64,000 nucleotides of DNA from Deltaproteobacteria bacterium (GTDB lineage: Bacteria > Desulfobacterota > Desulfobacteria > Desulfobacterales > UBA5852), in contig JAHLLS010000006.1 in NCBI GenBank assembly GCA_020444045.1, forward strand, positions 62,001 through 126,000. Reading direction: 5' to 3'. The position numbers and the translations under genes are program-made. The notes beneath the pieces were generated by a model. It saw only the letters and a program-made list of their open reading frames with translations. It ran no database searches and was not told where the DNA came from. The number at the start of each line of letters is the position of its first letter. Positions within the stretch are counted from its first letter, which is position 1. Positions 1-64,000 of this stretch are shown here, piece after piece.

Positions 1-83
1 ACCCTGAATCCTTTATCGGCGGCCTGATCCGAAACGGTCTGAGCACCCCCAAGCTGCCTGCAAATGAAAGGTCGGAAGATTAA
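1..83 (+). CDS. C-terminal end of an upstream gene (partial)
   Basis: An open frame enters from the left edge, read from base 3, and ends with TAA at 81-83. The last 26 residues are polar and end in NERSED. The stop overlaps the next ATG (TAATG), so this gene is probably translationally coupled to ahbC. In related anaerobes the genes next to ahbC often encode siroheme decarboxylase (AhbA/AhbB), but the visible tail is too short and uncharacteristic to assign. Confidence 0.6.
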   Translation, partial: PESFIGGLIRNGLSTPKLPANERSED

Positions 84-1270
84 TGATCGGTATTTCCAAA
101 CTATACTGCGGCACCGTAGAGCCATCGGACGCGTTGCGCTATGGCCGTCATTCGAGTCAATTACCCTCCCATCTGCTGCAGTTTTCAGAAGACAAAAAGC
201 CCGTTATCGTCTGGAACGTCACCCGGCGCTGCAACCTTAAATGTGTGCACTGCTATGCCCAGGCCAAGGACCAGGTCTTCGACAATGAATTGACCACGGC
301 CCAGGGCAAGACCTTGATCGATGACCTGGCCGCTTTCGGCTCGCCGGTCATGCTCTTTTCCGGCGGGGAGCCGCTGATGCGCCCGGACCTGCCGGAACTG
401 GCCGAATATGCCGTCAAAAAGGGCATGCGGGCCGTGATTTCCACCAACGGCACCCTGATCACGCCGGACATGGCCCGGACACTCAAGGATATCGGTCTGT
501 CCTACGTCGGCATCAGCATCGACGGCATGGAAAAAATCCACGATCGCTTCCGGGCGGTGAAAGGGTGCTTCCAGGATGCCCTGGAAGGCATCCGCAACAC
601 CCAGGCAGCCGGCATCAAAGTCGGCCTGCGCTTCACCATCAACAAATTCAATGTGGATGAAATTCCGGCGGTCTTCGACTTGCTGGAGGAGATGGACATT
701 CCGCGGGTATGCTTCTACCACCTGGTTTACGCCGGGCGCGGATCGAAACTGGTAGAAGACGATCTTACCCATGAAGGCACGCGCCGGGCGGTGGATCTGA
801 TCATCGACCGCACCAAAGATCTTCACGATCGGGGCAAACCCAAGGAAGTCCTGACCGTGGACAACCATGCCGACGGCCCTTACCTCTATATGCGGATGCT
901 CAAAGAAGATCCGGAGCGCGCCAAGGAAGTGCTCGAATTGCTCGAGATGAACGAGGGCAATAATTCCGGCCGCGGTATCGGCTGTGTCAGCTGGGATGGC
1001 GATGTTTATGCCGACCAGTTCTGGCGGCATAACAGCTTCGGCAACATCAAGGATCGGCCCTTTTCTGAAATCTGGACCGACATGTCCAACCCCCTGATGA
1101 AAAAACTGAAGGACAAGAAGCAGTACGTCACCGGCCGCTGCGCCACCTGCAGCTGGCTTAATGTCTGCGGCGGTAATTTCCGGGTGCGGGCGGAGGCCAC
1201 CACAGGCGATGTGTGGGCGCCGGATCCGGCCTGTTACCTGACGGACGAAGAAATCAGCGAAACGCTATAA
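83..1270 (+). CDS. ahbC: AhbC-type radical SAM enzyme, 12,18-didecarboxysiroheme deacetylase
   Basis: A 395-residue radical SAM protein of the alternative (siroheme-dependent) heme pathway. AhbC removes the two acetate side chains of 12,18-didecarboxysiroheme to give iron-coproporphyrin III in the cytoplasm. The CxxxCxxC cluster is Cys50/Cys54/Cys57 (RRCNLKCVHC). A C-terminal SPASM-like region contains CVSWDGD, CATCSWLNVCGG and a final Cys, matching an auxiliary Fe-S cluster. The N-terminus MIGISKLYCGT and the length fit AhbC; the heme d1 protein NirJ is the nearest alternative. The following hemB and ahbD, and the absence of nir genes nearby, favour AhbC. The start is the ATG overlapping the preceding stop. 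Confidence 0.88.
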   Translation: MIGISKLYCGTVEPSDALRYGRHSSQLPSHLLQFSEDKKPVIVWNVTRRCNLKCVHCYAQAKDQVFDNELTTAQGKTLIDDLAAFGSPVMLFSGGEPLMRPDLPELAEYAVKKGMRAVISTNGTLITPDMARTLKDIGLSYVGISIDGMEKIHDRFRAVKGCFQDALEGIRNTQAAGIKVGLRFTINKFNVDEIPAVFDLLEEMDIPRVCFYHLVYAGRGSKLVEDDLTHEGTRRAVDLIIDRTKDLHDRGKPKEVLTVDNHADGPYLYMRMLKEDPERAKEVLELLEMNEGNNSGRGIGCVSWDGDVYADQFWRHNSFGNIKDRPFSEIWTDMSNPLMKKLKDKKQYVTGRCATCSWLNVCGGNFRVRAEATTGDVWAPDPACYLTDEEISETL

Positions 1271-1513
1271 CGACAGCATTGCGTGAGAAATTCTTTGCAG
1301 ATCAAAACTGGGGTTGCAATCTTAGGAGGAGGGGTTGAATCGCCGTTTGGTGTGCTGGTGTTAATCCCCTTTGTCCCGCGCCGAGCATCGACGGTGCGGC
1401 CGGATAAAGGCGCGCGGACTTGTTTGAACCCCGCTGAAAGCGGGGTGAGTTTCCGCGTGCCCCGGGCGTAGCGGCGACGCGCAGGAGGAAGCGGGACACG
1501 GGCGTCTTCTTTT

Positions 1514-1547
1514 GGTTCGTTTTCTTCCACGTGGAAGAAAATGAACC
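1514..1547. repeat. Palindromic intergenic repeat, apparently without insert
   Basis: A near-perfect inverted repeat with 17-base arms (1514-1530 and 1531-1547), centred on CCACGTGG; the central 22 bases (1519-1540 region) are a perfect palindrome. The same arms flank the 132-bp element at 2697-2828 and, more loosely, that at 43228-43359, so this copy looks like the empty form of the same host repeat. The surrounding 1271-1662 gap also carries a hairpin of the form CCCCGC..GCGGGG near 1430-1446. No gene was found in this gap. Confidence 0.7.
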
Positions 1548-1662
1548 ATAGCAAATCGCAAGATCCCTTGGAGACGACCGGTAGCTGTTTTTTGTACGAT
1601 CAAAATACAATTTCAAGCGCGATTAATCTGTTTGCCACTTATCACCCCAAGGGAGTCTGACC

Positions 1663-2637
1663 ATGCTTTTCCCCGAATATCGTCCGCGCCGTATGCGCCG
1701 CAATGAAGCTCTGCGCCGCATGATCCGTGAAACCGAACTGTCTCCCAGCGATTTCATCCTGCCCCTGTTTGCGGTAGAGGGCAAGGACGTGCGCAACCCG
1801 ATCCCCTCCATGCCGGGGCACTACCAGCAATCCGTCGATCATCTGGTCAAGCGTGTCAAAGAGGCTGCGGACCAGAAAATTCCCGCTGTCATTCTGTTCG
1901 GTCTGCCGGACAAGAAAGACCCCTTGGGGACCCGCGCCTACGCCAAGGACGGTATTGTTCAAAAGGCGGTGCGCACCGTCAAGGAACGCTTTCCCGACAT
2001 GATCGTAATCACCGATGTCTGCCTGTGCCAGTATACCGATCACGGGCACTGCGGCATGCTGGACGGCCAGGAGATCGACAATGACGGTTCGCTGGACCTT
2101 CTGGCCCGCACGGCCTTGTCCCATGCCAAAGCCGGTGCCGACATGGTGGCGCCCTCGGACATGATGGACGGTCGGGTCGCCGAGATCCGGGGTCTGCTGG
2201 ATGACAATCACTTCAGCCATATCCCGATCATGGCCTATTCCGCCAAATACTGCTCGTCATTTTACGGACCGTTTCGGGAAGCCGCCGATTCGGCCCCCCA
2301 GTTCGGCGACCGGCGCACCTACCAGATGGACCCGGCCAACGCCGAGGAAGCCATTCGGGAGGCCACCATGGACGTGGAGGAAGGGGCCGACATCATCATG
2401 GTCAAACCCGCCCTGCCCTACCTCGATATCATCTGCCGCCTGCGGGAAGAAGTCGACCTGCCGATTGCGGCCTACAACGTCAGCGGTGAATTTTCCATGA
2501 TCAAAGCCGCTGCCCAGAAGGGATGGATCGACGAAGAGCGGGTTATGATGGAAACCCTGACCTCCATCAAGCGGGCAGGCGCCAGCATGATCCTGACCTA
2601 TTTCGCGGTGGAGGCGGCCAAACTGTTGAACCGGTAA
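1663..2637 (+). CDS. hemB: Porphobilinogen synthase (delta-aminolevulinate dehydratase)
   Basis: A 324-residue cytoplasmic enzyme that condenses two 5-aminolevulinate molecules to porphobilinogen, the monopyrrole precursor of siroheme and, through Ahb, heme. The zinc-binding cysteines Cys120, Cys122 and Cys130 are present in [14 protein letters not shown], so this is a zinc-dependent form. The Schiff-base lysines are Lys195 ([13 protein letters not shown]) and Lys248 (MVKPALPY). Length is normal for the family. A ribosome site (AAGGGAG) lies 8 bases before the ATG. The gene sits between ahbC and ahbD, but repeat-filled gaps of about 390 and 300 bases separate them. Confidence 0.97.
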
Positions 2638-2696
2638 CCGTGGGAAGAATTCGAGGGGCCGCGGGAAACGGACGTCTTCTTTGGGTTCAGTTTATA

Positions 2697-2828
2697 GATG
2701 GCATCGCAAAAAGTCCTGAAGCCGTCACTCCCGCGAATGCGAGAGTTCAGAACCCATTTGAATAAATGGGTCCCCGCCTGCGCGGGGATGACGAAAAAAT
2801 TATTTCAGCTACTTTATGCGAACTCATC
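2697..2828. mobile_element. 132-bp MITE-like element, copy 1
   Basis: A 132-bp element bounded by imperfect terminal inverted repeats (GATGGCATCGCAAAAAG at the left; the right end complements to GATGAGTTCGCATAAAG). Its core carries the common CCCGCGAA..GCG and CCCCGCCTGCGCGGGG hairpins. It is inserted in the left arm of the same palindrome seen uninterrupted at 1514-1547; the remaining arms lie at about 2676-2696 and 2829-2854. A second copy of identical length lies at 43228-43359. It has no coding capacity and would need a transposase in trans. Confidence 0.75.
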
Positions 2829-2882
2829 TTTTCTACCACGTGAAAGAAAATGAACAATGATAACTATATATTATGATACGAC

Positions 2883-2919
2883 AAGCCCTTTCCGAGGCTT
2901 TCACTAAGCGTAAGGGCTT
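2883..2919 (+). other. Hairpin in the ahbD leader
   Basis: A perfect 8-base inverted repeat, AAGCCCTT (2883-2890) and AAGGGCTT (2912-2919), with a 21-base loop, ends 24 bases before the ahbD start. It is followed by only a short T run, so it could be a weak terminator for readthrough from hemB, a leader structure or an operator. Its role is unknown. Confidence 0.4.
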
Positions 2920-2943
2920 TATCAGAAATAAAGGATAGACACC

Positions 2944-4062
2944 ATGACTGAAGGACACCCCGCCGGACACCCGGGGGGCCACCCCCACGGTGCTCCGCCC
3001 AAAGATAAAAAGGAATTCCCCCTCAGGCTGGTGGCCTGGGAGACCACGCGCGCCTGCAACCTGGCCTGCAAGCATTGCCGAGCCGCCGCCATCAACAAAC
3101 CATATGAGGGCGAGCTCGACACCCCGGCGGCCTTGCGTCTGATGGACCAGATCGCCGAAGTGGGGCAGCCCATCGTCATCCTGACGGGTGGGGAGCCCCT
3201 GCTGCGGGACGACATTTTCGACATTGCCCGCTATGGCACGGACAAGGGGCTGCGGATGGTGATGGCCCCCAACGGTACCCTGATGACCCCCGCACACGCC
3301 CAACGTATGGTGGACTCCGGCATCAAGCGCATCAGCATCAGCCTGGATGGCGCCACCCGCGAAAAACACGACAGTTTCCGGGGCGTCGAGGGCGCTTACG
3401 ACGGCGCCCTGCGTGGCATCGAATACGCCAAAGCGGTCGGCCTCGACTTTCAGATCAACACCACCATCTCCAAACTCAACCTGGACCAGATTCCGCGCAT
3501 CCAGGAACTGGCCGTGAAACTGGGGGCCGTGGCCCATCATATTTTCCTGCTGGTGCCCACCGGACGCGGTAAGTACATCATCGACCAGGAAATCACGGCC
3601 CAGGAATATGAAGAAACCCTGAACTGGTTTTATGACCAGCGTGACAAAACCCCGCTGCAGCTCAAGGCCACCTGTGCGCCCCACTATTACCGCATCCTGC
3701 GCCAGCGGGCCCGGGAAGAGGGCAAATCCGTGTCCTTCGAATCCCACGGGTTGGATGCCGTCACACGGGGCTGCCTGGGCGGCACCGGCTTCTGTTTCAT
3801 TTCCCACCGGGGCGTGGTGCAACCCTGCGGGTTCCTGCAGGTGGATAGCGGCAACGTCACCGAAACGTCTTTTGCCGATATCTGGCGGGGATCCAAGGTT
3901 TTTCTTGCGCTGCGGAATTATGATGAACTACAAGGAAAATGCGGCGAATGTGAATACAAGCGCGTCTGCGGCGGCTGCCGGGCCCGGGCTTTCGAGGCCA
4001 CGGGGGATTTCATGGCCGAAGAGCCTCTGTGCAGCTACCAGCCAACCCCGCGACGAAAATAA
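2944..4062 (+). CDS. ahbD: AhbD-type radical SAM heme synthase
   Basis: A 372-residue radical SAM enzyme, the last step of the siroheme-dependent pathway: oxidative decarboxylation of two propionates of iron-coproporphyrin III to the vinyl groups of heme b. The cluster is Cys38/Cys42/Cys45 (RACNLACKHC). The C-terminal half has CLGGTGFCFIS, an iron-sulfur motif region CGECEYKRVCGGCRARAF and a final LCSY, giving the auxiliary cluster cysteines. The N-terminal 16 residues are rich in Gly, His and Pro (HPAGHPGGHPHG), an unusual tail that might bind metal. The family is close to AhbC, but sequence features and position after hemB fit AhbD. Confidence 0.88.
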   Translation: MTEGHPAGHPGGHPHGAPPKDKKEFPLRLVAWETTRACNLACKHCRAAAINKPYEGELDTPAALRLMDQIAEVGQPIVILTGGEPLLRDDIFDIARYGTDKGLRMVMAPNGTLMTPAHAQRMVDSGIKRISISLDGATREKHDSFRGVEGAYDGALRGIEYAKAVGLDFQINTTISKLNLDQIPRIQELAVKLGAVAHHIFLLVPTGRGKYIIDQEITAQEYEETLNWFYDQRDKTPLQLKATCAPHYYRILRQRAREEGKSVSFESHGLDAVTRGCLGGTGFCFISHRGVVQPCGFLQVDSGNVTETSFADIWRGSKVFLALRNYDELQGKCGECEYKRVCGGCRARAFEATGDFMAEEPLCSYQPTPRRK

Positions 4063-4170
4063 ATCGGGTAAAAAAGCAGCATTCTCTCGAAACCAGGGTT
4101 GGCGGTCTGATGCGCGCAGGCAACGACCACCGCAGAACCAAACCCACCACCCATCAGCCCGAGGGACACC

Positions 4171-4776
4171 ATGAAAATCGAAGACCTCATGATCAGGAAC
4201 CCGATTACGATTTCGCCTGACACCACCATCAGCGAAGCCATCGCCTGCATGAAAACCAATTCCATCCGGCATTTGCCGGTGGTGGCTGGCGACCAGCGCC
4301 TGCTGGGTTTTGTGACCCTGGCGGACCTGAAGCAGGGGCTGATCCCGTCCATGGTCGGTGACCTGACCCTCGAGGATCTCATGATCAAGGCCCCGATTAC
4401 CGCCGCCCCGGACCAGGATATCGAAATCGCCGCCCAGTTGATCTACAAGCACAAAATCGGGGGACTGCCCGTGGTGGAAGACGGTAAACTGTGGGGCATC
4501 ATCACAGTGACCGATCTCCTGGGAGCATTCATCAACATGATGGGCCTGCTTTCCGCTAGTTCGCGGGTGGACGTGGTGGTCGAAAACAAACCCGGTGCCC
4601 TCAAAAAGGCCATCCAGGTGGTCAATGACGCCGGGGGTGACATCATCAACATCGCCATGACGGCCCAGAAGCCGGGTCAGCGGGTCTACTACTTCCGCCT
4701 GACAGCCTGTGACACGAAGAAGATCCGCGCCGCACTGGAGGCTGCGAACTATAAAATTCTGGCCACGATGGGATAG
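4171..4776 (+). CDS. CBS-pair and ACT domain protein (AcuB-like)
   Basis: A 201-residue protein with two CBS repeats (about residues 1-60 and 68-125; each begins with DLMI..PIT) and an ACT-like domain (about 132-200, VDVVVENKPGALKKAIQVV). CBS pairs bind adenine nucleotides and ACT domains bind amino acids or other small effectors, so this is likely a cytoplasmic sensor or regulatory subunit. The layout matches proteins annotated AcuB, but no acuA or acuC homologue is nearby and acetoin metabolism cannot be claimed. It starts 108 bases after ahbD; a possible link with heme synthesis is unsupported beyond position. Confidence 0.8.
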   Translation: MKIEDLMIRNPITISPDTTISEAIACMKTNSIRHLPVVAGDQRLLGFVTLADLKQGLIPSMVGDLTLEDLMIKAPITAAPDQDIEIAAQLIYKHKIGGLPVVEDGKLWGIITVTDLLGAFINMMGLLSASSRVDVVVENKPGALKKAIQVVNDAGGDIINIAMTAQKPGQRVYYFRLTACDTKKIRAALEAANYKILATMG

Positions 4777-4816
4777 AACGGCCCTTTCCGACCGGTACCC
4801 CATTTCCGAACAAGGA

Positions 4817-4840
4817 TGATGGTCGGCCTGCGTACCATCA
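4817..4840 (+). terminator. Possible hairpin terminator after the CBS-ACT gene
   Basis: A 7-base inverted repeat, TGATGGT (4817-4823) and ACCATCA (4834-4840), with a 10-base loop. It lies between the CBS-ACT gene and the convergent remnant at 4838-5065. There is no clear T tract, so the call is weak. Confidence 0.3.
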
Positions 4841-5065
4841 CCCCTTGATGACCTCATTCAGTACACGACTCATTTCCTGAACCAGATAGGGCTTTTTTAC
4901 CGCACCGCGAAATCCGTAGTGGGCATAGTTGGCCATCACCGGATCGTTGGAGTAGCCGCTGGAGACAATGGCGCGCACGTCCGGATCCTGCTGCGCTGTC
5001 CGGAGGTTCGCCTCTAAAGCGGCAATCTTCTCCATCAGCGCTTTGCGGTTCGGTTGCTTCTCCAT
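4838..5065 (-). pseudogene. Remnant of a hybrid sensor kinase / response regulator
   Basis: A 75-residue frame whose C-terminal part (IVSSGYSNDPVMANY, then YGFRGAVKKPY) matches the end of a receiver domain, including the conserved KPY/KPF lysine region. The phospho-acceptor aspartate half is missing. The first ~30 residues form a charged helix (EKIAALEANLRTAQQD) typical of linkers before PAS or kinase domains. The simplest reading is an internal deletion that fused two ends of a hybrid histidine kinase. It cannot be a working receiver. Confidence 0.6.
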
Positions 5066-5136
5066 AAGGCAATTATCCTGTGGCCATTCACGGGGTGGTG
5101 CTGTATCTCTTTTGGCACATTTTTTCGCTGATATGG

Positions 5137-6159
5137 TTAAACGTTGTAGTAGGCCCGGTACCAGGTGATAAAGCGATCAATGCCCTCCTGGATGGGTGTA
5201 CTGGGCTTGAAGCCGGCGTCGCGCACCAAATCGTCGATATCGGCATAGGTGGCCGGCACGTCGCCCTGCTGCAGCGGCAGCATCTCCTTGCGGGCCTCCT
5301 GTCCCAGCGCCGTTTCGATCGCGCCGATGAAATCCATCAACTGCACCGGATTGTTGTTGCCGATGTTGTAGATCCGGTAGGGCGCATACGACGTTCCGGG
5401 ATCGGGGCGATCGCCGCGCCAGTCGCTGTTGGGGGCCGCCGGGCGGGCCATGACGCGCACCACCCCTTCCACGATGTCGTCGATGTAAGTGAAATCCCGC
5501 TGCATCTTGCCGTGGTTGAAGACCTGGATCGGACGGTCCTCCAGAATGGCTTTAGTGAACAGGAACAACGCCATGTCCGGGCGGCCCCAGGGACCGTATA
5601 CCGTAAAAAAGCGCAATCCCGTGCAGGGCAGGCCATAGAGGTGACTGTAGGTGTGGGCCATGAGTTCGTTGGCCTTTTTGGATGCCGCATACAGCGACAC
5701 CGGGTGGTCCACATTGTCGTGCACCGAAAACGGCATGCGTGTATTGGCGCCATAGACCGAACTGGAGGAGGCAAACACCAGGTGGCCGCTGGAAAAATGG
5801 CGGCAGCATTCCAGGATATTGACGAATCCCACGATATTGGAATCGACGTAGGCATGGGGATTTTTCAGGGAATAGCGAACCCCGGCTTGGGCCGCCAGAT
5901 TGACGACCACGTCAAAGGGCTGCCGGCGAAAAAGATCTTCCAGCGCTTCGCGATCGGCCAGGTTGATCTGGGCAAAGGTAAAACCGTCTTCGGCTTCCAG
6001 CTGTTTCAGCCGGTCGCGTTTCAGGTTGACGTCGTAGTAGTCGTTGAGGCAGTCCAGGCCGACCACCTTGACACCATTTTTCAGCAAACGGCGGGAAAGA
6101 TGAAAGCCAATAAAGCCGGCCGCCCCTGTAACAAGGACATTGTTAAACGGAAAAGTCAT
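5137..6159 (-). CDS. UDP-glucuronate 4-epimerase-like NAD-dependent epimerase
   Basis: A 340-residue extended short-chain dehydrogenase. The N-terminal NAD site is [13 protein letters not shown]; the catalytic triad region shows SSSSVYG and YAASKKANE (Tyr-xxx-Lys). The insertion ..[14 protein letters not shown].. and the [16 protein letters not shown] segment are typical of UDP-glucuronate 4-epimerases, which make UDP-galacturonate for surface polysaccharide. Substrate is inferred only. It lies 66 bases downstream of a second epimerase on the same strand, and the pair probably forms a small operon for nucleotide-sugar supply. No glycosyltransferase is close by. Confidence 0.85.
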
Positions 6160-6225
6160 TGGGTTTCTCCTGTTATTCGAAGATATGATCTGAGATCATG
6201 GATCACCGAAGCAAATTGACGCCCC

Positions 6226-7170
6226 TCACTGGCGCTGGTACCAGGCATAGGTTCGCGCCAAACCTTCTTCAAAAGAAATTTCCGGGCTGAACCCCAGATC
6301 CCGCCGGGCCGCATCGATGGCCGCCACGGAATGCAGAATATCGCCGTGGCAGGCCTCCGCATAATCAGGCGCCAGTCCGACACCCGCCAGCTCGGCCACC
6401 TTCTGCCACAAGCGGTTGATGGTGATGGTCTTCCCGGTGCCGATGTTGAATGCCTTGCCGGCGGCGGTATCTTCCGTCGCCGCCCGCAGATTGGCGGACA
6501 CGACGTCCCGCACGTAGACGAAATCACGGGTCTGCTCGCCATCCCCATAGATCACCGGCGCTTGTCCGGCCGCCGCACGATCCAGGAAGATGGAAATCAC
6601 CCCGGAATAGGGGGATGAGGGGTCCTGCCGGGGGCCAAACACGTTGAAATACCGCAGACACGCGGTTTCCAGACCGTAGAGCCTGGTGTAAAGCCCGGCA
6701 TAGTACTCGCCGGTCATCTTCTGAACGGCGTAAGGGCTCATCGGGCCAAAGGCCATCGTTTCCCGTTTGGGCAATTCCGGGTCGTCACCGTAGATCGCGC
6801 TGGAACTGGCCAACACCACCCGTCGGCAACCCGCCTGCCGGGCGGCTTCCAGCACCTCCAGCGTACCGGTCTCGTTGACGGCCGCCGAGTCCAGGGGCTG
6901 CGCCACCGACAGGGGTACCGACACCACGGCCGCCTGGTGAAACACCACGTCTACGCCGGCTACCGCCTGTTGCAGCACACCGCGGTCCCTGATATCGCCC
7001 TCAATGAATTGGATGCGGGTGCCGGCATCCTGCAAATTTGCCATCTTACCGGTGGTCAGGTTGTCGATAACAGTGACCCGTGCGCCTTGTTCAAGCAAGG
7101 CGTCCACCAGGTGCGAGCCGATGAAACCGGCCCCACCGGTGACCAGGGCATGCTGGATGGTTTTTGTCAT
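6226..7170 (-). CDS. NAD-dependent nucleotide-sugar 4-epimerase (GalE/WbpP-like)
   Basis: A 314-residue extended SDR protein. It has the NAD motif VTGGAGFIGSHLVDAL, the SSSAIYG serine and the YAVQKMTGE Tyr-Lys pair. The segment CLRYFNVFGPRQDPSSPYSGVIS matches UDP-glucose / UDP-N-acetylglucosamine 4-epimerases of the WbpP type. It probably interconverts gluco and galacto forms of a UDP-sugar in the cytoplasm. It is the first gene of the two-epimerase unit. GalE itself is a possible alternative; the exact sugar cannot be told from sequence. Confidence 0.82.
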   Translation of the reverse strand: MTKTIQHALVTGGAGFIGSHLVDALLEQGARVTVIDNLTTGKMANLQDAGTRIQFIEGDIRDRGVLQQAVAGVDVVFHQAAVVSVPLSVAQPLDSAAVNETGTLEVLEAARQAGCRRVVLASSSAIYGDDPELPKRETMAFGPMSPYAVQKMTGEYYAGLYTRLYGLETACLRYFNVFGPRQDPSSPYSGVISIFLDRAAAGQAPVIYGDGEQTRDFVYVRDVVSANLRAATEDTAAGKAFNIGTGKTITINRLWQKVAELAGVGLAPDYAEACHGDILHSVAAIDAARRDLGFSPEISFEEGLARTYAWYQRQ

Positions 7171-7403
7171 GGAAACTCCTGTCCAGAAGGTGACATGATG
7201 CCGAAAAAACAGAGATTACCGGGTAGCATGATTCCACCCGATGCGCAACTCAGGAACCGCCACAGATGAACGCCTAACGGCTTCTCACCCCATTGTGCAT
7301 CCGGCCTGTCACTATCGTCCGGATGGCAACCGCTTGACTTTCACCAGAAGGCTTTTTACTGTGTTTCCAACGGGTGCCGTCAGTCCGAATATTTACCACG
7401 GAA

Positions 7404-7472
7404 GGGCCGAGCGGCCTCCGAATGAGGCTCCTCGCACCGAGCGGGGGGCTCAGGTGGCCCCCTCCAAGAGGG
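7404..7472 (+). promoter_or_regulatory. Tandem hairpins in the leader of the moaD-like operon
   Basis: The 339-base gap 7171-7509 holds no gene. Just before the MoaD-like gene there are closely packed stems: GGCC/GGCC (7405-7416), CCTC/GAGG (7415-7427), CTCG/CGAG (7431-7441), GGGGG/CCCCC (7443-7462) and CCCTC/GAGGG (7460-7472). The last two share bases and cannot form together, as in a switch. The ribosome site and ATG lie about 40 bases on. Molybdenum/tungsten cofactor genes are known riboswitch targets (Moco, Moco-II motifs), but I could not match this leader to a consensus. Confidence 0.4.
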
Positions 7473-7509
7473 TTTGAGAACGGGTTTTAACGTCCTAAAA
7501 GGCAAGCGC

Positions 7510-7743
7510 ATGTCACACCACATTACCCTCAAGCTTTTTGCAACCCTGCGATCCTACATTCCGCCGCAAGCCGACCATTTTGCCATCGCACCCGGAACCA
7601 CCGTGGCCGATGTGATCCGTGAGCTGAACATCCCCGAGAAAGACGCCAAACTGATCTTTATCAACAGCGTCCGCAAAGACCATGACACGCCGCTGCAGGA
7701 CGGAGACCGGCTCGGTATCTTTCCTCCTGTGGGGGGCGGTTGA
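7510..7743 (+). CDS. MoaD/ThiS-family sulfur-carrier protein
   Basis: A 77-residue ubiquitin-fold carrier (MSHHITLKLFATLRSY..) ending in VGGG, so it has the C-terminal di-glycine that is adenylated and thiocarboxylated. The motifs TVADVIRELNIPE and GDRLGIFPPVGGG fit MoaD or MoaD-like proteins for molybdenum/tungsten pterin synthesis. An in-frame ATG at 7474 would add 12 residues; 7510 gives the normal family length. The stop overlaps the ATG of the adenylyltransferase gene (TGATG), so the two are coupled. ThiS or another thiocarboxylate carrier remains possible. Confidence 0.82.
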   Translation: MSHHITLKLFATLRSYIPPQADHFAIAPGTTVADVIRELNIPEKDAKLIFINSVRKDHDTPLQDGDRLGIFPPVGGG

Positions 7744-8606
7744 TGGCGGGACCGCACATAGGCAATCAACTGACGCTACGATCGGTTGAGCGCCAGCGAC
7801 CGGACGGCAGCGCCTATCGCAGCTTGTCATCGGTGGCCGTTCAACAGTTGGCCCGGAATTTCGACTACAGCCTGCGCCGGGTGGAGCAAACCGCCCTTGC
7901 AATGGCGATCATTCCGGAGCGCTACATCCGCAACATGGCCACCCTGAGCCCGGAAGATCAGCATCGCCTGCTCGGCTGCACGGTTTGTGTCGTGGGGATT
8001 GGCGGTCTGGGGGGTAGCGTGGCCGAGATGCTGGCCCGCATCGGCGTCGGCCGTCTTCGCCTGGTGGACGGCGATCGTTTCGAGGAGAGCAATCTCAATC
8101 GCCAGCGGTTTGCCGACGCCGCGAGTCTTGACAAGCCCAAAGCGCAAATTGCAAGGGAGGCAATTGCCGCCATCAATCCGGCGGTCGAGGTGACCGCCCT
8201 GACCGAATATCTCACGGCGGAAAACGGCCCGGCCATCATCGGTGATGCCGATATCGCCGTCGACTGCCTGGACTCGCTGCCGGCCCGTCTGTCCCTGCAA
8301 ACGGCCTGCCGCCGCAAGCAGATCCCCATGGTCTCCGCTGCCGTGGCCGGTGTAAGCGGACAGATTACCATCTTCTACCCGGAGGACGAGGGGCTTGCGG
8401 CCCTTTACGGTGACCTCGCATCCGCTGCAGATCGGGGCGCCGAAACCACGCTCGGCAATCTGGCCTTTGCGGTCAATATGCTGGCCAGCCTGGAATGCAG
8501 CGAAGCGGTCAAGATTCTTTTGGGTCGCAAGCAGACGCTGCACGGCCGACTATTGATCTTCGACCTGACCGACCTGACCTTCGATATCGTCCAGTTGGCG
8601 GAGTAA
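7743..8606 (+). CDS. MoeB/ThiF/HesA-family E1-like adenylyltransferase
   Basis: A 287-residue protein with an N-terminal extension of about 65 residues before the E1 fold. The ATP site is VVGIGGLGGSVAEML, followed by LVDGDRFEESNLNRQRF and KPKAQIAREAI, the usual adenylation residues. It should activate the C-terminal glycine of the upstream carrier. The CxxC pairs that bind structural zinc in MoeB/ThiF are missing: the expected region reads FYPEDEGLAALYG and only ECSEAVK keeps a cysteine. This suggests a zinc-free branch. A TTG one codon earlier at 7740 is a less likely start. Confidence 0.85.
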   Translation: MAGPHIGNQLTLRSVERQRPDGSAYRSLSSVAVQQLARNFDYSLRRVEQTALAMAIIPERYIRNMATLSPEDQHRLLGCTVCVVGIGGLGGSVAEMLARIGVGRLRLVDGDRFEESNLNRQRFADAASLDKPKAQIAREAIAAINPAVEVTALTEYLTAENGPAIIGDADIAVDCLDSLPARLSLQTACRRKQIPMVSAAVAGVSGQITIFYPEDEGLAALYGDLASAADRGAETTLGNLAFAVNMLASLECSEAVKILLGRKQTLHGRLLIFDLTDLTFDIVQLAE

Positions 8607-8751
8607 CCGCCTAAGTGAAGCTCCTCCCCATGGTAGGAAGCCACAAGTAGCCACCCAAAGAAAGCTTGAAAAATGAAGAAAAACTCATAAACAACACCTC
8701 TGTTCGTTTAAACCTCACCAGTCCTTTCACCACAGAGATGGAGGGTTATAA

Positions 8752-9522
8752 TCAAAACGAGGCCGCCGCCAGGCAGGCGGCTCCAATAGCGCCGTTTACC
8801 TGGGCAAAGGCCGAAACCTGCACCGGATAGCCCAGCTTGGCCTCCAGTGCTTTGACCACCCCGATGTTGTGCGCCACGCCCCCGGTCATCATCACGGGTG
8901 CCTTGACGCCCACCCGGTTGGCCATAGCCGCCACCCGCGCGGCCACGGATTCGTGAATCCCGGCAATAATATCCGCGCGGCCGACTCCTTTGGCAATCAG
9001 CGATATCACTTCCGATTCGGCAAAGACCGTACACAGGCTGCTGATGGCCGCCGGATTTTGGGCTTCCAGCGACAAGGCCCCGAAACCGTCCAAATCCACT
9101 TCCAGAGCCCGGGCCATGACCTCCAGAAAGCGGCCGGTCCCGGCGGCACATTTGTCGTTCATGGCAAAATCTTTTACCCCACCGGCCTCGTTCAGGGTGA
9201 TGGCCTTGCTGTCCTGACCACCGATATCGATGATGGACCGGATGGCCGGATCTTGGAAGTGAGCCCCGCGGGCATGGCAGGTGATTTCGGTTACGGCCTT
9301 GTGGGCGAACGCCACGCTGTTGCGGCCGTAGCCGGTAGCCACGATCCGGTCCGGGGCATCGTGGGCCAGGTCAAGTTCAGCCAGCAGGTCCGCAAAGACC
9401 TTTTCGCCGGCGGTTTTCGCGTTGTAGCCGGTCAGCATCACTTTGGATCCGACCAGTTGGCCATCCCGTATCACCGCCGCCTTGGCGCTAATGGAGCCGA
9501 TATCGATCCCGACAGTAAGCAT
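8752..9522 (-). CDS. 2-hydroxyacyl-CoA dehydratase activator (BadF/HgdC ATPase)
   Basis: A 256-residue ASKHA-fold ATPase. The first phosphate motif is VGIDIGSISAKAAV and a second is DIGGQDSKAI. Cys125 (NDKCAAGTGRFLE) and Cys164 (SSLCTVF) would hold the [4Fe-4S] cluster bridging the homodimer, as in HgdC. It hydrolyses ATP to drive single-electron injection into the dehydratase. Only one activator is present; benzoyl-CoA reductases of the ATP-dependent class use two different subunits, which favours a dehydratase. It is the last gene of the four-gene minus-strand unit starting at 14008. Confidence 0.92.
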   Translation of the reverse strand: MLTVGIDIGSISAKAAVIRDGQLVGSKVMLTGYNAKTAGEKVFADLLAELDLAHDAPDRIVATGYGRNSVAFAHKAVTEITCHARGAHFQDPAIRSIIDIGGQDSKAITLNEAGGVKDFAMNDKCAAGTGRFLEVMARALEVDLDGFGALSLEAQNPAAISSLCTVFAESEVISLIAKGVGRADIIAGIHESVAARVAAMANRVGVKAPVMMTGGVAHNIGVVKALEAKLGYPVQVSAFAQVNGAIGAACLAAASF

Positions 9523-9608
9523 AGTAACGTTGGTTCCCTTTCACTCTCCGCGTGGTGCAACTGACGTCATTCTTTATCCACCGGCAGCTGCTTGTAAAAA
9601 AATGGCAA

Positions 9609-10847
9609 TCAGGCCTTGAGCATTTCCATAAAAGCATCGATGCGGGTTTCCACCTGACTTTCCGAAAAACTGCGGGCATCGGTCATGTTGGCCTCGATGA
9701 TCAGGGTAGGCAGACCGCGCTGTTCCTGAACGATGCGGGCAATATCGTACTGACCCAGGGAATACGGTTTGCAGCTGCGGTTGGAGTGCATCACCAGACC
9801 TTCGGCATCGTATTTGTCGATCATCTCCAACACCATGGCCGCCATCTGATCGGTGCCGATATTGAGATAGATCCGCGAATAGCCTTCGGCCATGGAGCCC
9901 AGGAAATCATCTTCGTTCATGTACTGAAGCGATCCGCACCAGGCCGAGGTATAGGTGTCCGCCACCAGGCAGGCCTTGTGGTCAGCGAATTTTTCCGAGA
10001 GCCATTTGGTCCGGTACCAGATGGGCAGGTTGTCCCAGAGCAGACGATGCTGTTCGTCGGAGACCGCGCTGATGCCTTCGGCCACGCGGGTTTGCATCTC
10101 CGCAAGCAGCTCGGTGTAGTAGTCGATGACCGTCTGGGTTCCTCTCAGCGTGACGATCAGGGCCAGGTGGAAAAAAGCGTCAAAAGCGCTCATGGGCGCC
10201 GGTTTGTTCACCGTGGTGTCGAGCACGGCCTGCCAGAGCCGCTGCCCCGCCATGGAGAGCCGCCCCACTTCCTGCAGGCGGTCCCGGTCACACCTTTTGC
10301 CACAGGCCGTTTCTAGAAAAACAAGATACTCATCGAGCTGCCGGCGCACATATTGCTGCGCCTCGGCCGAAAACCCGGTATGGCAAAACGGGGTATCGAG
10401 AATAAACAGGGGGACATCATAGTAGCGGGCCTGAACCTCGTACCATTTGAGCACCGTGCCGCAGATATTGTTGCAGCAGACCAGCATGTCCGGTTTGGGC
10501 AGGCCGCCGATGGGGCCGCCATTCACCGGGGAGCAGGCGATATCCGCCAGGGCGTAGGTGCACAGGTCGCCGGAGTACCCCATCCCTTCGGCTTTCTCGC
10601 ACAAGTCGACGCCCATCTTGGAAGCACCGATCATGGCCCCATGGTTCTCGGGATAGACCGGTATCACATCCATGGCAATCAGCGGCTCCACCGGACCGCC
10701 GCTCGTGATCCAGGCAACCTTTTTGCCGGTTTCTCCGGCGGTTTTGGCATCGATATAGTAGTGGGTCATGATGTCTTTCATCTTCTTGACCGACTTGATC
10801 TTTCTTCTTTCCTTCTCGGGATCGACCGGTTTGTCCTGATTGCTCAT
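9609..10847 (-). CDS. 2-hydroxyacyl-CoA dehydratase subunit (HgdB/BcrB-like)
   Basis: A 412-residue subunit of the HgdB/FldBC/BcrBC family. Conserved cysteines include Cys96 (GDLCTYALAD), Cys105, Cys124-125 and Cys129 (CCNNICGT), plus a later one in NRSCKPYSLGQYD, suited to a [4Fe-4S] cluster at the active site. Together with the 11042-12160 product it should form the heterodimer that eliminates water from a 2-hydroxyacyl-CoA by ketyl radical chemistry. A good ribosome site (AAAGGAG) precedes the start. Substrate is unknown; the sequence is also similar to benzoyl-CoA reductase subunits. Confidence 0.88.
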   Translation of the reverse strand: MSNQDKPVDPEKERRKIKSVKKMKDIMTHYYIDAKTAGETGKKVAWITSGGPVEPLIAMDVIPVYPENHGAMIGASKMGVDLCEKAEGMGYSGDLCTYALADIACSPVNGGPIGGLPKPDMLVCCNNICGTVLKWYEVQARYYDVPLFILDTPFCHTGFSAEAQQYVRRQLDEYLVFLETACGKRCDRDRLQEVGRLSMAGQRLWQAVLDTTVNKPAPMSAFDAFFHLALIVTLRGTQTVIDYYTELLAEMQTRVAEGISAVSDEQHRLLWDNLPIWYRTKWLSEKFADHKACLVADTYTSAWCGSLQYMNEDDFLGSMAEGYSRIYLNIGTDQMAAMVLEMIDKYDAEGLVMHSNRSCKPYSLGQYDIARIVQEQRGLPTLIIEANMTDARSFSESQVETRIDAFMEMLKA

Positions 10848-10951
10848 CCTCTTCTCCTTTAAACCCTTGATATTGGCTATCGGAAGGGATATCTCTTCTT
10901 TGTATAAGATCTGTTCGCGTGGTAAATCTGAATAGGTACAATGTGTCCGAT

Positions 10952-11034
10952 CCAGAAATGAGGATTTTTGGTGCTGATCAAGGCCGCAAACCCCGCTTCG
11001 ACCGGCCGATCAGGACAAAAAAGACCATTTCTGG
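10952..11034. repeat. 83-bp imperfect inverted repeat between the dehydratase genes
   Basis: Outer arms CCAGAAATG (10952-10960) and CATTTCTGG (11026-11034) are perfect; inner arms CTGATC/GATCAG and GGCC/GGCC continue the pairing. The two ~32-base arms match at most positions, leaving a loop of about 18 bases. It lies in the 194-base gap between the two dehydratase subunit genes. It may be a dispersed palindromic repeat, an mRNA processing or stabilising hairpin, or both. No second copy was noticed in the window. Confidence 0.6.
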
Positions 11035-11041
11035 ACGGCCA

Positions 11042-12160
11042 CTAAAGCATTTCCATGAACGCCTCACACCGCGTCTGAAACTGGCCATCCGATGCGGTCT
11101 GTTCTTCCAGTTCCATCAACAGAGTGGGAATGCCCTCGGCCGCCAGCATGTCTTTCAGATAGGGGTAGTCAAAGGCATGCGGATCACAAAATTTCAAATA
11201 CAGGAAGATAACCCCCTGCGCGTTAGCCTCGCGGGCCATGCGGACCAGTTCTTCCCCCCGGGTATAAATACCGGTATGTTTGGCCGGGCAGACGGCCCGT
11301 TCGCTGTAACGGCGGCTGATGGCGTCGATCGGGTCGTCCTTGAGATCGATGGCGCCCATCAATTGGCGGGAACCGGTGCAGAGATCATCCCCCACCACCG
11401 CGCCGCCGGCCGCCGCGATGAAGCCATAGACGTCGGGAAGATTGCAGACCCCGCCGGAGAGAAAAATGCGTTTCGCGTCTCCACGGGCGGCTTCTTCCGC
11501 GTCTGCCAGCCCATCGACCACACGGGTAAGGCCTGCCAGAAAATCATGGCGATCCATCACCATGGCGGCACGTGCAATGGCGTGCATATCACGGCCGGCA
11601 ATTGCGCCGGGGCGTTCACGGCGTATAGAATAGAGCGTTTTCATCGTGGCGCGAATACGGTTATAGGTGTCCGCCGCCTGCCGGAGATCATCGTCCGTGA
11701 TCTCTTTTCCCAATAAGCTTTCAAGTTCGGATCGGGCGTTGCGCATGACGGCCGTCATGTAGTCCCGGGCACTATCGGTGTTTAGTTTGACCGGCAGGAC
11801 CACGTCCAGGTGAAACCCGGTCTTGGCGTTCATGCGCCATATGTCGGACAGGCGCTGGATGGAGTCGCAGGTATGGGGGAAAATCGTCCCGTCCAGAAAA
11901 TCCAGCCGATGACTGAGGGCATCTTCCAGGGCACCGCGAACCAGACTGCAACTGTAGGCCTGAAGATGGGCATCGGCCTTGGATATGGCGCCGCTGCCGC
12001 CGACCAGCCTAAAGCCCAGGGCTCCCGCCGCCAGGATCAACTCCTCCGGGGCGTAGGAGCAGAGCGTCCCGACCACCTTCCCGCCGGTGCGCGCCTTCCA
12101 GCTGCGCGCATAGGCTTTGGGGTCGGCGCAAATATCGTAAAACGGTTGCATGACATCCAT
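11042..12160 (-). CDS. 2-hydroxyacyl-CoA dehydratase subunit (HgdA/BcrC-like)
   Basis: A 372-residue partner subunit of the same family. Cys34 (GTLCSYAPEELILAAG), Cys71 (AYSCSLVRG) and Cys98 (PHTCDSIQR) are the typical cluster ligands. The motif FLSGGVCNLPDVY and FLYLKFCDPHAFD are also family features. With the 9609-10847 product it forms the catalytic core. AAGGAG lies just before the ATG; a short hairpin at 12184-12199 (ACTCCC/GGGAGT) sits about 25 bases upstream of it. Regulation and substrate are shared with the neighbouring CoA ligase by inference only. Confidence 0.88.
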   Translation of the reverse strand: MDVMQPFYDICADPKAYARSWKARTGGKVVGTLCSYAPEELILAAGALGFRLVGGSGAISKADAHLQAYSCSLVRGALEDALSHRLDFLDGTIFPHTCDSIQRLSDIWRMNAKTGFHLDVVLPVKLNTDSARDYMTAVMRNARSELESLLGKEITDDDLRQAADTYNRIRATMKTLYSIRRERPGAIAGRDMHAIARAAMVMDRHDFLAGLTRVVDGLADAEEAARGDAKRIFLSGGVCNLPDVYGFIAAAGGAVVGDDLCTGSRQLMGAIDLKDDPIDAISRRYSERAVCPAKHTGIYTRGEELVRMAREANAQGVIFLYLKFCDPHAFDYPYLKDMLAAEGIPTLLMELEEQTASDGQFQTRCEAFMEML

Positions 12161-12289
12161 TATGGCACTCCTTTTCGAATTTCACTCCCCTCCGGGAGTC
12201 CTATTCCATCCATCGTCCGTGCGTTGCCGGTGAAAACGATTTTCCGGCGGGACGGAATTTTGTTTCCCCGCCGACCATACGACCCCGGC

Positions 12290-14008
12290 TCACTCCCGGC
12301 AGACATCGTCCCCACCGCCTTGTTTGGCTTTTTCCTCTGCCGCCAGTTCGGCGAAGGCCACTTTGCCAACCAGGGTCAACGGCAGTTCTTGTCGGAATTC
12401 AATTTCCCGCGGGCAGCTCCACTTGATCAAGTCCTGGCGGCAGAAATCGATCAGTTCTTTTTCCATCTCCGCGCCGGCCTTGGCAGAATCTTTTAATACC
12501 ACAAACCCCTTGACCCGCTCCACCTGTTTGGCATCCGGCACCCCGATGACACAAACCTCCCGGACCGCCGGGTGCTTGTAGAGCTGCTCCTCCACCTGGG
12601 CCGGATAGACGTTCATGCCCGAAGACTTGATCATGCGTTTTTCCCGCAGGCGGAAGTAGAAAAACCCGTCGGCGTCCATGGTGCCGATATCCCCGGTGTG
12701 CAGCCATGTTTGGCCGTCCGGGTGCTGTTGGAGGGCCTGGGCGGTTTCCTCCGGATGATCCAGATAGCCCATCATGACGGCCGGTCCGTTGAGGCAGATT
12801 TCCCCCTCTTCCCCGGGGGGCAGCGTTTCGGTGGTGCCGGAACGGACAATTTTGGCCGCCATGTCCGGGAAAGGCAACCCCACACTGCCTTCGCGGTATT
12901 CGGTCATGGGCATGGCCATGATCGCGGTCACCGCTTCTGTCAATCCGAACCCCTCGCGAAGCTGCGTATCCCCGCCCTGCTGCCGGACCAGGGCTTCGAA
13001 GCGTTCTTTGACGACCCGCGGCAATGTATCGGCACCGGAAAAGGCGGCCTTGATGCAGCTGAGATCAGTTTTTTGGAATACAGGATTGCGGTTCAGCGCT
13101 TCGAAGAGGGTCGGTACACCGACAATAAAATTGGGGCGTTTGCCCCGGATCAACTTGGCCACGTCTTCGGGGGTAAACTGCGGCACCAGGATGCTCTTGG
13201 CGCCGCCCATAAAGGCCGCATTGATGCAGACCCCCAGGCCGAAGCCGTGAAACACCGGCAGGATGGCCAGGATCGCATCGCCACCCGTCAGGTTGCCCCA
13301 GGCCGATACCTGCATGCCTTCACAGATAAAATTGCGGTTCGACAACATGATGCCTTTGGGTTTGCCGGTGGTCCCGCCGCTGTAGAGAATGACGGCCAGG
13401 TCCTCGAAACCGGCGCTGCTCTTTGGGGCACGGGGGTGGAAGGCGCTCATCATGGCCCGCCACCAGACCACCAGGGCGTCTTCCGGAACCTTGGGAATCT
13501 TGCGCCCTTTGGTCAGATTGAACCCGATGCGTTTGAGCCATCCCAGGTAGTCCGGAATCCGGGCCAGGATGAGCTTTTCCAACCCGGTGCTGTCTTTTAC
13601 GGCGCTGAATTTGCCGTAAAACGCATCCAGGGTCAGGGCAAAACGGCTCCGGCTCAGGTTGAGATAAAATTCGATCTCCGTGGCGGTGGAGAGGGGATGA
13701 ATCATACTGGCCACACCGCCCAATTTATTCACGGCGTAAAAACAGATCACGGCCTGGGGGCAGGTGGGCATGGCAATGGTCATGCGATCGCCCTGTTTCA
13801 GCCCCAGAGCGGCCAGGGCGTCCGCACAGCGATCGATATCGGCTGCGAACTGCCCGTAGGTCGAAGTCGTTCCCAAAAAGTCATAGGCCACCGCCTGCGG
13901 GCAGCGCTCGACGGTCTGCATGAGCGCCTCGTACATGGTGACTTCAGGGTAGTCGATATGGTGCGGCACATCGCCGTAATACGCAAGCCAGGGTTTGTTT
14001 TCTTCCAT
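12290..14008 (-). CDS. AMP-forming acyl-CoA synthetase
   Basis: A 572-residue ANL-superfamily ligase that makes acyl-CoA from a carboxylic acid, ATP and CoA. Motifs: P-loop-like YSGGTTGKPKG (A3), EGFGLTEAV (A5), LHTGDIG (A7), KSSGMNVYPAQVE (A8) and the C-terminal catalytic lysine in LVGKVAF. I chose the ATG at 14008 because an AGGAGG lies 8 bases before it; an upstream in-frame ATG at 14047 would add 13 unlikely residues. It heads the operon and probably activates the acid that the dehydratase then uses. Medium- or branched-chain or aromatic acids are all possible. Confidence 0.9.
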   Translation of the reverse strand: MEENKPWLAYYGDVPHHIDYPEVTMYEALMQTVERCPQAVAYDFLGTTSTYGQFAADIDRCADALAALGLKQGDRMTIAMPTCPQAVICFYAVNKLGGVASMIHPLSTATEIEFYLNLSRSRFALTLDAFYGKFSAVKDSTGLEKLILARIPDYLGWLKRIGFNLTKGRKIPKVPEDALVVWWRAMMSAFHPRAPKSSAGFEDLAVILYSGGTTGKPKGIMLSNRNFICEGMQVSAWGNLTGGDAILAILPVFHGFGLGVCINAAFMGGAKSILVPQFTPEDVAKLIRGKRPNFIVGVPTLFEALNRNPVFQKTDLSCIKAAFSGADTLPRVVKERFEALVRQQGGDTQLREGFGLTEAVTAIMAMPMTEYREGSVGLPFPDMAAKIVRSGTTETLPPGEEGEICLNGPAVMMGYLDHPEETAQALQQHPDGQTWLHTGDIGTMDADGFFYFRLREKRMIKSSGMNVYPAQVEEQLYKHPAVREVCVIGVPDAKQVERVKGFVVLKDSAKAGAEMEKELIDFCRQDLIKWSCPREIEFRQELPLTLVGKVAFAELAAEEKAKQGGGDDVCRE

Positions 14009-14071
14009 CGGTGGCAGGCCTCCTGAAAAGATACGGATTTCAGTCATTTTTACGTTTGACAGTTTACATAC

Positions 14072-14084
14072 CGACCAGCGGTCG
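14072..14084. promoter_or_regulatory. Candidate TetR operator
   Basis: CGACC-AGC-GGTCG is a perfect inverted repeat, extended on the left to ATACCGACC. It lies in the divergent gap between the acyl-CoA synthetase gene (64 bases from its start) and the TetR gene. Many TetR regulators of acyl-CoA metabolism bind related ACCGACC/GGTCGGT palindromes. The match is suggestive only. Confidence 0.45.
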
Positions 14085-14236
14085 ACGAGTCAACCAATAA
14101 TTGCTTTTTTAGCCGCAGGGTGTTATAGATCCCCGTTATCCAGAACCATCAACGCCATATATCGCTCACCATGATACGGCCGGCCGGATAAATCAAAAAA
14201 CGACGGCGCCGCGCCAGGGCCGCCAAAGGTACCCCC

Positions 14237-14887
14237 ATGACCAAAAAAGATACTTTGAGCAAACTCAAGCAGCAGGAACGGGAAATTCGTGAAAACCTGA
14301 TTATCGACGCGGCCCGCACCGTCTTCGGTGCCAAGACCTACGACAAGGTCAGCATGCAGGAAATTGCCAATGCCGCGGGTATCGCCAAATCCTCCATCTA
14401 TACCTATTTTAAAAACCAGGAAGCCCTGTTTGTCGAAGCTGCCTACCGGGATACCCAGCGTTTTATCAGCGAACTGGAAACACGGCTGCAGGAAAAGGAT
14501 GATTCACAGAAGCTCGACGCCCTGATCGCCCATTTTCTCGAATACAACACCCGCAACGAAGTCTACTGGCAGATGATCACGCGTTTTTCCCTCTACGGCG
14601 AAATCAGCGGGGAATCCTCCCGCAAGCTCGATGTGGTGGCCCGGCGCTTCATGGACCTGCTCGATATGGTATTTGCCGACGCCCCCTCCGATGCCGACAA
14701 ACGCCTTCTTTCGCACACGCTTTTTGCCGCTTTGAGCGGCATCCTGATCGCTTTTCGCAAATACCCGGGGCGATCCGAAAACGAAAGCCTGGCGCACATG
14801 CAGCGGGTGGGACGGCTGATCAAAGCCATGTTCGACGTCTACCTTCAACAGGCCGATGAGATCAGCACACCGCAGCCGACATCGTAA
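14237..14887 (+). CDS. TetR/AcrR-family transcriptional regulator
   Basis: A 216-residue one-component regulator. The N-terminal helix-turn-helix spans about residues 20-65 (IIDAARTVFG..MQEIANAAGIAKSSIYTYFKNQEALF), and the rest is the helical ligand-binding and dimer domain. It is divergent from the acyl-CoA synthetase/dehydratase operon, so it probably represses that operon and responds to an acid or acyl-CoA. The candidate operator is at 14072-14084. The ligand cannot be read from sequence. Confidence 0.9.
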   Translation: MTKKDTLSKLKQQEREIRENLIIDAARTVFGAKTYDKVSMQEIANAAGIAKSSIYTYFKNQEALFVEAAYRDTQRFISELETRLQEKDDSQKLDALIAHFLEYNTRNEVYWQMITRFSLYGEISGESSRKLDVVARRFMDLLDMVFADAPSDADKRLLSHTLFAALSGILIAFRKYPGRSENESLAHMQRVGRLIKAMFDVYLQQADEISTPQPTS

Positions 14888-14998
14888 GTGACGCGACGTC
14901 AGTGCGTTCTCTCGAAAGACTCGCCCGCCTGTTTCAAAAACTTTCCCGTCGCCGGCGTTTTTTAAGTCTGCAAACAGTTCACAACGGAGGTCACCGCC

Positions 14999-16801
14999 AT
15001 GCCATGGAAGAAAACCATCGCCGTGGCTGCAATCATAGCAGCAGTGGTCTTATTGGCCGTCTTCTGGTGGATTTCGCGGTTCGACTTCAATCGCCTGAAA
15101 CCGATCATCACCCAACAGGTGCGTTCGGCCATCGCGAGAGAGATCACGATCGAGGGGGATATCCGATTGAAGATCGGCCTCGCGCCCACGCTGATCGCCG
15201 GCCCTGTCAAACTGCGCAATGCCGACTGGGGATCCCGTCCGGATATGCTGACCGTTGACGAGGTGGAACTGCAGATCGGACTCCTGGCGCTGTTTTCCAA
15301 AAAAATCGTTTTTAAACATCTGGTGCTGGTCAAACCCGACCTATGGGTGGAGCAAAAGGCCGACGGCACCCAAAACAACTGGCAGTTCGATGAAACACCG
15401 AACGAAAAGTCGCCATCCTCCCCCCAAACCGCATCGCAGCCGTATGAAGTCCATCTTGAGGAGGTGGAAATCCGGGATGCAAATCTGATTTTCCATGACC
15501 TCAAAACGGGGAAAACCAATGGTATCGAGATAACCATGCTCAGCCTCGACCGGCAGGCGGGTCCCCTACCCCTGAAAATAAAGCTGAAAGGGGGCTACAA
15601 TCAAACGGCCATCGCCTTGGAAGGCGGCATCAGCTTGTTCAGCGATCTGTTGACCAGGTCCAAAGACTGGGCTTTCGACCTGGCCATCAAAAGCGCACAA
15701 AGCGAATTAATCCTGTCCGGCCAGCTGCAGCGGCCTTCGGTTGACGCACCGCCAAGGTTGAATGCCACCGTGAAAGGTCCTCAAATAGATGTCCGCCCCT
15801 GGCTGGCCGATACGGAGGCCGAGCCCTCCAGCACTCAAAAGAGCACTGGACGCGTCTTCTCCGATGCGCCTCTGCCGTTCGCGATATTGCGCAATCTTGA
15901 TCTCCAGGCCGATATCGACATCAAAAAGGTGCTACTGCCTCATATCGCGCTGAACAATGTCCAAACCACGGTGCGTATCGACGGAGGCCGTTTTGAAGCC
16001 GGTCCGGCGCGGGCCAATGCCGGGGGCGGCGACTACCAGGCCCATTTCAACATTGATGCGCAAGCCAAGCCTCCCAAAGTAAAGGCCGACCTGAAAATCA
16101 ACCAGATGAATGCCGGATTGATGCTTAAAGAACTCGGCCTGAGCGATATGGTGGAAGGCGTCGTTGACTTTCAAGCCGATCTGGACGCACAGGGCGCTTC
16201 CATGGCCGAACTGATGGGCAGTTTAAACGGGCATGCCATGCTGGTTTCAGGGGAAGGTCAGCTCGGCAGATTATTTTTCGGCCTGTTCGACGAAGGCATC
16301 GCCAGCCAAGTGGCCACGCTTTTCAATCCGCTTGAAAAACGGTCGACGACGACGCCCATCGAATGCCTCGTAATCCGATTCGACAGCAAGGGCGGTGTGG
16401 CCCGGCTGTCCCAGATGATCTGGGTGACGCCCGATTCCATCGTGGTGGGCGGCGGCCAGATCGATCTGTCCACCGAAAAAATCGATATCGGCATCCAACC
16501 TACCCCTAAACGAGGCACCATCAGCCTCGGCATCCTGACCAAACCGTTCCGGCTGGGCGGCACCCTGGCATCACCCGCCATGCAGATCGACCCCACCGCC
16601 ACGGCCATGACGGTCGGCCGGATCGCCGGGGGAATGCTCTTTGGCCCGATCGGCATTGCCGTGGCCTTCACGAGCATCGGCGACTCCGCTGCCAATCCCT
16701 GCCTGGAAGCCATCAAGACCGCCGAAAAAGGCGTGGCCACCGAGGAAAAAGGATTCCTGAAAAGCATCGGGGACACGCTGCAGTTCTGGAAGAAGGAATG
16801 A
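14999..16801 (+). CDS. AsmA-family envelope protein
   Basis: A 600-residue protein with one N-terminal membrane helix (about residues 6-24, IAVAAIIAAVVLLAVFWW) and a long periplasmic part. The first segment (FDFNRLKPIITQQVRSA, then ADWGSRPDMLTVDEVELQIGLLALFSKKIVFKHLVL) is characteristic of AsmA domains, and the C-terminus carries the AsmA_2-like IGIQPTPKRG and LGGTLASPAM. AsmA-like proteins are repeating beta-groove proteins linked to phospholipid transport and outer-membrane homeostasis. A strong GGAGGT precedes the ATG. It appears to be transcribed alone or with the downstream kinase, 69 bases later. Confidence 0.85.
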   Translation: MPWKKTIAVAAIIAAVVLLAVFWWISRFDFNRLKPIITQQVRSAIAREITIEGDIRLKIGLAPTLIAGPVKLRNADWGSRPDMLTVDEVELQIGLLALFSKKIVFKHLVLVKPDLWVEQKADGTQNNWQFDETPNEKSPSSPQTASQPYEVHLEEVEIRDANLIFHDLKTGKTNGIEITMLSLDRQAGPLPLKIKLKGGYNQTAIALEGGISLFSDLLTRSKDWAFDLAIKSAQSELILSGQLQRPSVDAPPRLNATVKGPQIDVRPWLADTEAEPSSTQKSTGRVFSDAPLPFAILRNLDLQADIDIKKVLLPHIALNNVQTTVRIDGGRFEAGPARANAGGGDYQAHFNIDAQAKPPKVKADLKINQMNAGLMLKELGLSDMVEGVVDFQADLDAQGASMAELMGSLNGHAMLVSGEGQLGRLFFGLFDEGIASQVATLFNPLEKRSTTTPIECLVIRFDSKGGVARLSQMIWVTPDSIVVGGGQIDLSTEKIDIGIQPTPKRGTISLGILTKPFRLGGTLASPAMQIDPTATAMTVGRIAGGMLFGPIGIAVAFTSIGDSAANPCLEAIKTAEKGVATEEKGFLKSIGDTLQFWKKE

Positions 16802-16870
16802 CGATAGCGGATAAAAACCCATCGCAAATGGTTTGGCGGCGCGCCACACACCTTCTGCCAAGGAGAAAAA

Positions 16871-18487
16871 ATGACAACAGCTGATTTGGACGGGCCGGGG
16901 AAATCGGATGGCACGCTGGCCATCGACCTCGGCACCTCCGGCCCCAAAGTGGCGCTAGTTTCCGTGCAGGGCGAAGTTCTCGCCTGTGAAATCGAAACAA
17001 CACCGGTGATGCTGCTGCCCGGCGGCGGCGCCGAACAGGCCCCGAACGACTGGTGGAAAGCCATTTGCACAGCAACCCGGCGCCTGCTCACCCGGCCCGA
17101 AGTCGAAAACCGCACCATCGTGGGCCTGTGCTGCACCACCCAGTGGTCCGGCACGGTGGCGGTGGACCGCGATGGACACCCATTGGGCAACGCCGTCATC
17201 TGGATGGATGCCCGCGGCGCACCGTATGTGAAACGCATCACCTCCGGTCCGGTGCGCCTGGAGGGGTTCGGCATCGACAAACTATGGACCTGGATTCGGC
17301 TGACGGGAGGCATTCCCGGGTCCTCCGGCAAAGACCCCATCGCCCACATTCTCTTTCTCAAGCATGAAAAACCGGAAATCTATGCCGCCACCCATAAATT
17401 CCTGGAGCCCAAGGACTACCTCAATTTCAAACTGACAGGAAAATATGCAGCCTCCACCGACTCGATCATTCTGCACTGGGTGACCGACAACCGGAACATC
17501 GACCGCATCGACTATCACAACGGTCTCCTTCGTATGGCCGGACTGGACCGCGCAACCCTGCCCGATCTCAAACGGGCGGTGGACATCCTGGGTCCCCTGC
17601 TTCCCGAACCCGCGGAAGCCCTCGGATTGCCGGCCGGCCTGCCGGTGGTCATGGGAACGCCCGACCTCCACTCGGCCGCCATCGGTTCCGGCGCGGTCCG
17701 GGATTACGAAGCCCACCTCTATATCGGCACCTCCTCCTGGCTGACCTGCCACGTGCCGTTCAAAAAAACCGACCTGCTGCACAATATGGCCTCGATTCCT
17801 TCCGCCATTCCCGGACGGTATTTCATTGCCAACGAACAGGAAACCGCCGGGGGATGCCTGGCCTTTCTGCGGGACAACATTCTCTTCCCTCCCGGCGGCG
17901 AATCGTCAGTCAATGATGCTAGCCGCAGTTTTGCAGCGCTGGAAAGCCTGGCCCGGGAAGTCCCGGCCGGCAGTCGGGGCCTGATTTTCACCCCCTGGCT
18001 GTATGGCGAACGCACCCCGGTGGAAGATCGTCTGGTGCGCGGCGGTTTCCACAACCTCTCCCTGGAGGTGGACCGGGGCACCCTGGTGCGGGCCGTAATG
18101 GAAGGCGTAGCCTACAACTCGCGCTGGTTGATGACCCATGTGGAAAAATTCATCAACCGCAAACTGGCCCATATCCACATGGTGGGCGGCGGTGCCAATT
18201 CCGACTTGTGGTGCCAGATCTGTGCCGACGTCCTGAATCGCACCATCCTCCAGGTCCGTGATCCGGTGGAAGCCAATGCCCGCGGCGCGGGCATCCTGGC
18301 CGCCGTGGCGCTGGGCTATGGCCAGTTCGAAGATATCGCGGGAGGGGTTGCGATTGCCAACACCTATACGCCCGATCCCGGGCGGCACCGCCGTTACCAG
18401 GCCCTGTTTCATGAATTCCTTCAAATTTACAAAAAAAACCGCCGGATCTACGCCCGGCTGAACCAGACCGCATCACGGGAGAGCTAA
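16871..18487 (+). CDS. FGGY-family carbohydrate kinase (xylulokinase-like)
   Basis: A 538-residue ASKHA kinase. The N-terminal phosphate loop is [30 protein letters not shown] and [10 protein letters not shown] mark the middle, and [20 protein letters not shown] is the adenosine motif of FGGY kinases. It should phosphorylate a sugar, polyol or related hydroxyl substrate with ATP. Only four bases separate its stop from the next start, so it is tightly coupled to the S1P-lyase-like gene. That pairing suggests kinase and lyase act in turn on one substrate, which is inference. True xylulokinase is less likely, since no pentose genes are near. Confidence 0.83.
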
Positions 18488-18491
18488 CCGC

Positions 18492-20000
18492 ATGGTATCC
18501 ATGGATCGACTGACCGAAATCCTGTCGCGGCTGAATCCGCGCCTGGTGGCCCATATCGAAAAACACCTCAGGAAACTCCCTGCCGTCCGGGCCAAGATCG
18601 AGCAGGACACCGGGGACCTGATGCAAACCCTGGAAAGCGAATTGAAGCCCTATCGCGACGAATTGCCCAGCACGCGGAGTATACCGGCGAAAGGTCTCCC
18701 GTCCGAAACGGTTCTGGAGAGCATGGCCGCACTGCAAAACCGGGAAACCGATGGTTGGAAAGACGGTTATGTTTCCGGCGCCGTCTATCACGGCGACACG
18801 GCCCATATCGACTTCCTCAACCAGGTCTATGCCCTGCATTCCCAGACCAACCCGCTGCATGCCGACGTGTGGCCCAGCATCAGTAAATACGAGGCCGAAA
18901 TCGTCGCCATGACCGCCGGGATGCTGGGCGGCGATAAAGCCGGCGAGGAGATCTGCGGCACCCTTTCCTCCGGGGGCACCGAGAGCATCATGCTGGCCAT
19001 GAAAACCTATCGCGACCGGGCCCGCGCCGAGCGCGGCATCCGCCGGCCGGAGATGGTCGTGCCGATAACGGCCCACGCGGCGTTCGACAAGGCAGCCCAG
19101 TATTTCGGCATCAAGATGGCGCGCATCCCCGTCGATCAGGACTACCGTGCCGACATCCGCGCCGCCGCCCGGGCCATCACGCGCCGCACCGTCGTCGTCG
19201 TGGGGTCGGCCCCGTCCTTTCCCCATGGTATGGTGGATCCCATTGCCGAATTGTCCGAGTTGGCGCGACAGCGGGGGGTTGGCTTTCACACCGACGCCTG
19301 TCTCGGGGGCTTTGTCCTGCCCTGGGCCACGGACCTGGGCTACCCGGTGCCGCCCTTCGATTTCCAACTGCCGGGCGTCACCTCCATCTCCGCCGACACC
19401 CACAAATACGGCTACGCCGCCAAAGGCACCTCGGTCATTCTCTACCGCAGCCCGGAACTTCGGCGCTATCAGTACTTCACGATCACGGATTGGCCGGGCG
19501 GCCTTTACTTCTCGCCCTCCTTTGCCGGCAGCCGGCCGGGGGCGCTCAGCGCGGCCTGCTGGGCCGCCATGGTCCGCATCGGGCAAGCGGGCTACAGGGA
19601 CGCCACCCGGCGCATCCTGGAAACCGCCGATTTCATCAAAACCGCTATCCGCAGCATACCGGAGCTCTTCATCCTGGGCGACCCGCTCTGGGTCATCGCC
19701 TTCGGATCCCACACGCTGGATATCTACCGTGTCATGGATGCCATGAGCCACCGCGGATGGAGCCTGAACGGCCTGCACCGCCCCAGCTGCGTGCACCTGT
19801 GCGTCACGCTGCGCCACACCCAGCCGGGCGTCAAGGAACGCTTTGTGGAAGACCTGCAGGCCGCCGTGGCCGAAGTGAAAAAGGCTCCCGAGGCCGAGGG
19901 GGGCATGGCGCCGGTCTACGGCATGGCCGCCACCCTGCCCCTGCGGGGCGTTGTCAGCAATATCCTCAAGGCTTACATGGACGTGCTCTATAAGACCTGA
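18492..20000 (+). CDS. Sphingosine-1-phosphate-lyase-like PLP enzyme
   Basis: A 502-residue fold-type I PLP enzyme. The PLP lysine is predicted as Lys305 in [14 protein letters not shown], with Asp268 in HTDACLGGF and the substrate/phosphate segment [27 protein letters not shown] is also typical of S1P lyase rather than glutamate decarboxylase. The membrane anchor of the eukaryotic enzyme is absent, so it is cytosolic. S1P lyases split a phosphorylated long-chain base into an aldehyde and phosphoethanolamine. Here the adjacent FGGY kinase, not a lipid kinase, makes the natural substrate uncertain. A terminator follows at 20054. Confidence 0.85.
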
Positions 20001-20053
20001 CAGTGCAGTTCTCGCGATGCCCTGAAGTTGCTGTGCCGACAAAGAAAAATAAG

Positions 20054-20090
20054 GCGTCGGTTTGACGTCAAAGACGCTTTTAACTTTTTT
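20054..20090 (+). terminator. Rho-independent terminator after the lyase gene
   Basis: GCGTC (20054-20058) pairs with GACGC (20073-20077) around a perfect inner palindrome TTTGACGTCAAA; a T-rich tail (TTTTAACTTTTTT) follows. It lies 54 bases after the lyase stop. Confidence 0.65.
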
Positions 20091-20152
20091 GCCCTCATTT
20101 TTTGGAATTCTTGCGTCGAACATCGGTGCAACGCCCTAAATCGACATGCATA

Positions 20153-20181
20153 TTGACACACGATATCCTTTCACCCATAGT
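20153..20181 (+). promoter_or_regulatory. Sigma-70-type promoter for the histidine kinase operon
   Basis: A perfect -35 hexamer TTGACA (20153-20158), a 17-base spacer and a fair -10 hexamer CATAGT (20176-20181). The kinase ATG at 20250 would give a leader of about 60 bases. Confidence 0.55.
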
Positions 20182-20249
20182 TGAATTCCGAAAAGCAATT
20201 TCCTTTCCTTATTTTTAGATGGTGTTACAGGTTTCTCACAAGGATCGTC

Positions 20250-22040
20250 ATGCAACAGTTCGTCGGAACCAGCCTCAAGATGCGCTTGTACGCTCTTGTC
20301 CTGGCAGCTTTTCTTCCCATTGCATTCCTGATTGTCTACATAGCCGAAGAGCAAAAAGCAATGGAACAAGAATCCATTTTTCGTACCATCACAGCAACCG
20401 CCAGGGCCGCGGCCAATGAAGAAAACCAGCAGCTGGAATCTATCCATGATTTGCTGACAGTTATCACCGATTCATTTCTTATTGCCGAAGGTCGACCCGA
20501 CAAATTCTCTGGTTTACTGACCCATCTGCTGCGGCAATCCAAAGGGTATGAGCGATTTGGCATCATCGATCGGGGCGGTCAGATTGTAGCTGGCAGCGAT
20601 CCTTCCATGATCGGTCAGGATTACAGCGGTAACGTCTGGTTTTCCACTATTCTGCGGTCCAAAGAAAAGGCCACGGGGCTATACCCTGGAGAGCCTATCA
20701 ACGGTGAGCCGTCTTTTTACGCGGCGTGCCCGGCGCTGAACAGCCGTGGAGATGTCGTGGCCGTGGCGTTTGCCGCCTTGACCTCGAACGGGATGAATCG
20801 CGCCATTATAAAGCAATTGACCGAACTACCTGAAGGGTCGCGACTGACCCTGCTGGACGGAACCCAAGACCTGCTCAGGTATACTATCGACACCCGTCAG
20901 TGGTCGGTTCCACAAACGTTTAATCCGACATTGCGCCGTGAGATCATCGATCGTCAATCAGGGACCCTGAGTGCGACCGATGAAAACAACGACGCACGAG
21001 TTTATGCCTTTGCCCCTTTGCAAAGCCTTCTGCGAAACCGCCCGGTTTTCATCGTCTTGGAAGTTTATCAGTCATCGATCCTGGCGGCTTCCAGACAAAT
21101 ATTCCTGCGCAATATGGCGTTGCTGGTGCTATCGGTGTTAATCGCGTTGCTCTTCATTTGGTGGGCCGGCAACACCTTCATCCTCAGACGTGTAAGCGCG
21201 ATGGTCGGGGCAAGTCGCAAGTTGGCCTCTGGCGATCTAAGCGCGCGCATCGGCAAGATCGGCCCCCAGGATGAATTGAACCACCTGGCCGGGGTCTTTG
21301 ATGAAATGGCCGCGTCCCTGCAGAAACGCATCGAGAAAGAAACCCAGGTCACGGCCTCCCTGAAACGATCCCGAGAGCAGCTCCGCAACCTGGCTGCCTA
21401 TCAAAATGAAGTTCGTGAGCAGGAGCGCATTCGCATTGCCCGCGAAATCCACGATCAGCTGGGCCAGTCTTTAACGCTTCTGAGAATGGATCTCTCCTGG
21501 CTCAAGAAGCAATTGGAGGATAAAAACCCCACCGTGGATGAAAAGATGGACGCCATGTTTCAGGTCCTGGCAGGTGCCCTGGAAAACCTGCACACGGTAA
21601 CAACCGAGTTGCGGCCGATCATTCTGGACGATTTCGGGTTGGCCGCCGCCATCGAGTGGCAGGTGGAGGAGTTTCGCAACCGGGTCGGCATCGAATGCCG
21701 GATGGCGCCCACCGGTTTTGAGCCGGACCTGCCCAAAGACCAGGCAACGGCCCTCTTCCGAATTCTTCAGGAAACCCTGACCAACATCATCCGCCATGCC
21801 CAGGCAAGCGAAGTGGAGGTGCGCTTGGAGTCCCGCCATGGCGACTTGATCCTGCAAATCCAAGACAACGGCCGCGGTATCACCGCCGCTGAAATCGATC
21901 ATCCCAAATCCTTCGGTTTGCTCGGCATCCGCGAACGGCTTTATCCCTGGAACGGCCGCGTTTCTTTTGAGGGTCGGCCCGGCCAAGGAACCCGCGTGAC
22001 AGTAAGGCTTCCTATGCCCCCGAAAGGAGCACTATCATGA
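20250..22040 (+). CDS. NarX/UhpB-type sensor histidine kinase
   Basis: A 596-residue membrane kinase. The first membrane helix is about residues 12-30 (LYALVLAAFLPIAFLIVYIA) and a second follows at about 285-305; between them is a Cache-like sensor domain (RFGIIDRGGQIVAGSD, MIGQDYSGNVWFSTIL). A HAMP region, a coiled coil, a HisKA_3 dimerisation domain with REIHDQLGQSLTLLRMDL (His acceptor) and an HATPase domain (IQDNGRGI, FGLLGIRERL) follow. I chose ATG 20250, preceded by AAGGA, over a TTG at 20181. It overlaps the next gene (ATGA), its cognate regulator. The signal is unknown. Confidence 0.88.
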   Translation: MQQFVGTSLKMRLYALVLAAFLPIAFLIVYIAEEQKAMEQESIFRTITATARAAANEENQQLESIHDLLTVITDSFLIAEGRPDKFSGLLTHLLRQSKGYERFGIIDRGGQIVAGSDPSMIGQDYSGNVWFSTILRSKEKATGLYPGEPINGEPSFYAACPALNSRGDVVAVAFAALTSNGMNRAIIKQLTELPEGSRLTLLDGTQDLLRYTIDTRQWSVPQTFNPTLRREIIDRQSGTLSATDENNDARVYAFAPLQSLLRNRPVFIVLEVYQSSILAASRQIFLRNMALLVLSVLIALLFIWWAGNTFILRRVSAMVGASRKLASGDLSARIGKIGPQDELNHLAGVFDEMAASLQKRIEKETQVTASLKRSREQLRNLAAYQNEVREQERIRIAREIHDQLGQSLTLLRMDLSWLKKQLEDKNPTVDEKMDAMFQVLAGALENLHTVTTELRPIILDDFGLAAAIEWQVEEFRNRVGIECRMAPTGFEPDLPKDQATALFRILQETLTNIIRHAQASEVEVRLESRHGDLILQIQDNGRGITAAEIDHPKSFGLLGIRERLYPWNGRVSFEGRPGQGTRVTVRLPMPPKGALS

Positions 22041-22669
22041 TCAAGGTCATTATCGCTGACGACCACCCCATCGTGCGGGCCGGACTCAAACAAATTATCA
22101 TGGAGGATCCCGCTATAACCGTGGCGGACGAAGCGTCCAACGGCGCGGAACTGCTGAACTATTTGCGGGGTCAGGCTTACGATGTCGTTCTGCTGGATCT
22201 GACCATGCCGGGGATGGATGGATTGGATGTGCTCAAACAATTGAAAATCGAAAAACCCCATCTGCCGGTGATCATTCTGACCATTCACCCGGAAGCCCAA
22301 TATGCCCTGCGAATATTGAAGGCCGGCGCATCCGGCTATCTCACCAAAGAGAGCGCCGCCGAAGAACTGATCAAGGCCATCCGCAAAGTGCACCGCAGCG
22401 GCAAATACATCAGTCCTTCCCTGGCGGAAAAAATTGCGTTCGCTTTGGATGAAGATACCACGAAGTTGCCCCATGAAGCCTTGTCCGACCGGGAATATCA
22501 GGTTCTGTGCCTGATCGGACAAGGCCGGACCGTATCCCAGATTGCCGACGACCTGGCCTTGAGCGTCAAGACCGTCAGCACCTACCGCACACGCATATTG
22601 GAAAAGATGCACTTGGAAAACAATGCCGAACTGATCCACTACGCCGTCCAGAGCGGCCTAGTGGATTGA
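22037..22669 (+). CDS. NarL/FixJ-type response regulator
   Basis: A 210-residue regulator with an N-terminal receiver (IIADDHPIVRAGLK; acceptor Asp in VVLLDLTMPGMDG; conserved Lys in YLTKESA) and a C-terminal LuxR-type helix-turn-helix (LSDREYQVLCLIGQG..VSQIADDLALSVKTVSTYRTRIL). It is phosphorylated by the kinase encoded immediately upstream, with which it overlaps by four bases. Its targets are probably the stress genes that follow, by position only. Confidence 0.92.
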   Translation: MIKVIIADDHPIVRAGLKQIIMEDPAITVADEASNGAELLNYLRGQAYDVVLLDLTMPGMDGLDVLKQLKIEKPHLPVIILTIHPEAQYALRILKAGASGYLTKESAAEELIKAIRKVHRSGKYISPSLAEKIAFALDEDTTKLPHEALSDREYQVLCLIGQGRTVSQIADDLALSVKTVSTYRTRILEKMHLENNAELIHYAVQSGLVD

Positions 22670-22894
22670 CGCCACGCCGTCCCCAGCCCATCGTCCATCC
22701 CTGATAGCCCCTAAAGACAGCATGGTTCGGTGCTCCTTCCGTTAAGGACGTTGTTTCCGGACGGCCATCCGACAACGTCGGACAAACACCGACACCATCT
22801 CCCGCTGCATTCCTACACGAAGATCAGACCAATTCCGATTTTCTCACCCATCCGCACGCCTTACTATGGTGCATCGAAGAAAAGGAGCGGGACC

Positions 22895-23287
22895 ATGAAG
22901 CAGGTACTCATTGTCGATGATTCAAAACCCATCCGCGAACGGCTCGTTGCTTTGCTGGCCGAATCCGCTCAAATCCAGGTTGTCGGCCAGGCCGACAATG
23001 GCCGGGAGGCATGGGCGGCGGTGCGGTATCTGAAACCCGATACTGTCATTCTCGATATTCGGATGCCCGGCAGCAGCGGTGTCACGCTGCTCAAACAAAT
23101 CAAAGCCCGCTATCCGGAGACGACGGTCATCATGCTGACCAACTTCGATGACGCCCAATATCGGCGCCAGTGCCGGTTGTTAGGGGCCGATCGCTTCCTG
23201 AACAAAACTTTGGAATTCGAAAAGATCGTCGAAACCATCACGGGCAACCCGGCGGATCGAACCACCGATCGCCATATGCCTCGATGA
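22895..23287 (+). CDS. Stand-alone receiver domain protein
   Basis: A 130-residue CheY-like receiver: VLIVDDSKPIRERL, acceptor Asp in VILDIRMPGSSG, Thr in VIMLTNFDD, Lys in RFLNKTLEFEKI. There is no output domain. The ATG at 22895 has AAAGGAG upstream; in-frame codons before it are not convincing. It may be a phosphate relay or protein-binding switch working with the upstream kinase. It is 11 bases upstream of the UspA gene and therefore probably co-transcribed with it. Confidence 0.87.
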   Translation: MKQVLIVDDSKPIRERLVALLAESAQIQVVGQADNGREAWAAVRYLKPDTVILDIRMPGSSGVTLLKQIKARYPETTVIMLTNFDDAQYRRQCRLLGADRFLNKTLEFEKIVETITGNPADRTTDRHMPR

Positions 23288-23298
23288 AAGGAGCCATC

Positions 23299-23736
23299 AT
23301 GGAAACATTCGAAAACATACTGGTCGTCAGCCGTTCCACCCAGCACTGTATCCGGGTCCTGCGCAAGGGGATCTCCCTGGCCCGCAAGTATGGAGCGAAC
23401 TTGCATATCCTGCATATCATTCATGACCCGTTCAGTATCAATGGATGGAATCTTCCGATCCCCTCCCTTGACGAGGAGTATAAGAAGATGGCCGCCAAAG
23501 CCCGCCAAGAGATCGATCGCATGGTGCGAGCCGAGCAAGCCGAAGGGCTCGTCATTGCCGAGTGGGTCAAGGACGGCAATCCGGTGAATGCCATTCAGAA
23601 CGTCGTTGAAAGCCAGAACGTGGACTTGATCCTGATGTTGGCCCACGAGGAAGGGCGTCTGGAGCACTTCCTGTTCGGCAAGACCAATGACGCCATCATC
23701 CGCCAGCTGCCGACAACCCTGATGCTGGTCAAATAA
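23299..23736 (+). CDS. Universal stress protein (UspA family)
   Basis: A 145-residue single-domain Usp. It begins METFENILVVSRSTQHC and ends LPTTLMLVK, both typical. The nucleotide-binding loop is degenerate: the usual GxxGxxxxxxxxxG(S/T) reads EEGRLEHFLFGKT, with the first conserved glycines altered, so ATP binding is doubtful. AAAGGAG precedes the ATG at 23299. It stands at the head of a run of membrane transport and stress genes, and a second Usp domain occurs fused to the Nramp protein at 27654-29579. Confidence 0.85.
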   Translation: METFENILVVSRSTQHCIRVLRKGISLARKYGANLHILHIIHDPFSINGWNLPIPSLDEEYKKMAAKARQEIDRMVRAEQAEGLVIAEWVKDGNPVNAIQNVVESQNVDLILMLAHEEGRLEHFLFGKTNDAIIRQLPTTLMLVK

Positions 23737-23747
23737 GGAGAACCACC

Positions 23748-24134
23748 ATGGTCGGATTGCCGCACCGCATACAAACCGGATCGAATAGGCAGGCATTCAC
23801 CTGCACGGAGCATTCCGGGGATACGGATACCCTCATCATCAATGAGGTGCAGTTGATCCTGGCGGAGAAACGTACTTCCCTGGCAGCCATGCGCACCGGC
23901 ATTGCCGTGTTTGCCCTGCCGCTCTCCGTGCTGGGTCTGCTGATCGCCACCTCGCGGTACTACGATGTGCTCCATGTGCTGCCGCTGATCATTCCAATGG
24001 GTATCATGCTCCTGGCGCTGATCGCCCTGGGCAGCTATCTGATCATCAGGACCTTGCGGAACATTCACCGCTACGATCGATTGATTCAGCAATTGAAAGC
24101 TTGCCACAGCAAACTCTCTGAATTTCTCGATTAA
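23748..24134 (+). CDS. DUF202-family membrane protein
   Basis: A 128-residue protein with the DUF202 signature LILAEKRTSLAAMRTGIAVFALPLSV and two or three hydrophobic helices (about residues 48-67 and 76-98). The C-terminus is a basic helix (LRNIHRYDRLIQQL). DUF202/YidH-like proteins are small inner-membrane proteins of unknown role. It follows UspA by 11 bases and precedes the proton ATPase by 68, so it is likely part of the same transcript. Confidence 0.75.
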   Translation: MVGLPHRIQTGSNRQAFTCTEHSGDTDTLIINEVQLILAEKRTSLAAMRTGIAVFALPLSVLGLLIATSRYYDVLHVLPLIIPMGIMLLALIALGSYLIIRTLRNIHRYDRLIQQLKACHSKLSEFLD

Positions 24135-24202
24135 GGGCGTGCCTGAATCAAACGGCCGTTGCCGGATAGCAGGGCATGGCACCCCAGAAAAGGAAGCTGA
24201 TA

Positions 24203-26716
24203 ATGGAAAACAAACAGATTTCAACCCAAACCGCTGAACAAACTCAGACCTCCGAGTTGATGCACCTGTTAAAGGCCACACCGCGGGGTCTCTCGAATGA
24301 GGAGGCCGAACGGCGCCTGGCCCAGTTCGGCGTCAATGAAATCACGGAAAAGACCACCAGCCTGATCGTCAAATTTCTGGGCTATCTTTGGGGGCCGATC
24401 CCATGGATGATCGAGGCCGCGGCGATTCTCTCCCTTGTCGTCCACCATTGGGTCGACCTGGGCATCATTGTCACCCTGCTGCTGTTCAATGCCGGAGTGG
24501 GGTTCTGGCAGGAATATCAGGCCGGCAATGCCGTGGCCGCCCTTAAGAAGAAATTGGCCCTGAGAAGCCGGGTGCTGCGCCAGGGATCCTGGCAGCTGCT
24601 GAATGCCCGCGAGCTTGTTCCCGGCGATATTATCCGCCTGCGGGCCGGAGATATTATTCCGGCCGATGCCAAACTTATCGACGGTGATTATTTAAGCGTG
24701 GACCAGTCGGCCCTTACCGGCGAATCCTTGCCCGCCGGCAAGGAGAAGGACGATGTGGTCTACTCGGGTTCCATTGCCAAACAGGGGGAGATGATCGCCC
24801 TGGTTACCACCACCGGCGCCCATACCTATTTCGGACGCACCGCCAGGCTGGTGGCCGGGGCCGGCAAAGCGTCCCACTTTCAAAAAGCCGTTCTGCAGAT
24901 CGGCGACTACCTCATCTATCTCAGTCTCGGGCTGGTGGTGATACTCGTGCTGGTTCAATTATTTCGCGGGGCTTCCTTTACGGAATTGCTCCAGTTTGCC
25001 CTGATCCTTACCGTGGCCTCGATCCCGGTGGCCATGCCCGCCGTGCTATCGGTGACCATGGCCGTGGGCGCCGTAGCCCTGTCCAAAATGAAGGCGATTG
25101 TCTCCCGTCTGGAATCTGTTGAGGAGATGGCAGGAATGGATATTCTCTGTTCGGATAAAACCGGCACCCTCACTCAGAACAAGCTGACCCTTGGAAAGCC
25201 GCAACGCTTTGAAGCCGTCGACGCCCAGGAGCTGATCCTGGCCGCCGCCCTGGCATCCAAGTCTGAAAACAACGACAGCATCGATCTGGCCGTGATTGAC
25301 GGGCTCGATGATCCGCAAATACTGGGTCAATATGAGTCGCTGGCGTTTGTTCCCTTCGATCCGGTGGGCAAGCGCACGGAAGCGACGGTCCGGGACAACC
25401 ACGGCCACACGTTCAAGGTGACCAAAGGAGCCCCCCAGGTGGTCATGGAACTGGCCGGGCTCGATCGGGACAATCGCACCAAAGCCGAACAGATCGTCGA
25501 CGAATTGGCCGCCACCGGGCAGCGCACGCTGGGTGTGGCCCGCACCCGCGAAGACGGCTCCTGGCAATATATGGGGATCCTGCCGCTGTTCGATCCGCCG
25601 CGCGAGGATTCAGCCGAAACCATCGCCCAGGCTAAGACGCACGGCATCCAGGTCAAAATGGTGACCGGCGACAACCTGGCCATTGCCAGAGAAATTTCCG
25701 GCAAGCTCGGTTTGGGCAAAAATATCCGGAACGCCGACCAACTGTTGGGTGAAGGGCAGTCTTCAGACGGCGACGATCTGGCCGCCCGTACCGAGGCGGC
25801 CGACGGCTTCGCCCAGGTATTTCCCGAACACAAGTTCAGAATCGTCAAGGCGCTCCAGGAAAAGGGCCATATTGTCGGCATGACCGGGGATGGTGTTAAC
25901 GATGCGCCGGCCTTGAAACAGGCCGATATGGGCATCGCCGTCAGTGGTGCCACCGATGCCGCCCGGGCGGCCGCCGACCTGGTGCTCACAGCGCCGGGCC
26001 TGTCGGTGTTGGTGAAGGCCGTGGAGGAAGCACGCCGGATATTCGAACGCATGAACAGCTATGCCGTCTACCGCATCACGGAAACCATTCGCATCATGAT
26101 CTTCGTCGTCCTGGCGATGATCGTCTTCAATTTCTACCCGATCACGGCCATCATGATCATCCTGCTGGCTTTTCTCAACGATGTGCCCATCATGACCATC
26201 GCCTACGACCACACCGGACTGGAACCCGGTCCGGTGCGCTGGAACATGCACCGCATCGTTGCCGTCTCGTCGATCATGGGCCTCACCGGTGTGGCCGGCA
26301 GTTTTCTGATGCTTTATATCGCCCTTGACTTGCTGCATCTGAGCATTCCCCAAGTCCAGACCTACATCTTTCTGAAGATGGCCGTTTCGGGGCACCTGAC
26401 CCTCTTCGTGGCCCGCAGCAAAGGGTTCTTCCTGAAAAAACCCTATCCGGCACCGGTAATGATCTGGTCGGCCCTGGCCACCAAGGTGATCGGCACCCTC
26501 CTGGCGGCTTACGGATTCGGTCTGATTACGCCCATCCGCTGGAGCGAAATCACCCTGATCTGGGGCTATTCGATCGTCTGGGCTTTTTTGACCGATTGGA
26601 CCAAAACTCTGGTTTACCGGCACTTCAATCCACGCAGCCGGCGTCATATTCAGTTCCCGGAAACGGTTCACCGCCACCTGGCACCGCATTCGACGCATGG
26701 TGGGGTTCATCCTTAG
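24203..26716 (+). CDS. P-type (type IIIA) plasma-membrane H+-ATPase
   Basis: An 837-residue P-type ATPase. Phosphorylation is at Asp318 in CSDKTGTLTQNKL; TGES lies at residues 172-175, the M4 motif is IPVAMP at 274-279, and the hinge is GDGVNDAPALKQAD. Sequence and short cytosolic N-terminus match the fungal/plant-type proton pumps also found in prokaryotes, not calcium or copper pumps. It would export H+ at ATP cost, regulating cytoplasmic pH or membrane potential. The start at 24203 has AGGAAG upstream. Its neighbours (Usp, Nramp-Usp, FtsH, HtrA) point to stress use. Confidence 0.9.
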   Translation: MENKQISTQTAEQTQTSELMHLLKATPRGLSNEEAERRLAQFGVNEITEKTTSLIVKFLGYLWGPIPWMIEAAAILSLVVHHWVDLGIIVTLLLFNAGVGFWQEYQAGNAVAALKKKLALRSRVLRQGSWQLLNARELVPGDIIRLRAGDIIPADAKLIDGDYLSVDQSALTGESLPAGKEKDDVVYSGSIAKQGEMIALVTTTGAHTYFGRTARLVAGAGKASHFQKAVLQIGDYLIYLSLGLVVILVLVQLFRGASFTELLQFALILTVASIPVAMPAVLSVTMAVGAVALSKMKAIVSRLESVEEMAGMDILCSDKTGTLTQNKLTLGKPQRFEAVDAQELILAAALASKSENNDSIDLAVIDGLDDPQILGQYESLAFVPFDPVGKRTEATVRDNHGHTFKVTKGAPQVVMELAGLDRDNRTKAEQIVDELAATGQRTLGVARTREDGSWQYMGILPLFDPPREDSAETIAQAKTHGIQVKMVTGDNLAIAREISGKLGLGKNIRNADQLLGEGQSSDGDDLAARTEAADGFAQVFPEHKFRIVKALQEKGHIVGMTGDGVNDAPALKQADMGIAVSGATDAARAAADLVLTAPGLSVLVKAVEEARRIFERMNSYAVYRITETIRIMIFVVLAMIVFNFYPITAIMIILLAFLNDVPIMTIAYDHTGLEPGPVRWNMHRIVAVSSIMGLTGVAGSFLMLYIALDLLHLSIPQVQTYIFLKMAVSGHLTLFVARSKGFFLKKPYPAPVMIWSALATKVIGTLLAAYGFGLITPIRWSEITLIWGYSIVWAFLTDWTKTLVYRHFNPRSRRHIQFPETVHRHLAPHSTHGGVHP

Positions 26717-26806
26717 ACAACACATTTTCCCAACAGGCGACGTTGACCGGTACCCCGCGCCCCGCAACGAAGCTTCGCGTCAACCATGGAACAGGGAGGC
26801 CGCATC

Positions 26807-27607
26807 ATGGAAACCATCTGGAAACGCCAATACATTATTGGATTATATTTCTCGATCTTATTGGTTCTTCTGTTGTGCGTGAGTTCGACTCCGTTGTTGA
26901 TCCGGAATGGGATTTCAATCTCCGACCATTTTATAATCGAAGAAGAAGTGCTCGAAACCGCCCTGATCCTTGTCCTTTTCGGGATTTCCTTCATGGTTCT
27001 TGTCAGTTTCGCGAATCACCTCAAGACCTACCAGCAGACAGCAAAACGGGCTGTTCAAGATAAATCCAAATTAGTCTCGCGACTGACAGAGGCGTTCCGG
27101 TATATCGGCAGGCTCAATGTGGAGATCCAGGAGATTGAGTCGGCGCTTTGCGGGGTGGCCTTCTACCCGCAAAACAAGAAAGAATTCAGACGGCTCGTCA
27201 ATGAACTGGCCTCGAGGGCCATGACCATTGCCGCCGTTCCCTGGCTGGTTGTTCGCATGATCGAGCGCCATAGCGGCCATACCATCAGCGAACATGCCGT
27301 CCGGCGGCCCCAGAGTAGCCTTCCATCGATCACCATGGGCAACCGGGCGATCATCGATGGTCGCCGGGTCGAAGGATTGCAGACGATCGGTCCACGGCAG
27401 CACAATCTTGACCTGTTGACGGTTTTCGTCCTTCCGGCATCCGCTATTTCAAAAGAGGAAACAGTCCTTCTCACCGCCATCCTCAACCAGATCGAAATGC
27501 TCTTCATCCTGCATCGCGCGGGCTGCATCAAACCGCTGCATGTCGGCAACAAGGCCGCAAAGGAGATTGACCTTGGTACCGCCCCTGTGTTGACCGGCAA
27601 GCCCTGA
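26807..27607 (+). CDS. Two-helix membrane protein of unknown function
   Basis: A 266-residue protein with two N-terminal membrane helices (about residues 10-30 and 50-70), a coiled-coil linker (about 80-115) and a cytoplasmic domain of about 150 residues with GNRAIIDGRRVEGLQ and VFVLPASAISKEETVLLTAILNQIEMLF. The C-terminal half is weakly reminiscent of GAF-like sensor folds, but I could not identify the family. GGGAGG lies before the ATG. It is placed between the H+-ATPase and the Nramp-Usp fusion, in the same direction. Confidence 0.65.
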   Translation: METIWKRQYIIGLYFSILLVLLLCVSSTPLLIRNGISISDHFIIEEEVLETALILVLFGISFMVLVSFANHLKTYQQTAKRAVQDKSKLVSRLTEAFRYIGRLNVEIQEIESALCGVAFYPQNKKEFRRLVNELASRAMTIAAVPWLVVRMIERHSGHTISEHAVRRPQSSLPSITMGNRAIIDGRRVEGLQTIGPRQHNLDLLTVFVLPASAISKEETVLLTAILNQIEMLFILHRAGCIKPLHVGNKAAKEIDLGTAPVLTGKP

Positions 27608-27653
27608 TGACCAACGATTTACGACACCGCTCTTAATGGGAGTCTAAAACATT

Positions 27654-29579
27654 ATGCATACCCGCGAACCAACCGGGCAGTCCATCCATGACAGCTTCGG
27701 CCCCAAGATTGGCGTGAAAAAACGCGGCAGCCTGCGCCGGTTGATCGCCTTCGTAGGGCCGGCCTACCTCGTCAGCGTGGGCTATATGGATCCGGGCAAC
27801 TGGGCCACGGATATCGAGGGCGGCGCACGCTTCGGTTATATGCTCATCTGGGTTTTGTTGATGTCCAATATCATGGCCTTGGTCTTGCAGACCCTGTGCG
27901 CCCGGCTGGGCATCGCCACCGGATTGGACCTGGCCCAGGGCTGCCGCCGGGAATATCCGCGGCCGCTCAATTTTTTTCTCTGGATACTCGCCGAGGTGGC
28001 CATCGCCGCCACGGATCTCGCCGAAGTGCTCGGAACCATCGTCGGCCTGAATTTGCTTTTCGGCCTGCCCCTGCTCTGGGGCTGTGCGGTGACGGCCCTG
28101 GACACCTTTCTGCTTTTGGCTCTCCAGCGCCTGGGCATGCGCAAGATGGAAGCCTTCATCGTCATGCTGGTGGCCACCATCGGCAGCTGTTTCCTGATCG
28201 AAATCTATCTGGCCAAGCCCGACTGGGGCGGCATTGCCGCGGGATTCGTACCCCACCTGGACCCTTCGGCGCTCTATGTCGCCATCGGCATGATCGGCGC
28301 CACGGTCATGCCGCACAATCTTTACCTGCACTCTTCCCTGGTGCAGTCCCGGGCCGTTTCCAACACGGTCACCGGCAAGAAGGAAGCCTGCAAGTACAAC
28401 CTGATCGATTCAACGGTGGCCCTCAATGCGGCCTTTCTGGTGAACGCCGCCATTCTCATCATGGCAGCGGCGGACTTTCACAGCCGGGGGATTCTGGTCA
28501 CGGAGATCCAGCAGGCGCACAGCCTGCTGGACGGCGTTCTGGGTAGCCGGCTGGCCCCCATCGCCTTTGCCGTGGCCCTGCTGGCGGCCGGCCAGAGTTC
28601 CACCATCACCGGTACCCTTTCCGGACAGATCGTCATGGAGGGTTTTCTCAACCTGCGCATGCGTCCCTGGCTGAGGCGCATCGTAACCCGCGGCATCGCT
28701 CTCATTCCGGCCGTCATCGTCCTGGCCGCGTCTGGAGACAGTGGTCTGTACCGTCTTCTGATCTTGTCACAGGTGGTCCTGAGCCTGCAGTTGCCTTTTG
28801 CCACCATTCCCCTGATCCATTTTACTTCCGATCCCAAAAAGATGGGCGTTTTTGCCAACCGGAACTGGGTTAAAATCGTGGCCTGGGCCATCGCGGCCAT
28901 CATCGTGGTGCTCAACCTCAAGCTGGTTTTCGACGAACTTTCCGGGTGGCTGGGCAGCAGCCCGGCCTGGATCTGGGTGCTGGTGATGATTCCGGTCACC
29001 CTGGTGCTGGCGGTGCTGGCTTATATCACCTTCGGACCCTTCTTGCATCCCGGGCGCCAATGGGAAGAAACCATCACCACCGATGCCCACCGGGTCGCCG
29101 ACGCCATCGAACCGGTGCGCGTCCGACACATCGGCGTCGCCCTGCAGCATGCCCCCGGCGACGGGGTGATCATTTCCACGGCCGTAGCGGAGGCCAAGGT
29201 CCACCATGCACGCATCACACTGCTGCATGTCATGGACGCCCCCGGCACACTCATGATGGGCCGCGAGAGCTGGAGCCTGCACGGCGCCGAAGACCAGGCC
29301 TATCTGGAGCATTTGACGCGCGAAATCGAAGAACGAGACCTGCCCGTGGAATTTCTGCTGCTGCATGGGCATCCGGCCGAAGCTATCGTCACGGCTGTGG
29401 CGGAAATCGGCCTCGATATGCTGGTCATGGGCTCCCACGGACACCGCGGCTTGGACGACCTGGTCTTTGGACAGACGGTGTCCGCAGTACGCCATGCCAT
29501 TGCTATCCCGGTGCTGGTGGTCCGCAGTCACGGGCGGGAGCGCGCCCAGCGCAGCGGCCTCCGCGGTGTCGCGGAATAA
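27654..29579 (+). CDS. Nramp-family divalent metal transporter fused to a UspA domain
   Basis: A 641-residue protein. Residues 1-460 are an Nramp/MntH transporter with about 11 helices; the metal site motifs DPGNW (near residue 46) and ATVMPHNLYLHS are intact. Residues 485-630 are a Usp domain (VRHIGVALQHAPGDG..VMGSHGHRGLDDLVFG..IPVLVV) with the ATP-binding glycines preserved. It should import Mn2+/Fe2+ with protons, with the Usp domain as a possible nucleotide-sensing gate on the cytoplasmic side. It ends 12 bases from the convergent permease gene. Confidence 0.88.
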   Translation: MHTREPTGQSIHDSFGPKIGVKKRGSLRRLIAFVGPAYLVSVGYMDPGNWATDIEGGARFGYMLIWVLLMSNIMALVLQTLCARLGIATGLDLAQGCRREYPRPLNFFLWILAEVAIAATDLAEVLGTIVGLNLLFGLPLLWGCAVTALDTFLLLALQRLGMRKMEAFIVMLVATIGSCFLIEIYLAKPDWGGIAAGFVPHLDPSALYVAIGMIGATVMPHNLYLHSSLVQSRAVSNTVTGKKEACKYNLIDSTVALNAAFLVNAAILIMAAADFHSRGILVTEIQQAHSLLDGVLGSRLAPIAFAVALLAAGQSSTITGTLSGQIVMEGFLNLRMRPWLRRIVTRGIALIPAVIVLAASGDSGLYRLLILSQVVLSLQLPFATIPLIHFTSDPKKMGVFANRNWVKIVAWAIAAIIVVLNLKLVFDELSGWLGSSPAWIWVLVMIPVTLVLAVLAYITFGPFLHPGRQWEETITTDAHRVADAIEPVRVRHIGVALQHAPGDGVIISTAVAEAKVHHARITLLHVMDAPGTLMMGRESWSLHGAEDQAYLEHLTREIEERDLPVEFLLLHGHPAEAIVTAVAEIGLDMLVMGSHGHRGLDDLVFGQTVSAVRHAIAIPVLVVRSHGRERAQRSGLRGVAE

Positions 29580-29591
29580 GAAGATAACGTG

Positions 29592-30872
29592 TTAAACGGA
29601 GAGATGACCCTTTCGCCAGAGACGATAGGCGCCCTCGATAACGAAAGCCAACACCAACATGGCCGCCAGCACCCAGATGTGGGCGGGGTCGTTTTGGAAG
29701 GCATAGCGGATCAGGCTGGCCAAGGCCCCCAGGCAAAGCACGGCACCCAGCACGGAAATCCAGCGCCGACTGCCGGTTTGTCGGGCCAGCGCGGCATTGG
29801 CCGCGTTCACGGCAGCGAAAATCACCAGGAAACCGGCGCTGCCCATGGTTGAAATACTCGACAAATCAAACAGGTTGGCGACCAACAGAGTAGCCCCGCT
29901 GGTGATCAGAAGGCCTTCCACGGGTCGATTCCAGAGCTTTCGTTCCAGAATCTCGGGCAGTTCCCCATCCTTGGCGATCGTGTAACTCAAGCGCGCGGCC
30001 CCATAGAGGGTCGCATTGATGGCTGAGAGGGTGGAGAGCAGGGCCGCCACGGTGATCAGCATATAGCCGAACGATCCCAGAAAAGGCCGTGCCGCTTCGG
30101 CCAGGGCGTAGTCCTTGGCATCCACGATCTGTTGCACCGGCAGATTGCCCACCGTCACGATGGCCACCAGGATGTAGAGCAGAATGACGAACCCGACGGC
30201 CGAGAAGTAGGCCCGTGGAAGGTTGGTTTGCGGCCGGCGCACATCGCCGGCGGTATTGGCGATCAGTTCGAACCCCTCGTAGGCCAGGAAGATAATCATG
30301 GCTCCGGCGAGGATCGGAGAGGCGTCCGGCCAGCTGCCCACGGTCAGCCGGGCGGCGTCGATGGTCCAGGCCCCCACGGCTACAAAAAAGAGCAGGATGG
30401 CGATCTTGATCCCCACGATCCATTGCTCGGCTGCGCCGATCAGTTCGACACTCAGAAAATTGAGACCGGTGACCCCAATGACGGCCCCACTGATAAACAC
30501 ATGCTTCCAAATCAGGCGGGAGCCCTCGGGAAACATGGCGGCGGCGTAGCTGCCGAAAGCGAAGGCATAGAGGGAGAGCATTACGATGTAGCTGATCCAG
30601 AGCAGAATGTTGGCCGCGCCGGTGAGCAGCCCCGATCCGAAAGCCTTGTCCAGAAACGTGACCGTGCCGCCCTGGCTGGGGAAGGTCACCGACAGGCGGG
30701 TGTAGGAATAGGCGGTCACCAGCGCCACCAGACCGGCGATCATGAACGCCACTGGCGCCGCTCCGCGGGTCATCTCCACCGATAACCCCAGCACGGCAAA
30801 AATACCGCCGCCCACCATTCCGCCAATGCCGATGGAAACCACCGACCAGTATCCGATTTTTTTCGAGGACAT
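29592..30872 (-). CDS. APC-family amino acid/polyamine permease
   Basis: A 426-residue permease with about 12 hydrophobic helices. The N-terminal GIGGMVGGGIFAVLGL is the conserved first-helix motif of the APC superfamily. FLAYEGFELIANTAGDV in the sixth helix is also typical. It probably exchanges or imports an amino acid or polyamine. ATG 30872 has GGAG six bases upstream and is preferred to 30884. It lies 112 bases downstream of ftsH on the same strand. The substrate is unknown; in a stress block it might supply acid-resistance substrates, but no decarboxylase is nearby. Confidence 0.82.
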   Translation of the reverse strand: MSSKKIGYWSVVSIGIGGMVGGGIFAVLGLSVEMTRGAAPVAFMIAGLVALVTAYSYTRLSVTFPSQGGTVTFLDKAFGSGLLTGAANILLWISYIVMLSLYAFAFGSYAAAMFPEGSRLIWKHVFISGAVIGVTGLNFLSVELIGAAEQWIVGIKIAILLFFVAVGAWTIDAARLTVGSWPDASPILAGAMIIFLAYEGFELIANTAGDVRRPQTNLPRAYFSAVGFVILLYILVAIVTVGNLPVQQIVDAKDYALAEAARPFLGSFGYMLITVAALLSTLSAINATLYGAARLSYTIAKDGELPEILERKLWNRPVEGLLITSGATLLVANLFDLSSISTMGSAGFLVIFAAVNAANAALARQTGSRRWISVLGAVLCLGALASLIRYAFQNDPAHIWVLAAMLVLAFVIEGAYRLWRKGHLSV

Positions 30873-30984
30873 GTTGTACTCCATCTATTAAAATCAATAA
30901 GCGCCGCCCGTTCCAGGCGCTGTGACCGCCCGGAACAGATATCGATCTTCCCACAGGGCCACGGAACGGTCGCAGGGCATATGT

Positions 30985-32955
30985 TCAGGCCACATTGCGG
31001 CTGGTTGACGCGTTTTCGGTCCCTTTCACGGAGGAAGCAACAGGCCCCAGGACGCTTCGGATGTCTTGCGCATCGATCTTCTCCTTTTCCAGCAGCAGGC
31101 GGGCCATGGCCTCCAGCTCCGTGCGGTGATCGGCCAGCAGCTGGCGGGCCGACTGATAGGCGGCATCGATGATATCCTGGGTTTCGCGGTCGATCAAGGC
31201 TTCCAGTTTCTCGGAGCGGCGCTGGGCGACTGGCCCCTGGTCCAGAAAAGGATTGCGCCCCTTTTCTACGAGCGACCGGTTGGGTATTTGGGTGCTCATC
31301 CCGTAAACGGTCAGCATGTTGCGGACAATGTCGGCCACTTTTTCCAGATCGTTGGCGGCACCGGTGGAGACTTCGCCGAAAACCAGCTCTTCGGCGGCCC
31401 GCCCGCCCAGCAGCCCCTTGATCTTACCCATCAGCTCACTGCGCGACATGAGAAAACGGTCTTCAAGGGGCGTTTGCAGCGTATATCCCAGGGCACCGAT
31501 GCCCCGGGGAATGATGGACACCTTCTGGACCGGATCGGCTCCCGGTGTCAGGTGTCCCACAATAGCATGGCCGGATTCATGGTAGGCCACCACCTTGCGC
31601 TCGTGGGAATTGATCAGCTTGTTTTTCTTTTCCAGGCCGGCCACGACACGCTCGATGGCATCCTGGAAATCGGCCTGGCAGACGGCGGCCCCCTCTTTGC
31701 GCGATGCCAGGAGCGCCGCCTCGTTGCATACATTGGCGATCTCAGCCCCCGCAAAACCGGGCGTCTCGGCCGCCAGGTTGTGGAAATCCACATGGTCGTC
31801 GAGAATGAGATCCCGGGTGTGGACAGAAAAGATGTCTATGCGCCCCTTGAGATCCGGGCGATCCACTAAAATCTGGCGATCGAAGCGGCCGGGACGCAGC
31901 AGGGCCGGATCGAGCACTTCGGGCCGGTTGGTGGCCCCCATGATGATGATGCCGGCCTGAGGATCGAAGCCGTCCATTTCCGAGAGCAACTGATTGAGCG
32001 TGTTTTCACGCTCGTCATTGCCGCCTAAGGCGACCCCCTGAGAGCGGTTCTTGCCCACCCCATCCAGCTCATCGATGAAGATGATGCACGGCGCCTTGTC
32101 CTTGGCGTCTTTGAAAAGATCCCGCACCCGGGCCGCTCCGACCCCCACAAACATCTCCACGAAATCGGAGCCGCTGAGGTTGAAAAAGGGAACGTCAGCC
32201 TCGCCGGCCACCGCCCGGGCCAGCAGCGTCTTGCCAGTTCCGGGAGGTCCTACCAGCAGGATGCCTTTTGGCAGTTTGGCACCCAGCCGGGTGTAGCGGT
32301 CGGGCTCCTTCAGAAAGGAGACCACTTCTTTGACTTCCTCGACCGCTTCCTCCACACCGGCCACGTCTTCAAAAGTGACCTTCTGGGAGTCATCCACAGC
32401 GTAAATGCGGGCTTTGTTTTTTCCCACATCCAGAAAGCCGGCGCCTTTGCCCACGCGACGGAGAAAAAACCGCCACAGGAGGACAAAAAACACCATCGGC
32501 AGTATCCAATTGGACAGGAAGTGGGCAAGCCAATGGGAGTCGATCTTGCCGCGATAGTCTACACCATGGGCTTGCAAATCGGCAATGAGGCTGGGATCGC
32601 TCAGGCGAATGACGACGAACTGCTGTTCGGCCGGCTGCTTCTTGCTGCCGCTGAACAGGTTGAAGTTCAGATGCCAGGGGGCCTTTTTGCGGGCGGGCAG
32701 GAATTCTGAAGAGGGTTTGACGGCGCCCTTTTCCGTTGCGCCGGTGCCGGACGTTTTTGTCGTCTTTTCAAGACCAAAGATGCGGTCCGACTCCAAAATA
32801 ACGCTTTGAATCCGGTCGGCCGCGAGCATGTTGCGAAAATGGTTGTAGGAAATCTCCTTGACGGCCGTCCCGCTGAAAAAAATCGACTCCAGCATGAGGA
32901 TCGTAAAAAAGACAAACAGATAGTAGTTGAGCGAGAATTTTTGTTGTGGCTTCAT
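30985..32955 (-). CDS. ftsH: ATP-dependent zinc metalloprotease FtsH
   Basis: A 656-residue membrane AAA+ protease. Two N-terminal helices (about residues 10-28 and 145-163) bracket a periplasmic domain; Walker A is residues 236-243 (GPPGTGKT), Walker [10 protein letters not shown], the SRH covers about 345-365 and the zinc site is H459ESGH463. It degrades membrane and short-lived cytosolic proteins. Because it sits with htrA and stress transporters and not with housekeeping genes such as hflX or folP, it may be a second, stress-specialised paralogue. GGAGGT precedes the ATG. The 230-base gap upstream holds no gene. Confidence 0.95.
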
Positions 32956-33185
32956 ACCGACCTCCGTCGGGACAACCGATATGCAATCGAAAGCGTCGCT
33001 GCGGCAGACGGTTGCCGATCCTGCCGCAGATGACGTCTTTGGCGATGTCCATCCCGCCAGTAAAAGGCCCCGATCAGGGCCGCGGCGTTTCGAAAACGCT
33101 CAGCTCAGCCATGGGCTGGGTCGAGCTTTTGGCAGCGCGCGGCCGAAGATCCACGCGGCGGAATGCCACCTGAACAACCACCGCA

Positions 33186-34670
33186 TTACCCAATCGTCAC
33201 CTGAACAAATCCGCTTTGGCCGGTACGGTGGTCCACGGCTTTCAGCAGCGCCTGCTGATGGGGCGGCAGGGCCTTGACGAGCGCCACGAACCCCTCGACC
33301 CCTTCTACGGGCACGTTGTTGACATCCAGAATGACATCGTCCTTTTCAAATCCGACCTTGGCCAACACACTCCCCGCGTCCAGCGCTCCAAGGGCGACCC
33401 CTTGGCCGGGTTCCAGACCGAATTGCTGGGCCTCCTCGGCCGTCAGGGGACGCACCACCGCCCCCAGGCGATCCTTCAGGGAGGCGGCGATTTTACGGAC
33501 GGCGTCTTCCAGATTGCCGATCTTGACCGTCAGATCGACCTGTTTGCCGTCCCGCAGCACGGTCAAGCGGGCTTCCTCACCGATAGGCGTGTTGCCCACG
33601 CGGCCCTGCAGCGCAGCAGCATCCTCGATCTGCTGCCCCTGATACTGGACAACCAGATCATCTTTTTGCAATCCCCCGGTCTGGGCCGGGCCACCTGGAA
33701 TCACGTCCGAGATCAAGGCCCCTTTGTTGTCAGTAAGCTTCAGGGACTTGACCTGATCCGGTGTCGGATTGCCGATGCCGACGCCCAGCCAGCCGCGGGT
33801 CACTTTGCCGTTTGCGATGAGTGCATTGCAGACATGCACGGCCATATTGCTGGGAATGGCAAATCCGATGCCCTCAAAACCGCCCGATTCCGAGGCGATG
33901 GCGGCATTCACGCCGATGACCTGGCCGTCCAGATTGAGCAGCGGCCCACCGCTGTTGCCCGGGTTGATGGCCGCATCGGTTTGCAGATAGTCCTGGTAGG
34001 AGGTGGGATCGACAACGCCGCTGCGGTGTTTGGCGCTGATGATGCCCTGCGTTACGGTCTGATCCAGTCCCCGGGGATGCCCGATGGCCACCACCCAGTC
34101 GCCGACAGTGGTCTTGTCCGAGTCACCGAACGTCACCGCGGGCAGTTTTTCATCGGCCGAAATTCGGATGACGGCCAGATCGGTTTTAGGATCCGTCCCC
34201 ACCAGCTTGGCGGGAAACGACTTGCCGTCAGCCAGCAGGACATTGATCTCGGTTGCCCCGGCGACCACATGATTGTTGGTCAGAATATGGCCTTGGTCAT
34301 CGATGACCATGCCGGTGCCGAGGCCGCGCAATTCCTGCTTAAACTTTCGCGGCATCTGCGGACCATTGAAAAAGAAATGAAAAAAGGGGGCGTTGTTGAA
34401 GGGCAACATGGGATTGGAGATTTCCCGACGCTGGGTGACCTCGATGTGGACCACTGCCGGTATGTTCTGCTGGGCCACCCTGGCGATAGCGGTTTGCCAG
34501 GTCATGGTCGGCGGCGCTGCCGTGGCCGGTTGCAGGGCCGCCTTGGGGTTCTCGATTTTTACTGCGCTGGCGTCCGAATGGGATTGACAGTGGGTCAACC
34601 CCAGCAGCAAGACCACTGCTGCCAGAACAGCGAGTGCATAGTTCCTGTTTCTGTATTTGCGGTTTCCCAT
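33186..34670 (-). CDS. HtrA/DegP-type periplasmic serine protease
   Basis: A 494-residue Do-type protease. The N-terminus has a membrane helix (about residues 11-26) ending in LTHC28, a possible but atypical lipobox, so it may be membrane-anchored. The catalytic triad is His134 (LTNNHVVAG), Asp164 (KTDLAVI) and Ser240 (INPGNSGGPLLN). Two PDZ domains follow (about 290-385 and 400-490). It degrades or holds misfolded envelope proteins. ATG 34670 has AAGGAG upstream; 34706 is an earlier alternative. Together with FtsH it covers proteostasis on both sides of the inner membrane. Confidence 0.9.
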   Translation of the reverse strand: MGNRKYRNRNYALAVLAAVVLLLGLTHCQSHSDASAVKIENPKAALQPATAAPPTMTWQTAIARVAQQNIPAVVHIEVTQRREISNPMLPFNNAPFFHFFFNGPQMPRKFKQELRGLGTGMVIDDQGHILTNNHVVAGATEINVLLADGKSFPAKLVGTDPKTDLAVIRISADEKLPAVTFGDSDKTTVGDWVVAIGHPRGLDQTVTQGIISAKHRSGVVDPTSYQDYLQTDAAINPGNSGGPLLNLDGQVIGVNAAIASESGGFEGIGFAIPSNMAVHVCNALIANGKVTRGWLGVGIGNPTPDQVKSLKLTDNKGALISDVIPGGPAQTGGLQKDDLVVQYQGQQIEDAAALQGRVGNTPIGEEARLTVLRDGKQVDLTVKIGNLEDAVRKIAASLKDRLGAVVRPLTAEEAQQFGLEPGQGVALGALDAGSVLAKVGFEKDDVILDVNNVPVEGVEGFVALVKALPPHQQALLKAVDHRTGQSGFVQVTIG

Positions 34671-35340
34671 TGATTTTCTCCTTTTTGATCGGTTGATAAG
34701 TGCCAACGCATTCCACCCACCCTCTAATCGTTTTCTTCCGATTCCTTTTCCTGGAAGTTAAGATGAACGAACGGCAATGGGTATAAGTCTATTTCCGATT
34801 TTGATGTAGGACCCCGCGGGTAATTTTTGTCAGGATCTGTCCTACGGAAAGACCGCGTAGCCGTATCTGGAAATTTGAACCAACAGGTTTTGACCGAGTG
34901 TCGATAAATTTGTCGGAAGAGGATGTTCAGGCATATCGACCGATTTATTTTGAAAGGCCTACAAATACTGAAAAGAGATAGGTGATCTTGAGGTAATCCG
35001 GTATAAAATTGGTGTTCACTAAAATGTCCTTCAAATTGAAGGCCCATAAAAGAGATAGCCAGAGTATAGCTGCTGACGGCAACATCCTGGGGAGCACCGG
35101 ATTGGCCTTCGCTCCAAACACCCACGCCTAACCTTCATTTGCGGTTGTCCAATGGGTGTCAATTTTGAACCCCTTACTTGTATCCGAATAATATTGAACT
35201 TATGTTGATTCATCGCCCCTTCGATTCTGAACCATGTGGGCCATCTCCCACCAGGCGATCCGCGGGTTCAGCAGCGAAACGACCCGCAACGCGTCATCAC
35301 TCAAATCGCAACGTCAAAAATAGCTGAAAAGGAAAAAACC
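34671..35340. other. 670-base gap with possible degraded sequence
   Basis: No convincing gene. Base composition drops compared with the flanks, and both strands hold only short frames without recognisable motifs. The segment near 35155-35175 (TGTCAATTTTGAACCCC) resembles ends of some IS21-like elements, so an old insertion remnant is possible. The gap separates the stress block from the DUF1254 gene and may mark a recombination boundary. Confidence 0.35.
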
Positions 35341-36957
35341 ATGAATCTGAAATCACTGCTGGCCGCTGCGCTTATAAGCGCGATGGTCCTGTCGAACGCG
35401 TCCGCCCAATCAAGCGACGCGATCCCGCCGTCGATCCTCACCCCGGACGTGGTCGAGACCGGCTTCGGCAAGCTCACCTTCGAGGACGGCGCGCCGACGC
35501 CGGAAACCGCCAAGACCGTGGCCGACTTCCTGATCTTCACCAATGGCCTGAACGTCTACAACAACAGCTTCCGCGGCGCCTCGGCCTACGCGATCCAGAA
35601 AGGTTTCCAAAACATCGGCGCGGCGGACAACTCGGTCGTGATCTTCTCGGATCTGATGGACTCGAGCTCGCTCTTCCTGACCGCCAACGCAGACACCGTC
35701 TATTATCTTTCCGTCGTCGACCTGAGCAAGGGGCCGATGGTGATCGAACAGCCGCCGAAGAGCGTGGGCACCATCAACGACATGTGGTTCTCGTGGGTCA
35801 TCGACATCGGATTCCCGGGACCCGATCGCGGCGAAGGCGGCAAGTACCTGATCGTGCCTCCCGGTTACGACGGGCTGCTCCCGGACAGCGGCTTCCACGT
35901 CGCGCATTCCAAGACCAACCGGATCCTCTACGCGGCCCGCGCCTACCTGGTGGACAACGACCCACAGCCGGCCGTCGCCATGATCAAAAAGACCATGAAG
36001 ATCTATCCCTACACACCGGGCGGCTACGGCACCAGCATCGCCACGGCGCTCGAAGGCGGGGTGCGCCTTGAACAGAATCCGACGGTTCCCGAGACCAAGT
36101 TCGTCGAGGCCAGCGGTAAGGTGATGAACACGATCCCGCCCAGCGACTACACCTTCTTCGAAATGATCAACGCGAACGTCCAGCAGGAGCCGGCCACCAG
36201 CTATGACGTCGAACTCGCCGGCCAGCTCGCTGCCATCGGCATCGTCAAGGGAAAACCTTTCAAGCCGGACGCCAACACGAAGCGGCTTCTGACCGACGCG
36301 GCGAAGTTCGGCAACGCCACCGGCCGTGTCCTGAACTGGCGCTTCGGCGGCACACACCCCGATTGGTTTTACTACAAGGACTCAATGTGGGGTAACATGC
36401 TGTGGGAAGGCGGCGCCTTTTTCGAGACGCCACCACCGATGGTCACCAAGGAAGGCACCTTCAAGCCCCTACCCCCGACCGGCGCGCGCACCCTCGATTC
36501 GCGGACGGCCTTTTACTTCGGCTACACCCTGGACTCCCCCGGCATGATCATGCGCGTTCCCAAGGTCGGTTCGCAGTATCTGATGGGTTTCCTGGATGCG
36601 GACGGCAATCCCTACGACGGCGGCAAGACATACAAGGTCGTCCTTCCGAAGGACATCCCGGCCGCCGCGTTCTGGTCGTTCACCCTCTATGACAACCAGT
36701 CCCGATCGATGCTCGCCACGCCGCAACGCTACCCGCGCGCCGGCAGCCAGAGCTATCCGTCGCCCGCCGCCGTGGCGAGTGCCGATGGCTCCACGACCAT
36801 CTACTTCGGCCCCGAACAGCCAAAAGGGGTGGAACGCGGCAACTGGATCCAGACGATGCCCGGCAAGGGTTGGTTCACCCTCCTGCGCCTCTACAGTCCG
36901 CTGGAAACCTTCTTCACGAAGGAATGGCGGCCAAGCGAGATCGAGCTGGTGAAGTGA
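35341..36957 (+). CDS. Exported DUF1254/DUF1214 protein
   Basis: A 538-residue protein with a signal peptide (MNLKSLLAAALISAMVLSNASAQ, cut after ASA). The first half (FTNGLNVYNNSFRGASAYAIQKG, NADTVYYLSVVDLSKGPMVIE) matches DUF1254, and the C-terminal half (YDNQSRSMLATPQRYPRAGSQ, PEQPKGVERGNWIQTMPGKGW) matches DUF1214. These two-domain proteins are widespread in aerobic bacteria; their function is unknown, and they sit in the periplasm. AAAAGGAAAAAACC precedes the ATG. Synonymous choices lean to C/G-ending codons more than in neighbours, and it follows a composition-shifted gap, so recent acquisition is possible. Confidence 0.85.
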   Translation: MNLKSLLAAALISAMVLSNASAQSSDAIPPSILTPDVVETGFGKLTFEDGAPTPETAKTVADFLIFTNGLNVYNNSFRGASAYAIQKGFQNIGAADNSVVIFSDLMDSSSLFLTANADTVYYLSVVDLSKGPMVIEQPPKSVGTINDMWFSWVIDIGFPGPDRGEGGKYLIVPPGYDGLLPDSGFHVAHSKTNRILYAARAYLVDNDPQPAVAMIKKTMKIYPYTPGGYGTSIATALEGGVRLEQNPTVPETKFVEASGKVMNTIPPSDYTFFEMINANVQQEPATSYDVELAGQLAAIGIVKGKPFKPDANTKRLLTDAAKFGNATGRVLNWRFGGTHPDWFYYKDSMWGNMLWEGGAFFETPPPMVTKEGTFKPLPPTGARTLDSRTAFYFGYTLDSPGMIMRVPKVGSQYLMGFLDADGNPYDGGKTYKVVLPKDIPAAAFWSFTLYDNQSRSMLATPQRYPRAGSQSYPSPAAVASADGSTTIYFGPEQPKGVERGNWIQTMPGKGWFTLLRLYSPLETFFTKEWRPSEIELVK

Positions 36958-36970
36958 GGTGAAATCCGTT

Positions 36971-37015
36971 AACAAGGGCATCCAGGTGACAGCTGCCAGA
37001 CCTGATGCCCTTGTG
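36971..37015. terminator. Bidirectional terminator between convergent genes
   Basis: A long stem: CAAGGGCATC plus AGGT (36973-36987) pairs with ACCT plus GATGCCCTTG (37000-37013), with a 12-base loop. It is centred between the DUF1254 gene and the amine oxidase gene, which converge here. Confidence 0.7.
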
Positions 37016-37055
37016 TTACCCAAATTGGCTTTAACATTTTAATCGCAATGAAGAA

Positions 37056-38135
37056 TCAGATCGCCGCTGAAACGGCCCGTTCAGCACTGGCCAATGCGCC
37101 TTCAAGGTAACCGCGCAAATGGTCTGCGGTTTCTGTACCGGCAAAATGAAACATGCCATCCCAGATGCTTGTTTTTCCGGAAGGCGGCTGGAACTCAGGA
37201 TGATTGTGGGCCGCCCGCTGGTCATATTCAGTGGCTGTAAATTCTTCCCTTGCCCAATCCTGATAATAAACGCTGACAGGCCGCCCGGCCTCCTGTCCGT
37301 AAAGAAGAGAAAGTTGGGTGAGGATGGCCCGGATCATGGTCTCGCTATCTTTGCGCCGTAATGCCGGGATGCCGACAAAGCCGGTCAGCCCATAGGGCCT
37401 GTTGGCGTCACTGGATCCGTCATGAATCTCCCCAAGGGGGCCGCACAGGCTGAACCCTTGGCCTGATAGCCCGCTCTTCCGCCAATCCGCCTTATCATAC
37501 AGGGCAAAGAATTTGGCCTGCCCTGCCATCCAGGTGCTTGATCTTAACATTGCCTGGGTAAGATCGTGGGGCAAATCAGGGGTAAACAAAATGGACCGCG
37601 CCGCAAGCCGGGGCGGCAAAGCGAGAATGATCCTGGATGCGAACAGCCGGCACTTGGATTTCTGGTCAAGACGTCCAACCGTAACCTGGACACCATTTTC
37701 CAGCCGCTCGATCTCGCAGACCGGATGATTCAGACGGATGACATCTTTGGGAATCCGGGAGCAAAGCCCCTTGACAACCGAGATCATACCATCGAAAAGC
37801 CGACATCCGGGCGGCTCCATTGGATAGCCCTCAATGGTTTCGACATGGCCATCCCTGGCCTGAAATCGCCCCATGCCTGTTTCAAACTGAGGATATCCGT
37901 TAAGGCCCAGTGTCTGAAGCAGCGCATTTACTTTCGGGTTGATCGCGGGCCAATACCAGGATGGCCCCAGGTCGGCAAAAAAGCCTTGATGCTCCGGACT
38001 TAAAATTCTGCCGCCCATACGGTCCCGGGCTTCAAGCAAAACATAAGGTTTTTTCTTTGTTGATAGCAGAAAGGCCGCATAAGTCCCGCTGAGGCCACCC
38101 CCAATGATGATCGTATCGACTTTTTCCGTATGCAT
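37056..38135 (-). CDS. Flavin-containing amine oxidase / FAD-dependent oxidoreductase
   Basis: A 359-residue protein with an N-terminal FAD site (IIIGGGLSGTYAAFLL, then LLEARDRMGGRI) and the C-terminal FAD segment (FHFAGTETADHLRGYLEGALASAERA). Length and motifs fit the flavin monoamine oxidase family, at the short end. No signal peptide was seen. It could oxidise an amine or related substrate, which is unusual in a strict anaerobe unless another acceptor is used. It has no operon partner. Confidence 0.85.
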   Translation of the reverse strand: MHTEKVDTIIIGGGLSGTYAAFLLSTKKKPYVLLEARDRMGGRILSPEHQGFFADLGPSWYWPAINPKVNALLQTLGLNGYPQFETGMGRFQARDGHVETIEGYPMEPPGCRLFDGMISVVKGLCSRIPKDVIRLNHPVCEIERLENGVQVTVGRLDQKSKCRLFASRIILALPPRLAARSILFTPDLPHDLTQAMLRSSTWMAGQAKFFALYDKADWRKSGLSGQGFSLCGPLGEIHDGSSDANRPYGLTGFVGIPALRRKDSETMIRAILTQLSLLYGQEAGRPVSVYYQDWAREEFTATEYDQRAAHNHPEFQPPSGKTSIWDGMFHFAGTETADHLRGYLEGALASAERAVSAAI

Positions 38136-38435
38136 ATCTGCTTTGAATCCACGTTTTTCAGATCTCGATCAATCCGCCGGCTTTTTCCCCAAAGCGTTAT
38201 GCGCTTGTATAATTGGAAAATCAATGTTTTCCGCCTAAGATAAGCAAGCGCCCCCGGTTGGAGATGGAAGGCACCGGACAAGCAAATGTCGTCGTCTACC
38301 GCTAATGCCCGGGAAGGAAATAAGCCCTCTGTCAATTCAGGCTGTGTTTTTCTACGCACGACTGGAAGTGTTATGGAACAGGGGGGCGACAAGTGTTCCC
38401 ACCGATGATTCCATGTGATGAATAGCTCGCCGATC

Positions 38436-38508
38436 ATGCCGGATCAAGTCCGGCATAACGGTACCAGGACTTATTGCAAGCTCATCTTTTCACACGAAAA
38501 AAAATGAG
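38436..38508. repeat. Palindrome plus right end of the MITE-like repeat
   Basis: ATGCCGGA/TCCGGCAT (38436-38456) is a perfect 8-base-arm hairpin of a common dispersed type. It is followed at 38469-38508 by a segment (ACTTATTGCAAGCTCATC, then TTTTC) like the right end and flank of the 43228-43359 element. The left end is absent or replaced, so this is a decayed or chimeric copy. The remaining gap 38136-38435 shows no gene. Confidence 0.5.
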
Positions 38509-38590
38509 TCCACCCCGGAACGGCAGACCATCTCCGGGTCCTCCACAGGGTATGGGGGGTTGGCTAAAAACGAACCCGCCGGGTTTCGGA

Positions 38591-40574
38591 TCAGGCCGCG
38601 TGGGCCTCACCCTCCGGCGAAACCCAGATGGCCAGTCGTTCGTCCTCCTGAAGGACATGGTCGATATCCAGAAGCATCCGGATACCATTTTCGGCTTTGG
38701 CCATGGCAAGAATATGACGGGTGTCGATGCGGGCCCCGAAGGTCGGCGTGGGATCGATATGGCTGGAACGGATGGTCAGTACTTCGGAAACCGAATCCAC
38801 GGCCACACCGATACACATGGCCTGCCCGGCATAATCGGATTCCAGGATCACGATGCAGCTGCGGTCGCCGGAGGCAGGTGCCCCCAGGCCGAACTTGACC
38901 CGCAGGTCGATGACCGGAATGGTGCGGCCCCGCAGACTGATCACCCCGCGGATATAGGGCGGTGCCTGGGGAATGCTGCGAACGGGCAGCATGCCGATGA
39001 TTTCCTTGATGCGCAAAATGTCGATGCCGTATTGCTGGCCGTCCAGACTGAAGGTCAGGTACTTGCCCTCCAGGTTCAGCATGGATTTGTCTTCACCGTG
39101 CGCCACCTGGGCGTAGCGGGTGAGCAGGTCGACCGCGGTTTGATCGGCAATATGCAGATAGCCCGGCAGGTTGCTGGACACCCGGTCCTTGCAGGCCGCA
39201 TCGGCAAACCGGGTATCGATGAACGCCTCCAAGTCCACCGGCGTGCCGATACGCATGCGCTTGACCATGTAATCGTTCATGGTACGCAAATCTTCGATGG
39301 CCGGGTACAAGTCGCCGGTTTTGATGCCCTTCACCTCACTCAGCACGTTTTTTAGCACCGGTACTTTCAAGCCAAGCGTCTTGTTCGGATCCAGGAACGC
39401 CACCCCGATCTCGGCCGCCATTTCCGGTTTCTGGTCGATAAACTTGCCCGCCGTGACCAGCATCTCGGTAAATTCGTAGACCGCCTCGGTGTGGGGTTCG
39501 ATAAAGTCATCCCGTATGGTGACCACGCAACAGGGGTGGTTTTCCCACAGCTCGCTGCTCAGGAACTGCAGGTCGGCCGCTCCCGAAGCAATCGCTTTGG
39601 TTCCCAGAGGCTCGGCCACCATAAACCCCGCCGCGGCATTGTTGCTCTGCATGAACTCCTGCATCTTGATGGGCGCCACCACTTCGAAATTGACGTCGCT
39701 CTGTCCTTCGCCCACCATGCCGGGGGTGAGACCGATGCTGCTGAAAAACAGGTGGGCCAGCATGTGGTGCACGGACATCTTGTGCGGAATGTAAAAGGAC
39801 TGGGAACGGAAATAGTCGGCATAGGGTTCGGCATACCCTTCCCGGTTGCTGCGAACGAAAATGCTGCCGTTCTTGTGGGCCAGAAGGGTCAGCTTGATCG
39901 GCACGCCAAAATTGTAAAGATCCATGGCAATCGGCGCCAGGATCAGGGCGGCGTCCACCGCCCCTTTTTCCAGGGCGTCCTGGACGGGATTCCACCCCGG
40001 CATGCAAACGGTTTCCAGCTCGAAATGCTGGGGCTGCAGGTCGCCCTTCGCGATCAGGTGCTTCAACACTCCCAGAATGAGATGGTCCGTAATCTGGATG
40101 TGGGCCACTTTCAGTTTCACCCGGCCGTTGATTTTTTCACGCGGCCCTCGCGTTTGACCCGGCGGTTCGTTTCCAGCGCTGACCAAACCGAGGGCTTCGT
40201 CGATCTTGCTTTTCAATTCCGCTTCGTTGAAGGGCTTGGCCACGAAAGCGTTGACCCCGGCATCCACGGCTTTTTTCTCCTGGGCCTTGTCGCCCTCCCT
40301 GGCCGGTAGCCATCAAGAAAGGGATCGGTGCCGTGGCGGTGTTGCCCTTGACCCAGCAGAGCAGTTCGTAACCGTCCTTGTTGGGCATGTTCCAGTCGCT
40401 GATGATCAGGTCGACCTTGCGGTCCCCCTGGAGGATGCCAATGGCTTGGTTCCCGTCCACCGCTTCGACGATACCGTCAAACCCCAGCGATTTAAGGGTC
40501 TTGATTTCAATTTTCCGCATGACTGCGGTGTCTTCAACCAAAAGGATCTGGACATTTTTTGGATCAAAGGCCAT
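38591..40574 (-). pseudogene. Receiver - NrtA-like substrate-binding - CheW fusion, one-base frameshift
   Basis: Two overlapping frames rejoin into one 660-residue protein if one base is removed at about 40301-40306, in the minus-strand run ACCGGCC. Residues 1-125 are a receiver (ILLVEDTAVMRK; Asp60 in ISDWNMP; after correction FVAKPFNEAEL). Residues ~150-470 resemble NrtA/SsuA-type substrate-binding proteins (KLKVAHIQITDHLILGVLKH, VDAALILAPIAMDLYN). Residues ~505-645 are a CheW domain (YLTFSLDGQQYGIDI, YIRGVISLRGRTIPVIDLR). There is no signal peptide, so the binding domain would be cytoplasmic. Gene decay, sequencing error or programmed frameshift are all possible; the rest of the frame is well kept. 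Confidence 0.75.
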
Positions 40575-40797
40575 TGTTTTCCTCAGATTGATGTCGTTGG
40601 GATTCAGAGGGTGTCACACGCCGCCGCAATTAGATGAGGTTCGGCTGTTCCAGGGGAATCTGAAGCAGCCGGAACAGGGCCCATCCGTCAGTATCGACTG
40701 GCGATGCATACACTGCTTATCGGCCGTTAACCCACCAACTTTAATGAAAATACCTCACCGCAAAAATTTCGGAGCAGGACTTTAACCCACACAACGT

Positions 40798-40822
40798 ATT
40801 GATAATAATATTATTTTTAATC
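40798..40822. promoter_or_regulatory. AT-rich palindrome, possible Fur-type operator
   Basis: GATAATAATATTATTTTTAATC, centred on the perfect palindrome AATAATATTATT (40804-40815), lies in the 436-base divergent gap between the receiver-CheW gene and msrA. It resembles a Fur box (GATAATNATAATCATTATC) only partly. No gene was seen in this gap. Confidence 0.3.
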
Positions 40823-41010
40823 CACATCCTGGAGAACATCCGACCGCCAGGCGGTCACGCCGTCCATCTTTCTGAAATCTTTACAGACGCGACGCAAATC
40901 GTGGTTATCATCTGGGTGTTGACGCCGGATGCCGATCTAAAAGGTCGCGGCATGCTGCCAGCCAAACGGGCGCATCCGGCCGGCCGCCCATCCATAGGAA
41001 AGAAATCGCC

Positions 41011-41832
41011 ATGCGGAATATGTTGGGAGCCATCATTGTTTTGACCGTCACGGCAGCCAGTGCCGCCATCGTGATGGCGTCCTGTTCCCGATCTGGAGAA
41101 TCCAACGCCGGCCGCCACCCATTGCCCAAGGAGCCTGTCATGAAGCTTACCGCTCAGAACATGCCATCGCCGGGGACAATCCCGCCCATCGACACCGCCG
41201 CCCCGCAAATCTTCGATACCGCCACCTTTGGTTTGGGGTGATTCTGGGGCGTGGATGCCCAGTTTGGGGCCATCGAGGGTGTCATTCGAACACGCGTGGG
41301 ATACGCCGGAGGACAAACGGAAAATCCGGACTACGGCAACATCGGCGACCACACCGAAGCCGTGCAGGTGGATTTTGACCCGGAAAAGATCTCCTACGCA
41401 ACATTGCTGGCGGTCTTCTGGGAAAGCCATCGTCCGGACAGTCGTTCCTGGAAACGCCAATACCTGAACGCGGTCTTCTACCACGATGATCGCCAGGAGC
41501 AGGAAGCCCTGGCATCGAGGGCCGCCCTTGAAAAAAAGCTTGGCCGCGGCGTGCGCACGGAAGTGCTCCCGCTGCGATTGTTTACCAGGGCCGAGGATTA
41601 CCACCAGAAATATATCCTGAAACGCACGTCGGATCTCATGCGGGAGCTGACCCGCATGTATCCGAACCACGCGGACCTGGTGGATTCGACGGCCGTCGCG
41701 CGCCTCAACGGCTATGTCGGCGGCCACGGCAGCCCGGAACAACTCGCCCGCGAAATCGAAACCCTGGGACTGAGCCCGGAAGGCCGGAAGATGGTCGAAA
41801 ACATGGTCCGCGGGAAGGGTCCGTTCAACTAG
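41011..41832 (+). CDS. msrA: Selenocysteine-containing MsrA lipoprotein
   Basis: Peptide-methionine (S)-S-oxide reductase of 273 residues, with an in-frame TGA (41239-41241) as codon 77, exactly where MsrA has its catalytic cysteine: GLG-U-FWGVDAQF against the usual G-C-FWG. The frame continues without shift (TRVGYAGGQTENPDYGN, HTEAVQVDFDP). The only cysteine is Cys25 in VMASC, the likely lipidation site after a signal peptide, so there is no resolving cysteine. It should repair oxidised methionines on envelope proteins. AGGAAAG precedes the ATG. A candidate SECIS hairpin follows the TGA. A nonsense mutation is unlikely, given its position. Confidence 0.85.
41254..41274 (+). promoter_or_regulatory. 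Candidate bacterial SECIS hairpin in msrA
   Basis: Downstream of the TGA, GATG+CCC (41254-41260) can pair with GGG+CATC (about 41267-41274, one bulged C) with loop AGTTTG, starting about 20 bases after the TGA. An alternative stem CTGGG(G)C/GCCCAG (41244-41262) lies closer. Bacterial SECIS elements lie within the coding sequence just after the UGA and have a G in the apical loop, as here. Confidence 0.5.
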
Positions 41833-41958
41833 CCCTTGCCGTGCGATCCTATCTTGACGCCTTGGCAGAGCTCGTCTAAGTTAGAGGGCATTTTTCAGAG
41901 TGGGGGCTCGATCCGACCCCGCACCTTTTTCCTTGTCACTCAATCTAAGGAGTTCCCC

Positions 41959-43077
41959 ATGAATCTCAAAAAGAACCTTCGTATCGGCGTTCTCATGATC
42001 ATTGCCCTCGTGGGGCTCGCCATGGTGAGTGGTGTCCGGACCGCCGATGCCGCATCCAAAAAACTCAAAGTCGCCTTCGCCCTGCTGTGGACCATTGACG
42101 ACCAGGGGTGGACCACGGCCCACTACCACGGCATCGAGTACCTCAAGGCCAAAATGGGCGACCAGATCGAAATCAGCTACACCGAAAAAGTCCTGGCGGC
42201 CGATGCCGAGCGGGTTTTCCGCAATTACGCCCAGCAGGGTTACGATATCATCTTCGGCACCACCTTCGAACACATGGACCCCATGCTCAACGTGGCCAAA
42301 GATTACCCGGATATCGCTTTCGAACACTGCTCCGGCTTCAAGACCGGCCCCAACATGGGCAACTACTTCGCCCGCATGTACCAGGGCGAATACCTGGCCG
42401 GCTACATGGCCGGGCTCATGGGCTATAAAAACGTGGGCACCGTGGCCACCAACCCGATTCCCGAACCCATCCGTGGCATCAACGCCTTTACCATCGGGCT
42501 GCACAAAGGGCTCAAGGAAGCCGGCCAAGCGTTTGAGGCCGACAAAGCCAACACCGTGGTCTGGCTCAAGGCCTGGCGTGATCCCATCAACGAAACGACC
42601 CTGGTCGAAACGCTGGTGGCCCGCAAACACGACCTGATTCGCCAGATGGCCGATACACCCGACAGTTCGGTGGCCGCCTGTGCCGCCGGCGTTCCGGCCA
42701 TCGGCTACGGCGAAGACGCGGCCCGCTACGGGGCCGACTGCGCCCTGCTGTCTTCGGTCTGGAACTGGGGACCGATCTACGTGGACAAGGTTCAACAGGT
42801 CATGGACGGTACCTGGAAAGCCGGTGAATACTGGGGCGGCTTCGACAAAAACAATATCGTGCTGAGCGACTTCAATGAGGCGGTGCCTGATGCCGTGCGG
42901 CAAAAAGTGCTGGCCGAAAAGAAAAAACTCGCAGCGGGGCAGGATGATATTTTTGCAGGCCCGCTCTACGACCAGAAGGGCACCCTCATGATCCCCGAGG
43001 GGCAAAAAGCTTCCGACAAAGATCTTCTCACCATGGGCTGGCTGGTGAAAGGCGTTCGCGGCAGTATTCCGCAATAA
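41959..43077 (+). CDS. BMP-family ABC transporter substrate-binding protein
   Basis: A 372-residue periplasmic binding protein with a signal peptide (MNLKKNLRIGVLMIIALVGLAMVSG..ADAA). The BMP/PnrA features are KVAFALLWTIDDQGWTTAHYHGIEYL, FGTTFEHMDPMLNVAKDYPDIAFEH and YFARMYQGEYLAGYMAG. Such proteins bind purine nucleosides or related compounds. TAAGGAG precedes the ATG at 41959. It is the first gene of the transporter unit, separated from the rest by a 410-base gap that holds the second MITE copy. Confidence 0.88.
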   Translation: MNLKKNLRIGVLMIIALVGLAMVSGVRTADAASKKLKVAFALLWTIDDQGWTTAHYHGIEYLKAKMGDQIEISYTEKVLAADAERVFRNYAQQGYDIIFGTTFEHMDPMLNVAKDYPDIAFEHCSGFKTGPNMGNYFARMYQGEYLAGYMAGLMGYKNVGTVATNPIPEPIRGINAFTIGLHKGLKEAGQAFEADKANTVVWLKAWRDPINETTLVETLVARKHDLIRQMADTPDSSVAACAAGVPAIGYGEDAARYGADCALLSSVWNWGPIYVDKVQQVMDGTWKAGEYWGGFDKNNIVLSDFNEAVPDAVRQKVLAEKKKLAAGQDDIFAGPLYDQKGTLMIPEGQKASDKDLLTMGWLVKGVRGSIPQ

Positions 43078-43227
43078 TATTTTATCGCGATAGCTGGCGA
43101 CATCGGTTTTATCAAAAAAACGTAAACGCCTTTATCGCTGTACTTGCCGTTCTTCACATTGTCACGAGGGCGAGCATCGGGGTCGTGGACGATAAGGGTG
43201 CGGCGCGTTCTTTTGGTTCATTTTTTT

Positions 43228-43359
43228 GATGGCGTCGTAAAAAGTCCTTAAACCGTCACTCCCGCGAAGGCGGGAGTCCAGAACCCATTGAAACAAATGG
43301 ATCCCCGCCTGCGCGGGGATGACGAAAAGATTACCTCGGCGGCTTTTTGCAAACTCATC
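43228..43359. mobile_element. 132-bp MITE-like element, copy 2
   Basis: Same length and layout as 2697-2828. The left end GATGGCGTCGTAAAAAG and the complemented right end GATGAGTTTGCAAAAAG are terminal inverted repeats; the core has CCCGCGAAGGCGGG and CCCCGCCTGCGCGGGG hairpins. It is flanked by the same host palindrome: TTTTGGTTCATTTT on the left and TTTTCTTGCGCGGGCAAGAA on the right. It separates the binding-protein gene from the rest of its operon, and its hairpins may lower transcription of the downstream genes. Confidence 0.75.
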
Positions 43360-43487
43360 TTTTCTTGCGCGGGCAAGAAAATGAATGCTTAAAACAAAAA
43401 GGATCTGGGTTGATAATATCTCTCCAGGCCATCACCCAAAGGCCAGGTTTGAGCTTTCGATAGACTACTTTTTAATGGAGGTTTCCC

Positions 43488-44132
43488 ATGGACGTGCTGG
43501 GCGGGTTGGAATCGGGCGCCAAATATCGTCTGGAGGTGCCTGGGCTGGGCTACGGGGTGGACATCCCCTACACTGTCCTGCCTTCCGGCGACCGCCACCT
43601 CCGCATCGCATCCCTCAACCTGGTGGGCCAGACCCGGCTCAACCGGGATCTGGGACGCCTGCTGGCCGCCCGGGTTCAGGATGTCTTCCCCGATCTGCAA
43701 GGCTTGGTTTTCCTGACGGCCGTGGAAAAAGCCCTCATGCTGGTGCAGACCGTCGCCCAGGAAATCGACCTGGAGGCCGTGGCCGTGGCCTACAACCGGG
43801 TCAAACCCCACATGGAAGCGGATCGCCGCCCACTGATCCAGGTGGGCTCGTCCTCGGTAACGAGCGGCAGCAAATTCATGGCCATTTACGAGCGGGACAT
43901 CAACCTGATCGCCAAGGCCTCACGGGGCATTGTGGTCATCGATGACGTGGTCAGCACCGGCGGAACGCTGCTGGCCATGGAAGATCTCCTGGAAGAAGTC
44001 GCCGCACACCTCGACCGTCCCCTGCCGGCCATCCAGGCCGTTTTCTGCGTGGCCCAGGAAGGCGAACTGCAAACCCTGCCGGCCTACCCGATCCACTGCC
44101 TGACGCGGCTGCCCAGCCCCGAATTCGTCTGA
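43488..44132 (+). CDS. Phosphoribosyltransferase in the ABC transporter operon
   Basis: A 214-residue type I PRTase. The PRPP-binding loop is GIVVIDDVVSTGGTL (about residues 145-159), and the fold resembles adenine or orotate PRTases (LVFLTAVEKALMLVQTVAQEIDLEAVAVAYNRVKPHM). It would convert an imported base plus PRPP to the nucleotide. TGGAGG lies before the ATG, and the ATPase gene begins 11 bases after its stop. The base specificity is not visible; adenine or xanthine is plausible from the BMP-type transporter. Confidence 0.8.
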   Translation: MDVLGGLESGAKYRLEVPGLGYGVDIPYTVLPSGDRHLRIASLNLVGQTRLNRDLGRLLAARVQDVFPDLQGLVFLTAVEKALMLVQTVAQEIDLEAVAVAYNRVKPHMEADRRPLIQVGSSSVTSGSKFMAIYERDINLIAKASRGIVVIDDVVSTGGTLLAMEDLLEEVAAHLDRPLPAIQAVFCVAQEGELQTLPAYPIHCLTRLPSPEFV

Positions 44133-44143
44133 CGCCGACCGCC

Positions 44144-45655
44144 ATGACCGTTTCCGCCCCCCCCGTCCTGACGTTGAACAACTTGAGCAAACGCTTCGGC
44201 GACGTTTACGCCAACCGGGCCGTCAGTTGGGCCCTCCATACCGGACGCATCTATGCCCTGCTGGGTGAAAACGGGGCCGGCAAGAGCACCTTGATGTCCA
44301 TCCTGTCGGGCCGCTACCAGCCCGACAGCGGGAATATTCAACTCAAGGGCCGGCCGACGCGTTTTCAATCGCCGGCGCAAGCACTCGAGGTGGGCATCGG
44401 CATGGTCTACCAGCGCTTCATGTTGGTGGATTCCCTGACCGTGGCCGAGAACATCCTCTTGCGCGGCGGCCCGATCCGCCTGCGGGCCGATCAGGATGCC
44501 AAACACATCCGCGCACTGGCCGAGCGCTATGGCCTTGCCGTAAAGCCGGAGACGCCCGTGCGGGACTTGTCCATGGGCGAACGCCAGCGGGTGGAAATCC
44601 TCAAGCTGCTGCACCGTCGGGCGGACATCCTGATCTTCGACGAGCCCACGGCCGTATTGACCCACACCGAGATTGAAGCTTTGTTTGCCATCTTCCGGCG
44701 GCTGAAGGCCGAGGGCAAAACGATTATCTTCATCACCCACAAGCTGGAAGAAGTCATGGCGGTGGCCGACGACATCGCCGTCATGCGGCGGGGCCGGATG
44801 GTCAGCCAGCTGGCTGCCGACAAGGTGCGCAGCCGTCACGACCTGGCCCGCCTGATGGTGGGGCGCGAGGTCATCCTCAACGTTGACAAACCGTCCGTCA
44901 CTGTCGGAGACCCCGTCCTGACCGCAAGCGGCCTGACAGGACCCACCGGAACAAACCGCCCGGCGTTTCAGGACATTCACTTCGATGTCCGGCGGGGAGA
45001 AATCTTCACCATCACCGGCGTAGCTGGCAACGGCCAGGAAGGACTGGTGGCAGCCCTGGCCGGCCTCGCCCCCCTGGGCGGCGGGACGGTAACTTTCGGC
45101 AACCGCACCTTTTCAGCCGCCCAGTGGCACAAACGCCCGGCCGGCGGCATGGCCTACATCCCGGAGGATCGGGATCGCACCGGTTCCATCGGGGCCTTCA
45201 GCCTGGTGGAAAATTATATCCTGACCCAACTGAACGCCTTCGGCGGATCTTTCCTGATCGACCGGCACCAGGCCGAACAGAAGACCACCGAGGCTGTCGC
45301 ACGCTTTCAGATCCGCGGCGGCGGTATCCGGGGACCTGCGGGTCATCTATCCGGGGGCAACCTCCAAAAGCTCATCCTGGCCCGGGAACTTTCCCGCCGA
45401 CCGGATCTGCTCATTGCGGAACAGCCCACCCAGGGACTCGATGTCCAGGCCACCGAAGAGGTCTGGCAGGCCCTCCTGCGCCAGCGGGAGACGTCGGGCG
45501 TACTGATGATCACCGGCGATCTCAAGGAAGCGCTGTCCCTTTCCGATCGCATCGCGGTCATGTTTCGCGGCCGAATTCTGGATATCGTTTCCGCCCGCGA
45601 CGCATCCGACATTGACCGCATCAAACTGCTCATGGCCGGCATAGAGGCGCATTGA
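44144..45655 (+). CDS. ABC transporter ATP-binding protein, two nucleotide-binding domains
   Basis: A 503-residue tandem ATPase of the YufO/RbsA type. The first half has GENGAGKST, LSMGERQRVEILKLL and LIFDEPTAVLT. The second half keeps the signature SGGNLQKLILARELS and LLIAEQPTQGLD, but its Walker A is degenerate (GVAGNGQEGL), as is usual in this family. It drives uptake through the two permeases that follow. Stop and next start overlap (TGATG), showing translational coupling. Confidence 0.92.
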   Translation: MTVSAPPVLTLNNLSKRFGDVYANRAVSWALHTGRIYALLGENGAGKSTLMSILSGRYQPDSGNIQLKGRPTRFQSPAQALEVGIGMVYQRFMLVDSLTVAENILLRGGPIRLRADQDAKHIRALAERYGLAVKPETPVRDLSMGERQRVEILKLLHRRADILIFDEPTAVLTHTEIEALFAIFRRLKAEGKTIIFITHKLEEVMAVADDIAVMRRGRMVSQLAADKVRSRHDLARLMVGREVILNVDKPSVTVGDPVLTASGLTGPTGTNRPAFQDIHFDVRRGEIFTITGVAGNGQEGLVAALAGLAPLGGGTVTFGNRTFSAAQWHKRPAGGMAYIPEDRDRTGSIGAFSLVENYILTQLNAFGGSFLIDRHQAEQKTTEAVARFQIRGGGIRGPAGHLSGGNLQKLILARELSRRPDLLIAEQPTQGLDVQATEEVWQALLRQRETSGVLMITGDLKEALSLSDRIAVMFRGRILDIVSARDASDIDRIKLLMAGIEAH

Positions 45656-46755
45656 TGGGCTGGCGCATTGAAAAACGTCCCACCGTTTCGACCCGTATGC
45701 CCGGGTGGGTTTTTCCGGCCTCTTTCGGATTTGCCATCGCCGTGGGGGCCTGTATTTTTGGCGTGCTGGGCGTCAACCCGCTGACCGCCTATGGGGTCAT
45801 GCTGAAAGGCGCCTTCGGTTCCTTCTTTCACTTTTCCGAGGTCGTCGTGCGCGCCATCCCACTGATGCTGACCGGGCTGGCCGTTGCGCTGGCGGCCACC
45901 ATGCTGTTGTGGAACATCGGCTGCGAAGGCCAGCTCGTCTGGGGCGGCATCTGCGCGGCGGGCGCAGGCTTGTTTCTGGCGCCCCACCTGCCGCCCTTTC
46001 TGGTGCTGCCGGTCACGATCGCGGCCGGGGCCGCCGGTGGCGCCCTGTGGGCCCTGATACCCGGCGTTTTGAAAGCCTTTCTATCCGTGAACGAAATTCT
46101 TTCTTCGCTGCTGCTCAATTACATCGCCATCATTGTGATGGAGCACCTCTATTTCGGACCCTGGCGCAACCCCGAAGGGTACGGGTTCCCGGGCACCGCC
46201 CAGTTGGCCGAGGCCGCCCGCATTCCCCATTTCTTCGGCACCCGTATCCACCTGGGCCTGGTTCTGGCCCTCATTTTGGCGGTCGTTCTCTTCGCTGCCC
46301 TGCGCACCACCCGCTGGGGTTACCAGGTGCGGGCCATCGGTCTCAACCCGCAGGCCGCCCGCTACGCCGGCTTCAAGATCAAGGGTCAAATCATTTTCGT
46401 CATGCTGCTCAGTGGCGCCCTGGCCGGCCTGGCCGGCATGGCCGAGGTGAGCGGCATCCATTTCCGCCTCCAGCAGGGGCTGGCCGTGGGCTACGGCTAC
46501 GACGGCATTATCGTGGCATGGCTGGCCCGGCTCAATCCCCTGGCCGTTCCCGTCGTGGCCCTGCTGCTGGGAACGCTGATCGTGGGGGGCGAGCAGCTGC
46601 AGGCCGTGTTGCACCTTCCGGCGTCCATCAGCATGGTGCTGGAAGCCGTGCTGCTCTTCGGCCTTTTGTTGAGTGAAGCCCTGGCCCGCTATCGGTTGGT
46701 ACGAGGGCCGGCTGCCAAGGATGCACCAGTCACACAAGGGGAGACACCGTCATGA
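45655..46755 (+). CDS. ABC transporter permease, YufP-like
   Basis: A 366-residue inner-membrane permease with about 9-10 helices. Family features are ALAATMLLWNIGCEGQLVWGG, FLSVNEILSSLLLNYIAI, TTRWGYQVRAIGLNPQAARYAGF and GYGYDGIIVAWLARLNP, as in nucleoside-type BPD permeases. The ATG at 45655 overlaps the ATPase stop; a TTG one codon earlier is a less likely start. It pairs with the product of the next gene to form the heterodimeric channel. Confidence 0.9.
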   Translation: MGWRIEKRPTVSTRMPGWVFPASFGFAIAVGACIFGVLGVNPLTAYGVMLKGAFGSFFHFSEVVVRAIPLMLTGLAVALAATMLLWNIGCEGQLVWGGICAAGAGLFLAPHLPPFLVLPVTIAAGAAGGALWALIPGVLKAFLSVNEILSSLLLNYIAIIVMEHLYFGPWRNPEGYGFPGTAQLAEAARIPHFFGTRIHLGLVLALILAVVLFAALRTTRWGYQVRAIGLNPQAARYAGFKIKGQIIFVMLLSGALAGLAGMAEVSGIHFRLQQGLAVGYGYDGIIVAWLARLNPLAVPVVALLLGTLIVGGEQLQAVLHLPASISMVLEAVLLFGLLLSEALARYRLVRGPAAKDAPVTQGETPS

Positions 46756-47681
46756 TGGAAGACCTGGCCTTCATCGGACAGATTGCGGTCAAATCCTCCA
46801 TCGCCGTGCTGCTGGCCACCCTGGGGGAAATTGTGGCCGAACGCAGCGGCGTCCTCAATCTGGGGGTGGAAGGCATGATGCTGGTGGGCGCCCTGTGCGG
46901 TGTGGCCGCCGGGGTGGCTACGGGCAACCCTGTTCTGGCCGCTGCCGCCGGTGCCCTGGCCGGAGGCCTGCTGGCCCTGGTGCATGGGTTTTTCGCCATC
47001 ACCCTGCGGGTCAACCAGGTCCTCTCCGGACTGGCCCTCACCATCCTTGGGATGGGGATGACCAGTTTTGTGGGCCGTCCTCTCATCGGAACCCCTCCCG
47101 GCGTGCGCCTGCGGGCGTTGCCGATTCCCGGCCTGGCCGACATCCCCATTATTGGCGATATCCTTTTTCGGCAATCGGCATTGGCCTACCTGGCCTATAT
47201 CCTCGTGCCGCTCTGCTGGTACGTGCTCTTCCGCACCGGCACCGGCCTGAAAATCCGCGCGGCCGGGGAAGATGCGGCAGCCGTCGACGCCGCGGGCATC
47301 GATGTCAACCGCATCCGCTACGGCTGCACCTTTGTCGGCGGCCTCGGCGCCGGGCTGGCCGGCGCCTACCTGTCCCTGTCCTACACCCCCGGCTGGAAGG
47401 AATCCATGACCGGCGGCCAGGGGTGGGTCGCCATCGCCATGGTCATCTTCGCCACCTGGAATCCGTTGCGGGCCGTGATCGGCGCCTTTCTTTTCGGCGG
47501 CTTGACCGCCCTGCAATTCTATTTCCAGGCCGTCGGCATCGAGCTGATTCCGGCCTATATTCTCAAAATGCTGCCCTATGTTTTGACCATCGTCGTGATG
47601 ATTGTCGTCAACGCCGGTATGGGCCGCCGCCGTTTTGGCGGTCCGGCCGCGTTGGGCGTCCCTTTCAACCGCGAAGGATAA
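46752..47681 (+). CDS. ABC transporter permease, YufQ-like
   Basis: A 309-residue permease with about 8-9 helices. LATLGEIVAERSGVLNLGVEGMMLVGA and GGQGWVAIAMVIFATWNPLRAVIGAFLFG are the hallmarks of the second permease of simple-sugar/nucleoside transporters. It overlaps the preceding gene by four bases (ATGA). It is the last gene of the unit. Downstream, a broken sensor gene lies on the opposite strand. Confidence 0.9.
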   Translation: MMEDLAFIGQIAVKSSIAVLLATLGEIVAERSGVLNLGVEGMMLVGALCGVAAGVATGNPVLAAAAGALAGGLLALVHGFFAITLRVNQVLSGLALTILGMGMTSFVGRPLIGTPPGVRLRALPIPGLADIPIIGDILFRQSALAYLAYILVPLCWYVLFRTGTGLKIRAAGEDAAAVDAAGIDVNRIRYGCTFVGGLGAGLAGAYLSLSYTPGWKESMTGGQGWVAIAMVIFATWNPLRAVIGAFLFGGLTALQFYFQAVGIELIPAYILKMLPYVLTIVVMIVVNAGMGRRRFGGPAALGVPFNREG

Positions 47682-47747
47682 ATCCCGCCGCTGCGCGAGA
47701 TCGACTGGGTTTGCATGGCCCGATTCATGGGTATATTTACCTTTATC

Positions 47748-48128
47748 CTATATGAACTTGCTGAGTATCCCCACCGACACCGAACAGCAGGGAATTCCCC
47801 AATGGATGTCCTTTTCTGGCCGCCGCTCACCATACCATTGACGCTGCTTTTGGCCTCGATGGCCACTGGTGCCTGCCAGAGTATGGGCATTGGTATCATT
47901 AAAGACGGCCTTGATGGCGGTCATACCCGCCAAGGTTTTGACGGATTTGGCATTCTCACTCAACTAGGCCGTAAACATATGGCTGATGGCTTCCGCATCG
48001 GATGCCGCACGACGGTTGGCCTCGGCCAGGACGGTTTTCTTGATGATGGAGTAGTAGAGAAGGGACCCCGTTATCACTGCGATCAGTGACATGCGCGCCA
48101 GGGATAATACGATCAGTCTGAGTTTCAC
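47748..48128 (-). pseudogene. Broken membrane sensor gene (N-terminal part)
   Basis: From a GTG at 48128 with GGGGAT upstream, the minus strand reads a basic start, a membrane helix (ARMSLIAVITGSLLYYSII) and the sensor linker AEANRRAASDAEAISHMFTA. A TAG follows at 47966-47964, and the same frame continues LSENAKSVKTLAGMTAIKAVFNDTNA, typical of sensor kinase or diguanylate cyclase N-terminal domains, before decaying. The output domain is missing, so this is a truncated relic. The 48129-48465 stretch to the AOR gene shows no convincing gene. Confidence 0.6.
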
Positions 48129-48465
48129 CGGGATCCCCTTTGCTGCCGAAAATGTTTGGATGGGTTCGGACCCGCGTGTCGATGCGACCCGATACCCATC
48201 GTCTTTTTCCAGTTATTGGGAAATTCAGGGGATACTTTGGCGTCAGCGCGGCGGTGGCGTGGTGCGCACCCGCGCTATCCGCCAGGGGCGCGGCCCGGCG
48301 TGCTTAGGAGATACGGGATCTCGTGTTCCGGGTGAGTGTTGATCTTGAGCACGGGAGATCGCGGCCGCACGCCATATGGTGCAAAGGTATTGCGGGCTGT
48401 TATGGTTTGACGAGCCGGGACGGCAGAGCCTTCCGCATTTCCCGACCCGTGAACGACGGATGCGC

Positions 48466-50397
48466 TCAGTCCTTTACCCACCCGAGAGCGGCAACCTCGT
48501 CGACAATATCCCCCAGGCCAAGGTTCTCAAGGAGAGGCTTGCGCTGGCAACCGGAAGCGACATCCCACCCCCGGAGGGCGTAGAATTCGTCGCGCATCGC
48601 TTCGAAGGCCGCGGGGGCCAAAGTGGCACCCTTTTTACGGACCACCGTATCGCCTGGTCCGGGAACGATCACCTCCGGGTTCATGAAAACACTCTGCACC
48701 GGATCCGTAAAGTTGAACGGTGCCAGCGTATCGTCGGTTTTCGGTCGCCGCCCTTCCCGCAGCAGGATGGCCCGCTGGAGATTGAAGATGCGCTCACCGC
48801 AACGGTTTAGCCCCGCCGCATCGGTTTCGATGCCGGTCACCGCCGAAAAAATGCGGCTTTCCAATGACGGGTCCCCCACCCGGTCCGGTGTGTTCCAGCT
48901 CACCATCAGGGGCCAGGCGCTGTCGCACAGCATCAGGCTGTCCTTGACAAGGGTGCGGTCCATGATGGCCACCGCGGCCTGGGCCTTGCCCTCGTGGGTG
49001 GTCAGATCCCAGGCGGCCGGGTGCCCCCAGAAGCGCTGGGCGGCGGCCCGGAAGACATCGGCGTCGACCGGTGAGGACCCAGGATTGGCCTGGTGCATCA
49101 CCCAGAAACCCACCAGACGGCTGACCTCGTGGAGCATAGCGATGGGCTGCCGGGGTTCGAAGGCATACAGCAACCCGTTCATGGGGTACTCCCGGGCACT
49201 GTAGGTGGCCCCGTCGCCCACCCCGGCCACTTCATTGGCAAAGTGCCGCACGGCGTCCTGGCCGAGGGTGTCCCCGGCCCGCAGCAGGCCTTCGGCCAGG
49301 ATATCGCCGAAGCCTTCCCGGTAGGCGATCTTGTGGGCCAGGGTCTCGAAAAACGCGAGGGTCCCCAATTGGGACATGTCCAGGCCAGTCTGGGCGATGA
49401 TGTCGCAACCGGCCTGGTGGCAGGTGTCCAGCCACTGAATGATGTTGTACATCTCCATCGTACAGATACCCAGGTCGTTGCAGATGCCGGTGGCTGCCAG
49501 GGCAGTTTCCGCCGGCTCCCCAGGACGTTTCATCACCCAGGGAAAATAGACGAACATGGCCTGGCACTTGCGGACCAGCGATTGGCCGGAGGCAGTCTTC
49601 AGAGTGCTACGCATCAGACAGTCCAGGCCGCACTGGTAGCAGGAGGCCTTTCCGGTGCGGCAGACCTGGTCCTGGGGAAAGGGCAGATAAAGCGGATCGC
49701 GCTGGTTGAGCCGGATGGCCTCCTGGTTGAGCCGTTTCAGCCTGTCCGGGTCGGCTACCGTCGGATGACCCGACCCCAGGACGGCCATTGCCTTGAGACG
49801 CTTGCTTCCCATGACCGCCCCAAAGCCGCCGGTGGCACTGCCCTCGTTGTCGGTCATCAGGTTGGCGCTCCGGCACCGGTTTTCCCCGGCCACACCGGTG
49901 GTGACGTAGCGGACTTTCTTTCCGTGGATTGCCTTGAGACGTTCCTCGACGGTATAAACCCCCTGTCCCCAGAGGGGGGCAGCATCCCGCAGTTCGGCCT
50001 TACCGTCTTCGATCAGCAGATATACCGGTGTGTCTGCGGCCCCCGAGATGACGACACCGTCGAACCCCGCCCGTTTCAGATGCGGGCCGAAATAGCCGCC
50101 CAGATTGCCGCAGCAGAACCCCTCCGGACGACGCATGGGGGACTTGCCCGCCACCACAAAGCGCGAGGCGCCCTGCGCGCCGGTGGCGCCCAGGGGACCG
50201 GTCATGAAGATCAGGAGATTCGACGGGTCGAAGGCGCTTGCGCCGGAGTTCGCCGATTCCCAGTAAAGGCGGGTGGCGATGCCGCGCCCGCCCATATAAT
50301 CCGCGGCGTAGACCCGGGTTTCCCGTTCGGAAAGACGCCGGTTGGAGAGATCCACGTCGAGAATCCTGCCGCACCAGCCGTTGGCATTGGTTGACAT
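48466..50397 (-). CDS. Aldehyde:ferredoxin oxidoreductase family protein
   Basis: A 643-residue tungsten-type oxidoreductase. The N-terminal domain (GWCGRILDVDLSNRRL, YMGGRGIATRLYWE, TGPLGATGAQGASRF) binds the bis-pyranopterin. The [4Fe-4S] ligands are in CYQCGLDC with a distal cysteine in LMLCDSAWPL. It would oxidise an aldehyde to its acid with ferredoxin reduction, or the reverse. GAGGAGG precedes the ATG. The MoaD/MoeB-like pair at 7.5-8.6 kb may supply its cofactor. The radical SAM gene 212 bases upstream on the same strand may be in the same unit. Confidence 0.9.
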   Translation of the reverse strand: MSTNANGWCGRILDVDLSNRRLSERETRVYAADYMGGRGIATRLYWESANSGASAFDPSNLLIFMTGPLGATGAQGASRFVVAGKSPMRRPEGFCCGNLGGYFGPHLKRAGFDGVVISGAADTPVYLLIEDGKAELRDAAPLWGQGVYTVEERLKAIHGKKVRYVTTGVAGENRCRSANLMTDNEGSATGGFGAVMGSKRLKAMAVLGSGHPTVADPDRLKRLNQEAIRLNQRDPLYLPFPQDQVCRTGKASCYQCGLDCLMRSTLKTASGQSLVRKCQAMFVYFPWVMKRPGEPAETALAATGICNDLGICTMEMYNIIQWLDTCHQAGCDIIAQTGLDMSQLGTLAFFETLAHKIAYREGFGDILAEGLLRAGDTLGQDAVRHFANEVAGVGDGATYSAREYPMNGLLYAFEPRQPIAMLHEVSRLVGFWVMHQANPGSSPVDADVFRAAAQRFWGHPAAWDLTTHEGKAQAAVAIMDRTLVKDSLMLCDSAWPLMVSWNTPDRVGDPSLESRIFSAVTGIETDAAGLNRCGERIFNLQRAILLREGRRPKTDDTLAPFNFTDPVQSVFMNPEVIVPGPGDTVVRKKGATLAPAAFEAMRDEFYALRGWDVASGCQRKPLLENLGLGDIVDEVAALGWVKD

Positions 50398-50609
50398 GCT
50401 GCCTCCTCTCGTAAAGGGCTGCGATCGAAAAGCCGATCACTTCCATTTAGACGCTTTGAGGCCCAAATAGCAAGGCGCTGGATAGAAGTCCTTTCATAAA
50501 ACATGTCGGTGCCGTAACGAAAGGAACGTGGCCCGGAAAGGGCCGGAAGAGTCGATGGTAAATCCTTGCGACATCAGGACAGGAGGAGGTGTGCCATTGG
50601 AATGGCCCC

Positions 50610-51485
50610 TTACTGCGTCCCTACAAACATCGAACGAAAGCGGCTTTCGTCCCAGGTCAGGGCCTGGTCGACGGTATCCAGGAGGCGGGGCTTGTCGTCG
50701 GGCAGTCGGCCGTTTAGATCCAGGTAGTTGCTGTAATGGTCGCTGGTCAGAACGGTTTGGCATTCGAGACCTTCCACCAGTTGCCGCGTTTCCCTCAAAA
50801 CGTCATAGGGCGACAGGAGCTGAAAACGGCCCTTTTTGATTTCGTGCAGCAGGAGGGTGTTGATTTTGGGCACGAGGGTCCGCAGCCGCACGAAATCCGG
50901 AACGATGGCGTTCAAGGCCGCCGCCGTGTGCCGGGCATGGGGCTCTGACAGTTCCGCCCCGCCCAGGCCGAGGATGACATACTCGCTCAGCTCGATGCCC
51001 GCCCGGCGGACGAGGCGTCCGGCCGCGATCTGCTCTACGGCCGTGGTGCCTTTCTTGACCCGTTGCAGCACCTGGTCGTCGCCGCTTTCGAGCCCCACGT
51101 GGATCCGGCTCAGGCCGGCCGCACGGAGAATCTTCAAGTCATCCAGCCCTTTTTGAACGATATAGCGGGACGACCCGTAGACCGTGATCCTCTGAAGCAT
51201 CGGGAAGCGTTTCACGGCATGTCGGCAGATGGCCGCCAGCTCGCGGGTCGGCATGGCGATGGTGTTGCCGGAGGGGAAAAAGAGCGTCTTAACGTTCTCC
51301 CCGTATTCGGCGCGCGCGGCGTCGATGTCCTCGCAGATGTCCTTGACCGGCCTGACCCGGTAAGGCGGCCCCTGCTTGTAGATCATGCAGAAGGTGCACT
51401 TGTTGTGCGGGCAGCCGACGGTGGCCTGGATCAGCAGGCTGTCGGCTTCGCTCGGCGGGCGATAGATGGGGCCTTCAAATTGCAA
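50610..51485 (-). CDS. Radical SAM protein (Elp3-like B12-free fold)
   Basis: A 291-residue radical SAM protein with CPHNKCTFC (about residues 25-33) as CxxxxCxxC-type spacing: Cys25, Cys30 and Cys33. This differs from the canonical CxxxCxxC by one residue; YGSSRYI and IHVGLESGDDQVL are Elp3/MiaB-like barrel motifs. No extra cluster domain or B12 domain is visible. The start is a TTG at 51485, so its position is less certain. It lies upstream of the aldehyde oxidoreductase gene on the same strand. Function is unknown. Confidence 0.82.
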   Translation of the reverse strand: MQFEGPIYRPPSEADSLLIQATVGCPHNKCTFCMIYKQGPPYRVRPVKDICEDIDAARAEYGENVKTLFFPSGNTIAMPTRELAAICRHAVKRFPMLQRITVYGSSRYIVQKGLDDLKILRAAGLSRIHVGLESGDDQVLQRVKKGTTAVEQIAAGRLVRRAGIELSEYVILGLGGAELSEPHARHTAAALNAIVPDFVRLRTLVPKINTLLLHEIKKGRFQLLSPYDVLRETRQLVEGLECQTVLTSDHYSNYLDLNGRLPDDKPRLLDTVDQALTWDESRFRSMFVGTQ

Positions 51486-52119
51486 GATTGGTCTTTTCCC
51501 TAATATTTGGCGATGCTTACTATTTTTGTTCCAAAATTGATCCCGCTTCTGGATTCGATGGCAGAAGTAAGCATTTTAGGTAAAAGTTTTCTTTGTGTAA
51601 AATTATTTTCCTATATATTACCCTAAATATAGGCGCCCTTCTCACTAAAATGCTATATATAGTATAATCATAAATTTTGAATCAATATATAGTATGGGCA
51701 TATTTATTGCTTAGTATAATTTTAAATCTTTCTTTGAACAAGCTATTCTGTCCTGCAAACCAAAGATTCAGATAGCGCTCCGCTGGTAGCTAATACGATT
51801 TCCATAGCTGTGTTAAGAACCATCGAGGAAGATTCCGGTCAAGAAAAAAGGTTTAAAATTATTTGATACATCGAGGTGGTTGTATTCCAGTCTCCGCTGA
51901 CTTGCATATTAGAAGAGATCCGTAAGCGAAAGTGTACGACGTTTTGCGCAAGAAGCTCTGAACGAGTGCTTTGCCGTGGAACTGCGGTTCAGTCCCTGCG
52001 GAAACGACAAATCGTAATTTTAGGCAACTGCAAAGCATTAGGGCAGAGTCAGATCATTGGGCTCTGCCTTCTTTTTTGTATGGCGGTTAATCCTGACCTT
52101 CTTTGGCGATAATTCGATT
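51486..52119 (+). promoter_or_regulatory. AT-rich intergenic region and leader of the lytic transglycosylase gene
   Basis: No gene. The part 51500-51730 is strikingly AT-rich for this genome, with repeated TATATA and a TATAAT at 51715-51720, suiting a promoter or a binding site for a nucleoid protein. From about 51900 composition returns to normal and small hairpins appear, for example GGAACTG/CAGTCC (51978-51995). The stretch ends with an intrinsic terminator at 52042 just before the gene, so 51900-52080 could be an attenuated leader or a small RNA. Confidence 0.5.
52042..52077 (+). terminator. Intrinsic terminator / attenuator before the transglycosylase gene
   Basis: GGCAGAG (52042-52048) pairs perfectly with CTCTGCC (52062-52068), followed by TTCTTTTTT. 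It ends 43 bases before the ATG at 52120. An upstream copy of GCTCTG (51955-51960) could pair with the same GGCAGAG arm and act as an antiterminator. Confidence 0.75.
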
Positions 52120-53583
52120 ATGGAAAAATTCATTACCATTTCCCCAAAAGGGGATCGATCGAAATTCAATTTCTTCCGATGGATCAGTCTGACGTTGATT
52201 TTCGGCATTGCGACTTTTTCGGCATTTTTCTGCTGGCCAACCCCTGCCAGAGCCGCTGAATCATACAGAACACTGTTCGTTGGGCAGCCGGAGCCCCTAT
52301 TGAGAGATATTGAAGCTTATAGAACAATGATATGGGGACGCAACAGCGTATGGAGCCCCGGTTTCAGTCTGATGAACCAATACGGATCCGACCTGCTGAA
52401 ACCCCATGCGGTGGGTTTAGCAAAGCCACTGGCAAACTCCCGGGTACAACCTTTCTCCAATGGCGATTCGCGCTGTGATATCGTGCTGACGCGTCACTGC
52501 AAGGAATCGAGCCTTCTATGGATAGAAGACGCGCATACCCCGCCGGACATGATAAAACGACAGGAATCCGGACATCATGGGAATACCTGGGTCGCGACCC
52601 TTTCCGTCAGGGAGGAAGTACAGGTTTACCTTGTGCGTCAGGGGGACTCCCTGTGGAAAATCGCCAAACGGTTCGGCATGAAACGCCATACCCTGTCAGA
52701 AATGAACGAACTGAGGTCTGATGAAATCTTGCAGGTCAGCCGTCCCCTCAAAGTGGACGTATTGTCATCGCGGGAATTTACCCTGAACTTGACCTCGCGA
52801 TCGATCGATAGAGATCCATCCCTTTTAGATCACATCCGATTGACCGACGGCCGACCGGTGCCCCGCTGGATGGTGAAAGATTTTGTGGCCGAGGTCGTTG
52901 GGAGTTCATCTTCCAGTATCGAAAATTGGATTGGCGATGATGGCGGTAAACCGCTGACCGTTGTCGTCAACTTCCAGCTGGTAAAAAATCACCTGGAAGT
53001 CCGGGCCCGGAAATTTTGGTCGATCGTTCTGACGCATGCCGAAAAATATCGCCTCGACCCGGCGTTGATCATGGCCATGATTCATACCGAATCCGCTTTC
53101 AATCCCCGCGCGAGCTCACGCGCCTCAGCTTACGGTCTCATGCAACTGGTCCCCCACACGGCGGGTAAAGAAGCTTACCGCAGGGTTTACGGCCAGCCCC
53201 GTGAGCTGACCCCTGAATACCTGTTCGATCCCGACAACAATATCGAATTGGGGGCAGCCTATTTCACTATCCTGAAAGACGGATACCTGGCCTCGATCGA
53301 TGACCCGACAAGCCGCACTTATTGTGCCGTGGCGGCCTACCATGCAGGCCCTTCAAGCGTCGGAAGGGCATTCATCTCTAAACCATCGATCAAACAGGCC
53401 GCACCCGTCATCAACAGTCTCAAGCCCAGCGATGTCTATAAAAGATTGGTGGAAGCCCTGCCGGCGGTCGCAAGCCGAAACTATGTCCGTAAAGTGATAA
53501 CGCGTGCCGGTAAATATCGGAGCTGGTATTCAGAAAAGAAAGATGCCCAGATGCCCGCGAGCCCAGGTAAGGCCATACTCTGA
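52120..53583 (+). CDS. LysM-containing lytic murein transglycosylase
   Basis: A 487-residue exported protein. Signal peptide: about residues 20-46 (ISLTLIFGIATFSAFFCWPTPARA). A LysM repeat lies near residues 190-240 (YLVRQGDSLWKIAKRFGMKRHTLSEMNEL). The C-terminal SLT domain (about 330-480) has the catalytic glutamate in MAMIHTESAFNPRASS and AYGLMQLVPHTAG, as in MltC-type enzymes. It cleaves peptidoglycan glycan strands in the periplasm. The start has no strong ribosome site, and an attenuator-like terminator lies in its leader, so expression may be conditional. Confidence 0.9.
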   Translation: MEKFITISPKGDRSKFNFFRWISLTLIFGIATFSAFFCWPTPARAAESYRTLFVGQPEPLLRDIEAYRTMIWGRNSVWSPGFSLMNQYGSDLLKPHAVGLAKPLANSRVQPFSNGDSRCDIVLTRHCKESSLLWIEDAHTPPDMIKRQESGHHGNTWVATLSVREEVQVYLVRQGDSLWKIAKRFGMKRHTLSEMNELRSDEILQVSRPLKVDVLSSREFTLNLTSRSIDRDPSLLDHIRLTDGRPVPRWMVKDFVAEVVGSSSSSIENWIGDDGGKPLTVVVNFQLVKNHLEVRARKFWSIVLTHAEKYRLDPALIMAMIHTESAFNPRASSRASAYGLMQLVPHTAGKEAYRRVYGQPRELTPEYLFDPDNNIELGAAYFTILKDGYLASIDDPTSRTYCAVAAYHAGPSSVGRAFISKPSIKQAAPVINSLKPSDVYKRLVEALPAVASRNYVRKVITRAGKYRSWYSEKKDAQMPASPGKAIL

Positions 53584-53729
53584 AGTGAGGTGTTGATGCT
53601 GGCGATGGCCGTGCCACGCGCAGAAGATAGGATTTCGTCGAAGTGGTCCCCAAAACCCATCGAATGCCCAATAACGCTTTGGGCCGCTTAGCGGCCGCCC
53701 ATTGCATGCTTATTCAACAAGGGATCCGA

Positions 53730-54863
53730 TCAATTTCGCAAGCCAACCAGGCGCCGCAACTCGCTTCGCAAACCGCCGCCAACCGCCTGCATGCCTGCCA
53801 CAATCGGCGATCGGCCCGTGAAAGCGCCCATGGCGGCATAGAGAGTGCCCATCCGGAGACGGGGTTCGACGGCTACGGCAAAAACCGGCTCCCAGGCCTG
53901 GGGACGGAATTTGGCCTTGAAGTGTTCGAGCCCCTTGAAGTTGTAAAAGCGGGTGCCATGCGCCCGCATCCAGCCCGTTATCACCCTGAGCCACAGCGGG
54001 TGCCGGGAGGACAACCGCTCCCCGCGCCGGGACAGGGGTGATGTCCCCAGTGTGATGAAACGGCTGTCTTCGGCGGCCACGTCATGGGCCGCCGTCGCCA
54101 CGAGGCTCTCTGCCGTTCCATTAGGCGCCCCGCCGCAACGCACGATCTGCTCCACCAGCCAGCCGCTTCTGGCCGGCACCGGTGCCAGCACCGTGTACCC
54201 CGCCATAACGCCGTCCTTTTCAGCCCCCCAGAGCCGTCGAGCATCCATGCGCCCGAGCAGATAAGGGTCCGTCATGAATCCAAGGGCGGGAAGGGATTTC
54301 TCCGCCAACCAGGCCGCCAGGCATCGATGGAGCCCGGGGTGATCGAAACGATTGGCCGGCCATTCCGACACCGACAGGCCTTTGCTGCGTGCCCGGTTGA
54401 GCTGATAGCGCAGCGCAGCGGCTTCCCGGAACACGGCGGATAGTGCTGCCGGCTGCCATACCGGCTGCGCACCGATGGGAATCACGACATGTCGGCCATC
54501 CAACCCCAACCGCTCGACCAGGGGCGACTCCGCTGCCAGGTAGCACACCCGCTGACCTGCATCAGCAGCATCCTGCTCGAATTCCCGGCAGACCGCCGCC
54601 AGTCGATCCACGTCACATACCGGTTCGCCGGCGACTACCCGCACCCCGCGATAAGTGGCAAAGCCCGCAACACCCTCGCCGTCGGCCGAAAACCAGAAGG
54701 ACAGATCCGGATTCAGGATTTGCCAACTGGTAGCGGAACGGCCGAAATCGAAAACAAGGCGTCGGGCCTGTATGAGGGTATCGGATGAATCGGCGGTGGC
54801 AGGCATGAATTGGGACCGTTTTTGCTGCGACACGGAGGGTGTGATTTTTTTCCGATCCGGCAT
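53730..54863 (-). CDS. DUF2156 (phosphatidylglycerol lysyltransferase C-terminal-like) protein
   Basis: A 377-residue soluble protein of the DUF2156 type, which adopts two GNAT-like folds: LNPDLSFWFSADGEGVAGFATYRGVRVVAGEPVCD near the start and RFYNFKGLEHFKAKFRPQAWEPVFAV near the end. The membrane flippase part of MprF is absent. It may transfer an aminoacyl or acyl group, perhaps to a lipid; this is inference. I placed the start at 54863, 12 bases after the nuoN stop; 54806 is an alternative. It looks like the last gene of the nuo transcript. Confidence 0.75.
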   Translation of the reverse strand: MPDRKKITPSVSQQKRSQFMPATADSSDTLIQARRLVFDFGRSATSWQILNPDLSFWFSADGEGVAGFATYRGVRVVAGEPVCDVDRLAAVCREFEQDAADAGQRVCYLAAESPLVERLGLDGRHVVIPIGAQPVWQPAALSAVFREAAALRYQLNRARSKGLSVSEWPANRFDHPGLHRCLAAWLAEKSLPALGFMTDPYLLGRMDARRLWGAEKDGVMAGYTVLAPVPARSGWLVEQIVRCGGAPNGTAESLVATAAHDVAAEDSRFITLGTSPLSRRGERLSSRHPLWLRVITGWMRAHGTRFYNFKGLEHFKAKFRPQAWEPVFAVAVEPRLRMGTLYAAMGAFTGRSPIVAGMQAVGGGLRSELRRLVGLRN

Positions 54864-54874
54864 TCGATTACCCG

Positions 54875-56284
54875 TTAGGAGAGAAGCGCCGCCGCCCGCC
54901 GGGTCAGTTCGATGAGATGATGAGGATAGATGCCCAGGATCACCATGGCCCCAATCATGACCAGGGAGAGCGCCTTGAGCGAAAGCGTTTCCTGGAAAGC
55001 CGGCGCATCGTCGGCGGGTTCCAGCAGATAAGCCGCCCGGAGGACCATCAGGTAGTAGTAAAGCGAGATCACCACGTTGACCATGGCAATCAGCACCAGG
55101 GTGAAATGCCCCTGGGACATGGCGGCCGTGAAAAGCAATAATTTCCCGGTAAAGCCGATCGTGGGCGGAATACCGGCCAGGCCGAAAAGGGCCATCATCA
55201 GGGCTATAGCCATCACGGGGGCGCGTCGATGCAGGCCGGCCAGGTCCGCCACGGTGGGGTTGCCGTCGCCGACCGCCACGTTGACCACCACCATGAAGCA
55301 CGTGAATTTCATCACGAGCACGGCCACCGCATAAAAGGTCGCCGCCGCATAGCCGGCTTCCCCCATGCTCAAGACACCGATCAGCACATACCCGCCGTGG
55401 GCCACGCTCGAGTAGGCCAGCAAGCGCTTGAAGTCTTTCTGCGCCAGGGCGGCCAGGTTGCCCACCGTCATGGAGGTGATGGCCAGCACGGCCAGGACGT
55501 CCACGAAATAGCCCGAGCCGCCCAGGGTCGCCATGCGGATCAGAATCCCGATGGCCGCCACTTTGGAGACCGTGGCAATGTAAGCCGCCACCGGGTTGGC
55601 CGCGCCTTCGTAAACATCCGGGGCCCAGATATGAAACGGAAAGATCGCCAGCTTGAAGAAAAAGCCGCACAGCACCATCAGCATCCCAAGGCTGAAAGCG
55701 GGTTGCGCCGTGTAGACCGGCAGGTTCACCAGCAGTTCCACAAGATAAGCTTTACCGGTGGTGCCGTATACCAGGGCCAGGCCGAAGAGCATGATGGCCG
55801 AGGCCGAAGCGCCCACCAGGAAGTATTTGAGGCCGGCCCGGATGCCGCGTTCACGATCCCGGCGCAGGGATACCAGGATGTAGAGCGAATAGGACGACAG
55901 TTCCAGGGCGATGTAAATCGTCAGCAGGTGCACGCAGGAAACCAGCAGGGTCATAGCCAGGGTGCACACGGTCAGCAGCAGGTAGAACTCGGCCTGAAGA
56001 TCGTCCCGCACCCCCGTCCTATCGCGGCACAGGCAGACCACCAGAAAAAAACCAATCGCCAAAAGGCATTTGTAGAACTGGGAGAAGAGATCGACCCGGT
56101 AGGTCCCGGCGAACAGATCGCCGCTGAATCCCAGCCCCGCCAGCGCGACTCCCACGGCGATGGCGGCCGTGACCATGGCGAGCACGTGATCCCGGACAGG
56201 ATCAGGATGCATCATGGACCGGAACAGAAAAACGCCGGCCGTTGCCAGCAGCCACAGTTCGGGGCTGAAGATAATCCAGTTCAT
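54875..56284 (-). CDS. nuoN: NADH-quinone oxidoreductase subunit N
   Basis: A 469-residue membrane subunit of complex I with about 14 helices, one of the three antiporter-like proton channels. The conserved helix-7/8 region is FFFKLAIFPFHIWAPDVYEGA with its key lysine, and the core lysine of the following segment is in AALAQKDFKRLLAYSSVAHGGY. The start overlaps the nuoM stop (TGATG). Normal length. Confidence 0.95.
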   Translation of the reverse strand: MNWIIFSPELWLLATAGVFLFRSMMHPDPVRDHVLAMVTAAIAVGVALAGLGFSGDLFAGTYRVDLFSQFYKCLLAIGFFLVVCLCRDRTGVRDDLQAEFYLLLTVCTLAMTLLVSCVHLLTIYIALELSSYSLYILVSLRRDRERGIRAGLKYFLVGASASAIMLFGLALVYGTTGKAYLVELLVNLPVYTAQPAFSLGMLMVLCGFFFKLAIFPFHIWAPDVYEGAANPVAAYIATVSKVAAIGILIRMATLGGSGYFVDVLAVLAITSMTVGNLAALAQKDFKRLLAYSSVAHGGYVLIGVLSMGEAGYAAATFYAVAVLVMKFTCFMVVVNVAVGDGNPTVADLAGLHRRAPVMAIALMMALFGLAGIPPTIGFTGKLLLFTAAMSQGHFTLVLIAMVNVVISLYYYLMVLRAAYLLEPADDAPAFQETLSLKALSLVMIGAMVILGIYPHHLIELTRRAAALLS

Positions 56285-57762
56285 CAGGGCAATCCGTTCA
56301 AAAGAGGCATCGACGCCGTTTGAATCATTTCAAACATCAGCGACGGAAACAGGCCGAAAAAGACGATCACCGTCACCAGGATTATGCGCGGCACCATCAG
56401 GCCCAAGGTCATATCGTTCAGATGGGCCCACCGCTCGTTGGGCGGCCCGTAGCAGGCGCGCTGCACCACCCGTAAGATAAACAGGGCGCTGACCACCAGC
56501 GCGCCCACCGCCAGAACGCCATACAGGGGATAAACCCGGAAGGCAGCGATGAACACAGTGAGCTCCGCCCAGAAACTGGCCAGGCAGGGAACCCCGATAC
56601 CGGTCAGGGCCGCCATGATCAGGAAGCCGGAAGCCACCGGCACAGTGTGGCTGAGCCCTCCCAGTTCGTCGAGCGCCTTGGTATGGGTCCGGTCGTAGAT
56701 GTAGCCTACGGCCGAGAAGAACAGCGCCGTCATGACACCGTGGGCAAACATCTGGAAGACGGCGCCGTTGAGGCCGTCCAAGGTGACGGTGGACAGCCCC
56801 AATCCCACGATCCCCATATGGGACACGCTGGAATACCCGATGACATATTTGATATCGGTCTGCCGCAGCCCGACAAACACGCCGTAGACAATGCCGATCG
56901 TTGCCAGCAGGGCCATCAGCGGCGCCCAGTACTGCCAGCCGACCGGGCAGAGAAAAATCCCCAGCCGCAGCACTCCGAAGGCGCCGATCTTCATGAGCAC
57001 CCCGGCGTGAACCATACTCACGGCGGTCGGCGCCGCCACGTGCCCCACCGGTGACCAGGTGTGAAAGGGCCAGACTCCGGCCAGGATGCCAAAGCCGATA
57101 AAAAAGAGAAAGAACGCGAACTTCTGTTCAAACGCGCTGAAAGTCCCGGGGCGCATGAGCACCGTCAGGTCGAAGGTGTTCAGCCCGGACTGCACCACCA
57201 GGTAGACGATGGCCGGCAGGATCAGGGCGCTGCCCGCTAAGAGATACAGGGTCAGCTTCATGGCCCCGTATTCCTTGCGGGTGCTCCCCCAGATCGCAAT
57301 CAACAGATACATCGGAAAGAGGGAAACATCGTACCAGACAAAGATAAAGAAGAGATCCAGGCTCATGAACAGCCCGAATACGCCCGCCACCAGAAGAAAC
57401 AACAGCGCAAAGAACTCCTTGACCCGGAGGGTCATCTCCCACATGGTCAAAACGGCCGTGAAGAAGACCACACCGGTCAGGAGCAGCATGGGCAGGCTGA
57501 ACCCGTCCACACCGTTATAGTAGAAGATCCCCAGCGAGTCGATCCACGGGATCCGTTCCACGAACTGGAAACCGCCGGCTGCTTTGTCGTAGAGCACGAA
57601 GAGATTCAGGGACAGCACAAGGGTCAATCCCGAATAGATGGCGCTGACCCATTTGATCTCCCGCTGACGGTGCCCCGGAATGAGCAGAATGGTCAGCAGC
57701 CCGCCGATGCAGCAGAGCAGGATCGATGACAACCAGGGAAACGTTGCGTACTGAAGATTCAT
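56284..57762 (-). CDS. nuoM: NADH-quinone oxidoreductase subunit M
   Basis: A 492-residue antiporter-like membrane subunit of complex I. Features are MWEMTLRVKEFFALLFL with the conserved glutamate, PFHTWSPVGHVAAPTAVSMVHAGVLMKIG with the channel lysine, and LRQTDIKYVIGYSSVSHMG. It pumps protons coupled to quinone reduction. It lies 50 bases downstream of nuoL and overlaps nuoN by one base. Confidence 0.95.
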   Translation of the reverse strand: MNLQYATFPWLSSILLCCIGGLLTILLIPGHRQREIKWVSAIYSGLTLVLSLNLFVLYDKAAGGFQFVERIPWIDSLGIFYYNGVDGFSLPMLLLTGVVFFTAVLTMWEMTLRVKEFFALLFLLVAGVFGLFMSLDLFFIFVWYDVSLFPMYLLIAIWGSTRKEYGAMKLTLYLLAGSALILPAIVYLVVQSGLNTFDLTVLMRPGTFSAFEQKFAFFLFFIGFGILAGVWPFHTWSPVGHVAAPTAVSMVHAGVLMKIGAFGVLRLGIFLCPVGWQYWAPLMALLATIGIVYGVFVGLRQTDIKYVIGYSSVSHMGIVGLGLSTVTLDGLNGAVFQMFAHGVMTALFFSAVGYIYDRTHTKALDELGGLSHTVPVASGFLIMAALTGIGVPCLASFWAELTVFIAAFRVYPLYGVLAVGALVVSALFILRVVQRACYGPPNERWAHLNDMTLGLMVPRIILVTVIVFFGLFPSLMFEMIQTASMPLLNGLP

Positions 57763-57812
57763 TTAATATCTCGTTCACCATCGGCAGTCCGTGTCCAAAA
57801 AGGAAGGGCCGC

Positions 57813-59726
57813 CTAAAAGAAAAAATACAACGCCAGAAAAAAAACCACCGCGAACATGACGCCCAAACGATACTGGATCATCGTCAAATTCAGAGCGTCC
57901 ACAATTCGTCCCGCGCCCCGCACGCCGCCCGCCAGGCCGTCGATACCCCCGTCGATCACCTTGCGGTCGTTGTCCGCGCACAACCGGGAAACGGTCCCGT
58001 AAACCACCCGATCCAGGAACCAGCGGTAGAAATGGTCGATGTACCAACGCTCGGCAAACAGGCGGTGCACCTGGGGCATCCGTTCCACAAATCCCACCCC
58101 CGGGGCCCGGGCCCGGGCGAATTCGAACCAGGCCAATCCCACGCCGCCGGCGCACAGCCCGGAAGCTACCCAGGGGAGCCATTCCAGATGTTGCATAGCC
58201 AGGATGGGTCCCGTAAAAACCGTGCCAAGAAAACGCTCCAACGGCATCTCGGCCCACCCCAGCCCGAGAGTGGTCAGCGCCAGCAGCATCAGAGGGATGT
58301 TCATCACTGTCGCGTGCCAACCGGGCGATGCCGCCTGATGGCCGTCATGGCCCTGCGCCGATTGGCTATTTGCCTCGCCGGTATCCCGGGCCGGGAACAG
58401 AAGGACAAAAATCAGGCGGAAGGAATAATAGGCGGTCAGAAAAGCCCCCAGGAGCCCCGCTCCCAGCCAGATCGGATTGCTGCGGGCGGCCAGCGCCCCC
58501 ATGATGACTTCCTTGCTGAAAAAGCCCGACAGCGGCGGCAGGCCGGACAGGGCCCCGGCCGCCAGGACCATACAGACCATGGTCACTTTCAGGCGGCGGC
58601 CGCCGGCGCGGCTGATCGCAAACATGTCGTTAGTGCCGAAGTGGTGGATCAGGACCCCCGAACACAGGAAGAGCAGCGCCTTGAACCCGGCGTGGGTGGT
58701 CAAATGGAACACGCCGGCGAAATAACTGCCGGCCGCCAGCCCCATAATCATGAACCCCAGTTGGCTGATGGTGGAATAGGCCCAGACCTGTTTGATGTCG
58801 CGCGCCACCATGGCCATGGTGGAGGCCAGCAGCATGCTGACGGTGCCCACCGCCAGGCAGACCGTCATGGCTGTCGGAGAAAGGCTGAAAAACGGGAACA
58901 GGCGCGCGAACAGGTAAACCCCGGCCGCCACCATGGTGGCGGAATGCAGCAGGGCGCTGACCGGGGTGGGACCTTCCATGGCATCCGGCAGCCAGGTAAG
59001 CAGCGGAAACTGGGCACTTTTGCCGATCACACCACCGAAGATAAGCAGTATTCCCAGGGTGAGCAGCGCCGGCGGCATGCTACCGGCATCGACCGCGTTC
59101 ATGGCCTGGATCTCCAAATTGCCGAGATGTCCCAGCACCAGCAGAATGCCCAGCAGAAAGGCCACATCGCCCAGCCGGGTCATGACGAAGGCTTTCTTGC
59201 CGGCCTGGGAGGCGCTGTACTTCTCGAACCAGAACCCGATCAACAGATAGGAGGACAGGCCCACCAGCTCCCAGAAGATATAGAGCTGCAGCAGGGTCGC
59301 GGACAGGGTCAGGCTCAGCATGGCCCAGGCAAAGAGAGACATGAATCCATAATAGCGCGCCACTCCGGGGTCACCGGCCATATAGCCCAGCGAATAAATC
59401 TGCACCAGGAGACAAATGGTGGCGACGATGACGAACATGAGCAGGCTCAGGGGATCGAGCAGGATGCCGGCCGGGACCGCCAGGTCACCGGAAACCATCC
59501 ACTGCCAGGTGTGCTGGAGCGGCGCTGTCAGCTGCCAGTGGGTCACCAGCAACCAGACCGAGCAAAGGAAGGACAGGCTCACGGCCCCTATGGAAAGCCC
59601 GGCCGAAAGACGGGCATGACGGCGGGTCAAGATCAGAATGACTGCAAAGGCCGCCAAAGGGGCCAGGAGGGCTGCCAGCGCGGGCACCAGGGCGTCATTC
59701 GGTATGCCGGAAGTCGTCATGACCAT
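57813..59726 (-). CDS. nuoL: NADH-quinone oxidoreductase subunit L
   Basis: A 637-residue distal antiporter-like subunit of complex I with about 15-16 helices. The long C-terminal part, including the amphipathic lateral helix, is represented by the region after about residue 480. Conserved: FWELVGLSSYLLIGFWFEK, FPLLTWLPDAMEGPTPVSALLHSATMV and KQVWAYSTISQLGFM. One base separates its start from the nuoK stop. Confidence 0.95.
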   Translation of the reverse strand: MVMTTSGIPNDALVPALAALLAPLAAFAVILILTRRHARLSAGLSIGAVSLSFLCSVWLLVTHWQLTAPLQHTWQWMVSGDLAVPAGILLDPLSLLMFVIVATICLLVQIYSLGYMAGDPGVARYYGFMSLFAWAMLSLTLSATLLQLYIFWELVGLSSYLLIGFWFEKYSASQAGKKAFVMTRLGDVAFLLGILLVLGHLGNLEIQAMNAVDAGSMPPALLTLGILLIFGGVIGKSAQFPLLTWLPDAMEGPTPVSALLHSATMVAAGVYLFARLFPFFSLSPTAMTVCLAVGTVSMLLASTMAMVARDIKQVWAYSTISQLGFMIMGLAAGSYFAGVFHLTTHAGFKALLFLCSGVLIHHFGTNDMFAISRAGGRRLKVTMVCMVLAAGALSGLPPLSGFFSKEVIMGALAARSNPIWLGAGLLGAFLTAYYSFRLIFVLLFPARDTGEANSQSAQGHDGHQAASPGWHATVMNIPLMLLALTTLGLGWAEMPLERFLGTVFTGPILAMQHLEWLPWVASGLCAGGVGLAWFEFARARAPGVGFVERMPQVHRLFAERWYIDHFYRWFLDRVVYGTVSRLCADNDRKVIDGGIDGLAGGVRGAGRIVDALNLTMIQYRLGVMFAVVFFLALYFFF

Positions 59727-59727
59727 C

Positions 59728-60039
59728 TTATCCGCTGGTTTCCTTTCTTTCCAACAACGCCGGGTCGACCGATCCAGTCTGACGATGTGTCGCCACCACC
59801 ATGGCCAGCCCCACCGACACTTCGGTGGCCGCCACCGCGATGATGAAGATGACCAGGGCCTGGCCGTCCATGAGCTGCCAGCGCAGCGCGGCGCCGACGA
59901 AAGCCACCGCCGACGCGTTGAGCATGATCTCCAGCCCCAGCAGGACCATGATCAGGTTCCGACGCACCACGGTGCAGAACATCCCCATGAAAAAAAGGAT
60001 GCCGGAGAGAACAATTACATGGCTGTATGGCACGATCAC
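59728..60039 (-). CDS. nuoK: NADH-quinone oxidoreductase subunit K
   Basis: A 103-residue, three-helix membrane subunit of complex I. The glutamates of the E-channel are in VLLGLEIMLNASAVAF and IAVAATEVSVGLAM. The start overlaps the nuoJ stop by four bases. Confidence 0.95.
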   Translation of the reverse strand: MIVPYSHVIVLSGILFFMGMFCTVVRRNLIMVLLGLEIMLNASAVAFVGAALRWQLMDGQALVIFIIAVAATEVSVGLAMVVATHRQTGSVDPALLERKETSG

Positions 60040-60554
60040 GGGGCAGGCTCCTCGGATTCCGGTCGCTCCTTGCCGATGTGCAAAGCGCCGATCAGCGCCA
60101 CCAAGAGGAGCAGGGAGGCCATTTCAATGGCCAGCCAATGCTTCGTGAACAGGAAGCGGCCGAAGGCCACCGGCGTGGCTACGGCGCTCTCCAGCCAGGC
60201 CTCTTGCGCCGGGACGTCGGTTGTCAGCAGCAGGGCGCCGGAGACCACAAAAACACACGCCGCTATGAGGGCCGGTATCATCTGACGCACTGGGAACAGC
60301 GGCGTTTCGGGTTTTTCGATACGAATCATCATGACCACGAACAGGAACAGAATCATGATCGCCCCGGCGTAGATGATCACTTCCAGGGCCGCCAGCAGGG
60401 GGGCTCCCAAAAGATAAAACAGCAGGGCGCTGCCGAAAAAGGATATCACCAGGTAGACCACGGCATGGGCTAGATTCCGGCGTGTGATGGCGATACCGGT
60501 AGCCACCACGATCACCGTGGCCAGAAGATAAAATAGAACGCCTTGTACGGTCAT
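60036..60554 (-). CDS. nuoJ: NADH-quinone oxidoreductase subunit J
   Basis: A 172-residue membrane subunit of complex I with about five helices. The third-helix region LEVIIYAGAIMILFLFVVMM, with its pi-bulge motif, is conserved. It lies 33 bases after nuoI and overlaps nuoK. Confidence 0.94.
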   Translation of the reverse strand: MTVQGVLFYLLATVIVVATGIAITRRNLAHAVVYLVISFFGSALLFYLLGAPLLAALEVIIYAGAIMILFLFVVMMIRIEKPETPLFPVRQMIPALIAACVFVVSGALLLTTDVPAQEAWLESAVATPVAFGRFLFTKHWLAIEMASLLLLVALIGALHIGKERPESEEPAP

Positions 60555-60587
60555 ACCGATCCCTTCACAGGTTGCGACGCGGGCCTT

Positions 60588-61181
60588 TCAGGGCAGATTG
60601 CTCTTTACGTTGACGGGCGGGTTCTCCCCAAGGTGAGTACCCTTGCCCCCCACCCGGGTCACGACCCCGGCATGTCGGTAAAAATTGTAGTCGGGATCCT
60701 TCCCGCCGTGGTCCACCAACAGGTCTTCTTTTTCAAACACCATCTCTAAAATACTCCGCCGGCTGTTTTCGAAGTCGGGCGTCAGCTGGATGGCCGAGGT
60801 CGGGCAGGCCTCTTCACAAAGGCCGCAGTAAATACAGCGCCCGAAGTTAATCCGGAACCAGGCCGCGTAGCGCCGGCCGTCCTCTTTTTCGGCCGACTGC
60901 ATGGAGATACAGCTCACCGGGCAGACCGCCGAGCAGAGATAACAGGCCACACAGCGTTCCTCCCCGTCAGGGTCGCGCGTCAGCACGATGCGGGCCCGGG
61001 AGCGGGCCGGCAGCGAACGCTTGTATTCCGGGTACGACTCGGTGATCGGCTTGCGAAACAGGTGCCGGAGGGTGGTAAAAAAACCCGCCCCCAGCGCCTT
61101 GAGCCCCTCGCTCAGGACCTGAACCCAGCTTCCTTGCGCAGCGCGATCACTGACGTCGATGGTTTCGATTTCCTGCGGCAC
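60588..61181 (-). CDS. nuoI: NADH-quinone oxidoreductase subunit I
   Basis: A 197-residue ferredoxin-like subunit carrying the two [4Fe-4S] clusters N6a and N6b: [15 protein letters not shown] and [15 protein letters not shown]. It passes electrons from the NuoG side to the quinone site. The C-terminal tail after the second motif keeps the [15 protein letters not shown] segment. It follows nuoH after 18 bases. Confidence 0.95.
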
Positions 61182-61199
61182 GTAGCCGTCCCTTCATTC

Positions 61200-62189
61200 T
61201 TAAAACAGCAGTATAAAAAAACCGGTCACGACAATATTGATCAACGACGCTGGGATCAAAATCTTCCATCCGAAAAGCATCAGCTGGTCGTAACGCAGGC
61301 GCGGCAGCGTGCCCCGGATCCAGATCATCACCAGGGCCACCGCGACGACCTTGATCAGCAGCCAGACAGGCCCCGGCAGCAGCGGACCGTGCCACCCGCC
61401 CAGAAAGAAGACCGCCACCAGCGCGCCCATGACCTGCAGGTGAACGTATTCACCGATAAAAAACAGACCGAAGCGCATCCCGCTGTACTCCATGTGGTAA
61501 CCGGCCCCGAGTTCGTTTTCAGCCTCGGGCAGATCGAAGGGAATCCGCTTGCTTTCCGCCATGGCGCTCAGAAAGAAGATGGCGAAAGATACCGGCTGCA
61601 CCAGGATAAACGGGTACGCCGTCTGGGCCGTGACAATATCCACCAGGCTGAAGGAGCCGGCCAACATCACGATCGGCACCAGCGACAGCCCCAGGGCCAG
61701 CTCGTAGCTGATCATCTGGGCCGCGCCCCGGATGCCCCCCAGCAGAGCGAACTTGGAGTTGGAGGCCCAGCCGCCCAGGGCCACGCCGTAGACCGCCAGC
61801 GAAGACAACGCGAACACGAACAACAGCCCCACGTTGATGTCCGCGATCACCATCGGCACGGCGCGCCCGGCGATGGTGAGTGTCCCCCCGAAGGGCACCA
61901 CGGCGAACATGAGCATGGCCGTGGTCGCCACCACAGCCGGGGCCAGCAGAAAAATCGGACGGTCGGCCACGTCGGGCACGATATCTTCCTTGACCAGCAT
62001 CTTGATGGCATCGGCAATGGGCTGCAGGAGACCGAACTTGCCGGCCCGGTTGGGACCCAGCCGGATCTGCAGCCGCGCCAGGAGTTTGCGTTCCACCCAC
62101 ACCAGGTAGGCCGCCAGGAACAGCATGACCCCGAGCACGACGCCCATTTTGATCAGCAGAATGATGAAACCGATAAGCCAACTCAGCAT
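61200..62189 (-). CDS. nuoH: NADH-quinone oxidoreductase subunit H
   Basis: A 329-residue, eight-helix membrane subunit at the quinone site. Motifs: ERKLLARLQIRLGPNRAGKFGLLQPIADAIKML and AESKRIPFDLPEAENELGAGYHMEYSGMRFG, with the conserved acidic residues of the quinone channel. It begins nine bases after the nuoG stop. Confidence 0.96.
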   Translation of the reverse strand: MLSWLIGFIILLIKMGVVLGVMLFLAAYLVWVERKLLARLQIRLGPNRAGKFGLLQPIADAIKMLVKEDIVPDVADRPIFLLAPAVVATTAMLMFAVVPFGGTLTIAGRAVPMVIADINVGLLFVFALSSLAVYGVALGGWASNSKFALLGGIRGAAQMISYELALGLSLVPIVMLAGSFSLVDIVTAQTAYPFILVQPVSFAIFFLSAMAESKRIPFDLPEAENELGAGYHMEYSGMRFGLFFIGEYVHLQVMGALVAVFFLGGWHGPLLPGPVWLLIKVVAVALVMIWIRGTLPRLRYDQLMLFGWKILIPASLINIVVTGFFILLF

Positions 62190-62198
62190 GCGTCTACG

Positions 62199-64000
62199 TC
62201 AGCTCCTTTGGCGAATATCTTTTCGTCGGACACGGTTGCTTTTCAAGCCGGAACGCTGCCAGCCCGGCAGGCGAGGCAGGACGATGGTTCCGGAGGCCAT
62301 GTTGTCGACGACCCTCAGGGTCAGCTCCCAGGGCGATGCGTCCGGACCGATCACGACCCGGTCGCCGTCGGCCAGGTGCCAGGCCTCGGCATCTCCGCGC
62401 GCCATATACAGGATCACATCTTCCTGCCGTTCCTGGAGGGCCGGCGCGAAGGCCGCCAGGGGTTCGCTGCCGAAAAGCCGGTCCGTCCAGATCAGCTCAA
62501 GTCCCTCTTCCGCACTGGCGGGCTGGGTATGTGGATCGTCTTCCTGTAGCGCCACCTTGCGGCCCGGTTGGTCGGCCAGCACGCGCAGGCCTTCGGGCGG
62601 CAGCGGCGCCGCCAAGGCCGCCAGGGACGGATGAAATTCGGCCAATCCCGCCAAGGGATGGGCATCGCCTGCCCCCGGCGCACTGATCACCGCGGCGGCC
62701 AGGTCGCCGAGAATACCCCAGGCTGGCCGTGTCCCGGCGCCCGGGATATCTTTGCGAAACGCCCGGGGCGGGTGATCCCCCTGCCCTGTCTGGGAAATGG
62801 GGGTGCCGCCACGCATAGCGATTTGGGCCTGCTGCAAACGCCCCTCGCTGTTGATAAAAAGCCCCCCCGCTTCGTAAACAGTGGCCGTAGGCAAAAACAC
62901 GTGAGCGGCGGCGAGAGCCGGTGAGGCCGTGTAATCCATCACCACCAGAAGCTCCAGCTGTGCCAGGGCTTGTTCCAGACGGGTCTGATCTGGAAAACGC
63001 TGCCAAAGATCGCTTTCCACCAGGATCAGCGCCTTTACCTGCCCGCTTTCGATGGCATCCACCACCTGATCCAGACCGTCCGGGGCATCCGCCAGCAGCG
63101 CCGCCCCGAAGGCATTGGCGCCCGGCAGGGGATAGAAAAGCCCGGCCGTTTTCCCGGTGGTAGATAGGGCGGCGGCGAGGTCGGCCGCCTGCACGACGCC
63201 CGCGGCAGGCAAAACATCGGTCCCGGCGACGATCACCGGCCGTTCAGCCTCCCGGAGACGACGGGCGATCGCGGCGGTCGGCAGGTCGGTATCCGGAAAA
63301 TCGCCGGCTAACCGTTCCAGCCAGGGGCCGATCTGAAGGCCGGTCAACGGGACGTGCTCGAAGTCAAACGGCAAATCCACCGGCCGGGGATCGGCAACCA
63401 CGATATCGGCCCCGTTGCGAAAGGCCTGACGCAGCGCCAGGGCCAGCATAGGAGCTTCGTGCACCGGGTCAACCCCGGCCAGCAGCACACTGTCCGCGGC
63501 AGTAATCGTCTGCAGGCTGACCGCCAGAGAGGCTGTCAGGCACCCCACGGCGGCGGAAACCGCGCGAGCAGTGCGCGTTTCTTCAAAACAAACCGGTCCG
63601 CGCCAGCCGGTCTCGCGGCAGGTCCGGGCCAGCACGGCCAGGGTCTCCAAGCTGCAGCGGGCCGATCCCGCCACGGCCACGGCGGCCGGTTGATATGTTT
63701 CGGCGATAGCAGCGAGACGTTCCGCGGCCGTGCGGATCGCCATTTCCCCTTCCACCGGTTTCCCGTCCACCATCGTCTCCCGTGGACGTTCGGCGGATGA
63801 GGCGTAGGGATACCCGTAGCGTCCCCGGTCGCAGATGAAGTGGCCGTTCACCTCGGGGCTGAAGCAGGCTTCATGCCGCACCACTTCGCGGTAGCGGACG
63901 CTGACCGTCATATGGCAACCCAGCGAACAGTGGATACAGATCGAGGGTGTGCGCTCGAAGTCCCAGCGGCGGCCCTTGAAGCGCGAGGGTTTGTCCGTAT
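62199..64000 (-). CDS. nuoG: NADH-quinone oxidoreductase subunit G, molybdopterin-type (partial)
   Basis: About 600 residues are visible; the gene runs off the right edge, so the N-terminal [2Fe-2S]/[4Fe-4S] domain is not seen. The visible part starts with the [4Fe-4S] motif CIHCSLGCHM (63909-63938) of the molybdopterin-oxidoreductase-like domain, followed by GHFICDRGRYGYPYA. An internal ATG at 63911 is not the true start, since the frame continues upstream with the motif cysteines. It carries electrons from the NADH or other input module. The electron donor module (nuoEF) would lie outside the window. Confidence 0.88.
   Translation of the reverse strand, partial: TDKPSRFKGRRWDFERTPSICIHCSLGCHMTVSVRYREVVRHEACFSPEVNGHFICDRGRYGYPYASSAERPRETMVDGKPVEGEMAIRTAAERLAAIAETYQPAAVAVAGSARCSLETLAVLARTCRETGWRGPVCFEETRTARAVSAAVGCLTASLAVSLQTITAADSVLLAGVDPVHEAPMLALALRQAFRNGADIVVADPRPVDLPFDFEHVPLTGLQIGPWLERLAGDFPDTDLPTAAIARRLREAERPVIVAGTDVLPAAGVVQAADLAAALSTTGKTAGLFYPLPGANAFGAALLADAPDGLDQVVDAIESGQVKALILVESDLWQRFPDQTRLEQALAQLELLVVMDYTASPALAAAHVFLPTATVYEAGGLFINSEGRLQQAQIAMRGGTPISQTGQGDHPPRAFRKDIPGAGTRPAWGILGDLAAAVISAPGAGDAHPLAGLAEFHPSLAALAAPLPPEGLRVLADQPGRKVALQEDDPHTQPASAEEGLELIWTDRLFGSEPLAAFAPALQERQEDVILYMARGDAEAWHLADGDRVVIGPDASPWELTLRVVDNMASGTIVLPRLPGWQRSGLKSNRVRRKDIRQRS

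Follow-up and report, generated by a model that had tools for sequence, protein, structure and literature searches.

Binding-protein domains of the NMT1/NrtA type usually work outside the cell. What would such a domain do inside it, placed between a CheY-like receiver (REC) and CheW? The question is raised by a gene at positions 40574-38591 on the minus strand of the window, the 64,000-nucleotide stretch of a deltaproteobacterial contig that we analyzed, which belongs to a 5.71-Mb genome assembly of 73 contigs (completeness 97.3%, contamination 6.2%). Pfam identified Response_reg, NMT1_2 and CheW in that order, bearing out the three domains that an earlier sequence-only reading of this DNA had recognized, and the receiver Asp60 was found where that reading had placed it (Table 1). 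The NMT1_2 match scored 89.9 bits against a Pfam gathering cut-off of 24.7, and the NCBIfam model closest to the receiver was CheY (PRK10610, 7.8e-20). Elsewhere in the window, a Bmp/PnrA-like binding protein is encoded at 41836-43077 on the plus strand, with further co-directional ORFs behind it up to about 47755, and a DUF1254/DUF1214 protein is encoded at 35236-36957, also on the plus strand.

Table 1. Positions in the window of the features of the REC-NMT1-CheW gene.
Feature	Position	Strand	Basis
Receiver, first part, CheY-like, residues 1-92 with E14, D15 and D60	40299..40574	-	Pfam Response_reg, 4e-13
Codon of phospho-acceptor D60	about 40395-40397	-	Invariant residue
Frame break in the receiver, past T90 and before K112; a net +4 bases compared with every relative	40290..40303	-	ORFs in different frames; relatives continuous
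Receiver remainder with K112, second frame	40184..40294	-	Response_reg end against residues 4-34 of the downstream piece; continuity in relatives
NMT1_2 (PF13379), type-2 periplasmic-binding-protein domain, cytoplasmic	39179..40132	-	Pfam, 3e-25
HPCC motif, candidate ligand/metal site	39527..39538	-	Conservation; Cys-Cys common to 3un6
CheW domain (PF01584)	38642..39064	-	Pfam, 3.3e-32; PDB CheW 2ho9, 9.8e-23
NMT1-CheW ORF from internal GTG	38591..40267	-	ORF listing

The sequence-only reading had treated the gene as a single reading path of 660 residues, which proved wrong for this copy. The REC ORF (40574-40137) and the NMT1-CheW ORF lie in two different frames, the whole span of 1984 bases is no multiple of 3, and the active-receiver residues are divided between the frames; the receiver remainder, scored alone, reached only E 0.046 against the end of Response_reg. 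T90 and K112 are 22 residues apart in 64 of 64 aligned relatives, leaving the net +4 bases near 40,300 without parallel, and all 15 full-length relatives from the same genus and order (L005-L019) have one open frame. A programmed frameshift was considered but set aside because the break is absent from every aligned relative. In a codon comparison of one pair, the window copy and its nearest relative (83% identical across the 570 residues searched), dN/dS was 0.12 before the break and 0.08 after it, with 0.06 for NMT1 and 0.29 for CheW, the least constrained part in that pair. Purifying selection on both sides indicates that the break is either recent or an assembly error, so the window copy appears to have a freshly broken receiver or to be misassembled. 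The ORF that starts at the internal GTG could yield a putative NMT1-CheW protein without the greater part of the receiver.

Beyond the window, a scan of named genomes returned 221 NMT1-domain relatives, and 76 of the best 80 loci encode REC-NMT1-CheW in one ORF, the remaining four (L075, L091, L092 and L094) being REC-NMT1 only. REC-NMT1-CheW is thus a conserved family and no one-off, recurring far beyond chance. Among the matches listed from 96 searched relatives of the host, the window's genome included, at least 17 genomes carry the full architecture, and in an even sample of the phylum NMT1-domain matches at E 1e-40 occurred in 25 of 395 genomes. By record title, carriers include Desulfobacterota or 'Deltaproteobacteria', Ignavibacteria with Melioribacter, Chloroflexi/Anaerolineae, KSB1, Latescibacterota and Thiotrichales; most records are metagenome assemblies, in which an isolated unexpected title may reflect a binning error. 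Three carriers are isolates: Desulfonema magnum, Desulfatibacillum alkenivorans and Desulfamplus magnetovallimortis. The viral contigs scanned contained no relative. The sequence-only reading had held that its case would fall if the architecture proved common in CheV annotations; common it is, but it forms a separate family in the order REC-SBP-CheW, unlike CheV. The Desulfamplus protein (L110, 9527-11719) has a long, repetitive, charged linker after its NMT1 domain, and a linker of the same kind follows NMT1 in L022 (1231-3057, G052), reaching the contig end.

Both signaling domains retain their key residues across the family. The active-receiver set E14, D15, D60, T90 and K112 is invariant in 64 of 64 relatives, as are G502, E523, G542 and R547 of CheW, and the phospho-accepting Asp is present in all 103 REC domains checked. 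Partners are also at hand: the sequence-only reading had suggested looking for cheA and mcp genes, and the window's genome indeed encodes one CheA, four MCPs, three other CheW proteins and a flagellar che cluster, in which CheA shares its contig with FliG and has CheR, CheD, HDOD, a CheY-type receiver, CheX and CheB as neighbors. Across the 96 relatives, CheA was found in 17 of 17 recognized carrier genomes, compared to 54 of 79 others. The cheA and cheR genes lie immediately upstream of the focal gene in L083 and L103, and cheA lies near it in L038 and L110, as judged from gene clusters identified by Pfam on one representative each.

In the stored flanks of the best 80 loci we found no general conserved operon partner. 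Neighbor clusters, named by Pfam on one representative each, comprised PAS-histidine kinases (19), HDOD (11), NitT/TauT-kind ABC ATPases (10), rhodanese (10), DUF169 (7) and ABC permeases (5), and because neighbors vary this widely no single ligand story emerges from them. The seven DUF169 loci (L035, L036, L038, L059, L066, L070 and L096) have unrelated titles, and L059, L066, L070 and L096 also have nearby an aminotransferase with a DsrC-like stretch (Pfam on the L096 copies only).

We modeled the window NMT1 domain (pLDDT 94) and found the type-2 periplasmic-binding-protein fold that had been expected for the middle of this cytoplasmic protein. The closest solved fold is 3un6, a Staphylococcus aureus substrate-binding protein (SBP) that is zinc-bound in its structure (Z 36.3 over 289 residues, 2.2 A), followed by CmpA (Z 35.6), NrtA (35.4) and the regulatory domain of CmpC (34.2). 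A full-length relative, L034, was modeled with pLDDT 86.7 and pTM 0.76. Consistent with the sequence-only reading, residues 1-45 of 64 relatives contained no signal peptide, the 19-residue hydropathy window peaking there at 1.08. Windows above 1.6 occur somewhere in 24 of the 64, with peaks near residues 206 and 570 that fall within the modeled NMT1 and CheW domains.

The conserved residues of this domain point away from the ligand first proposed for it. D16, W47, H199, C201 and C202, the last three within an HPCC motif, are invariant in 119 of 119 NMT1 domain rows; H86 is kept in 118, and E174 is replaced by Gln in six. At position 117 every one of the 103 REC-fused rows has His, the seven free-standing proteins have Tyr and the nine exported ones Ser, Tyr or Ala. 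Opposite PKKV of NrtC and PGKV of CmpC, both in cytoplasmic domains, the REC-NMT1-CheW family reads HPCCV, with Cys at the Lys position in 64 of 64 relatives; the Cys-Cys pair, which stands for Lys-Lys of NrtC and Gly-Lys of CmpC, is common to 3un6. The Lys of the W..HP.K motif, presumably the nitrate-site Lys269 of NrtA, is likewise Cys here, which separates the family from the nitrate-binding NrtA and NasS proteins. Since the CmpC/NrtC Lys is an invariant Cys, a nitrate or bicarbonate ligand, as suggested by the sequence-only reading, is unlikely. A sulfonate, which that reading also named, may still be the ligand. SaoX/SaoB, described as selenoprotein ABC importers in the accessible part of PMC13188914, were rejected as a match, the window protein scoring 15.8 of 300 bits for SaoX.

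Exported relatives of the domain suggest what its ligand may be. We examined 26 places (20 plus 6) and obtained a usable SBP call in 24, seven of which have the Cys pair. CooS, the Ni-CO-dehydrogenase (CODH), adjoins the SBP in four of the seven (L177, L178, L179 and L198, with the CODH family confirmed) and in none of the 17 without the pair. L177 and L178 are near-identical loci of the same genus, and no fewer than four of the 20 stretches fetched are short or truncated where a contig ends, so that CooS misses there count less. In L175 and L176, Mrp/NADH-type antiporter genes take the place of CooS (family check on L175). Exported relatives also lie 3' of the focal gene in L045-L047, L051 and L053, with the Cys pair observed in L045, L047, L051 and L053. 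None of the REC-NMT1-CheW loci showed CooS in its stored flanks, and a search of the window's genome for a close exported sibling gave no match at 1e-50. In a separate locus, L180 (5634-12657, G111), an exported Cys-pair NMT1 protein is encoded in a che operon, flanked by a double-CheW protein and a 4HB chemoreceptor. In the portion of Inoue et al. available to us (PMC6344411), NitT/TauT transporters accompany clade B Ni-CODH, their SBP is homologous to 3UN6 and metal import is proposed; the available part of a 2026 study (PMC13056359) gives 64% of clade B operons with ABC-transporter genes. The invariant Cys/His residues, the CooS context and what we have of PMC6344411 lead us to put a transition metal or metal-linked compound first, as a best guess from sequence patterns.

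The REC-NMT1 pair also occurs with other outputs. From the search of 96 relatives we fetched 20 further places, where Pfam was run on 13 ORFs longer than 700 residues. Seven join REC-NMT1 to an RsbW-like ATPase (HATPase_c_2) and STAS (L118, L120 and L122-L126) and two to a SpoIIE phosphatase (L119 and L121), both partner-switching outputs. One (L114, 1-3213, G080) adds the dimerization, ATPase and two CheW stretches of a CheA-like kinase, in which Pfam found no Hpt domain; one (L116, 2793-6407, G029) is a tandem REC-NMT1-REC-NMT1-CheW in a single 1205-residue ORF; one (L117) has a DUF3369 histidine kinase ahead of REC-NMT1; and the last (L115) is unassigned, with a tail in which Pfam found no known domain. 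NMT1 occurs as a free-standing protein as well, about 310 residues long and with no export signal pattern. REC-NMT1 thus looks like a cytoplasmic sensor cassette of general use: because it is plugged into CheA, SpoIIE, RsbW/STAS and histidine kinase proteins, ligand sensing would be the constant part and the output the variable one. In a 119-row tree, one branch (99*) sets off the exported relatives and another (100*) the full set of REC-fused rows, the labels 'exported' and 'alone' coming from a twin-arginine pattern search and no signal-peptide program. An order from exported through free-standing to REC-fused is only suggestive, as this quickly built tree is midpoint-rooted and its branches are long where they meet the exported group.

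Could the binding domain be something other than a sensor of a metal-type ligand? If it were a mere scaffold, or had lost its ligand, the protein would be a CheV-like adaptor with a phosphate-sink receiver. The make-up of CheW plus REC is that of CheV, for which the accessible text of PMC4742279 proposes an adaptor and phosphate-sink role, and the invariant REC residues would suit it. A scaffold would not lead one to expect five invariant residues in 119 NMT1 rows, the strongest constraint of any part of the window copy, or an NMT1 domain that is kept where the output is SpoIIE or STAS, and with the domain order also unlike that of CheV we consider such an adaptor improbable. We see equally little chance that the protein senses an anion (nitrate, bicarbonate or sulfonate) in the cytoplasm much as NasS does, a protein that the available portion of PMC3795266 presents as an NrtA-like cytoplasmic nitrate sensor acting on NasT. 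The fold is near NrtA and CmpA, and the window protein matches SsuA_fam at 5.5e-13, yet that match reaches 48.8 of 163.5 bits, far under the cut-off, the nearest solved structure is zinc-bound and the Lys of CmpC/NrtC is Cys here.

Some cytoplasmic proteins of this fold are enzymes, among them Thi5, MqnA/D and DszB. These appear in our fold list, and the invariant Cys-Cys/His set could be catalytic, but their Z scores of about 17-24 are far below those of transporter-type binding proteins and every fusion partner is a signaling module, making an enzyme very improbable. A different doubt concerns the window copy itself, which may be a decaying gene that is functionless in this organism; this would be compatible with a family that works elsewhere. 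Besides the break inside REC, decay would fit our finding no full-length copy in the same-genus genomes G001 and G004, both incomplete. Selection on either side of the break, 558 codons with no further stop or break and the chance that the assembly is wrong speak against it, and we regard decay as a serious possibility that falls somewhat short of an even chance.

Taking the evidence jointly, we favor, with a probability of roughly 0.6, the reading that REC-NMT1-CheW is a family of soluble, array-docked sensors, in which the binding domain senses an intracellular ligand, tentatively a soft transition metal and not nitrate, and the receiver tunes the output. The CheW part would dock the protein in the CheA-chemoreceptor array, and the binding domain would close on a small intracellular ligand, thereby shifting CheA activity through neighboring CheW/P5 contacts. 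Phosphorylated by CheA or another kinase, the receiver may then tune or reset this output, as proposed for the REC of CheV. More tentatively, the ligand could be an ion of a soft transition metal, such as Ni2+ or Zn2+, or a metal-linked compound, held by the Cys-Cys/His set, as its conservation suggests. Through such proteins, swimming probably responds in many anaerobes to something inside the cell.

A wider reading is that REC-NMT1 is an undescribed, widespread cytoplasmic cassette sensing metal or CO metabolism, derived from the SBP of a CODH-linked ABC importer by loss of the export signal and fused into chemotaxis arrays, CheA and partner-switching phosphatase/kinase systems. We hold it doubtful though possible; were it true, anaerobes would use their intracellular metal status to direct both movement and regulation. 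That SpoIIE/STAS and CheA outputs both carry the cassette suggests that a single intracellular cue serves movement and stress-type regulation. The family also bears on the role of the NitT/TauT-type transporters adjoining clade B Ni-CODH. The array-docked sensor reading, if true, would add a second class of CheW-fused sensors after CheWS (as far as the accessible text of PMC10653840 goes), more widespread and built on a well-understood ligand-binding fold, so that intracellular sensing through CheW would be directly testable in cultured sulfate reducers.

How does the family compare with known systems? CheV consists of CheW followed by REC, with no further domain. REC-NMT1-CheW resembles it in holding CheW and a CheY-like receiver in one soluble protein, and differs in that REC comes first and a 320-residue binding domain, which CheV lacks, stands between; with this architecture in 76 of the best 80 loci, the family lies outside CheV. 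We found no description of REC-NMT1-CheW in the open-license literature, of which PMC10653840, accessible in part, has a supplementary figure of 30 unreported CheW architectures that may show it. The accessible part of the same 2023 paper calls CheWS of Treponema denticola, a fusion of CheW with a CheR-like SAM sensor, the first characterized CheW-fused sensor. CheWS likewise joins CheW to a cytoplasmic ligand-binding domain, but by that account its domain is CheR-like, its ligand is SAM, it has no receiver and it is described in spirochetes; Pfam found no CheR match in the window protein, whose middle domain has the periplasmic-binding-protein fold. In the broad sense the window protein has the make-up of a CheW-fused sensor, its ligand-binding role being predicted from sequence and model. 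NasS-NasT, from what is available of its description, offers an NrtA-like cytoplasmic binding protein that controls a partner regulator, whereas there two proteins are involved, NasT binds RNA and NasS keeps the nitrate residues, one of which, the Lys, is Cys here. The C-terminal domains of NrtC and CmpC are cytoplasmic NrtA-like regulators as well (Z 32.5-34.2), but belong to an ABC ATPase and have Lys where REC-NMT1-CheW has Cys. Nearest among solved relatives, 3UN6 and the SBPs of clade B Ni-CODH have the Cys-Cys pair in common with the family and differ in belonging to ABC importers and in being exported at the loci examined. REC-NMT1-CheW would work like a blend of CheV, CheWS and NasS, yet belongs to none of the three.

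Follow-up and report, generated by a model that had tools for sequence, protein, structure and literature searches.

A selenocysteine-containing MsrA gene with a predicted lipoprotein signal in a Desulfobacterales genome

Gene, domain composition and surroundings

The window, meaning the whole 64,000-nucleotide stretch of DNA analysed here, carries on its forward strand a gene at 41011-41832 which, when TGA is translated as selenocysteine (Sec, U), encodes 273 residues followed by a TAG stop, an assignment based on the translation, domain matches and homologues. A Shine-Dalgarno-like element read in the sequence, AGGAAAGA with its purine-rich AGGAAAG, lies upstream of the ATG (40996-41003, forward strand). 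The frame contains a single TGA (41239-41241) and no further stop; the corresponding residue, U77, sits within GLG-U-FWG at the MsrA catalytic position. The only cysteine codon (41083-41085) specifies Cys25, in the lipobox-like context VMAS-C. The coordinates and description given by a sequence-only reading of this DNA were correct, including the in-frame TGA at the catalytic site, the uninterrupted frame on either side of it, and a single cysteine coinciding with the predicted lipidation site.

Two domains are recognized in the product. The MsrA catalytic domain PF01625 (PMSR) spans residues 70-207 (41218-41631, forward strand; E 3.5e-41, 141 bits against a curated cut-off of 23.7), and PF20939, the selenoprotein MsrA helical domain, covers residues 220-265 at the C-terminus (41668-41805, forward strand; E 1.3e-6, 28.6 bits, likewise against a curated cut-off of 23.7). 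An AlphaFold2 model based on the alignment of the family has a mean pLDDT of 84.6 and places helices in this second region, at residues 207-267, together with an N-terminal helix at 2-24 and a disordered, low-confidence segment at 25-54. Among solved structures, those of the selenoprotein MsrA of Clostridium oremlandii (CoMsrA) are nearest in sequence (E 2e-55), and the best PDB match by fold is also this enzyme (4LWJ; 202 columns, 44% identity, TM 0.90 on the target). The MsrA fold and the G-[C/U]-FW motif are present, with the catalytic Glu and Tyr residues. In CoMsrA the active site comprises Sec/Cys16, Tyr47, Glu55, Gln89, Tyr90, His137 and Tyr140 (PMC4479559); mapped by position, these correspond to U77, Y108, E116, Q150, Y151, H198 and Y201, all seven of which are invariant in a 16-row alignment. 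The enzyme is thus of a known kind, a CoMsrA-type selenoprotein MsrA combining PF01625 with PF20939, and is predicted to act as a methionine-S-sulfoxide reductase.

The gene is followed downstream by genes for a PnrA-like substrate-binding protein, a phosphoribosyltransferase-like product and the ATPase of an ABC transporter. Upstream, on the opposite strand, is a receiver/NMT1/CheW gene, which also adjoins the Sec-MsrA gene in a genome of the same genus (L016/L107). None of these neighbours suggests an Msr-specific function. The receiver-NMT1-CheW gene is split in the window (38591-40574, reverse strand) into two overlapping open reading frames in different frames, and is intact in the same-genus locus as one 676-residue frame (L016:1225-3255, reverse strand); either this strain carries a frameshift or the assembly is wrong at this point.

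Conservation and recoding of the UGA codon

To define how the catalytic codon is kept among relatives, homologues were searched with a profile that carried C in place of U, so that cysteine-containing members would have been found. In the genome collection, the 15 nearest relatives that possess the helical domain (L016-L030: Desulfobacterota, plus two Planctomycetota and one Verrucomicrobium) all carry TGA at the catalytic site. Across 395 genomes of the phylum, 28 full-length matches were obtained, the own genome included, and each has TGA; below them, E falls from about 1e-74 to 1e-48, and the matches stop short of the helical domain and lack the TGA. Among 58 close relatives, 12 matches were found, of which 11 carry TGA; these samples overlap in part (L106 and L107 repeat L017 and L016). 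The twelfth match, L116 (G420:C25), lacks its 5' part, and with it the UGA and the catalytic motif; it is possibly a decaying copy. The different codon in close relatives that would have pointed to a mutation at this locus was therefore not seen. The sequence-only reading had also looked to homologues for Cys/Sec alternation at this position: TGA is indeed kept wherever the site is present, but no alternation occurs within the helical-domain subfamily in the sampled genomes, and it shows up only when the subfamily is compared with ordinary Cys MsrAs. Because relatives conserve the TGA, neither a sequencing error nor a recent stop mutation can account for it. In the 395 phylum genomes the helical domain is found strictly together with Sec, which suggests that this domain and selenium have evolved as one unit.

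The same reading had noted a hairpin with a G-containing loop after the TGA, and this feature is confirmed at 41254-41274 (forward strand), where comparison across the family identifies it as a bacterial SECIS element. Its stem pairs 41254-41260 with 41267-41274 (7 bp, one bulge) and closes a six-nucleotide apical loop, AGUUUG (41261-41266), which has G in second position and begins 19 nt past the UGA; the hairpin energy is -9.5 kcal/mol. Published bSECIS rules specify an apical loop of 3-9 nt, a stem of 4-16 bp, G in the first two loop positions, a distance of 16-37 nt from the UGA and an MFE <= -7.5 kcal/mol (PMC13188914), all of which agree with the window's own hairpin. Since an Rfam scan of the window returned no match, the element was evaluated by comparison. 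Taken alone, the window's hairpin is unremarkable (dinucleotide-shuffle z -0.62; synonymous-codon z -0.75). Across the family the hairpin goes far beyond what chance would give: in a synonymous-codon test limited to the hairpin region and with Cys MsrA genes as controls, the mean z was -2.46 in 41 Sec genes versus -0.26 in 29 Cys MsrA genes (Mann-Whitney p ~4e-10, not corrected for relatedness). The test was limited to this region because competing folds weakened the signal when it covered the 39 nt directly after the UGA (mean z -1.45). Per-sequence z values were preferred over raw energies as the fairer measure, many of the controls being from AT-rich marine genomes.

Covariation was assessed on 42 distinct sequences aligned without gaps downstream of the UGA. 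The consensus hairpin has a CCC/GGG tip and 92.9% paired cells, and its outer pairs co-vary (A-U, C-G, U-A and G-C at columns 18/32; U-A and G-C at 19/31). Double-sided compensatory cells number 30 versus a shuffle mean of 9.9, and the covariation score of 0.299, compared with 0.091 in shuffled alignments, is lost when the partner strand is slid. In the window and in L026, L070, L071 and L077 the pairing is shifted by one base (GCCC against GGGC), so that the loop has six bases, AGUUYG or GGUUCG. The hairpin is accordingly assigned as a SECIS element on the strength of the family, its own copy being not unusually stable for the protein sequence it encodes.

The machinery for Sec insertion, whose presence the earlier reading had proposed to check, is present in the own genome: a tRNA-Sec (75.6 bits, over the cut-off) with anticodon tca (UCA) by ARAGORN, and selA, selB and selD at 607, 360 and 376 bits, each over its curated cut-off. 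The selD match (L013, G000:C67:76962-77888) contains one in-frame TGA, and the selenophosphate synthetase of this genome is probably itself a selenoprotein. SelB and Sec-tRNA(UCA) would thus read the UGA at 41239 as Sec under the direction of the hairpin at 41254-41274, a step supported by comparison rather than by experiment. Taken together, 41011-41832 encodes a genuine selenoprotein MsrA of the CoMsrA kind. Gene callers that treat UGA as a stop split or lose such genes, so that a probable envelope repair enzyme may go unnoticed in sulfate reducers and their relatives.

Predicted export, recycling and alternative readings

The N-terminus resembles a lipoprotein signal, as had been suggested from the sequence. 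A signal peptide is predicted at residues 1-24 (41011-41082, forward strand), supported by helix 2-24 of the model and by a hydrophobic segment with a mean of 2.45; the hydrophobic stretch 8-23 is followed by VMAS-C, which presumably fits the general lipobox pattern, although the Met at lipobox position -3 counts against it. Lipidation and surface location are predictions, according to which the enzyme should be exported and lipid-anchored in the cell envelope via Cys25, facing the periplasm. In 50 loci gathered by the UFW motif, an export-type hydrophobic segment was recognized at the N-terminus of 44 members and a lipobox in 22 of those, as judged by a simple pattern rather than a trained predictor; the putative envelope-anchored form is common in the phylum. 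Twin-arginine (Tat) motifs such as RRSFLK occur at the N-termini of L072, L073, L078, L080, L081 and L112, which suggests that part of the family may be exported as folded enzyme by the Tat route.

The window protein has no resolving cysteine and indeed no Cys at all after U77, in agreement with the 1-Sec architecture described earlier. The same is true of 36 of the 50 family members, while 11 of the 50 have a cysteine in the C-terminal tail (e.g. ...ACPL, ...ACPV; often ACP-like, in L071, L075, L076, L077, L078, L079, L081, L083, L092, L094 and L113), which part of the family may have gained as a resolving residue. By analogy with CoMsrA chemistry, Sec77 would attack the sulfoxide and be converted to a selenenic acid, which a separate thiol protein or a second enzyme molecule would then have to reduce. 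Because the predicted signal places the enzyme in the envelope, the known donor, cytosolic glutaredoxin, would be out of reach. If export is correct, the question becomes how, in an enzyme that has no resolving thiol, a selenenic acid is reduced outside the cytoplasm.

When recurrent neighbours were clustered in search of a reductant partner, MsrB alone emerged as plausibly linked in function. In 11 of the 50 loci the Sec-MsrA gene has an msrB gene no more than about 1.2 kb away (L068, L077, L081, L082, L083, L088, L089, L090, L091, L093 and L113; one confirmed by Pfam SelR), and neither msrB nor a reductant gene stands beside the window's own copy. Most of the adjoining MsrB N-termini that were read start signal-like, several being signal- or Tat-like, which suggests that adjoining MsrA and MsrB may form an exported pair. 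In L081, a Tat-exported molybdopterin oxidoreductase-like gene (SUOX/MsrP-like by eye) precedes msrB and Sec-MsrA. The export-type segments in 44/50 and the msrB neighbours in 11/50 together point to a putative extracytoplasmic donor; the likeliest is a thioredoxin- or glutaredoxin-like protein of the periplasm that would receive electrons via a CcdA/DsbD-type membrane protein. Candidate parts of such an electron route in the own genome are two CcdA/DsbD_TM genes and one glutaredoxin gene, near a ferredoxin-thioredoxin-reductase-like gene named by eye. A CcdA-thioredoxin relay is perhaps used, as proposed by analogy with the exported MsrAB2 of S. pneumoniae, which receives its electrons through CcdA and lipoproteins of the thioredoxin fold (PMC3914529). 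The enzyme would repair oxidised methionine in envelope proteins or free Met-S-O, with MsrB complementing it for the R form. More broadly, and at slightly less than even odds, Desulfobacterota may possess a dedicated envelope repair system that pairs a lipid-anchored or Tat-exported 1-Sec MsrA with an exported MsrB and relies on a periplasmic donor able to reduce the selenenic acid where a resolving thiol is absent, some members having added a tail cysteine that could be a late-evolved resolver.

We favour, with a probability of roughly 0.88, an exported CoMsrA-type Sec-MsrA that is lipid-anchored at Cys25, has its UGA read as Sec via the hairpin and is recycled by a periplasmic donor; the envelope-anchored 1-Sec enzyme dependent on an external reductant, as first proposed, gains support from the Sec machinery, TGA conservation, the missing resolver and the lipoprotein-like N-terminus. 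That the TGA is instead a true stop, leaving a pseudogene or a short lipopeptide and a downstream frame from the GTG at 41251, agrees with a table-11 reading, which yields separate open reading frames including 41251-41832; yet every relative with the site has TGA, the flanking residues on either side are conserved, the hairpin covaries in a genome that encodes the Sec machinery, and a protein begun at 41251 would lack the catalytic residue, so that this explanation is barely credible.

Location and recycling leave somewhat more room for other views. The Sec-MsrA could be cytoplasmic, or only inserted in the membrane by its N-terminus, and recycled by cytosolic glutaredoxin like that of C. oremlandii, given that CoMsrA has no signal peptide and uses glutaredoxin (PMC4479559), that a glutaredoxin gene is present in the own genome, and that L021, L029 and L030 have no hydrophobic N-terminus, though these are perhaps truncated or mis-started. 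This is quite improbable in view of the signal-like segment retained by 44/50 members despite otherwise divergent N-termini, the lipobox or Tat motifs in many of them, and the low-confidence linker (residues 25-54) leading into the enzyme domain, which an anchored lipoprotein would be expected to have. Recycling could also proceed mainly through transient Sec-Sec or Sec-thiol dimers concentrated in two dimensions on the membrane surface, with the reductant acting on the dimer. CoMsrA, both as the Cys form and as the native selenoprotein, dimerises via its catalytic residue, and glutaredoxin resolves the dimer (PMC4479559); membrane anchoring would presumably raise the local concentration. As a donor is still needed, such dimers, which we consider unlikely to be the main route, would add to recycling of the lipid-anchored enzyme by a periplasmic donor rather than replace it.

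Comparison with known MsrA systems

No report of an exported or lipoprotein Sec-MsrA was found in the open-licence literature, and it is the export and location of the enzyme, rather than its Sec chemistry, that are less familiar. A resolver-less Sec-MsrA that needs an external reductant is already known, CoMsrA being exactly so (PMC4479559): it lacks a resolving Cys, its Sec form is 20-fold more active than the Cys form (PMC4479559, PMC4333827), and its reductant is glutaredoxin, not thioredoxin (PMC4479559). The window protein shares with this enzyme of Clostridium (Alkaliphilus) oremlandii (PDB 4LWJ, 4U66) the catalytic Sec, the absence of a resolving Cys, the catalytic and C-terminal helical domains and the same active-site residues. 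CoMsrA has 209 residues without any Cys, and its catalytic domain starts from residue 1 (PMC4333827, PMC4479559), whereas the window protein has an added predicted export signal, lipobox and linker.

The same genome also encodes two Cys MsrA-MsrB fusions (C69:21952 and C73:228058, the C73 copy with a signal-like start), which share the MsrA fold and the presumed reaction with the window protein but, unlike it, have a catalytic Cys and a fused MsrB and lack the helical domain. Repair of methionine sulfoxide in the envelope is likewise carried out by exported Cys MsrAB enzymes, in the CcdA-Etrx-MsrAB2 system of S. pneumoniae (PMC3914529) and the periplasmic MsrAB of H. influenzae (PMC9404787). 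These enzymes have a Cys with a resolving Cys and an MsrA fused to MsrB, whereas in the window the 1-Sec MsrA stands as a protein by itself and bears its own predicted lipid anchor.
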